Virus record (IMG/VR): IMGVR_UViG_3300009180_000101
Span: 1-37,557 of that record
Reading direction: 5' to 3' (one strand)
DNA: 37,557 nucleotides
DNA from: a virus
Positions 1-37,557 of this stretch are shown here, piece after piece. How positions within the stretch are numbered: the first letter of the stretch is position 1; each line of letters opens with the position of its first letter. Made by a program: the position numbers and the translations under genes. The notes beneath the pieces were generated by a model, which saw only the letters and a program-made list of their open reading frames with translations, did no database searches and was not told the origin of the DNA.

Positions 1-123
1 CACGCGCCCGCCGCGCTATTCGCGCCCGCCCGCTAAGCCTTATTCTATATAGCTCTATGCAATTAATCGCCCGCTAAGCCTTATAGCTTGGGGCTACCTA
101 GGGTTTACCCACCCCCCTAGGGC
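1..123. repeat. Terminal direct repeat, left copy
   Basis: These 123 bases are identical to 37435-37557. The sequence shows exact identity up to both window ends. I infer an assembly overlap of a circular or circularly permuted genome, because the repeat stops exactly at the window edges. This fits headful packaging by a P22-like phage. A true short terminal repeat cannot be excluded from sequence alone. Confidence 0.95.
27..84 (+). repeat. Two 17-bp direct repeats, 41 bp apart
   Basis: The 17-mer CGCCCGCTAAGCCTTAT occurs at 27-43 and again at 68-84. The CGCCCGC part also belongs to the GC-rich motif CGCGCCCGCC seen at 3-12 and 21-30. The repeats lie upstream of the small terminase gene in the gene-free region that continues across the circle junction. 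Their role is unknown; a packaging or protein-binding site is possible. Confidence 0.7.
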
Positions 124-240
124 CTTGCGCCCGGCTGTTGTGGCTGGGGAGGTATCACGAACAATTTTTTTTCTATTAGCAGACGCGCCCCCAAGCTTTT
201 TAATTTTTATTTTTTATTAAAAAGTGATAACATCCGAGTC
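124..240. other. Gene-free leader of the terminase operon
   Basis: No gene is visible here. It holds a GC-rich patch near 183-192 and an AT-rich inverted repeat, CTTTTTAAT at 196-204 and ATTAAAAAG at 216-224. I see no convincing sigma-70 promoter and only a weak ribosome binding site before the start at 241. Together with 36931-37434 it makes about 740 bp without genes on the circle. Confidence 0.5.
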
Positions 241-690
241 ATGTTCCAAAGCTTCCCCTACGAACCTCGCAAGCTCGAAGCCACCGAAGCGCGATTAGAG
301 GCGATAATAAAAGCCGCTAAGCTCGGCCTTAAGGGTGACTCTTTAGCTTTAGCGGCTGGCATGACGCCAACCGAGTACCGCCAATTAGTGTTGTTTGATC
401 CCATTGCTGAATACGCTGAACTCAAAGGGAGGGCAGAAGGTGAACGTGAAATGGCCGAAGTCTTGCATACTGCTGCAAAAGAAGGCGACACCAAGTCAGC
501 CCTCGCCATCCTGCAACACCAACACGGCTGGGTCGCCAAACAACAACTCTCTATCGACGTTGATCAGCGCATCTCAATCACCGCTGCTCTCGAACAAGCG
601 CAGTCAAGAGTCATTGACGCTCTTACAAGCCAAGAAGCAGAAGTTGTAGAGTACAAACCAATTAAACAAAAGAGTCTAAAAGCAGCCTAA
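241..690 (+). CDS. Terminase small subunit (putative)
   Basis: This 149-residue protein probably recognises phage DNA and recruits the large subunit for packaging. It sits directly before the large terminase and has the usual size. The N-terminal half is helical, with a helix-turn-helix-like stretch (LALAAGMTPTEYRQL, about residues 35-50). The middle segment around ALAILQHQHGWVAKQQ is typical of phage small terminases, and the charged C-terminus follows. The stop at 688-690 abuts the start of the large subunit, so the two are probably translated together. The ribosome binding site is weak, but no other start lies nearby. The call rests mainly on position and general pattern. Confidence 0.75.
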   Translation: MFQSFPYEPRKLEATEARLEAIIKAAKLGLKGDSLALAAGMTPTEYRQLVLFDPIAEYAELKGRAEGEREMAEVLHTAAKEGDTKSALAILQHQHGWVAKQQLSIDVDQRISITAALEQAQSRVIDALTSQEAEVVEYKPIKQKSLKAA

Positions 691-2220
691 ATGCAAACTA
701 CCCGCTATTCCGCGCAAGATGAACAAGAACTCATGGCACGGTTGTGGAGTCCAGCTATTAAAGACAATCCACTAGCGTTCGTGATGTTTGCGTTCCCGTG
801 GGGGCAAACTGGCACTCCGCTAGAACACTTCACTGGGCCACGCAAGTGGCAGCGCCAGGTCTTGCAAGACCTAGCCGATCACATCAAAGCGAACAATGGC
901 AAGGTGGACTTTGATGTTATGCGCCTAGCGATAGCGTCTGGCCGTGGTATTGGCAAGTCGGCACTAGTCAGTTGGCTAGTCTTATGGATGATGACAACAC
1001 GCATTGGCTCGACAGTCATTGTTAGTGCTAACTCAGAATCACAGCTTAGGTCAGTGACTTGGGCTGAGATCACTAAATGGTCGTCCATGTCAATCAACAC
1101 CTACTGGTGGGAGATATCCGCAACCCGCGTCATGCCTGCCAAATGGCTCACTGAACTAGTTGAGCGTGACCTTAAGAAAGGCACACGCTACTGGAACTTG
1201 GAAGGCAGACTGTGGTCGGCTGAGAATCCGGACTCTTTCGCTGGAGTCCACAACTATGATGGCGTAATGGTGGTGTTTGATGAAGCATCGGGTATTGATG
1301 ACTCCATCTGGGCTGTTACTTCAGGGTTCTTTACAGAGAACACACCCAATCGCTTTTGGTGTTGTTTCTCTAACCCACGGCGTAATACAGGCTATTTCTA
1401 TGAAGCCATTGAAGGTAGCAAACGGGACTTTTGGCAATCTAGGCAGGTAGATGCTAGAGATGTAGAAGGCACCGACAAGAATGTCTATAACCAGATCATT
1501 GAAGAATACGGCCCTGATTCTTACCAAGCGCACGTTGAAGTCTATGGTTCGTTCCCATCGGAAGGTGACGATCAGTTCATCTCATCCACGCTAGTAGATG
1601 AAGCCATGAAACGGGACAAATGGCAGGATGACTCCGCGCCCATCGTAATGGGTGTTGATCCAGCCCGCTTTGGCTCAGACTCAACAGTTATTGCGGTGCG
1701 TCAAGGCAGGGACATCGTGGAGATACGCAAGTTCAAAGGCGACGATACGATGGTTGTGGTTGGTCATGTGATTGAAGCAATTGAGCAGTATGAACCAGCA
1801 ATCGTGGCAATTGACGAAGGTGGGCTAGGCGCAGGCGTAGTAGATAGATTGAAAGAACAACGCTACAAGATCAGGGGTGTAAACTTTGCAAATAAATCAC
1901 GCAACCCTATGATGTACGGCAACATGAGGGCGCAGATTTGGGGGCAGATGAAGGATTGGCTCAAATCTGCAAGCATCCCCAAAGAAAAAACGCTTAAGAC
2001 TGATCTGATTAGCCCGCTGATGAAGCCTGACTCTAAGGGTGCCATTTACTTGGAAAGCAAAAAAGACATGAAGGCTAGAGGACTAGCGTCCCCTGACAGC
2101 GCCGATGCTATTGCACTAACTTTTGCGTTTCCTGTTGCACATCGGGAAAGTAAAGGTACAATCCGAAAATCAACGTATCAATCACAGGGCGCAGCCCTTA
2201 ACTCATGGATGGGATCATAA
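691..2220 (+). CDS. Terminase large subunit
   Basis: This is the ATPase-nuclease motor that packages DNA into the prohead. At 509 residues it has the usual length. The Walker A motif SGRGIGKSA is at residues 83-91. The Walker B and catalytic acid FDEA lie near 196-199, and a coupling motif FSNPRR follows. The C-terminal RNase H-fold nuclease shows its acidic residues at D323 (GVDPARFGSD), D375 (AIDEGG) and D472 (DSADA). The start at 691 follows the small subunit stop with no gap, and its own stop overlaps the next ATG. All key motor and nuclease motifs are present. Confidence 0.96.
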   Translation: MQTTRYSAQDEQELMARLWSPAIKDNPLAFVMFAFPWGQTGTPLEHFTGPRKWQRQVLQDLADHIKANNGKVDFDVMRLAIASGRGIGKSALVSWLVLWMMTTRIGSTVIVSANSESQLRSVTWAEITKWSSMSINTYWWEISATRVMPAKWLTELVERDLKKGTRYWNLEGRLWSAENPDSFAGVHNYDGVMVVFDEASGIDDSIWAVTSGFFTENTPNRFWCCFSNPRRNTGYFYEAIEGSKRDFWQSRQVDARDVEGTDKNVYNQIIEEYGPDSYQAHVEVYGSFPSEGDDQFISSTLVDEAMKRDKWQDDSAPIVMGVDPARFGSDSTVIAVRQGRDIVEIRKFKGDDTMVVVGHVIEAIEQYEPAIVAIDEGGLGAGVVDRLKEQRYKIRGVNFANKSRNPMMYGNMRAQIWGQMKDWLKSASIPKEKTLKTDLISPLMKPDSKGAIYLESKKDMKARGLASPDSADAIALTFAFPVAHRESKGTIRKSTYQSQGAALNSWMGS

Positions 2221-2375
2221 TGGCAACTAAACCTGGACTCTACGCAAATATTCACGCAAAAGCTGCTCGTATCAAGGCGGGTAGCGGCGAAAAAATGAGA
2301 AAGCCGGGGAGCGCAGGCGCGCCCACAGCTAAAGACTTTAAGCAATCAGTTAAAACTGCTAAAAAAGGTAAGTAA
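2220..2375 (+). CDS. Small basic conserved phage protein, 51 aa
   Basis: Hand translation gives a 51-residue, lysine-rich protein beginning MATKPGLYANIHAKAARIKA and containing GSGEKMRKPGSAGAPT. I recognise this pattern from short proteins found beside phage head genes, but no function is established to my knowledge. The ATG overlaps the large terminase stop (TAATG), so translation is probably coupled. The basic charge would suit nucleic acid or head binding, which is inference only. Confidence 0.8.
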   Translation: MATKPGLYANIHAKAARIKAGSGEKMRKPGSAGAPTAKDFKQSVKTAKKGK

Positions 2376-2441
2376 AATGTGGAACACTGTTTTAGCAATT
2401 TTTAACTTTGGCCGTAAAAAATCTAAACTTAAGGAGCAGCC

Positions 2442-2585
2442 ATGCCTCTCAAAAAAAGCCCCAGCAAAGAAGCCTTCCGTCAAAACGTCCGCGCCGAAGT
2501 CAAAAGCGGCAAGCCCGTCAAGCAAGCGGTTGCCATTGCGTACAGCGTCAAGCGTGAAGCCTCGAAAGGCAAAAGCAAAAAATGA
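2442..2585 (+). CDS. Small basic conserved phage protein, 47 aa
   Basis: The protein begins MPLKKSPSKEAFRQNVRAEV and continues through KPVKQAVAIAYSVKREA to a lysine-rich end. A strong ribosome binding site (AAGGAG, 2431-2436) precedes the ATG. The stop overlaps the ATG of the GroES-like gene (ATGA). Short proteins with this KQAVAIAYSVKR signature are common next to phage terminase and portal genes, with unknown function. A longer open frame starting at 2377 overlaps it in another phase. I prefer this one because of the ribosome binding site and the recognisable sequence. Confidence 0.85.
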   Translation: MPLKKSPSKEAFRQNVRAEVKSGKPVKQAVAIAYSVKREASKGKSKK

Positions 2586-2860
2586 GTCTAAAACCTCTAA
2601 GTAATTGTGTTTTAATTCGTCAAGACACAGAAAAATTATCTGAGTTAATAGTTTTACCCCAAAATAAATTATTTAGCGGTATCATAGTGGCAATTGGTGA
2701 AGGCAAGAAAAATCCGAAAGGACATATTGAGCCTATGAACGTCAAAGAAGGCGACCATGTGCTATTCGGTGAATTTTCCGGGCAAAAGGTCACAGTCGAT
2801 GGCGAGGAACTGCTTATGATGCGTGAGCCTGATGTGATCGGAATACTAAATGGCGTATGA
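2582..2860 (+). CDS. GroES-like co-chaperonin (Cpn10)
   Basis: The 92-residue protein looks like bacterial GroES over its full length. It has the N-terminal PLSNCVLIR strand, a mobile loop keeping the GroEL-binding tripeptide IVL at residues 23-25, and the core strand GIIVAIGEG. A roof segment is followed by NVKEGDHVLFGEFSG and the C-terminal VDGEELLMMREPDVIGIL. It should cap the host GroEL chamber and help fold phage proteins such as the coat protein. That role is known for phage co-chaperonins like T4 gp31 and is inferred here. No GroEL gene is present. It overlaps both neighbours, placing it inside the head operon. The spacing between terminase and portal is unusual for a chaperonin gene. 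Confidence 0.93.
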   Translation: MSLKPLSNCVLIRQDTEKLSELIVLPQNKLFSGIIVAIGEGKKNPKGHIEPMNVKEGDHVLFGEFSGQKVTVDGEELLMMREPDVIGILNGV

Positions 2861-5099
2861 CCAAACTTCAATGAATATCGTCGGCAAAGTAGCCGACGTA
2901 GGCAGTAACCCTACTACTACTCCAAATGAGCAGTCTGATACGCTTGCAACAATGCGCCATCGCTTTCAAATGGCGATGTCGGCGTACTCTGAATCAAGAG
3001 AAGATGAACTAGATGATCTTCGTTTTATGGCTGGTTCGCCAGACAATCAATGGCAATGGCCTGCTGACGTATTGGCAACGCGTGGCTCTGTTCAAGGACA
3101 GACTATTAACGCAAGACCTTGCCTAACAATTAATAAATTACCGCAACACGTCAAACAAGTTACTAATGAGCAACGTCAGAATCGACCCTCTGGAAAAGTA
3201 ATTCCTGCGGACGATAAAGGCGATATTGAAGTAGCAGAAATATTTGAGGGTATGGTTCGCCATATCGAGTATATGTCTGACGCCGATGTAGTCTATGACA
3301 CTGCTTGCGAAAATCAAGTAACGTATGGCGAAGGTTATTTTCGCATTTTGACTGAGTTTTGCTACGATGATTCTTTTGATCAAGACATTCGTTTAGGTCG
3401 TATTCGTAACGCGTTTAGCGTTTACATGGATCCAATGATCCAAGACCCTGCTGGTTGCGACGCTGAATGGTGTTTTATTAGCCAAGATATTGAAAAAGAC
3501 GAATATGAGCGTCAATATCCTGATGCGGCGCCCATTACATCCATTATGTCCCAAGGTGTAGGCGATGATTCCTTAAGCCAATGGTTAAACGAAAACACAA
3601 TCCGTATTGTTGAGTATTTTTACTATACACATACCCCAACTAAGCTTAATTTGTACCCAGGCAACCAATCGTTTTACGATGGCAGCCCTGAAGATAAGCA
3701 AATGAAACAAATGGGCTTAAAACCCATCAAATCTCGCACTGTAGATGTAAAAAAAGTCATGTGGATGAAGTCCAATGGCTATGAAGTGTTGCAAGAACAA
3801 GAATGGGCAGGCAAATGGATACCTGTGATTCGTGTAATTGGCAATGAATTTGAAGTAGATGGCCGTATTTATGTGTCCGGCTTGGTAAGAAATGCCAAAG
3901 ATGCACAGCGTATGTACAACTACTGGGTATCCCAAGAAGCTGAAATGCTTGCCTTGGCTCCAAAAGCACCGTTTATAGGTTATGGCGGTCAATTTGAAGG
4001 ATATGAACAACAATGGAAAACTGCAAACACGACCAATTGGCCGTATTTGGAAGTTAATCCTGACGTTACTGATGGATTAGGTGCAACTTTGCCGCTTCCA
4101 CAACGCGCTCCACCTCCTTTGGCACAAACTGGACTTATCCAAGCCAAAATGGGCGCGTCTGATGATATCAAGTCCACAACTGGACAGTATGACTCGAGCT
4201 TAGGTGCCACAAGCAACGAACGCTCGGGGAAAGCTATTCTTGCCCGCGAACGCCAAGGTGATGTAGGTACATTCCATTACGGCGACAACCTGACTAAAGC
4301 AATTCGCTTTGCAACCCGTCAGTTAATCGACTTGATTCCCAAAATTTACGATACCGAGCGTATTGCTCGTATAGTAGGCGTAGATGGTGAAGTATCAATG
4401 GTTAAATTAAACCCTGAGCAACCTGAACCAGTTAAGAAAATTGTTGACCAACAAGGTATTGTGATTGAAAAAGTCTACAACCCTAGCGTTGGTGTGTACG
4501 ATGTGGTAGCTACTACAGGCCCAGGCTACATGACTAAACGTCAAGAAGCTATGGAAGCAATGGCTCAGATTTTGCAAGGCAATCCTCAGCTATGGGCTGT
4601 TGCAGGCGATTTATTTGTTAAGAATATGGATTGGCCTGGCGCGCAAGAGATGGCTAAACGCTTAGAAAAAACCATTGATCCAAAACTTATGTCCAATACA
4701 GACGAAGATCCTGCTTTGCAAGCTGCTCAACAGCAGATTCAAGCAATGGGTCAAGAAATGGAAGGTATGCACCAAATGTTGCAAAACGTGGGTAAATCCA
4801 TTGAAATGCAAGAGTTGGAACGTAAAGACTTTGAAGCGCAAATCAAGCTATTTGATGCTGAAACTAAGCGTTTATCAGCTATTCAAGCATCTATGTCACC
4901 CGAACAAATCCAAGATATTGTTATGGGAACCGTGCATGGAATGATGGTTAACGGCGATCTTGTAACTGAAATGCAACGTGATACCGCAATGGATATGCAA
5001 GAAGAAGATCAAAAAGAGATGCAAATGGAACAACCTATGCAACCGCAAGGTCAACCAATGCCGCCTGAACAAATGCCACCACAAGGGACGCCACAATGA
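2850..5099 (+). CDS. Portal protein, P22 type
   Basis: This 749-residue protein forms the dodecameric ring at the head vertex through which DNA enters and leaves. Length (P22 portal is about 725) and sequence fit the P22 portal family, notably the conserved stretch around TTGQYDSSLGATSNERSGKA and the following ARERQGD. The C-terminal 130 residues are rich in Gln, Met and Glu with coiled-coil character, then a Pro-Gln-Met tail. This resembles the long helical barrel of P22 portal. The ATG overlaps the GroES stop by 11 bases, and the stop overlaps the next start (ATGA). Confidence 0.94.
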   Translation: MAYDQTSMNIVGKVADVGSNPTTTPNEQSDTLATMRHRFQMAMSAYSESREDELDDLRFMAGSPDNQWQWPADVLATRGSVQGQTINARPCLTINKLPQHVKQVTNEQRQNRPSGKVIPADDKGDIEVAEIFEGMVRHIEYMSDADVVYDTACENQVTYGEGYFRILTEFCYDDSFDQDIRLGRIRNAFSVYMDPMIQDPAGCDAEWCFISQDIEKDEYERQYPDAAPITSIMSQGVGDDSLSQWLNENTIRIVEYFYYTHTPTKLNLYPGNQSFYDGSPEDKQMKQMGLKPIKSRTVDVKKVMWMKSNGYEVLQEQEWAGKWIPVIRVIGNEFEVDGRIYVSGLVRNAKDAQRMYNYWVSQEAEMLALAPKAPFIGYGGQFEGYEQQWKTANTTNWPYLEVNPDVTDGLGATLPLPQRAPPPLAQTGLIQAKMGASDDIKSTTGQYDSSLGATSNERSGKAILARERQGDVGTFHYGDNLTKAIRFATRQLIDLIPKIYDTERIARIVGVDGEVSMVKLNPEQPEPVKKIVDQQGIVIEKVYNPSVGVYDVVATTGPGYMTKRQEAMEAMAQILQGNPQLWAVAGDLFVKNMDWPGAQEMAKRLEKTIDPKLMSNTDEDPALQAAQQQIQAMGQEMEGMHQMLQNVGKSIEMQELERKDFEAQIKLFDAETKRLSAIQASMSPEQIQDIVMGTVHGMMVNGDLVTEMQRDTAMDMQEEDQKEMQMEQPMQPQGQPMPPEQMPPQGTPQ

Positions 5100-5458
5100 A
5101 ATGTTCTGATTTTGTAGGAATTTTGTTCCTAGCCCGTGATGTAACCCATTCGGTTCATTTAAATACCCGTAGCTACGCAAAACATAAAGCTTTGCAAAAA
5201 TTTTACGAGAGTATTATTGATTTGGCAGACTCCTTTGCCGAGGCATACCAGGGACGGCATGGTTTGATTGGCCCAATTAGCTTAATGTCAGCTAAAAAGA
5301 CTAGTAATGTCATTGAGTTCTTAGAATCACAGCTTGCAGAGATTGAATCTGTGCGATACGATGTTGTCGATAAAAGTGATAGTTCAATGCAACAATTGAT
5401 TGATAATATCATTGAGTTATATCTTTCAACCCTTTATAAACTTCGCTTTTTGGCGTAA
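5096..5458 (+). CDS. Small Dps/ferritin-like helical protein (DUF5856-like)
   Basis: The 120-residue protein is predicted to be almost all helix. Short phage proteins of this kind are, to my memory, grouped as DUF5856. The spacing of H18, H30, D45 and E49 equals that of the Dps ferroxidase ligands (E. coli Dps H51, H63, D78, E82). The fifth ligand, D67, is Gln34 here. The stretch THSVHLNTRSYAKH also resembles the Dps region around AHWN. A last helix near residues 92-118 would complete a four-helix bundle. It overlaps the portal stop, so it is expressed with head genes. A Dps fold and metal binding are inferences. The protein is shorter than Dps, and a purely structural role is possible. Confidence 0.6.
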   Translation: MKCSDFVGILFLARDVTHSVHLNTRSYAKHKALQKFYESIIDLADSFAEAYQGRHGLIGPISLMSAKKTSNVIEFLESQLAEIESVRYDVVDKSDSSMQQLIDNIIELYLSTLYKLRFLA

Positions 5459-5467
5459 GGAACTGAC

Positions 5468-5734
5468 ATGGCACTATATAAACAATTATCTGCTACTAAC
5501 CAAGTAAAAATTGGTGGCGGCAAACTATACGGTATTTCTGTATCTTCTACTTCTAGTGGTACTCTTGTCATTTATGACAGCGCTACTGCAAGTACAAACG
5601 ATCCAAAAATTGCTAATACAATTACTGTAACCGCAGGCACACAATACCTTAGCTTCCCCGCTGGAATTTGGTTTAGCAAAGGTTTATATATTGTTGCTGC
5701 AAATACTATAGAATTTACTGTAGTTTACGAGTAA
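5468..5734 (+). CDS. Hypothetical small beta-rich protein, 88 aa
   Basis: An AAGGA ribosome binding site precedes the ATG. The protein is rich in Thr, Ser, Val and Ile in alternating patterns that suggest beta strands (GTLVIYDSATAS, TITVTAGTQYLSFPAG). It contains no Cys. Proteins of this kind are common among phage head genes. A minor virion or decoration role is a guess from position between portal and scaffold. Confidence 0.7.
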   Translation: MALYKQLSATNQVKIGGGKLYGISVSSTSSGTLVIYDSATASTNDPKIANTITVTAGTQYLSFPAGIWFSKGLYIVAANTIEFTVVYE

Positions 5735-5752
5735 TATACGGATTAAATCGTA

Positions 5753-5769
5753 CTGGTGCGATACACCAG
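5753..5769 (+). other. Short hairpin before the scaffold gene
   Basis: CTGGTG (5753-5758) and CACCAG (5764-5769) form a six-base-pair stem with a five-base loop just upstream of the scaffold ribosome binding site. There is no clean T run, so termination would be weak. It may set relative expression or mRNA stability. Confidence 0.35.
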
Positions 5770-5791
5770 GGTTTCTTAAGGAAACATCGAA

Positions 5792-6580
5792 ATGGACGAA
5801 AGTCAAGAAGTAGTACCAGCGGAAGTATCCGCGCCAGAGCAGGTGGCAACGGCTGCACCTGAACCTGAAGTAACAGCGCCGGAAGCAGCAGAGCCAGCAG
5901 CAGAAGCACCCAAGACCTTCTCACAAGAAGAACTTGATGCCGCTATTGGTAAAAGACTTGCTAGAGAGCAACGTAAGTGGGAAAGAGAACAGGCAGCTAG
6001 AGCGACAGAAGCACAAGCTCGAAAAGCCCCAGTAGAAATCCCGCCGATTGAGCAGTTTAATTCGCCTGATGAATATGCTGAAGTTTTGGCAGAACGTAAG
6101 GCAGAAGAATTGCTTGCTAGGCGTGAACAAGCTAGGATGCAGTCTGAGATCATTGAGTCCTACCACGACAAAGAAGAAGATGCGCGGAATAAGTATGATG
6201 ACTTTGAACAAGTCGCATATAACCCCAAGCTTCCAATCACTGACGCGATGGCTCAAACGATTCAAGCTTCAGAAGTTGGCCCCGATATGGCTTATTACCT
6301 AGGGTCTAATCCAAAAGAAGCCGAACGTATTTCTCGTTTATCACCACTCCAGCAGGCCAAAGAATTAGGGAAAATTGAGGCTAAATTAGCTGATAACCCA
6401 GTAGTAAAAAAGACTTCGAGCGCCCCAGCACCAATTGCTCCGATTACGGCGAGATCCACTGGATCTCCAGCAACAGACACAACGGATCCTCGTGCCATTA
6501 AAAGCATGACGACTTCAGAGTGGATTGAAGCTGATCGCCAACGTCAGATCAAGAAGTGGGAAGCGCAGAGAAACCGCTAA
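5792..6580 (+). CDS. Capsid scaffolding protein
   Basis: The 262-residue protein is highly charged and helical. It has an acidic Glu-Ala-Pro-rich N-terminus (about 1-40), then long coiled-coil segments rich in Glu, Arg, Lys and Gln (about 45-130), and a basic end, EWIEADRQRQIKKWEAQRNR. Position immediately before the coat gene, size and composition match scaffolding proteins of P22-like and other tailed phages. In that family the basic C-terminal helix binds the coat. An AAGGAAA ribosome binding site precedes the ATG. No protease motif is visible. Confidence 0.85.
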   Translation: MDESQEVVPAEVSAPEQVATAAPEPEVTAPEAAEPAAEAPKTFSQEELDAAIGKRLAREQRKWEREQAARATEAQARKAPVEIPPIEQFNSPDEYAEVLAERKAEELLARREQARMQSEIIESYHDKEEDARNKYDDFEQVAYNPKLPITDAMAQTIQASEVGPDMAYYLGSNPKEAERISRLSPLQQAKELGKIEAKLADNPVVKKTSSAPAPIAPITARSTGSPATDTTDPRAIKSMTTSEWIEADRQRQIKKWEAQRNR

Positions 6581-6604
6581 CTATTTTTTAATTAGGACTT
6601 TATT

Positions 6605-7807
6605 ATGTCAAATTCGATCTTAACCATCGACATGATTACAAGAAAAGCTCTCGAAATCCTCGAGAACAACCTTGTACTCACACGTAACGTAAACCGCCAG
6701 TATGACGATTCTTTCGCTGTTGAAGGCGCAAAAATTGGTTCTACTCTCCGTATCCGCTTACCAGACCGCGCTTTGGTAACTGACGGTGCCGCCTTGCAAG
6801 TTCAAGACGACAACGAACAGTACACAACTTTGACTGTAGCGTCACAAAAGCATATTGGTGTTAACTTCACCTCTGCTGAATTGACAATGCAGTTAGATGA
6901 CTTTGCAGAGCGTGTTTTGAAACCACGTATCTCTCAGTTGGCTTCTTCTATTGATGCTGACGTAGCTAATAGCTACAAAGCAGTTTATAGCTCAGTTGGT
7001 ACACCTGGCACAACTCCTTCTACTTCATTGGTGCTGTTACAAGCTCAACAGAAGTTGAACGAAAATGCTGCTGTTATGTCCCCACGTTACGCTACTGTTA
7101 ACCCAGCAGCTAACGCAGGTTTGGTTGAAGGTATGAAAGGTCTGTTTAATCCTACAGACACAATCAGCCGTCAATTCAAGAATGGCATGATGGGTATGGG
7201 TGTATTGGGCTTTGAAGAAATCAACATGAGCCAATCTATCAAGCAACATACAACTGGTTCTTGGGGTACAACTATCACTGTAACTACAACTGTTGCTACT
7301 GAAGGTCAAGCTACTTTAGGTATTAGCTTTACTGGCTCTAGCAAGACTTGGAACGTAGGTGATGTATTCACAATCGCTAACGTATACGCTGTTAACCCAC
7401 AAACCCGTGAGTCTACTGGTAGCTTGCAACAGTTCACTGTAACTGCTGCTGCGTCTGGTTCATCCACAGCTACTTTGTCTATTAGCCCAGCTATCTACAC
7501 CTCTGCTAACGCTCTTGCAACTGTGGATTCATTCCCAGTAGCTACTGCTGCGGTAACGATGTTAGGTTCTTCTGCTACTCAGTACGCTCAAAACTTGGTT
7601 TACCACAAAGATGCGATTACTTTTGCAACCGCTGACTTGTTGTTGCCACAAGGTGTTGACATGGCTTCACGTCAAGTTCACAACGGTATCTCTATGCGTG
7701 TTGTACGTCAGTACGACATCAATAATGACCGTTTACCTTGCCGTATTGACGTTCTGTATGGCTTTAGCACGATTCGTCCAGCAATGGCTTGCCGTATCTG
7801 GGGTTAA
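6605..7807 (+). CDS. Major capsid protein, P22 coat family
   Basis: The 400-residue protein forms the icosahedral shell. The N-terminal region (EILENNLVLTRNVNRQYDD, then KIGSTLRIRLPDRALVTDG) and the segment HIGVNFTSAELTMQLDDFAE match the pattern of P22-like coat proteins with the HK97 fold. A Thr/Ser-rich insertion at about residues 215-310 looks like the surface I-domain of P22 coat. A strong hairpin terminator follows at 7815. The protein is probably the most abundant product of the genome, and a GroES partner is encoded nearby. Confidence 0.93.
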   Translation: MSNSILTIDMITRKALEILENNLVLTRNVNRQYDDSFAVEGAKIGSTLRIRLPDRALVTDGAALQVQDDNEQYTTLTVASQKHIGVNFTSAELTMQLDDFAERVLKPRISQLASSIDADVANSYKAVYSSVGTPGTTPSTSLVLLQAQQKLNENAAVMSPRYATVNPAANAGLVEGMKGLFNPTDTISRQFKNGMMGMGVLGFEEINMSQSIKQHTTGSWGTTITVTTTVATEGQATLGISFTGSSKTWNVGDVFTIANVYAVNPQTRESTGSLQQFTVTAAASGSSTATLSISPAIYTSANALATVDSFPVATAAVTMLGSSATQYAQNLVYHKDAITFATADLLLPQGVDMASRQVHNGISMRVVRQYDINNDRLPCRIDVLYGFSTIRPAMACRIWG

Positions 7808-7814
7808 TCAAAAT

Positions 7815-7839
7815 GCTCCCGCGCAAGCGGGGGCTTTTT
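7815..7839 (+). terminator. Rho-independent terminator after coat gene
   Basis: The arms GCTCCCGC (7815-7822) and GCGGGGGC (7827-7834) pair over eight bases, with one G-U pair and a GCAA loop. TTTTT follows at once. The classic shape supports full or partial termination after the coat gene. Confidence 0.85.
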
Positions 7840-7865
7840 AAACTTATTTTTTAAGGAAACATATC

Positions 7866-8276
7866 ATGGCACTACCTAATGGCGCTGGCGGTTACCAATT
7901 TGGTGACGGCAATTTATCTGAAGTAGATTTAATAATTCAAGCTGCTCCTGTAGCTTTGACAACTGGCGTAACTTTGACTGCTGCTCAAGTAACAAACGGC
8001 ATCATTCTTGGCAGCCCAGGTGCAAGCGCAGTTTCTTATCAACTCCCAACTTGTGCTGATTTGGATACGCTAGTTTCTAGCGCTAAAACAAATAGCTCAT
8101 TTGATTTCTCAGTAATTAACGTAGATGGCAATACATCTGGTGTTATTACTTTGACAACAAATACTGGCTGGACTTTAGTTGGTCTGATGACTGTTGTTGC
8201 TACGGCTGGTACAGCCCAATCTTTCCGCGCTCGTAAAACAGGCGACGGTACTTGGACTCTCTACCGCATGGCTTAA
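7866..8276 (+). CDS. Putative head decoration protein, 136 aa
   Basis: The protein has the sequence style of small phage head proteins: LTAAQVTNGIILGSPGASAV, then VINVDGNTSGVITLTTNTGW, and an end RARKTGDGTWTLYRMA. I know such proteins from genes directly after phage coats, where they are taken as decoration or head-fibre proteins, but the exact role is not established. An AAGGAAA ribosome binding site is present. The gene sits between two strong terminators, which would give it its own expression level. Confidence 0.75.
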   Translation: MALPNGAGGYQFGDGNLSEVDLIIQAAPVALTTGVTLTAAQVTNGIILGSPGASAVSYQLPTCADLDTLVSSAKTNSSFDFSVINVDGNTSGVITLTTNTGWTLVGLMTVVATAGTAQSFRARKTGDGTWTLYRMA

Positions 8277-8284
8277 TGTAATAC

Positions 8285-8306
8285 CCCGCCCTTCGGGGCG
8301 GGTTTT
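8285..8306 (+). terminator. Rho-independent terminator, UUCG loop
   Basis: CCCGCCC (8285-8291) pairs perfectly with GGGCGGG (8296-8302) around a TTCG tetraloop, followed by TTTT. This is a very stable terminator and stands 15 bases before the next gene start. Confidence 0.88.
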
Positions 8307-8320
8307 ATAAAGGAAAAATT

Positions 8321-8641
8321 ATGCCTAATACCAAACCTATTGGTGTAGCGTATGAAGATCAACAGTTAGACGGCGCTATCATCGGTAAATCTGGTGGTAC
8401 TGCTGGCTTTTTTGGCACAAATCCTGTGACCAAAGGTGCTGCTTTGACTACTGCGCTAACATCTATTACTGCTACAGCCCCAGGTACGCCTGACTATGCT
8501 ATTGCTAACCTTACAGTTACTACGCCGTATGGTTTTGCTTCAGCAGATGAAGGTCAAACTGTGTTGACAGTTATTGCAAATTTGCAAGCCCGCGTAAACC
8601 AATTAGAATCACGTTTACAAGCTTACGGTTTGTTAGCTTAA
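8321..8641 (+). CDS. Putative head fibre or minor structural protein, 106 aa
   Basis: The N-terminal part (KPIGVAYEDQQLDGAIIG) and the conserved core NLTVTTPYGFASADEGQTVL are followed by a C-terminal heptad-like helix, VIANLQARVNQLESRLQAYG, which should form a coiled coil and so an oligomer. I recognise this layout from small proteins near phage coat genes. The function is not known. The gene lies between hairpins at 8285 and 8646. Confidence 0.72.
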   Translation: MPNTKPIGVAYEDQQLDGAIIGKSGGTAGFFGTNPVTKGAALTTALTSITATAPGTPDYAIANLTVTTPYGFASADEGQTVLTVIANLQARVNQLESRLQAYGLLA

Positions 8642-8645
8642 TAAA

Positions 8646-8665
8646 ATAGGGGGTTCGCCCCCTAT
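8646..8665 (+). terminator. Stem-loop with TTCG loop, weak T run
   Basis: ATAGGGGG (8646-8653) pairs perfectly with CCCCCTAT (8658-8665) around TTCG. No T run follows, so it may act as an attenuator or 3'-end stabiliser rather than a full terminator. It is the third such hairpin in 850 bases. Confidence 0.7.
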
Positions 8666-8680
8666 CTAACTAAAAAAATT

Positions 8681-8884
8681 ATGCCTATAATTTATTTAAA
8701 ACATCCTATTCATGGCACTAAAGTTGCTACAATGGATGCCGAAGCAGAATACGACGAATCAAATGGTTGGACACGCTACGAATTGGACACGCAACCAGAA
8801 ATCGTAGAAGAAATTGTAAAAGAAGTGATTGCGGCTCCTGTTAATACACTGGATGTAAAAAGACGTCGTAAAACTGCACAGTAA
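8681..8884 (+). CDS. Conserved small phage protein, 67 aa
   Basis: The protein begins MPIIYLKHPIHGTKVATMDA, continues with an acidic stretch and AEYDESNGWTRYELDT, and ends in a basic tail, VKRRRKTAQ. The HPIHG...EAEYDE.NGW pattern is familiar from small phage proteins placed before the gp4-like gene. I know no function for it. There is no strong ribosome binding site; A-rich sequence precedes the ATG. Confidence 0.75.
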   Translation: MPIIYLKHPIHGTKVATMDAEAEYDESNGWTRYELDTQPEIVEEIVKEVIAAPVNTLDVKRRRKTAQ

Positions 8885-8893
8885 GGAGTTGTT

Positions 8894-9607
8894 ATGGCCA
8901 CTACAGCCGCCGATCAAATAAACGGAGCATTACGCTTAATCGGGATGCTTGCCGAAGGCGAAACACCTTCTGCGGCTACTGCCCAAGATTCCCTTAATGC
9001 TTTGAATCAAATGATTGATTCATGGAATATTGAGCGTCTGTCTGTCTTTTCTACCCAAGATCAAGTTTTTACTTGGACGCCTAATCAAATTCATAGAACG
9101 CTTGGCCCAACAGGTAACTTTGTTGGAAACCGCCCCATTCTATTGGATGATGCAACCTATTTTAAAGATCCAACCAACGGTATTTCGTTTGGTATTAAGA
9201 TTATTAACCAACAGCAATATGACGGTATTGCGGTTAAAACGGTAACTTCCACTTATCCACAAGTAATTTGGATTAACATGGATTATCCTAATATTGATAT
9301 GTACGTGTACCCAGTACCTACAAAAGCGTTGGAATGGCACTTTATTTCGGTTACTGAGTTAACTCAACCAGCTAGCCTTTCAACTACTTTGGCTTTCCCA
9401 CCAGGCTATTTAAGATGCTTTAAATACAACTTAGCTTGCGAAATTGCTAACGAATTTGGTGTTGAACCGCCGCCTAATGTGGCTCGTATTGCGATGACTT
9501 CTAAACGCAACCTTAAACGGATCAATAATCCTGACGACATTATGGCGCTCCCTTACAGCATTGTCGCTACTCGTCAACGCTTTAATATCTTTGCTGGTAA
9601 CTACTAG
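8894..9607 (+). CDS. Head-completion/tail adaptor, P22 gp4-like
   Basis: The 237-residue protein likely binds the portal after packaging and begins the tail, as P22 gp4 does. The helical N-terminus (DQINGALRLIGMLAEGETPS, then DSLNALNQMIDSWNIERLSV) is the recognisable signature of this adaptor family. The rest is longer than P22 gp4 (166 residues), as in many related podoviruses. AAGGAG stands before the ATG. Position between head and gp10-like genes agrees. Confidence 0.85.
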   Translation: MATTAADQINGALRLIGMLAEGETPSAATAQDSLNALNQMIDSWNIERLSVFSTQDQVFTWTPNQIHRTLGPTGNFVGNRPILLDDATYFKDPTNGISFGIKIINQQQYDGIAVKTVTSTYPQVIWINMDYPNIDMYVYPVPTKALEWHFISVTELTQPASLSTTLAFPPGYLRCFKYNLACEIANEFGVEPPPNVARIAMTSKRNLKRINNPDDIMALPYSIVATRQRFNIFAGNY

Positions 9608-9615
9608 GATTAACT

Positions 9616-10347
9616 ATGTCAAATGTAACCATATCTCAACTACCAGTAGCTACATCGGCAACCGGAGGGGATTTATTTCCTATTCAACAAGGTGCTACTA
9701 CTAAACAATTAAGCAACGCCAATTTGTTTACTAATTCCGCTTTAATTACGCCCTTATTAGGCACGCCCCAATCAGGCTTATTAACTAATTGCACAGGTTT
9801 GCCTTTAACTACTGGCATTATAGGAACTCTACCTGTAGCCAATGGCGGCACAGGTATTACTAGCTTAGGCGCAGGCATTGCTACTTTTTTAGGCACACCG
9901 TCCTCTGCTAATTTAGCCGCCGCCGTAACAAATGAAACAGGTACAGGTTCTTTAGTATTTGCTACAAGTCCTACACTTGTTACCCCTGTTTTAGGTACAC
10001 CCGCAAGCGGCGATTTAAGCAATTGCACAGGTAGCCCTACACTAACTAATTTAAAATATTCAGGTTTATTAGCTACTACGGCTGCTGCACCTACAGTTGC
10101 TTCTGCAACTACTATTGCGCCAACTAAGGCAATTACTTTTATTTCAGGTACAACTGCCATTGTAACAATTACTGCGCCTAGCCCTATTTCTACAGGTGGC
10201 GGGTCTATTACGCTTATTCCTACAGGTATTTTTACTTGGACAGCAGCAGGTAATATTGCTCTTGCAGGCACCGCAGTAGTTAGCAAAGCCTTGACGCTTG
10301 TGTATGATGTAACCACTGCCAAGTGGTATCCATCCTACACTGCATAA
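9616..10347 (+). CDS. Repeat-rich tail fibre-like protein, 243 aa
   Basis: The N-terminus (NVTISQLPVATSATGGDLFP) is a pattern seen at the start of phage fibre and virion-associated proteins. Two copies of a T-P-L/V-LGTP-SG-L-NCTG module follow at about residues 49-68 and 123-142, with one ANGGTGITSL motif between. The C-terminus is Thr/Ala/Ile-rich and beta-like. Similar GGTG motifs appear five times in the large fibre at 11927. The function is probably structural in the tail; host binding is possible. The gene splits the gp4-like and gp10-like pair. Confidence 0.7.
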   Translation: MSNVTISQLPVATSATGGDLFPIQQGATTKQLSNANLFTNSALITPLLGTPQSGLLTNCTGLPLTTGIIGTLPVANGGTGITSLGAGIATFLGTPSSANLAAAVTNETGTGSLVFATSPTLVTPVLGTPASGDLSNCTGSPTLTNLKYSGLLATTAAAPTVASATTIAPTKAITFISGTTAIVTITAPSPISTGGGSITLIPTGIFTWTAAGNIALAGTAVVSKALTLVYDVTTAKWYPSYTA

Positions 10348-10356
10348 GGACGCAAT

Positions 10357-11934
10357 ATGCTCACCCCTATCTTAGGACAAGCTTATACGGCTCGGTCGGT
10401 TAACGCTGCGGACAACCGCATGATTAACTTATTTCCAGAAGCAATTCCCGAAGGTGGTCAAACAGGTGGTTTTCTTAACCGCGCCCCAGGGCTTCGTTTT
10501 TTAACTGCTGTTGGTACTGGCCCCATCCGCGGGCTTTGGACACACACAACGGCTGGTTTAGACGCTTATGTTGTGTCTGGCGATAGTTTTTATAAAGTCG
10601 ATACTAATTTTAATGCTACTTTACTAGGCACTGTTAGCGGTACTGGCCCAGTATCTATTGCTGATAGCGGTACTCAGATATTTTTAGCGTGTAACCCAGA
10701 TGCTTACGTTTATACCGAATCTACTAATACCTTTGTAAAAGTAACCGACCCTGATTTTGCAGGCGCAGCTACGGTTTGTTACATTGATGGTTACTTTGCT
10801 TTTAATCAGCCTAATAGCCAAATTATTTGGGTGACAGATATTCTTAACGGCACGGTTATTAATCCTTTAGCGTTTGGCGCCGCCGAAAGTTCTCCAGACA
10901 AAGTAGTAGCCGTAGTTAACAACAACCGTGAAGTCTGGGTGTTTGGTTCTGGCACTACTGAAGTTTGGTATGACGCAGCTACTACTCCTTTTCCATTAGC
11001 CCCTATTCAAGGCGCATACAACGAAATTGGTTGCGTTGCACCATTTTCAATTGCTAAGTTAGATAATAGTTTGTTTTGGCTTGGCGCTGATCCGCGTGGC
11101 TACGGTATTGTTTATCGTAATCAAGGCTATACAGGTAAACGTATATCTACCCACGCCGTAGAATACGCTATTCAACAATACGGTGATATTACAGACGCCG
11201 TAGCGTATACATATCAAGAAGAAGGCCATGCTTTTTACGTTTTAAATTTCCCAACAGCTAATAAAACTTGGGTTTATGATGTATCTACAAATGCTTGGCA
11301 TGAACGGGCTAGTTGGTTTAACGGCTCATTTGCGCGTCATCGTGGTCAATGTCAAATGAATTTTGATAGCCAAACTATTGTTGGCGACTATGAAAATGGC
11401 AATTTATATGCTCTTGATTTAAACGTATACGCTGATAATGGCGATACGCAAAAATGGGTACGTTCATGGCGTCCGTTGCCACCTAATCAAAATAATCTTA
11501 AACGTACGGCTCAGCATACCCTTCAATTAGATTGTCAGTCTGGCGTAGGAATTAACACTAGTATTGTTGGTGATTCAACTGTAGCTTATTTTGTTGCAAC
11601 GCAAGTTAATGTTTCTTACCCAGACAATGTTATTACTAATAGCGGTGATTATTTAGTCTTTTCAATGACTAATATTCCTAGCGGTGGTACTGAAACGGGG
11701 CAAGGCAACGATCCTCAAGTCATGCTTCGTTGGTCTGACGATGGAGGTCATACTTGGTCAAGTGAACATTGGATTTCAATGGGTAAAATTGGTGAATATG
11801 GTTATCGTGCTATTTGGCGCCGCCTTGGAATGACTACAAAGCTCCGTGACCGCATTTATGAAATTTCTGGTACTGACCCTAACAAAATCACTATTGTGGG
11901 CGCAGAGCTATTTTTAAGCGGTACAAATGCTTGA
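10357..11934 (+). CDS. Tail hub, P22 gp10-like DNA stabilisation protein
   Basis: The 525-residue protein resembles the P22 gp10 family, which forms the tail hub under the portal-gp4 stack and holds in the packaged DNA. Characteristic stretches are SVNAADNRMINLFPEAIPEG and RAPGLRFLTAVGTGPIRGLW near the N-terminus, and the middle REVWVFGSGTTEVWYDA. LFWLGADPRGYGIVYR comes later. The length is close to P22 gp10 (472). Its stop overlaps the next start by eight bases. Confidence 0.9.
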   Translation: MLTPILGQAYTARSVNAADNRMINLFPEAIPEGGQTGGFLNRAPGLRFLTAVGTGPIRGLWTHTTAGLDAYVVSGDSFYKVDTNFNATLLGTVSGTGPVSIADSGTQIFLACNPDAYVYTESTNTFVKVTDPDFAGAATVCYIDGYFAFNQPNSQIIWVTDILNGTVINPLAFGAAESSPDKVVAVVNNNREVWVFGSGTTEVWYDAATTPFPLAPIQGAYNEIGCVAPFSIAKLDNSLFWLGADPRGYGIVYRNQGYTGKRISTHAVEYAIQQYGDITDAVAYTYQEEGHAFYVLNFPTANKTWVYDVSTNAWHERASWFNGSFARHRGQCQMNFDSQTIVGDYENGNLYALDLNVYADNGDTQKWVRSWRPLPPNQNNLKRTAQHTLQLDCQSGVGINTSIVGDSTVAYFVATQVNVSYPDNVITNSGDYLVFSMTNIPSGGTETGQGNDPQVMLRWSDDGGHTWSSEHWISMGKIGEYGYRAIWRRLGMTTKLRDRIYEISGTDPNKITIVGAELFLSGTNA

Positions 11935-14641
11935 TATAACCCTTCTTCCATCGGCTAAAGTACCGTTAATTTATTCCGATACTAACGGAATGACAACTGA
12001 ATGGTATCGTTTTTTTTGGAATGTCTATGGGTTTACAGGAGATGCCACAGGCGCCGTACCAGTTAACAAAGGTGGTACAGGGTTAACAAGCATTGGTAAC
12101 CACCAACTTATTATTGGTAATAGCGCGGGTGTTTTTGAGCGCACAGAATTAATTGGTAGCGGCATTACAATTACCTATGCGCCTGGCACAACTACATTAG
12201 CTATTGGCAACTCAGGTGTTACACCAGGTACTTATGGCTCGGCCTCGGCTGTCGGTCAGTTTACCGTAGATGCTAAAGGTACTTTAGTTTTTGCTCAAAA
12301 CATAACAATTGCTATTAACGCTAATCAAATTACTAGCGGAACAATTGCCTCTGCTCGTATTTCTGGATCTTATACAGGTATTACAGGTGTTGGTACGTTA
12401 ACTGCGGGCATTTGGAACGCAAACACTATTGATACAAACTACGGCGGTACCGGATTAACAAGTTTTACTTCAGGTGGCGCTTTATACGCTACTTCTACTT
12501 CTGTTCTTACAAGTGGCACCCTGCCTGTAACTGCTGGCGGTACAGGTCAATCTAGTTTTACTAATGGTCAATTGTTGATTGGTAACACTACAGGCAATAC
12601 CCTTACTAAAGCTACTTTGACTGCTGGTACAGGTATCAGTATTACTAATGGTGCTGGCGCCATTACAATTACCAATTCTTCCCCATCACTAGGTGGAGAT
12701 GTAGTTGGCCCTGCTTCCGCTACTGATAACGCTATAGCTAGATTTGACACCACTACAGGCAAATTAATACAAAACTCTGTAGTCACAATTGGTGATACAG
12801 GTGCAGCTACAGGTTTTACTACACTTTCTGCTTCTACTAGCGTTACAACACCTATTGTCCAAGCGTCAAATTCTGCTGGTTTAGCGCTTAAAAACGCAGG
12901 TGGAACAACTCAAATGAGCGTAGGCGCTGGCGGCGGCGATAATATGTCCATCAATGTTTCTACCAATTTAAACGGTACAAACGCTCAGATTGACATTAGC
13001 CCTACTGGTACAGGCCATGTCCATATAAAGCCTAGCGGTACAGGTGCAGTAGAAATAGCACCTACAAACGCTGGAACAATGAACAACATGGTTATTGGCG
13101 GCGCAACGCCTTTAGCTATTACAGGCACAACCATTACAGCTACAACTTTTAATGGATCTGGTTCAGGTCTTACTTCTATTCCTAACTCAGCGTTAACCAA
13201 CAGCACTATCTCGGGCGTAGCCCTCGGCGGTAACTTGTTTAGCCTTACGGCTGGTACAGGCGTATCGTTTAGCGCTGGTACAACCTATAACGGTTCTACA
13301 GCTATTACTATTAACGCTACAGGTACGGGCGGTACGGTCACTAGCGTTACAGGTACGGCGCCGGTAAGTGTAGCCACAGGCACAACTACCCCCGTAATTA
13401 GCATGGCCGCAGCAAATACCACTACAAACGGCTATTTGACTTCTACCGATTGGAATACCTTTAATAATAAAGGTAGTGGATCAGTTACTAGCGTAGCCCA
13501 ATCATTTACGGGTGGTTTAATTTCTGTAGCTGGGTCACCAATTACTACTTCAGGTACTTTAGCTTTAACCGTAGCGGGGACTTCTGGCGGTATTCCTTAT
13601 TTTTCAAGTGCAACAACCTGGGCATCTTCAGCCGCTTTAACTCAATATGGCGTTATTTATGGCGGCGGTGCGGGCGCGGCGCCTGTTTCAACTGCTGCGG
13701 GTACAACAGGTCAAGTTCTTATTGCAACAACTAGCGGCGCCCCTACATGGGGTTCAATCCCAACTACCGCCGCTGTAACTTCATTAAATTTTGGTACTAC
13801 TGGCTTTACTCCATCAACAGCAACAACAGGCGCAATTACCGTTGCTGGCACATTAGTTGCAGCCAATGGCGGTACAGGGCAATCTAGTTATGCTGTAGGC
13901 GATATTCTTTACGCTTCTACTACTACAGCTTTAAGCAAATTAGCTGACGTAGCTACAGGTAATGCCCTTATTTCTGGAGGCGTTGGTGTTGCCCCTAGTT
14001 ATGGAAAAATTGGCCTTACAACGCATATTTCAGGTACTTTAGCAGTTGGAAATGGTGGCACAGGGCTAACTACTTTAACCGCTGGCTATATTCCTTACGG
14101 CAATGGCACAAGCGCATTTAGCTCTAGCTCTACGTTAACATATAGCGGGACTAGCTTAACTGCGGGGAATTTTTCTCCATCAAGTTCAACAGGGCCTATT
14201 AATGGAATGTTTTTACCAGCAGCAAATAATTTAGGCTTTAATAATAATAGTGGAGAAGCAGCAAGATTTGATGCTAATAGCAATTTTTTAATTGGTACAA
14301 CTTCTGCAACTGGCTCGTCAACAAATTTGCGCGCAATTGTTGGAGGCTTATTAAAAACATCGAGTGGTTCAACTTCAACAGCAAATAATACTTTTACAAC
14401 TATTTTTACTGCCCCGTCACTTAATAATGGCACTTATATAGTAAGCTGTAACTTACCCGCGGCGGATCCAACAAACTTTAGTGCAGTATCATTAGTAACC
14501 GTAGATGCCACAGTTTTGAGAGCAACAGCTTTACAAACAGCGGGGCTTTTAGCAATTCAAATAAGCGGGCAAGATATTCAAGCAAAACAACAAACAGGCA
14601 CTACAGCTAATATTCTTTGGACTGTAACGCGTGTTTCTTAA
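11927..14641 (+). CDS. Large repeat-rich tail fibre, 904 aa
   Basis: The N-terminus LLPSAKVPLIYSDTNGMTTE followed by WYRFFWNVYGFTG is typical of podovirus fibre anchors. The long body is poor in charged residues and rich in Thr, Gly, Ser and Ala, with five GGTG(L/Q)(T/S)(S/T) motifs (KGGTGLTS, YGGTGLTS, AGGTGQSS, NGGTGQSS, NGGTGLTT). A GGDVVGPASATDNAIARFD segment known from many phage fibres lies near residues 257-275. The C-terminal 100 residues differ in composition and may be the tip. It probably contacts the host surface. The gene overlaps the gp10-like gene by eight bases. DNA repeats within it could promote recombination. Confidence 0.85.
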   Translation: MLDITLLPSAKVPLIYSDTNGMTTEWYRFFWNVYGFTGDATGAVPVNKGGTGLTSIGNHQLIIGNSAGVFERTELIGSGITITYAPGTTTLAIGNSGVTPGTYGSASAVGQFTVDAKGTLVFAQNITIAINANQITSGTIASARISGSYTGITGVGTLTAGIWNANTIDTNYGGTGLTSFTSGGALYATSTSVLTSGTLPVTAGGTGQSSFTNGQLLIGNTTGNTLTKATLTAGTGISITNGAGAITITNSSPSLGGDVVGPASATDNAIARFDTTTGKLIQNSVVTIGDTGAATGFTTLSASTSVTTPIVQASNSAGLALKNAGGTTQMSVGAGGGDNMSINVSTNLNGTNAQIDISPTGTGHVHIKPSGTGAVEIAPTNAGTMNNMVIGGATPLAITGTTITATTFNGSGSGLTSIPNSALTNSTISGVALGGNLFSLTAGTGVSFSAGTTYNGSTAITINATGTGGTVTSVTGTAPVSVATGTTTPVISMAAANTTTNGYLTSTDWNTFNNKGSGSVTSVAQSFTGGLISVAGSPITTSGTLALTVAGTSGGIPYFSSATTWASSAALTQYGVIYGGGAGAAPVSTAAGTTGQVLIATTSGAPTWGSIPTTAAVTSLNFGTTGFTPSTATTGAITVAGTLVAANGGTGQSSYAVGDILYASTTTALSKLADVATGNALISGGVGVAPSYGKIGLTTHISGTLAVGNGGTGLTTLTAGYIPYGNGTSAFSSSSTLTYSGTSLTAGNFSPSSSTGPINGMFLPAANNLGFNNNSGEAARFDANSNFLIGTTSATGSSTNLRAIVGGLLKTSSGSTSTANNTFTTIFTAPSLNNGTYIVSCNLPAADPTNFSAVSLVTVDATVLRATALQTAGLLAIQISGQDIQAKQQTGTTANILWTVTRVS

Positions 14642-14654
14642 TTAAGGAAATAAG

Positions 14655-16118
14655 ATGTCAACCCTAATACCAAAATTTGACTTTAAAAATGGCGGAAGCA
14701 CTCCTGCTGGCGCTATTAATCGACCAATTAATGACAAACTATCAGACTTTGTTAGTGTAAAAGATTTTGGAGCCTTAGGCGACGGATCTACAGACGACAC
14801 AGTTGCTATTCAAGCCGCTATAGATTATTTATCTCCTTTAGGTGGAACATTGTATTTTCCGCAAGGCGCGTACATTGTCAGCGATGCAAACGCCGATAAT
14901 GCTTGTTTAGTTATTACTGCACCTATTCAAATTTTAGGTGCAGGCGCGTTTTATACAACTATTCAACCCGCAGCAAGCGTTGCTAGTACAGTAAACACAA
15001 TTTTGGTAAACCCAAATACAGGGTATGACCAAACTTTAATGAGTTTTAGCAATATTTCGTTAGGAAATCTAAGCAACGGAACTAGAACAGGCAATCATGG
15101 TATTTATTGTTTAACTTTAAACGTAGGGCAATATTTGCCTAAATTTACCGTAGAAAATTGTAGTATTCAACAAGGCGGTGGATACGCTATCTATCACTTA
15201 AACGATAACGTCGATAACATAAACGGCGGTATGTATGCAGCGTATATTAACAATAATGCGTTAAAAGGTGGTATTAAATTAGAAAATAGTGGCGATAGCA
15301 TTGTTATATCTAATAATGTACTTTCAGGGACAGGGACAGGTGTAGATGCCGCGTTAACATCGGGCGCATCGTTGCTATCAATTTTAGATAATAATATTAC
15401 TACTACTAATTCCGCTATTATTATTCGTAGCGGTATACGCGTAAACATTTTGCGAAATAACATTGAACATTTTACGGTAGGTTCAAATAGTAATTCTGTA
15501 ATAGATATTTTGTCAACGGGCGGTACTTATACTGCGGGTGTTATTCAACAAAATTTAGTATCTGCTTTTGGTTCTACTGATGCTACAAAGCTTATTAGTA
15601 TTAATGAAGCACGCGGAACTTTAATTCAAGATAATACTTTTTTAGCTGGCTTTGGTGGAATTACAGCTATTACTATTAGTTCTACTTGTACTAGTTTAAG
15701 AATCGGTGCAAATGCTTATAACGCCGCTATAACTACAAAAGTTAACGATTCTGGTAATGGAACTATGGGTGTTGTAAAAACACCTACACTACTTAATAGT
15801 TGGGTAGCAAATTCTGTTTCCGAAACACCTACGTACTACAAAGATTTGTCAGGAACAGTAATTATTAATGGCTCAATAAAAAGTGGAACTACAACCTACG
15901 GAACAACAGTATTTCAACTTCCTGCTGGTTTTACACCCCCTACTGGAACAGCTATTGTTTCTTCACAATTTGCAAATAATGGATCAGGTAATGTACCTGG
16001 ATATATCATTATTGATGATGCGGGGACTGTAGCTTTTGGACAAGGCGGAAATACTTTAATGTCTATTTCATCTAGCTTTTTAGCAAATAATGGCGCTAAT
16101 TCTATTTCTCCTGAATAA
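14655..16118 (+). CDS. Tailspike with pectate-lyase-like beta-helix
   Basis: The 487-residue protein has the hallmark VSVKDFGALGDGSTDDTVAI followed by QAAIDYL at about residues 32-58, the entry of the Pectate_lyase_3 right-handed beta-helix. Then come many Asn-rich turns such as ISNNVLSG, LDNNITTT and LRNNIEHF. Such tailspikes often degrade capsule or O-antigen. The substrate and catalytic acids cannot be read from the sequence. The N-terminal anchor is only about 30 residues, much shorter than in P22 tailspike. A beta-sandwich-like C-terminus follows the helix. AAGGAAA precedes the ATG. Confidence 0.88.
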   Translation: MSTLIPKFDFKNGGSTPAGAINRPINDKLSDFVSVKDFGALGDGSTDDTVAIQAAIDYLSPLGGTLYFPQGAYIVSDANADNACLVITAPIQILGAGAFYTTIQPAASVASTVNTILVNPNTGYDQTLMSFSNISLGNLSNGTRTGNHGIYCLTLNVGQYLPKFTVENCSIQQGGGYAIYHLNDNVDNINGGMYAAYINNNALKGGIKLENSGDSIVISNNVLSGTGTGVDAALTSGASLLSILDNNITTTNSAIIIRSGIRVNILRNNIEHFTVGSNSNSVIDILSTGGTYTAGVIQQNLVSAFGSTDATKLISINEARGTLIQDNTFLAGFGGITAITISSTCTSLRIGANAYNAAITTKVNDSGNGTMGVVKTPTLLNSWVANSVSETPTYYKDLSGTVIINGSIKSGTTTYGTTVFQLPAGFTPPTGTAIVSSQFANNGSGNVPGYIIIDDAGTVAFGQGGNTLMSISSSFLANNGANSISPE

Positions 16119-16123
16119 CTTAG

Positions 16124-16152
16124 ATGACACTTAACGCAATTCAGCATAAAAT
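16124..16152 (+). promoter_or_regulatory. Putative sigma-70 promoter
   Basis: ATGACA (16124-16129) and TAAAAT (16147-16152) are separated by 17 bases; each matches five of six consensus bases. They lie in the gap between the tailspike and the next gene, 30 bases before its start. A small inverted repeat AGCAT/ATGCT overlaps the -10. This is a prediction from sequence match only. Confidence 0.42.
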
Positions 16153-16181
16153 GCTTAACAAATACCTAACTGGAGCTATCT

Positions 16182-16862
16182 ATGGCCGTTAATCTTTCCC
16201 CTGTAGGCGGCGTAGCTGCTCAGTTTTTTGACAATAGCGGTCAGGTATTGACGGGCGGTCTGCTCTATACTTACCTAGCTGGTACAACTACACCTGCTAC
16301 GACCTATACAACTTCTACTGGTCTTACCGCCCAGCCCAATCCAATCGTGCTTAACGCAGCCGGGCGCGTGCCTGATAGCGGTGAAGTTTGGCTATCTGAT
16401 AATACTTTATATAAATTTGCGCTAAAAGACCAATATGGCGTACAGATTGCTACTTATGACAATATTAGCGGTATTAACTCTAATTTTGTATCGTATGGTA
16501 CGCAAACGCAAACCATAACCGCAACGCAAGCGCAAACCGTATTTAGCTTAACTACTGTTACTTATACCCCTGCGGGCAATACTTTGTCTGTGTTTGTTAA
16601 CGGCAGCAAACAAATTCTTACTACTAATTATGTTGAAACAAACTCTACTACTGTTACTTTTGTTTCAGGTTTAAATGTAGGTGATCTTGTTCAATTTACT
16701 ACTATTGTGTCTAGTAATATAAACCCTACTAACGCAGGGACTACAGCACAAAGACCTGTTACAGGGCTTGTACCAGGCTTGCAATACTACGATACAACGC
16801 TTGGGATACCTATTTGGTATAACGGGACTGTTTGGAAAAATGCTGCTGGAACTACTGTTTAA
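16182..16862 (+). CDS. Tail protein with P22-tailspike-like head-binding domain
   Basis: Residues 1-105 resemble the head-binding domain of P22 tailspike and related fibres. The visible pattern is NLSPVGGVAAQFFDNSGQVL, GLLYTYLAGTTTPATTYT, a PIVLNAAGRV segment and YKFALKDQYGVQIATYDNI. The remaining 120 residues are short beta-rich modules ending in a GLQYYDTTLGIPIWYNGTVW motif seen at many fibre ends. No beta-helix is present, while the gene before it encodes a beta-helix with almost no anchor. The protein may be a short fibre or an adaptor holding another receptor-binding protein. A GGAG-type ribosome binding site stands at about 16170. Confidence 0.8.
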   Translation: MAVNLSPVGGVAAQFFDNSGQVLTGGLLYTYLAGTTTPATTYTTSTGLTAQPNPIVLNAAGRVPDSGEVWLSDNTLYKFALKDQYGVQIATYDNISGINSNFVSYGTQTQTITATQAQTVFSLTTVTYTPAGNTLSVFVNGSKQILTTNYVETNSTTVTFVSGLNVGDLVQFTTIVSSNINPTNAGTTAQRPVTGLVPGLQYYDTTLGIPIWYNGTVWKNAAGTTV

Positions 16863-16863
16863 T

Positions 16864-17412
16864 ATGCAATTAACTGCCATTACCGAACAAAAGGCCGCCA
16901 CGTTTGACGTGGCTGTGCCTTTACGGGAAAAGGTAGAGCGTTTGCAAGAAACGCTATTGCAAATGCCACAAGCAGATGTGAAGTTTTTGCATGATTTTGA
17001 GCCTGGCAAGTATATTCGCACTATGATTGCCCCGCCTTGGTCGGTGATTGTTGGGGCTGAACACAAGACACCATACAAAGTTAGGCTTGAAAAAGGTACA
17101 ATCGCAGTAAACATTGACGATGAAATTCATACGTTGACGGCGCCGCTAGAGTTTGACGCTCCCGCTGGCATTAAGCGTGTAGGACGCGTATTTGACGAAG
17201 AACTGGTTTGGGTAGATATTTACGATAACCTAGACGATTGCACTGATATTGAAGCAATTGAAGAACGGTTGTACATTATTCCTGAATGTGGGCTAATGTC
17301 TAACCCAGCAGCTTTAGAGCGTAGGAAACAACAAATTGATGCCGAACCATTAACTAATAGCGTTAAAATGCTTTTAGGCGATGGGTTTGGCTTTAGTAAT
17401 AGGGAGAATTAA
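16864..17412 (+). CDS. Cupin-like phage protein, 182 aa
   Basis: I chose the ATG at 16864, which follows the previous stop by one base; an earlier in-frame ATG at 16768 lies deep inside the fibre gene. Residues 45-125 look like a small cupin barrel: GKYIRTMIAPPWSVIVGAEH, KVRLEKGTIAVNID, then FDAPAGIKRVGRVFDEELVW. Proteins of this type are frequent between tail fibre and ejection genes of phages. Only part of the metal-binding cupin motif is visible (H in GAEHK), so an enzyme role is doubtful. It may be structural or a fibre assembly factor. Confidence 0.65.
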   Translation: MQLTAITEQKAATFDVAVPLREKVERLQETLLQMPQADVKFLHDFEPGKYIRTMIAPPWSVIVGAEHKTPYKVRLEKGTIAVNIDDEIHTLTAPLEFDAPAGIKRVGRVFDEELVWVDIYDNLDDCTDIEAIEERLYIIPECGLMSNPAALERRKQQIDAEPLTNSVKMLLGDGFGFSNREN

Positions 17413-17413
17413 T

Positions 17414-18196
17414 ATGGCAGGCGGAATAACAGCAGCAGTCGTTGGGGGTGCAGCCATACTTGGCGGTGCCTATATGTCGTCAAGAGCGTCACAAAGCGCT
17501 GCTCAAACCCAAGCAGATGCCGCTAATAACGCTACCGCCGCCAATAGCGCCGCGTTAGAACGTCAAGCCGAGATGAGCTTACCGTATCGTACGGCAGGCG
17601 AAAAAGCGGTAAATCAACTATCTGAGATGACTCAGCCTGGCGGCGCAGCTACTAAAGAGTTTGCTTATGGGCCATTTGCTTATCAAGCTGACCCAGGTTA
17701 CGCGTTTAGACTTAAAGAAGGCATGAACGCCATGAACGCTACGGCGGCGGCTAGAGGCGGTTTAATTTCTGGCAATGCCCTCAAAGCTGGTCAAATATAC
17801 GGTCAAGAGATGGGTTCGCAAGAGTATGGTAATGCGTTTAACCGTTATTTAAGCAATTACAGCAACGCTCAAAACACGTTTCAATTAAACCGTAATAACT
17901 TGCTTGGGCCTCTACAGTTCTTATCTAGCCAAGGCCAAGCGTCTGCGGCCAACCAAGCCGCTAACGTAGGCAATATGGCGGCGTCTAACGCTGCATTGTC
18001 TACCGGCGCTGCCAATGCTCAAGCCGCGGGGCAGATTGGCTCTGCTAACGCTTACACTAACGCTATTGGTCAAGGCGTCGGCGCATATCAAATGAATCAG
18101 TTGATTAACCGATCTGCGTACAACAGCCCTACAAATACTAATATCCCTATGGCAACTGCTGAACAAGGCTACTACGGCCCTGGGTTAAATTATTAA
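17414..18196 (+). CDS. Ejection (internal virion) protein, 260 aa
   Basis: I chose the start at 17414, which has AGGGAG at 17401. An N-terminal Ala/Gly hydrophobic segment (about 2-22) is followed by a helical, Ala/Gln/Asn-rich body. The pattern ADPGYAFRLKEGMNAMNATA and AARGGLISGNALKAGQIYGQ is a widespread signature of podovirus injection proteins in the place of P22 gp7. Such proteins are carried in the head and ejected to help DNA cross the envelope. The following two genes complete a set of three. Confidence 0.78.
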   Translation: MAGGITAAVVGGAAILGGAYMSSRASQSAAQTQADAANNATAANSAALERQAEMSLPYRTAGEKAVNQLSEMTQPGGAATKEFAYGPFAYQADPGYAFRLKEGMNAMNATAAARGGLISGNALKAGQIYGQEMGSQEYGNAFNRYLSNYSNAQNTFQLNRNNLLGPLQFLSSQGQASAANQAANVGNMAASNAALSTGAANAQAAGQIGSANAYTNAIGQGVGAYQMNQLINRSAYNSPTNTNIPMATAEQGYYGPGLNY

Positions 18197-18205
18197 GGAA
18201 TAGCT

Positions 18206-19381
18206 ATGCCAATTGATCCAAGTATCCCCCTCCAAGCCAAAGGCGTTCAATTACAAACCCCAATTAATCAATTGGGTATGATGAACGAAGCAATGAAATA
18301 CAACGAAATGAATCGTTCTATTGATACGCAAAACAAATTGCGTGACCTTTATTCACAAGGTATTGATGTTGGTACGCCTGAAGGTTTTAAACAAGTTGCG
18401 GCGCTTGATCCTGCAACGGCGTTAAAACTTCGCGCGGATGCCTTACAAGGTCGTAAACTTGAAGGTGATATTAAAAAAACAGGTGTTGAAATTGACCAAA
18501 AAACTTTTGATTTAGTTAAACAAAAGATGTCTGATTTGGCATTTAACCCTTCAGATAACAACATTAAAGCGCATTTAGAAGATGGCATTTTGCGTAAAGA
18601 AGTAACGCCGCAACAAGCGCAAGCTACATGGCAAGCCGTATCTGCGTTGCCTTTAGACAAGCGAAGCGCTTATTTTACCGATTTAGGTATGAAAGCGGCT
18701 GAACGCGCACAAATACAAACTACACGCCGTGGTCAAGATATTAGCGCATCTACAGCTATACGTGGGCAAGATCTTACAAACGCTAGAGCGCTTGAAAATC
18801 AGGCGTTGCAGTACGGCCCAGACGTTGTGGCTAACACGGTCACGGACGCCGCAGGTAATGTAACTCAATTTAACCGTCAAGGCCAAGTTATTGGTAAGCC
18901 AGGTCAAGTTGGTAAGCCAAGCGCTACATACGAAAAAACGGCTGCGATGCAAAAACAAATGGGCCGAGATCTTGATTTGGCTATTACTGAAATTGGCAAC
19001 GCCATTAAGCCAGGTGGTTTACTTGAGAAATCTACCGCCAGCGGTGCGGGTAAGCTTCGTGATGCGGCTGGTAATTTTATTGGTTACGCAACAGAAGGTT
19101 CAGTTGCAGCGGCTTCATTAAAACCAATTGCTGACTTAGGTCTTAAAATGGTACCGCGCTTTGAAGGCCCACAGTCTGATAAAGATACTGCGTCTTATAA
19201 AGAAGCTGCTGGTCAATTGGCAAACGAAAATTTACCTGTTGCTACAAGACGTGCGGCTGCTGAAACCGTTGTACGCTTAATGAAAGCTCGTAAAGGTCAG
19301 TTTGTTAATCAAACAATGGCAAACGAGGGTATTAACGCTGGTACACCTGCGTTGCCTGATGGCTTTACTCCAGATAAATAA
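18206..19381 (+). CDS. Ejection protein 2, gp20-like position, 391 aa
   Basis: The protein is mostly helical and rich in Gln, Ala and Lys, with little hydrophobic signal. Repeated amphipathic segments include YNEMNRSIDTQNKLRDLYSQ and AQIQTTRRGQDISAST. Its position between a gp7-like and a long gp16-like gene suggests it is the second of three ejection proteins, like P22 gp20. I see no direct motif, so the call is from order and composition. AAGGAATAGC precedes the ATG. Confidence 0.65.
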   Translation: MPIDPSIPLQAKGVQLQTPINQLGMMNEAMKYNEMNRSIDTQNKLRDLYSQGIDVGTPEGFKQVAALDPATALKLRADALQGRKLEGDIKKTGVEIDQKTFDLVKQKMSDLAFNPSDNNIKAHLEDGILRKEVTPQQAQATWQAVSALPLDKRSAYFTDLGMKAAERAQIQTTRRGQDISASTAIRGQDLTNARALENQALQYGPDVVANTVTDAAGNVTQFNRQGQVIGKPGQVGKPSATYEKTAAMQKQMGRDLDLAITEIGNAIKPGGLLEKSTASGAGKLRDAAGNFIGYATEGSVAAASLKPIADLGLKMVPRFEGPQSDKDTASYKEAAGQLANENLPVATRRAAAETVVRLMKARKGQFVNQTMANEGINAGTPALPDGFTPDK

Positions 19382-19389
19382 GGGTCGTT

Positions 19390-21303
19390 ATGGCACTTCA
19401 AACCGCTACTAATCCCCAAACAGGGGAGCGCCTTGCCTTAGTTGGTGATTCTTGGCAACCTATTACTCAATCAGCTACTAATAAAGAAGGTGTTAAAGCC
19501 TATTTAATTGGCGATAAATGGCTAACTGATACACCTGCTGAACCTGAAGCGCGTCAAAACGTTGGCGCTGAGCTACCCGCGTTTGCTAAAACTAGCCCTA
19601 ACCTATATTCTGGTTTGGTAAAAACCCGTCAAATGCTTGGCCCTACTGCGGAAATGCTTGGCGGTGTTGGGGGTGGTGTGCTTGGCGCTCCTGGTGGCCC
19701 AGTTGGTGTTGTTGGCGGCTCTGCCCTTGGCTATGCTACAGCTAAAGAATTGCTCAATAAAGCTGACGTAGCCCTTGGATTAGCGCCTGCTGAAACAGGT
19801 GGTCAAGCTATGAGCCGCGCAGCGGGCAACGTCGCTGAAGGCGCTGCTTTTGAAGTAGCCGGCGGCGTGGTTGGTAAAGTGCTTAATAAGCTAGTAGACG
19901 CTGGTACGGCAGCGGTCGGTAAAGTTTTTGACCTCAACCAATTACCTAAACAATTGGCCGCTAAAGTAGTAAAAGAGTCATTTGAAACACCTCAAAACGT
20001 TGCTGCGGGGCGTAATGCGCTACAAGCAGCCGTTAAAGCTGGTGATAATGTAACGGCTCAACAAGCGCTTGCACAAGGCAAAGTAGTTGCGCCAGGCGCT
20101 CAGGCGCTAATACAAAAAGCACAGGCTAAAGTTGCACCGTCAATCCAAGCAACTAAAGATTTGGCTGATGAAGCTGCACGGATGTCTACCATTAAAGAAA
20201 TTACGCCAGATCTTAAGTTAGGTATAGACACGCGTAGAGATGCCGCTAAGCCATTCTTTAAAGAAGCCGATGCAACTATTGTTCCAATTGATAAAGATTT
20301 ATCCGATGTATTAGCTCGTATGCCTGAAGGCACTTTAACTGCTGCGGCTAAGATTGCCAAAATGGAAGGTCGCCCATTTGTAATGGGTAAGACTACAGCG
20401 CCGACAATGCAGCCTACTGGTGTGCTAGACGCAGCTGGTAATCCTGTAATGCGTGAGGTTGCAGGTAACACCGCTGAATTAACTGGTGAATCAATGCACT
20501 TTATTAAACGCGCGTTATCAGATGTTGCTTATGGGCCTGCTACTACAGACGCCGGTATTGATATGCAAAGAGCCGCGCAAAAACTTTTAAAAGATTACAC
20601 CAAAGTATTTGAAACTAAAGTGCCTCCTTACGCTGAAGCCCGTAAAATATTCTCTGACTTATCTGCTCCAGTTAACCAAGCGCAAGTTCTTAAAGAAATG
20701 GCGTCTGTGTTGGAAAAACCAGGTGGCGGCGAGCGTATTGGCCCATTCCTTAATGTATTAGGTCGCGGCGAAACCGCCATGCTTAAACGGGCAGGCGGCA
20801 AAGGCGCTCCTCGTTTTGAGGCTTTAGATGAGGTATTAACACCTGAACAGTTACAAACTGTAATGGGTGTTGCAAAACAATTAGAAACAGATGCGTCTGT
20901 TGGCTTACAAATATCACAAGGGCAACAATACGCAACTGATTTATTGAAAAAGCATTTGGCTAGTTATAGACTGCCCAACATATTTAACGTAGTTGCAACT
21001 ACAGCCAATAAAGTATTAGATACGCTTGGCGTTAAAGTGGGTGAAAAAACTATTCGCGAGATAACCAAGGCAAGCGAAAACGCCCAGTCGTTTGATGAGT
21101 TACTTGCGTTGTTGCCAGGGCAAGATCGTATAAAAGTTCTAAAAGCTATAAGTGACCCTGATACTTGGGCTAAAATCAACACCGTAGCAAAGAACCCCGC
21201 AACATCAAAAGCCTTAATGGGTGTTTCTGCCGATGTACCCCAAATGCCAGCAAATGCGCTTGCGTCCGAACAACCACAGAATGTAAACGCCCTTGCGAGG
21301 TAA
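19390..21303 (+). CDS. Ejection protein 3, gp16-like position, 637 aa
   Basis: The N-terminus begins ALQTATNPQTGERLALVGDS. A Gly-rich hydrophobic stretch, MLGGVGGGVLGAPGGPVGVV, at about residues 88-107 could insert in a membrane. The remaining 500 residues are helical and charged. Length and order match P22 gp16 (609 residues), the large DNA-ejection protein. No muramidase motif is visible. The call is based on position, size and the hydrophobic glycine segment. Confidence 0.7.
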   Translation: MALQTATNPQTGERLALVGDSWQPITQSATNKEGVKAYLIGDKWLTDTPAEPEARQNVGAELPAFAKTSPNLYSGLVKTRQMLGPTAEMLGGVGGGVLGAPGGPVGVVGGSALGYATAKELLNKADVALGLAPAETGGQAMSRAAGNVAEGAAFEVAGGVVGKVLNKLVDAGTAAVGKVFDLNQLPKQLAAKVVKESFETPQNVAAGRNALQAAVKAGDNVTAQQALAQGKVVAPGAQALIQKAQAKVAPSIQATKDLADEAARMSTIKEITPDLKLGIDTRRDAAKPFFKEADATIVPIDKDLSDVLARMPEGTLTAAAKIAKMEGRPFVMGKTTAPTMQPTGVLDAAGNPVMREVAGNTAELTGESMHFIKRALSDVAYGPATTDAGIDMQRAAQKLLKDYTKVFETKVPPYAEARKIFSDLSAPVNQAQVLKEMASVLEKPGGGERIGPFLNVLGRGETAMLKRAGGKGAPRFEALDEVLTPEQLQTVMGVAKQLETDASVGLQISQGQQYATDLLKKHLASYRLPNIFNVVATTANKVLDTLGVKVGEKTIREITKASENAQSFDELLALLPGQDRIKVLKAISDPDTWAKINTVAKNPATSKALMGVSADVPQMPANALASEQPQNVNALAR

Positions 21304-21306
21304 ATC

Positions 21307-21543
21307 ATGGACTGGCAATACTTATTTAATATGGTAGCTGGTGCAGGTATGCTTGGCGTAGGCTGGTGGTGTCGCCAAATATGGGACTCGGTTCAGCTAT
21401 TAAAAAAAGATGTTCAAAGTATTGAAGTAGCGCTACCAACAAATTATGTTCGCAAAGTAGATTTAGACGTTAAGTTTGATAAGTTAGAGGCTACTTTGCA
21501 ACGTATTTTGGATAAGTTAGACCAAAAGGCAGATAAAGAATGA
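21307..21543 (+). CDS. Small membrane protein with coiled coil, 78 aa
   Basis: One hydrophobic segment at about residues 5-25 (LFNMVAGAGMLGVGWWCRQI) is followed by a charged helical tail ending FDKLEATLQRILDKLDQKAD. Similar small proteins often stand just before phage holins. It may take part in lysis, possibly as an antiholin or second holin, but this is inference from position and topology. The stop overlaps the next ATG by four bases. Confidence 0.65.
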   Translation: MDWQYLFNMVAGAGMLGVGWWCRQIWDSVQLLKKDVQSIEVALPTNYVRKVDLDVKFDKLEATLQRILDKLDQKADKE

Positions 21544-21728
21544 AAATGTATAAGTCAAAGACTATGTGGTTTTCTTTGGCAATGCTAGTGTTTGGTGCTG
21601 TAGAAATGTATTTTCCGTATTTAAGGGACAACATTGAGCCTAAATACTATGGCCCAATTTTTATGACCATTGGAGTTATCTGCGCTGTTTTGCGTTTTTA
21701 CACTACTCAGCCTTTGGATGAAAAATGA
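21540..21728 (+). CDS. Putative holin, 62 aa
   Basis: The protein has two hydrophobic segments, about residues 8-24 (TMWFSLAMLVFGAVEMY) and 37-54 (YGPIFMTIGVICAVLRFY), with a basic N-terminus. Small two-helix proteins of the pattern KSKT..W....LV.G...Y.P followed by Y....IG....LRF.TT.PL are commonly called holins in phage lysis clusters. It should open the inner membrane to release the endolysin. It overlaps both neighbours by four bases. The ATG-AAA-ATG start leaves a possible dual start (residues 1 and 3), which in other holins tunes timing. Confidence 0.7.
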   Translation: MKMYKSKTMWFSLAMLVFGAVEMYFPYLRDNIEPKYYGPIFMTIGVICAVLRFYTTQPLDEK

Positions 21729-22273
21729 TCTACGCTCTATATTTAGTTCTTGTACCTTTAAGTCTATTCTTGACGCTTATTGCTGTTATCTTAGCGCCTG
21801 TACTGCCTGTGTTAGCTACCGCACAAGAGGGTTGGCTTGATAACCATGCTAAATGGGGCTATGGGCCACGTTTACCTACTTGGCTATCTTGGTTTCAAAC
21901 GCCTGACAATTCGCTTGATGGCGACGCTACATTTGAACGCTTAAACGGTATTAGCTATTGGTCTAAAGTTAAATGGCTATGGCGTAATCCTTGTTACGCT
22001 TTTGCATTGCGTTATTTAAGTAACCCTTTTTATACTCAAGTGTCTGGCGACAAAACAATTAAGGACAATGACAATGCAAAAGCAGGCTGGTGTTTGGTTC
22101 ACGCTAATGGACTATTTCAATTTACTCTTGTTGCCCCTATTGGCTATAGCCGTTGTATTTATATTAATTTGGGGTGGAATGTGCGTGGTTTGGTCGATGA
22201 TAACGTCCAACCAAAGCCTGATCCGTATCAAGCCACATTCGTCTTTTCGCCAAGAATAAGCGGTTTTAGATAA
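21725..22273 (+). CDS. Conserved hypothetical membrane-anchored protein, 182 aa
   Basis: A long N-terminal hydrophobic segment (about residues 2-32, LYLVLVPLSLFLTLIAVILA) is followed by a Trp-rich region, GPRLPTWLSWFQTPDNSLDG and VKWLWRNPCYAFALRYL. It ends ATFVFSPRISGFR. I know this pattern from lysis-cluster proteins in many phages, without an assigned function. The chain overlaps the holin candidate by four bases. The envelope location is inferred from the hydrophobic N-terminus. A second hydrophobic frame is embedded near its 3' end (see findings). Confidence 0.75.
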   Translation: MIYALYLVLVPLSLFLTLIAVILAPVLPVLATAQEGWLDNHAKWGYGPRLPTWLSWFQTPDNSLDGDATFERLNGISYWSKVKWLWRNPCYAFALRYLSNPFYTQVSGDKTIKDNDNAKAGWCLVHANGLFQFTLVAPIGYSRCIYINLGWNVRGLVDDNVQPKPDPYQATFVFSPRISGFR

Positions 22274-22279
22274 AAAAAA

Positions 22280-22669
22280 ATGATCTCCTATGCGCGAATT
22301 GGAATTTTGGTTGGTATTTTTATGGCTGGTCTGCTTTTGGGCTGGGGTTATGAGTATCGGAATTTGGTGGCCTACAAAGCAGAAATTGAAGCAATGGCTA
22401 AAATTCAGCAAGCCAAAAACGAATCTATCGTCAAGCAACAAACGCTAGTCAATAAAGGAATTGAAAATGAGTACCAAGCTAAGTTGTCTGCTCTTAAGTC
22501 TTATTATGGTGGGCTGCGCCACCCCGGTAGCAGTTCAATGTCCGGCGTTCCCCAATCCACCATCGGTATTGATGGAAAAGCCACCAACCTTGAACTTGCT
22601 TGCGCCTATACAACGCAGCAATTAGTGTCGCTTCAAGGGTGGGTGCAACAACAACTTGAAGTCAAATGA
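22280..22669 (+). CDS. Rz: Inner-membrane spanin subunit, Rz-like
   Basis: The 129-residue protein has an N-terminal signal anchor (about residues 5-22, ARIGILVGIFMAGLLLGW). A helical periplasmic stretch follows, EAMAKIQQAKNESIVKQQ, with a C-terminal part containing LELACAYTTQQLVSLQGWVQ, typical of Rz-type proteins. It should pair with the lipoprotein encoded in another frame inside it (22467-22625) to fuse inner and outer membranes at lysis. Its stop overlaps the endolysin start (ATGA). Gene order is holin, Rz, endolysin, which differs from lambda, where Rz follows the endolysin. Confidence 0.88.
   Translation: MISYARIGILVGIFMAGLLLGWGYEYRNLVAYKAEIEAMAKIQQAKNESIVKQQTLVNKGIENEYQAKLSALKSYYGGLRHPGSSSMSGVPQSTIGIDGKATNLELACAYTTQQLVSLQGWVQQQLEVK
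22467..22625 (+). CDS. Rz1: Outer-membrane spanin lipoprotein, embedded Rz1
   Basis: Hand translation gives 52 residues lying wholly inside Rz in another frame, as in lambda. The signal peptide MSTKLSCLLLSLIMVG is followed by lipobox Cys17 (IMVGC), so the mature protein is a short outer-membrane lipoprotein. It is rich in proline (ATPVAVQCPAFPNPPSV, then EKPPTLN), a hallmark of Rz1. A strong AAGGAA (22455-22460) lies six bases before the ATG. Position, lipobox, proline content and ribosome binding site together make the call firm. Confidence 0.9.
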   Translation: MSTKLSCLLLSLIMVGCATPVAVQCPAFPNPPSVLMEKPPTLNLLAPIQRSN

Positions 22670-23109
22670 GTCCGAATTTACAAGCATTTCTTGATATGAT
22701 TGCGGTGTCTGAAGGCACTGCGGGAAAGGGTGACGATGGTTATAATGTCATTGTTGGGGGCAGTTTATTTGAAAGCTATGATGACCATCCAAGAAAATTG
22801 GTATGGCTTCGTCCCGGCCTTGCGTCCACGGCGGCGGGCAGATACCAACTCTTAAAGCGGTATTACGATGCTTATAAGAAGCAGCTTAACTTACCCAATT
22901 TCAGCCCTCTATCCCAAGATTTGATTGCTATACAACAGATTCGTGAACGTGGCGCGTTGCAAGATATTGAAATGGGCTATATCAGCGTAGCCATTGATAA
23001 GGTTAAAAACATCTGGGCGTCCCTTCCTGGGGCTGGTTATGGTCAGCATGAAAACAAATTAGACAAATTAATTACATCATATAAAGATGCAGGTGGTACA
23101 GTAGCGTAA
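22666..23109 (+). CDS. Endolysin, lambda R-type transglycosylase
   Basis: The 147-residue protein follows lambda R over its whole length. It shows AFLDMIAVSEGT with catalytic Glu16 (Glu19 in lambda R), GYNVIVGGSLFESYDDHPRK, the core AGRYQLLKRYYDAYKKQL, and IWASLPGAGYGQHENKLDKL. Family members cut the glycan strand of peptidoglycan, leaving anhydro ends. There is no signal peptide, so release needs the holin. The start overlaps the Rz stop. It is fitted to a Gram-negative host together with the spanins. Confidence 0.95.
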   Translation: MSPNLQAFLDMIAVSEGTAGKGDDGYNVIVGGSLFESYDDHPRKLVWLRPGLASTAAGRYQLLKRYYDAYKKQLNLPNFSPLSQDLIAIQQIRERGALQDIEMGYISVAIDKVKNIWASLPGAGYGQHENKLDKLITSYKDAGGTVA

Positions 23110-23160
23110 CTAATTTGTCATAATTGCCTGATTTAATTGGCAAAAATCTCTGAGGTGAAT

Positions 23161-24141
23161 ATGCGGTATTCTAAAAAAGAAGATGATGCTTTTATAAAAA
23201 TTTGGAAACAATTAGGCTCACCCACCTTAGTAGGAAAAGAACTAGGGGTAAACCCTAGAAGTGCTATGACTCGGCGTAGTAACATAGAAATACGCTATGG
23301 CATTAAGCTACCAACTTTCAACTCTCAACGAGATGAAAAAAAGCCCAAACAAAAAAAGATAGAGCTAGCCGCGCACAACGTCCGTAGAGGCATTGATGTT
23401 GATAAAGTCAAACACGTTATTGTGTTTTCAGACGCCCATTTTACCGATACGACCACCACGGCGTTTAAAGCCCTCTTGAAGATGATTAAAGAGTTTAAGC
23501 CACAGGTGATTATCTGCAACGGCGACGCCTTTGATGGGCAGGTTTTAAGCCGTTTCCCGTCAATTAATTATGATGCCAAGCCCACAGTTCTTGAAGAACT
23601 AAAAGCCTGCCGTTATCACTTAGATGAAATTGAAAAAGTAAGACCTGCTGGTTGCCGTCTAATATGGACGTTGGGAAACCACGATATGCGCTACGAGGCT
23701 TGGTTGGTTAACAAGGTGCCTGAATACAGCGGCGTAGATGGGTTTAGTCTTAAGTACCATTTTCCTAATTGGGAAACGTGTTGGAGCTTTTGGATAGGTG
23801 AAGAAACCGTAGTCAAGCACCGTTTTAAAGGTGGCCGCACGGCGGGTTATAGCAATTTGGTTGCAGCGGGGAACACGAACATCATTACGGGGCATACGCA
23901 CGTTCTCTGTGTAAGTCCAATTAGTAATTACCAAGGCAACTTTTTTGGCGTCCAGACCGGTTGCTTGGCTGATCCTATGTCGCCCACTTTTGAGTATGTG
24001 GAAGATAACCCACTTGACTGGCGTTCAGGATTTGTCATGCTATCGTTTGACCAAGACAGAATGTTAATGCCAGAGCTTATTATGGTCAGCGATGAACAAA
24101 ATGGTGAATACGAGTTTCGTGGCAAAATTCATGCAGTATGA
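23161..24141 (+). CDS. Calcineurin-like metallophosphoesterase, N-terminal HTH-like
   Basis: I chose the ATG at 23161 because GAGGTGAAT stands directly upstream; a TTG at 23137 would add eight residues. The 326-residue protein has the full calcineurin metal-binding set: FSDAHF (D-x-H), CNGDAFDG (GD...D), LGNHDMR (GNHD), KHRF and TGHTHV (GHxH). Residues 1-45 look like a DNA-binding helix-turn-helix (VGKELGVNPRSAMTRRSN). Phage enzymes of this superfamily can act on nucleotides, RNA or DNA ends; the substrate is unknown. It lies between the endolysin and an SprT-like gene, an uncommon place for a nucleic acid enzyme. Confidence 0.85.
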   Translation: MRYSKKEDDAFIKIWKQLGSPTLVGKELGVNPRSAMTRRSNIEIRYGIKLPTFNSQRDEKKPKQKKIELAAHNVRRGIDVDKVKHVIVFSDAHFTDTTTTAFKALLKMIKEFKPQVIICNGDAFDGQVLSRFPSINYDAKPTVLEELKACRYHLDEIEKVRPAGCRLIWTLGNHDMRYEAWLVNKVPEYSGVDGFSLKYHFPNWETCWSFWIGEETVVKHRFKGGRTAGYSNLVAAGNTNIITGHTHVLCVSPISNYQGNFFGVQTGCLADPMSPTFEYVEDNPLDWRSGFVMLSFDQDRMLMPELIMVSDEQNGEYEFRGKIHAV

Positions 24142-24153
24142 AAGCATGATGGC

Positions 24154-24501
24154 ATGAAATTAACACCCTATATCCTAGAATCCCTATACTTGTGTATGGC
24201 ATCTTGTCACCCCATGCGGAACTGGGACTTGCCTGCGCCAGAGCTTATCCAGTTCAAGGTAACTAGGGAATCAGATGCCATGGCTACCTACCGCTACCAA
24301 GAAGATTTAGAGAAGCCTCATATCATTACCATTAGCCGTCTGCGTAATGAGCATTTTGATACCGTGCAACGCTCATTGGCTCACGAAATTTGTCACATGA
24401 GTTTTTGGAAAACAGATTACTGGGACAAGCATGGCAAAGCGTTTAAAATCCGTACGCGGCAGATTGCAAGAGAATTTGGGTGGGATAGCTTAGAGTTATG
24501 A
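24154..24501 (+). CDS. SprT-like zinc metallopeptidase, 115 aa
   Basis: The motif LAHEICHMSF puts HExxH at residues 77-81, and His93 (DKHGKAF) could be the third zinc ligand, as in SprT/Spartan-like proteins. The usual C-terminal zinc ribbon of cellular SprT is absent. In phages these small proteins are common and of unknown substrate. In cells the family removes DNA-protein crosslinks. It follows the phosphoesterase by 12 bases without a clear ribosome binding site and is the last rightward late gene. Confidence 0.78.
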   Translation: MKLTPYILESLYLCMASCHPMRNWDLPAPELIQFKVTRESDAMATYRYQEDLEKPHIITISRLRNEHFDTVQRSLAHEICHMSFWKTDYWDKHGKAFKIRTRQIAREFGWDSLEL

Positions 24502-24503
24502 CG

Positions 24504-24562
24504 GGGCGTTAAGCCGACGTTGTAGGATGCAGTAATTGGGTAATTTTTCGGCTTTCTCGCCC
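24504..24562 (+). terminator. Bulged stem-loop at the 3' end of the late operon
   Basis: GGGCG (24504-24508) pairs with CGCCC (24558-24562), and AAGCCGA (24511-24517) pairs with TCGGCTT (24548-24554). An internal loop TT/TCT lies between them, and the terminal loop is 30 bases. It starts three bases after the SprT-like stop codon. A T-rich stretch lies inside the loop rather than after the stem, so the element may be an RNA fold rather than an intrinsic terminator. Confidence 0.55.
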
Positions 24563-24601
24563 ATTTGTAACAACTGCCAAATACAGCCCTACTACTAATA
24601 A

Positions 24602-24621
24602 ATGTGTAATTAACTACACAT
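24602..24621. repeat. Inverted repeat, 7-bp arms
   Basis: ATGTGTA (24602-24608) and TACACAT (24615-24621) flank ATTAAC. The AT-rich dyad could be a protein-binding operator or a weak hairpin between the two larger folds. Confidence 0.5.
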
Positions 24622-24630
24622 ATTAGTACC

Positions 24631-24672
24631 TATATGTATAAATTGAGCCGTATTTTATACATATACGGCTCA
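24631..24672. terminator. Two mutually exclusive hairpins (bidirectional terminator candidate)
   Basis: TATATGTATAAA (24631-24642) pairs perfectly with TTTATACATATA (24654-24665). TGAGCCGTAT (24644-24653) pairs perfectly with ATACGGCTCA (24663-24672). The second hairpin uses the first one's loop and shares three bases with its right arm, so only one can form at a time. The leftward stop codon of the 51-residue gene lies in the last arm. This geometry resembles terminator/antiterminator pairs, but no clean T run follows on either strand. Confidence 0.6.
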
Positions 24673-24825
24673 TAAATCTTCCTGCCCAACAATTTTATAA
24701 ACTTGGTTGATTATGTTTAAGACGTGTTTAATGTCTTTAGGGCTTAATTGACCCATCAACTGCAAAATTTTTATCACCGCAACATCATTGTCTAATGGTT
24801 GAGGTTTTACTATAGTTTCAATCAT
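24670..24825 (-). CDS. Hypothetical 51-aa protein, last gene of leftward operon
   Basis: I chose the ATG at 24825, because it overlaps the stop of the 48-residue gene upstream (ATGA), as elsewhere in this operon. A longer frame from 24882 would overlap that gene almost fully. The protein begins MIETIVKPQPLDNDVAVIKI and ends with a helical LSPKDIKHVLNIINQVYKIV. It is soluble and amphipathic, with no known function. Confidence 0.65.
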   Translation of the reverse strand: MIETIVKPQPLDNDVAVIKILQLMGQLSPKDIKHVLNIINQVYKIVGQEDL

Positions 24826-24968
24826 TTGGTAGCGATCAAATAAGCGCCGTAATTGGCAAAACAATAACCTGAATACATACACGCCAAGCCCATATTTCCT
24901 TTAAATGCTTGTTCAATGGCTATGTAAGCGTATATCAGCCCTGTGACAATAATTAACCAACTACTCAT
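24822..24968 (-). CDS. Small membrane protein, 48 aa
   Basis: Hand translation gives MSSWLIIVTGLIYAYIAIEQ followed by AFKGNMGLACMYSGYCFANY and GAYLIATK. There are two likely membrane segments (about 4-18 and 26-45). I recognise this GLIYAYIA-E....N.G.A..Y.GY pattern from tiny phage membrane proteins. The function is unknown. It overlaps the previous stop by eight bases and the next start by four, so it is part of a translationally coupled chain. Confidence 0.75.
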   Translation of the reverse strand: MSSWLIIVTGLIYAYIAIEQAFKGNMGLACMYSGYCFANYGAYLIATK

Positions 24969-25155
24969 TTGGCTCTATGTACTTTTCAAGCCGTAAAATT
25001 CGCTGCGTATCAAAACTGCATAGCGTTGAATAATACTCAGAATGAGTCTTGTTTTCTAAATAGCTACGTTTGGCGCTTTCTAGCTCTTTAATTGCTAGAG
25101 TCTTTGCTGATGGGGGATTGACTAATAACATCCAAAATCTTTTTAATGCGTTCAT
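24961..25155 (-). CDS. Hypothetical helical protein, 64 aa
   Basis: A strong ribosome binding site (AAGGAATC) precedes the ATG. The protein has a hydrophobic N-terminal piece (RFWMLLVNPP) and then a helical region, AIKELESAKRSYLENKTHSE, continuing to TQRILRLEKYIEP. This is a familiar layout of small phage proteins with unknown role. Its first 68 bases lie inside the 3' end of the zinc-ribbon gene in another frame, a long overlap for genes of this size. Confidence 0.75.
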   Translation of the reverse strand: MNALKRFWMLLVNPPSAKTLAIKELESAKRSYLENKTHSEYYSTLCSFDTQRILRLEKYIEPNE

Positions 25156-25282
25156 TTTGATTCCTTTTCGTGGTGCAGTCTTGACAAAACCATTTGCAAG
25201 TCAGACCGCCAGGGTTATTTACTACGCTGCCAGTTACATTATTCTTGCGTTGTTGGCAATTGCTGCAAATTCTTAAGGTCAT
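25088..25282 (-). CDS. Small zinc-ribbon-like protein, 64 aa
   Basis: Cysteines C6 and C9 (CSNC) and C33 and C36 (CQDC), with C29 nearby, suggest a zinc knuckle or ribbon. The rest is basic and helical (KRNQNERIKKILDVISQ). Its start overlaps the lipoprotein stop (ATGA). Such small proteins may bind DNA, RNA or a host enzyme; there is no evidence to choose. Confidence 0.72.
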   Translation of the reverse strand: MTLRICSNCQQRKNNVTGSVVNNPGGLTCKWFCQDCTTKRNQNERIKKILDVISQSPISKDSSN

Positions 25283-25608
25283 CGTCCAAATATCGAGTCA
25301 TAAATAGGTGTCATAGATGATGGATTATAGACGGGCGTGGTATATACCATTGGTGCTACAGGCGCCATTACGGTACCTAGGCTTTGACCTTGTGGGCCAT
25401 AGACGTAGGTAGTATTGCCAGACTGCATGGCAGTGCCAGCAGATTGACCTTGTGGGCCATAAAAGTATTGCGTATTGCCTGATTGTTGAATTGTGCCTAG
25501 ACTTTGCCCTTGAGCGCCGTATAAGTACGTTGTTTGAGCATTACAGCCTGTAATAGTAAATACATAGCCAACAACAAAGCCAGCAATAAAGATAAATATA
25601 GCTTTCAT
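25279..25608 (-). CDS. Lipoprotein with three 20-residue repeats, 109 aa
   Basis: The signal sequence (MKAIFIFIAGFVVGYVF) ends in lipobox ITGC with Cys22, so the mature protein should be lipid-anchored in the envelope. Residues 26-45, 46-65 and 66-81 are tandem copies of (T)xYxYGxQGQSxGTxxQSGN. The tail is Pro/Tyr/Ser-rich. An excellent ribosome binding site (AAGGAGAATTAA) precedes the ATG. A phage lipoprotein made from an early operon could block superinfection, as known lipoproteins such as Llp of T5 do. For this protein that is inference. The 60-bp DNA repeat could change copy number. Confidence 0.82.
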   Translation of the reverse strand: MKAIFIFIAGFVVGYVFTITGCNAQTTYLYGAQGQSLGTIQQSGNTQYFYGPQGQSAGTAMQSGNTTYVYGPQGQSLGTVMAPVAPMVYTTPVYNPSSMTPIYDSIFGR

Positions 25609-25835
25609 TTAATTCTCCTTGCAATTTCTCGTTCTATGTACCACTTTGCCTTGCGTAAATCCTCAATGGCGTCATGCTTCTCATCTGCCCGCCAAATGTA
25701 CTTAACAGCGTTGCCAAGGCAAAAACTCATGTGTTCGGTGACCTGAATACATTCCACCCCTGACGGATGGCTTGTGTAGTGTTTTGGATGGTTTACAGCG
25801 TCATGTTGAGGATTGTTTGGTTCAAAATGGCTCAT
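25605..25835 (-). CDS. DUF3310 protein, 76 aa
   Basis: The sequence NHPKHYTSHPSGVECIQVTE and the following FCLGNAVKYIWRADEKHDAI match the DUF3310 signature found in many phages, sometimes described as nucleotide kinase-like. The C-terminal helix RKAKWYIEREIARR also fits. The biochemical role is unproven. It overlaps the lipoprotein start and the upstream stop by ATGA junctions. Confidence 0.9.
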   Translation of the reverse strand: MSHFEPNNPQHDAVNHPKHYTSHPSGVECIQVTEHMSFCLGNAVKYIWRADEKHDAIEDLRKAKWYIEREIARRIK

Positions 25836-26026
25836 GGATTCTTTGCTTCCTTTAAAAGTTCAATACGCTCACGTGATACACGTAATACGTTGTAGCGTTG
25901 ATGTAGACGTTGTAATACAGACGCTCGCTTCTCGCCAAAGCGTTCTTGTTCCAACATTCCCCAAATATCGGCTTCGGTCATATTACAAAGGACATCATTT
26001 AGTTGACGCCAACTTAGCTTGCTCAT
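25832..26026 (-). CDS. Hypothetical helical protein, 64 aa
   Basis: I chose the ATG at 26026, eight bases after AAGGAG; a TTG at 26032 would add two residues. The protein begins MSKLSWRQLNDVLCNMTEAD and continues IWGMLEQERFGEKRASVLQR, a charged helical pattern seen in small phage proteins with unknown role. It overlaps the DUF3310 start by ATGA and the previous gene by 32 bases. Confidence 0.75.
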   Translation of the reverse strand: MSKLSWRQLNDVLCNMTEADIWGMLEQERFGEKRASVLQRLHQRYNVLRVSRERIELLKEAKNP

Positions 26027-26168
26027 GCTCAATTCTCCTTTCTAATTCAGTAAGGGTTTTCCCTAACTTAATAACCGCACGTTCTGCGGCGTTATAAGTT
26101 CGGTGCCGAATAATGCTTTCAGCTTTTGCTGCTTTTAGCTTTGCTTTTAGTAGCTGTAATCGTTTCAT
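25995..26168 (-). CDS. Hypothetical basic helical protein, 57 aa
   Basis: Hand translation gives a Lys/Ala-rich helix, MKRLQLLKAKLKAAKAESII, then RHRTYNAAERAVIKLGKTLT and ELERRIEHEQ. The strongly amphipathic basic first half could bind nucleic acid. It overlaps the upstream gene by 50 bases and the downstream one by 32, always in a different frame. No clear ribosome binding site precedes its ATG, so translation may depend on coupling. Confidence 0.65.
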   Translation of the reverse strand: MKRLQLLKAKLKAAKAESIIRHRTYNAAERAVIKLGKTLTELERRIEHEQAKLASTK

Positions 26169-26292
26169 CTATAACTTTCTGTTGTTGTACGATAACTTGT
26201 ACAAGTTCTCTAATAATCGTAGCAAGATTGGTATGCGGAGCATATTCGTCAATATCACTAGCTAGTTTTAATGCTTTTTCAATTAATTTCAT
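26119..26292 (-). CDS. Hypothetical protein, 57 aa
   Basis: The protein begins MKLIEKALKLASDIDEYAPH and continues TNLATIIRELVQVIVQQQKV to a Lys/Ser/Ala-rich tail. GAGGAATTGAA before the ATG gives a good ribosome binding site, and the start overlaps the helicase stop (ATGA). The middle helix is amphipathic. No function is recognised. Confidence 0.72.
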   Translation of the reverse strand: MKLIEKALKLASDIDEYAPHTNLATIIRELVQVIVQQQKVIDETITATKSKAKSSKS

Positions 26293-27623
26293 TTCAATTC
26301 CTCAATTGCTATGTCTGAAATAGCCCTCTTATCCTTTAAGGCGTCCCAAATCCTTTGGTCAATCGTTTTATTAGTTAACAAAAGGTAAACCCATACATCG
26401 TGTTTTTGACCGCTACGATGCAAGCGTCCTACTGTTTGCTCATACAACTCAAGGCTCCAAGGCAACGATACAAAGACCATCTTGCTACCGCCATGCTGAA
26501 GATTGAGGCCATGCCCTGCTGATTTAGGGTGAATCAATAGCAACTCAATCTTGCCATCGTTCCAACGCTCAATCGCTTTAGGATCATTGATAGTCTGCGC
26601 GTTGGGGTACCGACGCTTTAATTCTGCTAATTCTTCAACGTAGTTGTAAACAATAATCGTGTTGGCGCGTTGATTCTCTTGTAGCAACTCATCTAATAAA
26701 TCAAACTTGTGGTGCGAAAACCACAAAGGTGTTTGCGTTACGTTCATGCGCCCTGGCGTATTAGACGGCGTAGTTTCAGTCTGATAAATAAAACCTGACG
26801 CCATTTGTTGTAGCTTTCCGGTCACAACGGCTGCGCTAACTGCCGTGATCTCTGTGTCTTTAAACTCAACAACATAATCTTTTTTCATCTTTTCGTATGG
26901 GGCGCGGTCTGTCAGATCGCAACTTAACTCGACAACATGGCATGGCGGCAACGTATCAGCGTATTCGCCAGCTTCTAAAACAAACGTAGCAGGCTTAATC
27001 TTTTCCATGACTTTTCCTAATGAGCCTACACGCGGCTCCCACTCGCCAAAGTCTTTATTAACTAGGACGAAATACTGTTGCATAAACGCGCCTTTGGCAC
27101 GTCCTAATAAATTCTGATCGACAATTTTGCACTGACCAAAGACATCCTCTAAACCATTGCTAGTAAAGCTACCTGTCAAACCCCAACGAACTTTAAATGG
27201 GTCTAGCACTTTAGATAGCGCTTTAAATCGTGCGCCTGATGGGTTCTTTAGCCGTGTTAACTCGTCAAATACAATGCCATCAAAATCTAAAAATTGCTCT
27301 GATAACCATTGCAAACTGTCGTAGTTAACTACTACTACTTTGGACTTACTACGCAGCGCTTTAAGACGTTGGTCAGGTGTGCCTACAGCAACGCTTAGGG
27401 TTAACCCTGTAGCCCACTTGGGTTGTTCTACAGGCCATACATCCGTACAGACGCGCTTAGGGGCAAGAACAAGCCAACGCTTGACTAACCCCTGCTTGAT
27501 GGCGTCTTGCATCGCTGTGAGCGTTATAGCCGTCTTGCCAGCGCCTACGGGCGCTAAGATCATGGCTCTGTCTTTCTCAAACAAAAAGTCAGCCGCCGTG
27601 TCTTGATAAGGGCGCAATTTCAT
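26289..27623 (-). CDS. SNF2/SF2-type DNA helicase
   Basis: The 444-residue protein has the SF2 motor motifs. APVGAGKTA (Walker A) is at residues 24-32, FDELT at 119-123 (DEAD-box position), GLTGSFTSNGLED is motif III, and KSAGHGLNLQHG and EQTVGRLHRSGQ are motifs V and VI. The last is typical of SNF2-like helicases. I chose the ATG at 27623, which overlaps the VRR-NUC stop; an in-frame ATG at 27638 would add five residues. It should unwind or translocate on DNA. Being paired with VRR-NUC, a common phage arrangement, suggests recombination or replication restart. Confidence 0.92.
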   Translation of the reverse strand: MKLRPYQDTAADFLFEKDRAMILAPVGAGKTAITLTAMQDAIKQGLVKRWLVLAPKRVCTDVWPVEQPKWATGLTLSVAVGTPDQRLKALRSKSKVVVVNYDSLQWLSEQFLDFDGIVFDELTRLKNPSGARFKALSKVLDPFKVRWGLTGSFTSNGLEDVFGQCKIVDQNLLGRAKGAFMQQYFVLVNKDFGEWEPRVGSLGKVMEKIKPATFVLEAGEYADTLPPCHVVELSCDLTDRAPYEKMKKDYVVEFKDTEITAVSAAVVTGKLQQMASGFIYQTETTPSNTPGRMNVTQTPLWFSHHKFDLLDELLQENQRANTIIVYNYVEELAELKRRYPNAQTINDPKAIERWNDGKIELLLIHPKSAGHGLNLQHGGSKMVFVSLPWSLELYEQTVGRLHRSGQKHDVWVYLLLTNKTIDQRIWDALKDKRAISDIAIEELK

Positions 27624-27895
27624 ACGTGGCTCATCCAAGTGTCAATATGGTCTTTAGTCCATAGGCAAGCGTAGTTTTGGTTAAGTTGTTTAAGATTACG
27701 GGCGTGGATGCCTTGTAGCGCAGACAACTTGCCCCCTTCGGTTTTTAGCTCAACGAACCACGTCTGCCCACCTGGTAAGCAAGCAATGCGGTCAGCTACC
27801 CCGCGTTGGTTAGGGGATCTGAACTTGTAGGTAATGCCCCCAAGGGACATTACAGCCCAGATAAAGTATTTTTCGATTTCAGTTTCTTTTGTCAT
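27620..27895 (-). CDS. VRR-NUC domain nuclease, 91 aa
   Basis: The protein is a stand-alone VRR-NUC domain of the PD-(D/E)XK fold. The active-site pattern is visible: GVADR with Asp35, VELKT with Glu49 and Lys51, and Gln61 in the following helix. Family members include Holliday-junction-type and flap nucleases. In phages it is usually coupled with an SNF2-like helicase, as here. This is the first gene of the leftward operon. No ribosome binding site is clear before the ATG, so a short or leaderless message is possible. Confidence 0.9.
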   Translation of the reverse strand: MTKETEIEKYFIWAVMSLGGITYKFRSPNQRGVADRIACLPGGQTWFVELKTEGGKLSALQGIHARNLKQLNQNYACLWTKDHIDTWMSHV

Positions 27896-27923
27896 GTGGT
27901 AAATATATCACAGTAAAAAAGTT

Positions 27924-27952
27924 TTGCACAACATTTATTTTTAGGGTATAGT
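27924..27952 (+). promoter_or_regulatory. Sigma-70 promoter for the replication operon
   Basis: TTGCAC (27924-27929) and TATAGT (27947-27952) are separated by exactly 17 bases. They point rightward to the gene at 27986, which has its own ribosome binding site AAAGGAAA. The match is good but untested. Confidence 0.62.
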
Positions 27953-27966
27953 GGAATCTCAGTCAA
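27938..27966 (-). promoter_or_regulatory. Putative leftward promoter for the nuclease-helicase operon
   Basis: On the minus strand TTGACT (27961-27966) and TAAAAA (27938-27943) are separated by 17 bases. A second -10 candidate, TATATT, lies nearer to the VRR-NUC start with TTGTGC 18 bases upstream. The leftward -35/-10 pair covers the rightward -10, so the two directions may compete for polymerase. Confidence 0.42.
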
Positions 27967-27985
27967 CTAAAGTAAAGGAAACAAA

Positions 27986-29125
27986 ATGAACGCTCCCGTC
28001 TTACATTCCCGTGTTGTTGGTGGTTCTACAGCCAAGCGGGTTATAGCTTGTCCTGGCTCAGTAGCCCTATGCGCGGCCATGCCACCTAAACCTTCTAGCA
28101 AATACGCTGACGAAGGCACCCTACTTCATAACGTCATGGATATTATTCTTTCTACAGGTCAAACGCCTGAATCCTGTTTTGGTATGAAGTATGGCGATAT
28201 CAAACTAACTGATGAACTCATTAATGAAAAAGTTTACCCAGCACTGCGGGCATTAGATGAGATTGACCCTAATAAGGAAATGGAATATGCAACAGAAACG
28301 CGTGTTGGCTTCGGTGATTTTCTTCCTGATGTGTTTGGCAGCACCGATCTTCTTGGCCGTATTGGTAGACGAGCTTTCATCCTTGACTGGAAGTTTGGCT
28401 CAGGAGTTGCGGTTGATGCCGAAGAAAACGATCAACTTATGTTCTACGCAGCCGCAGCTATGCGAACCCCCGAAGTCCAATGGGTATTTGATGATTGTGA
28501 CGAAATCGAGTGCATCATTGTCCAGCCGCCAAGTGTAAAGCGTTGGGTTACAACTACTAAACGCATTAAAGAATTTGAAACAGACCTCAAAGCAGCCGTC
28601 AAGATAGCATCTAAGCCTGATGCGCCTTTGTTTGCAGGTGAGCATTGTCGTTGGTGTGCTGCCAAGCCCACTTGTCCTTTAATGACAGGCGCAGTTGAAC
28701 GCGCCCTACACGCTCAAATTGACATACTAGATGTAGCTCAAATAGCGAGCTACTTAAAAAAAGCCGATACGCTAGAGCAATGGATTGCTGATCTGCGTGG
28801 GTTAGCGCACCAAGTCTTAGAAGTAGGTAAACCTATCCCTGGTTACAAGTTAGTAGCTAAACGAGCTACCCGCCAATGGGTTGACGATGATGAAGCTTTG
28901 GTTGCCATGATGAATGAGGGTATACCCGAAGATGAGCTAATTGTTAGTAAAATAGTATCCCCTGCACAAGCAGAAAAAGTATTGAAAAAGCATGGCAAGC
29001 AATTGCCTGCCGATCAAGTAGTAGCAGTAAGCAGTGGCAGTACGATGGTTGAGGATTCTGATCCAAGACCAACAGTTTTACAAATCGGGCAGCAACTTAC
29101 CGCAGCCCTCTCTAAACTTCAATAA
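27986..29125 (+). CDS. DUF2800 PD-(D/E)XK nuclease, Cas4/RecB-like
   Basis: The 379-residue protein matches DUF2800. It has an N-terminal RVIACPGSVALC, an EGTLLHNVMD helix with His, catalytic GSTDLLG (Asp121), ILDWKFG (Asp134, Lys136) and the Tyr helix QLMFYAAAAM. A cysteine cluster, HCRWCAAKPTCPL, at about residues 220-232 recalls the iron-sulphur site of Cas4 and AddB. It probably processes DNA ends for recombination or replication. The gene opens the rightward replication operon. AAAGGAAA lies before the ATG. Confidence 0.9.
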   Translation: MNAPVLHSRVVGGSTAKRVIACPGSVALCAAMPPKPSSKYADEGTLLHNVMDIILSTGQTPESCFGMKYGDIKLTDELINEKVYPALRALDEIDPNKEMEYATETRVGFGDFLPDVFGSTDLLGRIGRRAFILDWKFGSGVAVDAEENDQLMFYAAAAMRTPEVQWVFDDCDEIECIIVQPPSVKRWVTTTKRIKEFETDLKAAVKIASKPDAPLFAGEHCRWCAAKPTCPLMTGAVERALHAQIDILDVAQIASYLKKADTLEQWIADLRGLAHQVLEVGKPIPGYKLVAKRATRQWVDDDEALVAMMNEGIPEDELIVSKIVSPAQAEKVLKKHGKQLPADQVVAVSSGSTMVEDSDPRPTVLQIGQQLTAALSKLQ

Positions 29126-29135
29126 GGAATCAATC

Positions 29136-29792
29136 ATGTCTAATTTAACAACATTCTCCGGTGCAAATTTACCTTCAGTAAAGTCATTAGCAACTGCGTT
29201 GCGTACCATTGAAACTGATGTAGGCGCAGCAGGTACCGTCATTATTAAGATGGACAAAACAGGGCATTGGGTATTTGGTGCAGATCAGACCGAAATCGAA
29301 GATGCTTCCACATGGGCAGTTAATCCTTTCTCATTTGTTCACGGCTATATTGCGTGGGGCGATGGCGAAGTATTGGCTGAGAAAATGGTTAGCGTAAGCC
29401 AGCCATTGCCTGAACTTGAAGCAGCGCCTCCTGGTGCTAAAAAAGGTTGGGAAACTCAAGTTGGTATGTCTATCAAATGTCTTGATGGTGAAGATAAAGG
29501 CATGGAAGCCCGTTATACAACAACTTCGGTTGGCGGTAAAAAAGGCGTTCAAGCTTTAGCAGTTGCCATTGCTACGCAGGTAGAAAAAGACCAAGACAAA
29601 CCAGTACCAGTAGTACAACTTGGTAAAGAGCATTACACCCATAAATCATACGGACGTATTTTTACCCCTGTTTTCAAAGTATTGGAATGGGTTGGTATGG
29701 ATGGTGAAGCCCCAGCCGAAGAAGCGCCTGAAGCATTAGACGCGCCTGAAGCTGAAGCCGCGCCAGTGCGTCGCCGTCGTATAGGAGCTTAA
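29136..29792 (+). CDS. Conserved phage protein, possible ssDNA-binding protein
   Basis: I chose the ATG at 29136, preceded by AATAAGGAATC; the longer frame from 29034 would overlap the nuclease. The 218-residue protein begins SNLTTFSGANLPSVKSLATA and contains SFVHGYIAWGDGEVLAEKMV and a KGWETQVGMSIKC segment. The tail is acidic and Ala/Pro-rich but ends in basic RRRRIGA. In related operons an ssDNA-binding protein occupies the place between DUF2800 and the polymerase, so that role is inferred from position. I see no firm OB-fold motif. Confidence 0.6.
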   Translation: MSNLTTFSGANLPSVKSLATALRTIETDVGAAGTVIIKMDKTGHWVFGADQTEIEDASTWAVNPFSFVHGYIAWGDGEVLAEKMVSVSQPLPELEAAPPGAKKGWETQVGMSIKCLDGEDKGMEARYTTTSVGGKKGVQALAVAIATQVEKDQDKPVPVVQLGKEHYTHKSYGRIFTPVFKVLEWVGMDGEAPAEEAPEALDAPEAEAAPVRRRRIGA

Positions 29793-29793
29793 T

Positions 29794-29961
29794 ATGTCTA
29801 TCAAACTAGACCTTGTTATTGAAGAAGTGAATGGTGTTCTCATGGCATTAGGCAAAGCGCCTTATGAAATGGCTCAACCAATCATTGACAAAATCAAATC
29901 ACAAGCTATCCCACAAGTGCAACCTGTTGCGCCTGCGGAAGCAGAAGTAGTAGCAGAGTAA
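29794..29961 (+). CDS. Small conserved phage protein, 55 aa
   Basis: Hand translation gives MSIKLDLVIEEVNGVLMALG and then KAPYEMAQPIIDKIKSQAIP with an Ala/Val/Glu-rich tail. AGGAG precedes the ATG. This E-E-x-N-x-V-L-x-A-L-G-K-x-P-Y pattern is a familiar short protein in phage replication regions. Its function is unknown. Confidence 0.78.
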   Translation: MSIKLDLVIEEVNGVLMALGKAPYEMAQPIIDKIKSQAIPQVQPVAPAEAEVVAE

Positions 29962-30041
29962 AAAATAGGGGTGGTTGACATTATTCAGTTCTATGGCTCG
30001 CAGAGATTTCAGGACTAAGAAGGATACCGCCCCTACCCTAT

Positions 30042-32018
30042 ATGACAATACTTTATTTGGATTACGAAACGCGTAGCCGATGCGACTTACGCAGTCGCGG
30101 GGCTTATAACTACGCACGGGATCCTAGCACCGAGATTATCTGCATGGCGTATGCTTTTGATGACGAAGAAGTAGCTTTATGGGAACCTTTTGCAACCTTT
30201 CCACAGAAAATTATTGACCATATTCTTTCTGGTGGTCAGATCAGAGCGCATAACGCTGGCTTTGACCGTTTGATTACTGAATACGTTTTATGTCAAGACT
30301 TTGACGTTCCTACCCCTTATTTATCACAGTGGTATTGCACTGCTGCACAAGCACGGGCTAACTGCGCTCCAGGCTCATTAGAGGACGTTGGACGCTTTGC
30401 TAGTAGCAGTATGCGTAAAGACCATCGAGGCAATCAATTGATACGCCTGTTGTGTATCCCAAGGGCAGATGGTACATTTAATACAGACCCCACCTTGCTG
30501 GCAGAAATGGGTAACTACGCCCTACAAGATGTCAGAACCATGCGGGCGATCTCTAAAGCTATGAGGGAGTTATCTTCTGATGAGCTTATGGACTATCATG
30601 TCAACGAGCGCATCAATGATCGCGGCGTGTTATTAGACAAGCCACTAGCTGAGTCTGCGATTCGTTATGCAAGTCATGAGCTTGCAGAGATCGAGAATCT
30701 TGTATCTGAAATAACCCAAGGCGAAATTTCATCGGTGCGCTCACCTCGCATGAAAGAATGGGTACTTGCCCGTGTTGGCGATGATGCCAAAAAACTCATG
30801 GAGAATTACAAAGATGGTGATAAAAAGTATTCAATTGACAAAGCTGTTAGGGCGAACCTTCTCATCCTTGCCGAAGAAAACCCAGAGCAAATACCGCCGG
30901 AAGTTGCTGATGTTATCCAATGTGCGGACGACCTTTGGGCGTCGAGCGTTGCCAAATTTAATCGTTTAAAGGATTTAGCTGATGTCGAAGATGATCGAGT
31001 TAGAGGTGCTTTTGTATTTGCTGGCGGCAGCGCCACCGGGCGTGCTTCTAGCTATGGAGCGCAAGTCCATAACTTTACTCGCAGATGTGCCACCGATCCC
31101 GATGCCGTCAGACAAGCAATGGTTAGAGGCCACTCAATTGTCCCTGCCTTTGGACGACGAGTTACTGATGTCCTCAAAGGAATGTTACGACCTGCCCTTA
31201 TACCCCAACGGGGAAAATCATTAGTTGTTGCTGATTGGGCGGGCATTGAAGCTAGGGTAAACCCTTGGCTATCTAATTGCCCTGCTGGCATTAAAAAATT
31301 AGAGTTGTTTGAGCATGGCGATGACATTTACAAAGTTAATGCAAGTGCAACATTCCACGTTCCTGTCGCTGATGTAAACAATGAGCAACGTCAGATTGGT
31401 AAAGTCCAAGAGTTAGCCTGTGGCTTTGCAGGTGGCATAGGAGCGTTCGCTGCAATGGGGCGCGCCTATGGCATTTTGTTACCTGAGCCTCAAGCCAAGC
31501 GAATGGTCGCAGCGTGGCGGATGGCTAATCCTTGGGCGGTTCCTTATTGGCAAGACCTTGAAGAAGCCTACACAAGAGCGATGCGAAACCCTAAACACGA
31601 ATTTAGCGCAGGTAGGGTTTGTTATATGTACGATGGCTTGCATCTTTGGTATGCTCTACCTTCTGGGCGTGTACTTTGTTACCCGTTTGCAAGAACAGAA
31701 GCGGACGGAATAACGTACGCTAAGTCAGCGTGGAAACCCGCAGCAGACGCTAAAGAATGGCCTAGAGCAAGATTGTGGAAAGGATTGGCTTGTGAAAATA
31801 TTACTCAAGCTGTTGCTAATGATTTACTGCGTCATTCTCTACGCAAGTTGGATGATGTTGTTCTTCATGTCCACGATGAAATCGTGGTTGAATGTTTAAC
31901 TGAAAATATAGATAACGTGATCGCTAATATGCAAGATGTGATGTGTACGCCACCTGATTGGGCTAAGGGAATACCCCTAGGTGTAGAAATCCATTCAATG
32001 CAGCGTTACGGTAAATAA
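30042..32018 (+). CDS. DNA polymerase, family A
   Basis: The 658-residue protein combines a 3'-5' exonuclease and a polymerase. Exo I is LDYETR (Asp7, Glu9); exo II has HNAGFDR near residue 72; exo III is ALQDVRTM. Polymerase motif A is VVADWAGIEAR (Asp near 397), motif B runs QIGKVQELACGFAGG, and motif C is VHDEIVVE (Asp near 611). It should copy the phage genome, possibly with the clamp at 36286. The only ribosome-binding-like AAGGA is 17 bases before the ATG. A short frame from 29994 runs across the start and might couple translation. Confidence 0.94.
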   Translation: MTILYLDYETRSRCDLRSRGAYNYARDPSTEIICMAYAFDDEEVALWEPFATFPQKIIDHILSGGQIRAHNAGFDRLITEYVLCQDFDVPTPYLSQWYCTAAQARANCAPGSLEDVGRFASSSMRKDHRGNQLIRLLCIPRADGTFNTDPTLLAEMGNYALQDVRTMRAISKAMRELSSDELMDYHVNERINDRGVLLDKPLAESAIRYASHELAEIENLVSEITQGEISSVRSPRMKEWVLARVGDDAKKLMENYKDGDKKYSIDKAVRANLLILAEENPEQIPPEVADVIQCADDLWASSVAKFNRLKDLADVEDDRVRGAFVFAGGSATGRASSYGAQVHNFTRRCATDPDAVRQAMVRGHSIVPAFGRRVTDVLKGMLRPALIPQRGKSLVVADWAGIEARVNPWLSNCPAGIKKLELFEHGDDIYKVNASATFHVPVADVNNEQRQIGKVQELACGFAGGIGAFAAMGRAYGILLPEPQAKRMVAAWRMANPWAVPYWQDLEEAYTRAMRNPKHEFSAGRVCYMYDGLHLWYALPSGRVLCYPFARTEADGITYAKSAWKPAADAKEWPRARLWKGLACENITQAVANDLLRHSLRKLDDVVLHVHDEIVVECLTENIDNVIANMQDVMCTPPDWAKGIPLGVEIHSMQRYGK

Positions 32019-32025
32019 AAAAAAC

Positions 32026-32052
32026 ACCCCCTAGGTCTTTAGGCTAGGGGGT
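32026..32052. terminator. Nine-base-pair hairpin between polymerase and primase genes
   Basis: ACCCCCTAG (32026-32034) pairs with CTAGGGGGT (32044-32052) around a nine-base loop. The A run sits before the stem, so the intrinsic-terminator orientation is leftward, although no leftward gene ends here. On the rightward message it would be a strong intercistronic hairpin. The CCCCCTAGG core resembles ACCCCCCTAGGGC at 111-123. Confidence 0.6.
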
Positions 32053-32077
32053 AACCCTCACGAAAGGTAGTCCATAA

Positions 32078-34375
32078 ATGAACTTTGTAGAATATATCAC
32101 CAATTTAGCCCCCGAGGGTGAAACCGCTTTAATTGTTAGGCAAAAACCACAATTAGATACCAATGGTATATATCAAACCCATGCCGATGGCACGATCAAA
32201 TGCACTTGGCCTGCGTTCCTGCCTACTGCCAAGATTAAAAAAGATTGGGCTATTTATGGCAACACAGGCTCATTCATCTTAGATCGCTTTGCTGATGGCA
32301 AGGTGTCAGCGTCAGCAGCAAATTGTGAATACGTTTTGGTAATGATGTTAGATGACATCGGCACCAAGTCCAAAGAGCCACCGCTTGCGCCCACTTGGAT
32401 TATGGAAACATCCGAGGGATCATACCAATGGGGCTATGCTTTTAAAGAGCAGCCTACCAAGGGTGACTTTACCGCAGCAATCAAAGCAATTGCCAAAGCA
32501 GGCTACACCGATCCAGGCGCTACTAATGCAGTGCGTAATTTTCGTTTGCCAGGATCTATAAACCTCAAACCTGGCCGTAATAACTTTGTATCAACATTGA
32601 TACATTTCAAACCTGAGCTTGAATACAACCTTGAAGATATTTGCGCTGCTCTTGATGTAGTGCCTGACCCTGCCGATACTGCTACAAATGTAGCAATACG
32701 CTTAGCTGATACCGGTAAAGATTCAGTAGTGACGTGGCTCAACGAACAAGGCTTGATCATGTCGGCTGCCAATGGCGAGGGCTGGATGAGTATCGTTTGC
32801 CCTAACAACGCCGAGCATACTGATGGCAACATTGAAGGTAGGTATAAACCCTTAGACAGAAGTTATTGCTGCTTGCATGGTCATTGCGTAGAGTTTAGTT
32901 CGCAGATGTTTTTAGATTGGGTAGCGGATAATGGTGGCCCTGAAGTTGATCACGGCTTGCGTGATGAGTTGCTTGCAGAGAAAATGAACATGGCACTATC
33001 TAAATTAACCCCCAATGAAGTCTATCGTGACACTGCATCAGAATTGATTGCTGAAATAGAACGTAAAGAATTAGGACGTATTGAGAAAGCGGATTGGTAT
33101 CAGCGCTTTGCTTACATCCAAGACGATGAATCTTATTTTGATATGCAAGATAGACGTGAAGTCAGCCGCCAGACGTTTAATGCTTTGTTTCGGCATATTC
33201 CATGCAAATCTATTCATACTGGACGCAAGGTAGAGGCATCAATCTGTTTTGATGAAAATCGTCAAATCATGGGTGCTAAGGCTTTAGTAGGTGTTACCTA
33301 CGCAGCAGGTGAAGATGTCATTGTCAGTCGTGATGGCGATTTGTTTGGTAATCGCTGGCGTGATGCAAGACCGGAGCTATTAGGCGCAGGTAATGATATT
33401 TCTATGTGGATGAAGCATTGCCAAGAGTTAGTGCCTGAGCAAGCAGAGTTAGATCATATCTTTGATGTAATGGCTTTTAAAGTACAAAACCCTAAGATCA
33501 AAGTGAATCATGCAATCCTTCATGCAGGCGATGAGGGCAGCGGTAAAGATACATTTTGGGCGCCATTCATCTGGGCTGTCTGTGGCGATCATTTAAAGAA
33601 CCGCGGCATCATGGATAACAACTCTGTTAATAGTCAATGGGGCTATCAATTAGAATCAGAAGTGTTGATCATCAACGAATTAAAAGAGCCTGACGCTGCA
33701 ACGCGTCGGCAATTAGCTAACCAACTTAAACCTATCATTGCTGCGCCGCCTGAGATGTTGCCTATTAATCGTAAGGGCCTGCATCCTTACATGATGGCAA
33801 ATAGACTGTTCGTGCTGGCGTTTAGTAATGACCCTGTACCTATTAGCCTGGCATCACAAGATCGTCGCTGGTTCTGTGTGTGGTCTACCGCACCAAGGAT
33901 GAACAGCGATCAAGCTAAAAAGATTTGGGATTGGTATAGATCGGGAGGGTTTACCTGCATAGCAAAATGGCTTATGGCTAGGGATGTATCTAAGTTCAAT
34001 CCTTCAGCGCCGCCGATGTGGACTGAGTTCAAAGCTAACTTAGTTGAGCATGGCATGAGCATGGCTGAGTCTTATTTAGTAGATTTGCTGCGTGAGCGTA
34101 GAGGTGAGTTTGCCAAAGGTGTGATCGGTTCACCGTTCCATTCATTATGTGATCGCCTTGCGGGTACAGCGCCATCTGGTGTCAAGGTGCCACAGGCTGC
34201 ATTACTACACGCGCTTAAAGAAGCTGGATGGGTTGATAAGGGGCGTTTAAAATCACGCGACTATGATACTAAAAAGCACGTTTTTGCTTGTCCTGAAATG
34301 TCTGATCTAAGTAAATCAGAATTGCGCCGTATGGTTGAAGAAAATCCACAGCCTAAAATGGTTCTAGTGAAGTAA
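32078..34375 (+). CDS. Primase-helicase (RepB-like primase with DUF5906/D5-like helicase)
   Basis: The 765-residue protein starts with an archaeo-eukaryotic-primase-like part (FRLPGSINLKPGRN near residues 155-170). A zinc-finger-like CPNNAEH...CCLHGHC lies near 240-270. The C-terminal SF3/D5-like helicase has GDEGSGKDT (Walker A, about 484-492) and VLIINELKEPD (Walker B, about 527-537). A final 100 residues may be winged-helix DNA binding. It should prime and unwind at the phage origin. Ribosome binding GAAAGG precedes the ATG. Iterons begin nine bases after its stop. Confidence 0.88.
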   Translation: MNFVEYITNLAPEGETALIVRQKPQLDTNGIYQTHADGTIKCTWPAFLPTAKIKKDWAIYGNTGSFILDRFADGKVSASAANCEYVLVMMLDDIGTKSKEPPLAPTWIMETSEGSYQWGYAFKEQPTKGDFTAAIKAIAKAGYTDPGATNAVRNFRLPGSINLKPGRNNFVSTLIHFKPELEYNLEDICAALDVVPDPADTATNVAIRLADTGKDSVVTWLNEQGLIMSAANGEGWMSIVCPNNAEHTDGNIEGRYKPLDRSYCCLHGHCVEFSSQMFLDWVADNGGPEVDHGLRDELLAEKMNMALSKLTPNEVYRDTASELIAEIERKELGRIEKADWYQRFAYIQDDESYFDMQDRREVSRQTFNALFRHIPCKSIHTGRKVEASICFDENRQIMGAKALVGVTYAAGEDVIVSRDGDLFGNRWRDARPELLGAGNDISMWMKHCQELVPEQAELDHIFDVMAFKVQNPKIKVNHAILHAGDEGSGKDTFWAPFIWAVCGDHLKNRGIMDNNSVNSQWGYQLESEVLIINELKEPDAATRRQLANQLKPIIAAPPEMLPINRKGLHPYMMANRLFVLAFSNDPVPISLASQDRRWFCVWSTAPRMNSDQAKKIWDWYRSGGFTCIAKWLMARDVSKFNPSAPPMWTEFKANLVEHGMSMAESYLVDLLRERRGEFAKGVIGSPFHSLCDRLAGTAPSGVKVPQAALLHALKEAGWVDKGRLKSRDYDTKKHVFACPEMSDLSKSELRRMVEENPQPKMVLVK

Positions 34376-34383
34376 AAAATCAG

Positions 34384-34444
34384 AGCGTTGCCCTGCAAAA
34401 AACCAAAGCGTTTACCTGCAAAAATCGGGAGCGTTTGCCTGCAA
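34384..34444 (+). repeat. Three iterons with 23-bp period
   Basis: AGCGTTGCCCTGCAA (34384-34398), AGCGTTTACCTGCAA (34407-34421) and AGCGTTTGCCTGCAA (34430-34444) recur at exactly 23 bases. The unit is not a multiple of three and lies after a stop codon, so it is not a coding repeat. The spacing is close to two helical turns, which would put bound proteins on one face. An origin, terminus or operator is possible. Confidence 0.8.
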
Positions 34445-34662
34445 GAATTAAAACAAAACCATAATGGGCGGGTCATACGCGCGGGCGCGTACGCGGGCGG
34501 GCGCATGGGCGCGCGGGTAGGTTAGCGCGGGCAATGGCGGCGGGCGTCAAATAGGGCGGCCAGAATAGCGCATAGCGGGCGATCGTGGCGTCGGCAATAC
34601 TAAGCCAGCAACACAAGCGATCGCGCCGCCACCGGCCTATAATGGCCGCCAAATAATAGGCA
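34445..34662. other. GC-rich non-coding island with inverted repeats
   Basis: No gene is evident. The stretch 34465-34545 is built from GGGCGG, GCGCGGG and GGGCGCG runs. GGCGGCCA (34555-34562) and TGGCCGCC (34643-34650) form distant arms, and GCGATCGC at 34617-34624 is a perfect palindrome. The composition contrasts with the AT-richer primase gene. The region separates rightward replication genes from the leftward clamp operon. Confidence 0.65.
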
Positions 34663-34689
34663 ATAAAAAACCCGACGCGTGGTCGGGTT
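34663..34689 (-). terminator. Rho-independent terminator of the leftward clamp operon
   Basis: On the minus strand AACCCGAC (34682-34689) pairs with GTCGGGTT (34669-34676) around CACGC. A run of T follows at 34665-34670. This is a classical intrinsic terminator placed just after the last leftward gene. Confidence 0.88.
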
Positions 34690-34705
34690 GTGTAAGTGTA
34701 ACGGA

Positions 34706-34768
34706 TTATAGGTCAAATATTTCAGCGATTAAAAGAGCCAGCAGCAGCCCGCATATTACCGCGATCAT
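34706..34768 (-). CDS. Possible 20-aa membrane micropeptide
   Basis: The frame MIAVICGLLLALLIAEIFDL is almost entirely one hydrophobic helix with an acidic end. Its ATG overlaps the stop of the 45-residue gene (ATGA), the same coupling used elsewhere in the operon. Size alone makes it uncertain. Confidence 0.42.
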   Translation of the reverse strand: MIAVICGLLLALLIAEIFDL

Positions 34769-34902
34769 ACTAATTCGCTTTCAATGTAGGCCGGCACGCC
34801 GTTGTAGTGTTGGTAGATCAATGCTTGCTTAATTGCATCGGCGGCGCTCTTATGGCTGCTTATCAAAGCGTTATTTTGACTGTAAACGTGGTAGATTGTC
34901 AT
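34765..34902 (-). CDS. Hypothetical small protein, 45 aa
   Basis: Hand translation gives MTIYHVYSQNNALISSHKSA followed by ADAIKQALIYQHYNGVPAYI and ESELV. AAAGGTGA lies before the ATG, which overlaps the upstream stop. The residue pattern (strand, then Ala-rich helix, then strand) suits a small alpha/beta protein. No function is known. Confidence 0.68.
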   Translation of the reverse strand: MTIYHVYSQNNALISSHKSAADAIKQALIYQHYNGVPAYIESELV

Positions 34903-35123
34903 TGTTTCACCTTTACTATTCTAAATTCGTCGGCATCGTAGCGGCTTTCAATATCGCCGTTAAAATATGCCTCGGCCTCTTGATCTAAAAAATCGGCTAA
35001 ATCGTCGCGTGCCTGATCGTACGAATCATATATAGTAGGTTCGCCGGTTTCGCCATCAGACCATGTATTTATCCAGCCGTCGCAAAGGGTAAAATGCTGA
35101 ATTTCAAATTTAGCGTTGTTCAT
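34899..35123 (-). CDS. Hypothetical acidic phage protein, 74 aa
   Basis: The sequence FEIQHFTLCDGWINTWSDGE and the following acidic helix DSYDQARDDLADFLDQEAEA are a familiar pattern among small phage and mobile-element proteins of unknown function. It ends DADEFRIVKVKQ. It overlaps both neighbours by four bases. Strong acidity could suggest a DNA mimic, but nothing proves that. Confidence 0.75.
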   Translation of the reverse strand: MNNAKFEIQHFTLCDGWINTWSDGETGEPTIYDSYDQARDDLADFLDQEAEAYFNGDIESRYDADEFRIVKVKQ

Positions 35124-35302
35124 GGCTGCACCCCTTGATCTTGTGCAACGCTTAATAATTCATCGTCGGGTAAATCGTTTAGATATTCAAATTGGCTATT
35201 AAAAAAATAGCTTTCAATTTCTTTTAAATCGGTGTTGTCTGTCCATTGTTTAGCGATCTTTTCGGCTAAGTCATAGCGGGTGTTTATGTCTAATGTTTTC
35301 AT
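35120..35302 (-). CDS. Hypothetical small protein, 60 aa
   Basis: The protein begins MKTLDINTRYDLAEKIAKQW and has an acidic C-terminal half (NDLPDDELLSVAQDQ). AAAGG lies upstream of the ATG. It appears soluble and helical. The function is unknown. Confidence 0.7.
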   Translation of the reverse strand: MKTLDINTRYDLAEKIAKQWTDNTDLKEIESYFFNSQFEYLNDLPDDELLSVAQDQGVQP

Positions 35303-35304
35303 TT

Positions 35305-35430
35305 TTATGGCCTTTCGATTGTGCCGCCCGTTTTACGGGCGAATGTTGTCGCGCTTGCGCGGTTAGTAAAGCGGCGATAAGCGTAAGATTCAACGCCGCC
35401 GAGATACGTTTTATAGATGACTGTAAACAT
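35305..35430 (-). CDS. Hypothetical small basic protein, 41 aa
   Basis: Hand translation gives MFTVIYKTYLGGVESYAYRR then FTNRASATTFARKTGGTIER. It is rich in Arg, Thr and Tyr. A G-rich AAGGGGGG stands before the ATG. A stem CGCCCG/CGGGCG occurs inside the coding sequence. The function is unknown. Confidence 0.62.
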   Translation of the reverse strand: MFTVIYKTYLGGVESYAYRRFTNRASATTFARKTGGTIERP

Positions 35431-35441
35431 TTTTACCCCCC

Positions 35442-35639
35442 TTATAAGTTCGCTAGTGCGTAGGTTTCGAGATCGTGCCAGCCTAAACTAACGGCCATAT
35501 TCAATAGGCCATCAAGGTGCGCCGTAGCTGCGCCCAATGCTACCCAATCCGTCGCGTTGTAATCGTTAAGATTTAGGGCGCGGCGATCTTTTAGCGCGTA
35601 ATCTATCGCGCTTTTTAAGTTCTTTTTACTAACTCTCAT
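35442..35639 (-). CDS. Hypothetical small protein, 65 aa
   Basis: I chose the ATG at 35639, with GAGGAA upstream; the longer frame from 35705 would run deep into the next gene. The protein begins MRVSKKNLKSAIDYALKDRR and contains NATDWVALGAATAHLDGLLN. It appears helical, and no function is known. Confidence 0.68.
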   Translation of the reverse strand: MRVSKKNLKSAIDYALKDRRALNLNDYNATDWVALGAATAHLDGLLNMAVSLGWHDLETYALANL

Positions 35640-35640
35640 A

Positions 35641-35841
35641 TTAAAATTCCTCGCTTGAAAATTTAGCTTTAGTTTGAAATTCGACGCTTTCAATTTGCCA
35701 ATCAAGTTCCGGCAAATCGTCCCAATCGTATTCCTCGCTGCCCGTTGTAATTAAAGCAATAGCATCGGAGCCGCTTTTGGCCTCGATGTATAGTTCCTCG
35801 TAACTGGTGCGCCTAGCGATCACCCTATAAAGTTTAGACAT
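35641..35841 (-). CDS. Hypothetical acidic protein, 66 aa
   Basis: The protein begins MSKLYRVIARRTSYEELYIE and continues with AKSGSDAIALITTGSEEYDW and DDLPELDWQ, an acidic mixed alpha/beta pattern seen in small phage proteins. GGAGGG precedes the ATG. The function is unknown. Confidence 0.7.
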   Translation of the reverse strand: MSKLYRVIARRTSYEELYIEAKSGSDAIALITTGSEEYDWDDLPELDWQIESVEFQTKAKFSSEEF

Positions 35842-35842
35842 G

Positions 35843-35956
35843 TTAAAACCCTCCGTTTAGATAAAAATACAAGGCGATCATGCCGCCGCCTAGAATTGCG
35901 CCCATGATGCACGCGCCCAATAGCTCAAGTTTTGTAGGTTGTGGCTGCTTATTCAT
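35843..35956 (-). CDS. Small single-pass membrane protein, 37 aa
   Basis: Hand translation gives MNKQPQPTKLELLGACIMGA followed by ILGGGMIALYFYLNGGF. One Gly-rich membrane helix lies at about residues 12-33. GGAGAATAAAG gives a good ribosome binding site. The function is unknown. Confidence 0.65.
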   Translation of the reverse strand: MNKQPQPTKLELLGACIMGAILGGGMIALYFYLNGGF

Positions 35957-35959
35957 GCT

Positions 35960-36217
35960 TTATTCTCCGGTTGCGTATAGGTTTGAATTACCAATAAAAG
36001 CGAAAACATAGCCGCGATCATTACCGCCGGCGGCATATTCACCGCGCCAGTCTAATTTTGCAGCCAGTTGCATAGCTGCTTTAGCGTGCGCCTGTTCTAC
36101 ATCTAGCGAATGATCGTAAGGAATTGTTAAGGAATTGCACGCGCTACTTGCTTTAGCTTTAATCCGCCCGCCTTTGGTGTTGGTTGGGCTTAGGTATTTG
36201 GTTTCGATATATTGCAT
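35960..36217 (-). CDS. Conserved phage protein, 85 aa
   Basis: I chose the ATG at 36217, which follows GGAGCTAAAA; the frame from 36229 would add four residues and lose that site. The sequence QYIETKYLSPTNTKGGRIKA and SLTIPYDHSLDVEQAHAKAA is a pattern I know from many phages, where it lies in replication or early regions without assigned function. It ends AFIGNSNLYATGE. Confidence 0.78.
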   Translation of the reverse strand: MQYIETKYLSPTNTKGGRIKAKASSACNSLTIPYDHSLDVEQAHAKAAMQLAAKLDWRGEYAAGGNDRGYVFAFIGNSNLYATGE

Positions 36218-36242
36218 TTTTAGCTCCATTCGTTTAGTAAGT

Positions 36243-36264
36243 GCCGGCGATCACGCCCGCCGGC
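36243..36264 (-). other. Intercistronic hairpin after clamp gene
   Basis: GCCGGCG (36243-36249) pairs with CGCCGGC (36258-36264) around an eight-base loop, in the gap between the clamp gene and the next one. No T run follows on the minus strand. It could reduce downstream expression or protect the clamp message. Confidence 0.5.
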
Positions 36265-36285
36265 TAGCGATCCACTACAAATACG

Positions 36286-36930
36286 TTAAGCGGCTGCCAA
36301 TTCGTTAGCGGGCGCGGTTAGATCGCTTGTCAATTCAAGCGGGAAAAGTGCGCCAGTTGATCCGATAGAATCACGCAAGGGCATAACTACGCCGGCGAAT
36401 CCATCGATGCAATTTAATAACACTAGACCGGCAGCATCGCCGTTATGATGTAAGCGTAGGCGGTTGCCCATGCGTAGCTTGCTGCCGGCTAATAAATTGC
36501 CGCACTTTTCGAACTGGTTTAAATAGTCAAGATTAAATCCAGCAGCCACACCGTTAGTGCCGGCGGTTTGAATACCATGCACAACGCGGCGGAAATCAGG
36601 GTATTTTGCGTCGCATGGCGCGAATTTAATCGTGGCGTTGCCGGTGTTTATTTCCCAATGCGTATCGCTAATTTGTGAAAATGTCAAAATGTCGCATTTT
36701 TTGGGTAAGTTCTCGATCACGTCGCGGGGGATAATAATCGAACCATTCCCGCGATTGTCCGGCGCGGCGTTTTGATATATGCCTAATTTATGCCCGTCGC
36801 AACCTACGGCGCGGCTAATTTGATCGTTAAATTCAATATAAACGCCATTCAAATAATAGCGGATATCTTTTTTAGCCGCGATCAATAGTATAGCGTCAAG
36901 GGTTGATTGTTTAATATGAAATTGGTTCAT
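36286..36930 (-). CDS. DNA sliding-clamp-like protein (DnaN-like), 214 aa
   Basis: The sequence IRYYLNGVYIEFNDQ, AVGCDGHKLGIYQ and IIIPRDVIENLPKKCD matches the repeated fold of bacterial beta clamps. So do IKFAPCDAKYPDFRRVVHGI and a final strand-rich part. Bacterial DnaN has three domains and about 366 residues. This protein is long enough for two, closer to T4 gp45 (228). If it forms a ring it would tether the phage polymerase. AAAAGG stands before the ATG, and a promoter with perfect TTGACA lies 86 bases upstream. Confidence 0.75.
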   Translation of the reverse strand: MNQFHIKQSTLDAILLIAAKKDIRYYLNGVYIEFNDQISRAVGCDGHKLGIYQNAAPDNRGNGSIIIPRDVIENLPKKCDILTFSQISDTHWEINTGNATIKFAPCDAKYPDFRRVVHGIQTAGTNGVAAGFNLDYLNQFEKCGNLLAGSKLRMGNRLRLHHNGDAAGLVLLNCIDGFAGVVMPLRDSIGSTGALFPLELTSDLTAPANELAAA

Positions 36931-37041
36931 TTTGTAGCCTTTTCGTTTAGTTTAGTGGACTGTTTACCGGTCAAATTGCGCCGATATAAGTAGTGTAAAA
37001 CAATCTTTTACAGTATGTCAAGTATTTAGCAAAAATAGTTT
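36931..37041. other. Gene-free leader of the clamp operon
   Basis: This stretch contains the leftward promoter described separately and an ACCGGT centre at about 36966-36971 between promoter and gene that could be an operator. No gene is seen. Confidence 0.5.
36992..37021 (-). promoter_or_regulatory. Leftward sigma-70 promoter for the clamp operon
   Basis: On the minus strand TTGACA (37016-37021) is a perfect -35, and TACACT (36992-36997) is a four-of-six -10 with 18-base spacing. The predicted start lies about 55 bases before the clamp ATG. The first DnaA-like box begins 21 bases behind the -35. Confidence 0.6.
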
Positions 37042-37392
37042 TGTGGATAGCGGGTGGATAGCTTGTGGACAATGTTAAAAGGGCTTAGATTGTCCACAAT
37101 TGGCGGATACAATTCCCGATAGAATAGGGCTTAGGGCTATTTGTGGATATTGTGGACAATTATATTTAGTTATATAGCTAAAGGTTGTATATTTGTTGTA
37201 TTTACGCCACGAATGTTATAAGCCAGCGATTTAAAATGCGCGTCCAAAGTGTCCACGTTGTCCACAAATTACCTGCTTTTTCGCGCCCGCCGCCAGTTCA
37301 AACCAAAATGGTTGTGGATAGTGTGGACAATCTTAAAACCCATAGCCCACAATGTCCACAAGTGTAAGGCCGCGCCCCGTGGACAATCCACA
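37042..37392. other. Replication origin candidate with DnaA-box-like array
   Basis: Strong matches to TGTGGAYAN occur at 37042, 37064, 37142, 37151, 37313 and 37322. Reverse matches TTGTCCACA lie at 37090 and 37258. Weaker forms lie at 37053, 37249, 37352, 37378 and 37384. At two places TGTGGATAN and TGTGGACAA stand directly in tandem at nine-base spacing. Between the groups, 37158-37205 is AT-rich with a TTTAG...CTAAA dyad and could be an unwinding element. Bacterial DnaA boxes have the form TTATNCACA or TTGTCCACA. An origin is the best explanation, though transcription control by DnaA is possible. Confidence 0.72.
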
Positions 37393-37464
37393 ATGCCCAC
37401 GCGCCCGCCAGCAAAAAGCAAAAAGGGAAAACGCCACGCGCCCGCCGCGCTATTCGCGCCCGCC
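37282..37464. repeat. CGCGCCCGCC repeats
   Basis: The 10-mer CGCGCCCGCC is found at 37282-37291, 37400-37409, 37437-37446 and 37455-37464. The last two are the same sites as 3-12 and 21-30 on the circle. Related GC-rich runs occur at 34465-34545. The repeats are confined to gene-free regions. Confidence 0.7.
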
Positions 37465-37557
37465 CGCTAAGCCTTATTCTATATAGCTCTATGCAATTAA
37501 TCGCCCGCTAAGCCTTATAGCTTGGGGCTACCTAGGGTTTACCCACCCCCCTAGGGC
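37435..37557. repeat. Terminal direct repeat, right copy
   Basis: This is identical to 1-123 and continues to the final base of the window. It shows that the sequence closes into a circle of 37,434 bp. Confidence 0.95.

Follow-up and report, generated by a model that had tools for sequence, protein, structure and literature searches.

The 37,557-base virus record IMGVR_UViG_3300009180_000101 (the whole stretch of DNA analysed, here the window) encodes on its plus strand, at 5096..5458, a 120-residue protein homologous to Dps, the bacterial protein that withdraws iron from circulation and protects DNA. The homology is secure in that family profiles and a predicted structure agree on it, though the single sequence does not show it. 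We propose that the gene encodes a mini-ferritin of phages that is produced late, joins the virion in part and has an iron site shared by two subunits, as in Dps, and give this reading a probability of about 0.6.

The gene belongs to a widespread phage family

The 5096..5458 gene was assigned from its open reading frame, from Pfam and PHROG matches, and from an AlphaFold2 model as a Dps-like mini-ferritin. Its product matches the Pfam family DUF5856 (PF19174) at 5.3e-22, with 79.1 bits against a gathering cut-off of 34.6, and the same model is matched by all 50 sequences of our relatives alignment. It also matches PHROG 858 (5.7e-26), whose name, 'starvation-inducible transcriptional regulator', looks like a garbled Dps annotation. 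A tblastn search found the family in 1,387 of 50,697 phage records; T4-like phages, in which the gene is called rI.-1, and Ackermannviridae account for many of these. IMG/VR is also rich in relatives when scanned with four single relatives, the alignment of diverse relatives being too variable for a degenerate scan. Only two contigs, both from metagenome-assembled genomes (MAGs), were found in a scan of bacterial genomes, and these probably stem from phages and were binned together with bacteria. The first 25 kb of the window had no near-identity DNA match among phage records, and DUF5856 is not mentioned by name in the literature searched. The window gene is under purifying selection, with a median dN/dS (omega) of 0.08 in 29 comparisons with distinct close relatives, a value that is approximate because dS is high.

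Three relatives have unusual copies. In phage RB43 (L252:3001-3385), in contrast to its relatives, the matched rI.-1 frame contains three stops and is thus broken. The 37,964-base record IMGVR_UViG_3300011115_000146 has two near-identical but non-identical copies (L069, L076) near its two ends, perhaps through assembly joining of two variants. The copy at 27055-27404 of OR844944.1 (Enterococcus phage Efm 3-10) is 97% identical to the one in a Salmonella Kuttervirus, and this record is possibly contaminated or mislabelled.

Family profiles and the predicted fold identify Dps as the nearest relative

A profile search against Dps and ferritin had been suggested in the initial annotation as a check on its mini-ferritin proposal, and with family profiles this search finds Dps. 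A profile of 14 relatives searched with HMMER against all PDB sequences places the Dps family on top (HP-NAP, 2.8e-5; a Dps family protein, 6.9e-5), and with a profile of 50 relatives HP-NAP is again first (4e-4). HHalign against 25 Dps sequences gives a probability of 95.1 in local and 95.8 in global mode over nearly the full length, and in the controls none of 100 column-shuffled profiles exceeds 3.1, with the reversed profile at 0.3. Searched singly against the PDB, the window protein gives nothing significant (HP-NAP, 0.32). The Pfam ferritin model PF00210 has no match in the window and NCBIfam none for the window protein; the NCBIfam Dps model gives 16.2 bits on the homologue in the T4-like phage Phi1, below its cut-off of 114.

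AlphaFold2, run with 50 sequences, predicts a four-helix bundle for the window protein with a mean pLDDT of 93.9 (helices 3-23, 27-55, 72-90 and 96-118), in line with the description of a short, helical protein whose gene overlaps the portal gene; a fold lacking such a bundle had been named as grounds for abandoning the Dps proposal. The best solved Foldseek matches are Dps (probability 1.00, with an E value of only about 0.03). VIA-align gives Z 14.3 and an rmsd of 2.2 over 118 residues against MsDps2, and Z 12.9 against E. coli Dps with Dps residues 31-166 covered, although a Z of about 14 is near the level that helical bundles may reach through arrangement alone. The model of a T4-like relative (L247; pLDDT 93.2) has a long helix A (3-37), as Dps does, and its best structure matches are Dps or other ferritin-like chains.

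A viral structure library gave matches to a crAss-like 'DpsA', and proteins predicted for giant viruses (Pithovirus LCPAC404, Fadolivirus) and for crAss-like phages resemble this fold. Gut phages named 'Gratiaviridae' carry Dps and ferritin-like genes (PMC8008677). Both these and the crAss-like 'DpsA' are phage-borne examples of the Dps fold, as the window protein would be, and are described as Dps proper. A Dps from YerA41 was rejected as a phage example as it belongs to the host.

Conserved residues occupy ferroxidase positions in a corrected register

The proposal of a Dps-like site began from the spacing of His18, His30, Gln34, Asp45 and Glu49, whose offsets from His18 (+12, +16, +27 and +31) do equal those of H51, H63, D67, D78 and E82 in E. 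coli Dps. When the window protein is shuffled 200,000 times, the spacing of the four residues other than Gln34 turns up in 57 cases; chance spacing is unlikely for one protein, and across the whole window it may occur. The alignments place three of these residues as proposed, with His30 (5183..5185) at H63, and Asp45 and Glu49 (5228..5242) at D78 and E82, positions that are D and E in 25 of 25 Dps sequences. The pairing of His18 with H51 proved wrong: both HMMER against solved Dps proteins and HHalign against the 25 Dps sequences put His21 on H51, with a three-residue deletion in the A-B loop. The His18-Ser-Val-His21 codons (5147..5158) lie at the end of helix A, with His18 one turn before His21, and the shortened loop together with the start of helix B (Leu22-Lys29) occupies 5159..5182.

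Relatives with a longer loop agree with this register. The three extra residues are kept in 19 of 249 collected relatives (among them L235-L243 and L088), as in L235 'HWRVKGEGSFAKH', and the Phi1 homologue 'HFGVTGPGSYAKH' also retains them. In these long-loop relatives the H30 equivalent follows the second His at exactly +12, which is the spacing of Dps 'HWNMRGANFIAVH'. Thanatos-2 has Lys instead of His18 and retains H21, H30, D45 and E49. The His18 position is His in 10 of 25 Dps sequences and corresponds to His22 of HP-NAP, which also has a residue matching Tyr37 of the window protein. On these alignments, the match of His18 to the Dps spacing is coincidental.

Conservation of the residues, on which the original proposal had also been staked, is strict: H18, H21, H30, Y37, D45 and E49 are invariant in the 50 sequences, relatives that are 30-86% identical to the window protein. 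Tyr37 (5204..5206) has a counterpart in Dps that is often Tyr. The metal-type invariant residues are confined to helices A and B, and the sole other well-conserved one is D103 (47 of 50). The D67 position is D or E in 24 of 25 Dps sequences, whereas the window protein has Gln34 (5195..5197), which supplies no carboxylate ligand, and the relatives mostly have G (36 G, 10 Q and 2 E of 50). Our guess is that the invariant His18 replaces the D67 ligand. The idea of a mini-ferritin-like protein is thus favoured by the profile searches, the AlphaFold2 model and the strict conservation of the ligand residues, and weakened by the missing D67 carboxylate.

A putative iron site between two subunits

Helix B is unbroken from residue 27 to 55 in the AlphaFold2 model, and because of this continuity H30 and D45 lie about 22 Å apart in one chain, so that a single site with all of the invariant residues would need two chains, as in Dps. 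From this distance along one helix of the monomer model we infer a two-subunit site. The subunit would be a four-helix bundle of a shortened Dps type, with His21 and His30 (together with His18) at one end of helices A and B, and Asp45 and Glu49 further along helix B; the His/His and Asp/Glu groups would come together where two antiparallel subunits face each other at a two-fold axis. Such a site would bind iron and probably use peroxide or oxygen to oxidise Fe2+, although both the identity of the metal and the chemistry are presumptive. The probable purpose is the clearance of iron and peroxide late in infection, which would lessen iron-driven damage to phage DNA. The initial annotation had also raised the guarding of DNA, and for guarding through DNA binding we find no support, as the protein is acidic (pI 6.0) and has no basic tail like that of E. 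coli Dps; binding through such a tail was rejected, with the helix beginning at residue 3.

Comparison with known proteins places the window protein closest to HP-NAP and the Bacillus-type Dps, with which it shares the predicted four-helix bundle and, by alignment, H21, H30, D45 and E49 at the ferroxidase positions. Dps proteins are about 145-167 residues long as against 120 here, and the window protein lacks the D67 carboxylate and a basic tail and has a shorter loop and helix A. With a helix A about nine residues shorter than that of E. coli Dps, the protein may fail to assemble into a cage. In bacterioferritin and ferritin the di-iron site is intrasubunit with ligands on four helices, unlike the arrangement of invariant residues on helices A and B only. 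Other DUF5856/PHROG 858 members (rI.-1 of the T4 group, Ackermannviridae) have the same core invariant residues, with Kuttervirus relatives being about 35% identical to the window protein. Two features of the Phi1-like members, a long N-terminal stretch of helix A and the three-residue loop, are missing from the window group, which also differs in its fixed place after the portal gene.

The gene has a fixed place in the head operon of the window group

The window gene order is terminase large subunit, GroES-like co-chaperonin (2582..2860; PHROG 3188, 5e-16), portal (2850..5099; PHROG 156, 8.8e-123), DUF5856, a small ORF (5468..5734) with no PHROG match that adjoins the gene in 22 relatives, head scaffolding protein (5792..6580; PHROG 8865, 6.3e-27) and major head protein (6605..7807; PHROG 283, 1.7e-78), those with coordinates all on the plus strand. 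The ATG of the DUF5856 gene shares 4 bp with the portal stop, as ATGA. The portal gene is directly upstream in 72 of the 74 window-group loci with a portal found, and conversely all 74 close portal relatives whose sequence extends far enough downstream have a DUF5856 gene there. Three more distant phages that share this head operon (Rhodoferax phage P26218, Vibrio phage D478 and ctfPj964) have no DUF5856 gene annotated and are absent among the best DUF5856 matches listed; in these the portal is followed by the scaffold or another ORF and then the coat. Other phage groups carry the gene near HNH, NinB and replication genes, endolysin, or terminase genes. The gene therefore turns up in varied modules elsewhere, whereas in the window group it has settled in the head operon, and there the protein would be made together with portal, scaffold and coat. 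Upstream of the T4-like DUF5856 genes, exact matches to a T4-type late promoter are at least 330 bases away and are given no weight here.

Several other features of these genomes were observed. The GroES-like gene is carried by other relatives of the window phage too. Two long ORFs in the window (9616-10347 and 11927-14641) contain repeated 'GGTG' motifs, like tail-fibre repeats, and a small ORF (24154-24501) has a HEICH zinc-protease-like motif and is perhaps SprT-like.

Homologues are found in virions

Two members of the family have been detected in phage particles. LIMEstone1 ORF078 (13.15 kDa) was listed as a 'confirmed structural protein' from three virion peptides (PMC3296691, Table 2), and Sajous1 gp217 gave 10 spectra in CsCl-purified virions and a Phyre2 ferritin score of 96.7 (PMC10892097); these detections are few in spectra or peptides and come from other phage families (Ackermannviridae), in which the gene is away from the portal. 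Both proteins match the DUF5856 family profile (ORF078, 2.1e-30, with a computed mass of 13,149 Da; gp217, 1e-29), so they belong to the same family as the window protein. The suggestion that the protein is made with the virion thus agrees with its position behind the portal and with mass spectrometry reported for two homologues, with the reservation that those homologues are from other phages. Some of the window protein would accordingly leave with the virion, if it behaves in the same way. A ferritin fold (for Sajous1) and presence in virions (for Sajous1 and LIMEstone1) had therefore been noted before in this family. The literature searched yielded neither a residue-level assignment to Dps nor a link to T4 rI.-1, which is no proof that none exists.

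Alternative roles

The main alternative is a virion or assembly protein, for example in the portal region or the head interior, that keeps the Dps fold and a stabilising metal site (iron or zinc) without meaningful ferroxidase activity. The constant place after the portal in close relatives, the homologues in virions and the loss of the D67 carboxylate all point this way. We nevertheless consider it unlikely, as sister phages with the same terminase-portal-scaffold-coat order manage without the gene, other phages carry it by endolysin, HNH, NinB or terminase genes, and the invariant residues coincide with the Dps metal ligands. A further view would make DUF5856 a separate phage-specific mini-ferritin branch with its own ligands (three His, one Asp and one Glu) and a reduced assembly, packaged in the virion to carry or neutralise iron, with T4 rI.-1 as a member and not primarily a lysis gene; as a whole this is doubtful.

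That rI.-1 adjoins rI in T4-like phages such as Phi1 would fit another reading, in which the protein regulates the timing of lysis, as suggested for T4 rI.-1. A passage of a review (PMC6832632) describes a slight delay of lysis-inhibition collapse when rI.-1 was over-expressed from a plasmid, but as described there the effect is small and confined to over-expression. RaK2 has a homologue, yet its authors found no rI, rI.1, rIII or T holin (PMC3622015), and the window group carries the gene by the portal instead, which together make a lysis role improbable. Still less probable is a 'Ferrojan horse', in which the protein bears iron on the particle and exploits host iron uptake for entry: this was put forward for Sajous1 from the same family, but tonB and feoB mutants were infected about equally by that phage (PMC10892097), and no evidence places the protein on the tail. 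Finally, an unrelated helical bundle with coincidental His/His/Asp/Glu spacing could be imagined from the 57 shuffles that reproduce the spacing and from the His18 register, which was coincidental indeed, but it is contradicted by the profile, shuffled-profile and structure results and by residues invariant across 50 sequences, and is hardly credible.

Implications

The mini-ferritin reading has consequences beyond the window phage. DUF5856 is widespread among phages, those of T4 type included (1,387 of the 50,697 records), yet it is catalogued either as a transcription regulator or as a domain whose function is unknown. If the protein oxidises iron, many phages would make their own defence against iron and peroxide, perhaps within the particle itself, and a biochemical function open to testing could be assigned to the little-known T4 gene rI.-1. 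One small protein would then allow direct tests of how much iron phages contain and of the 'Ferrojan horse' idea.
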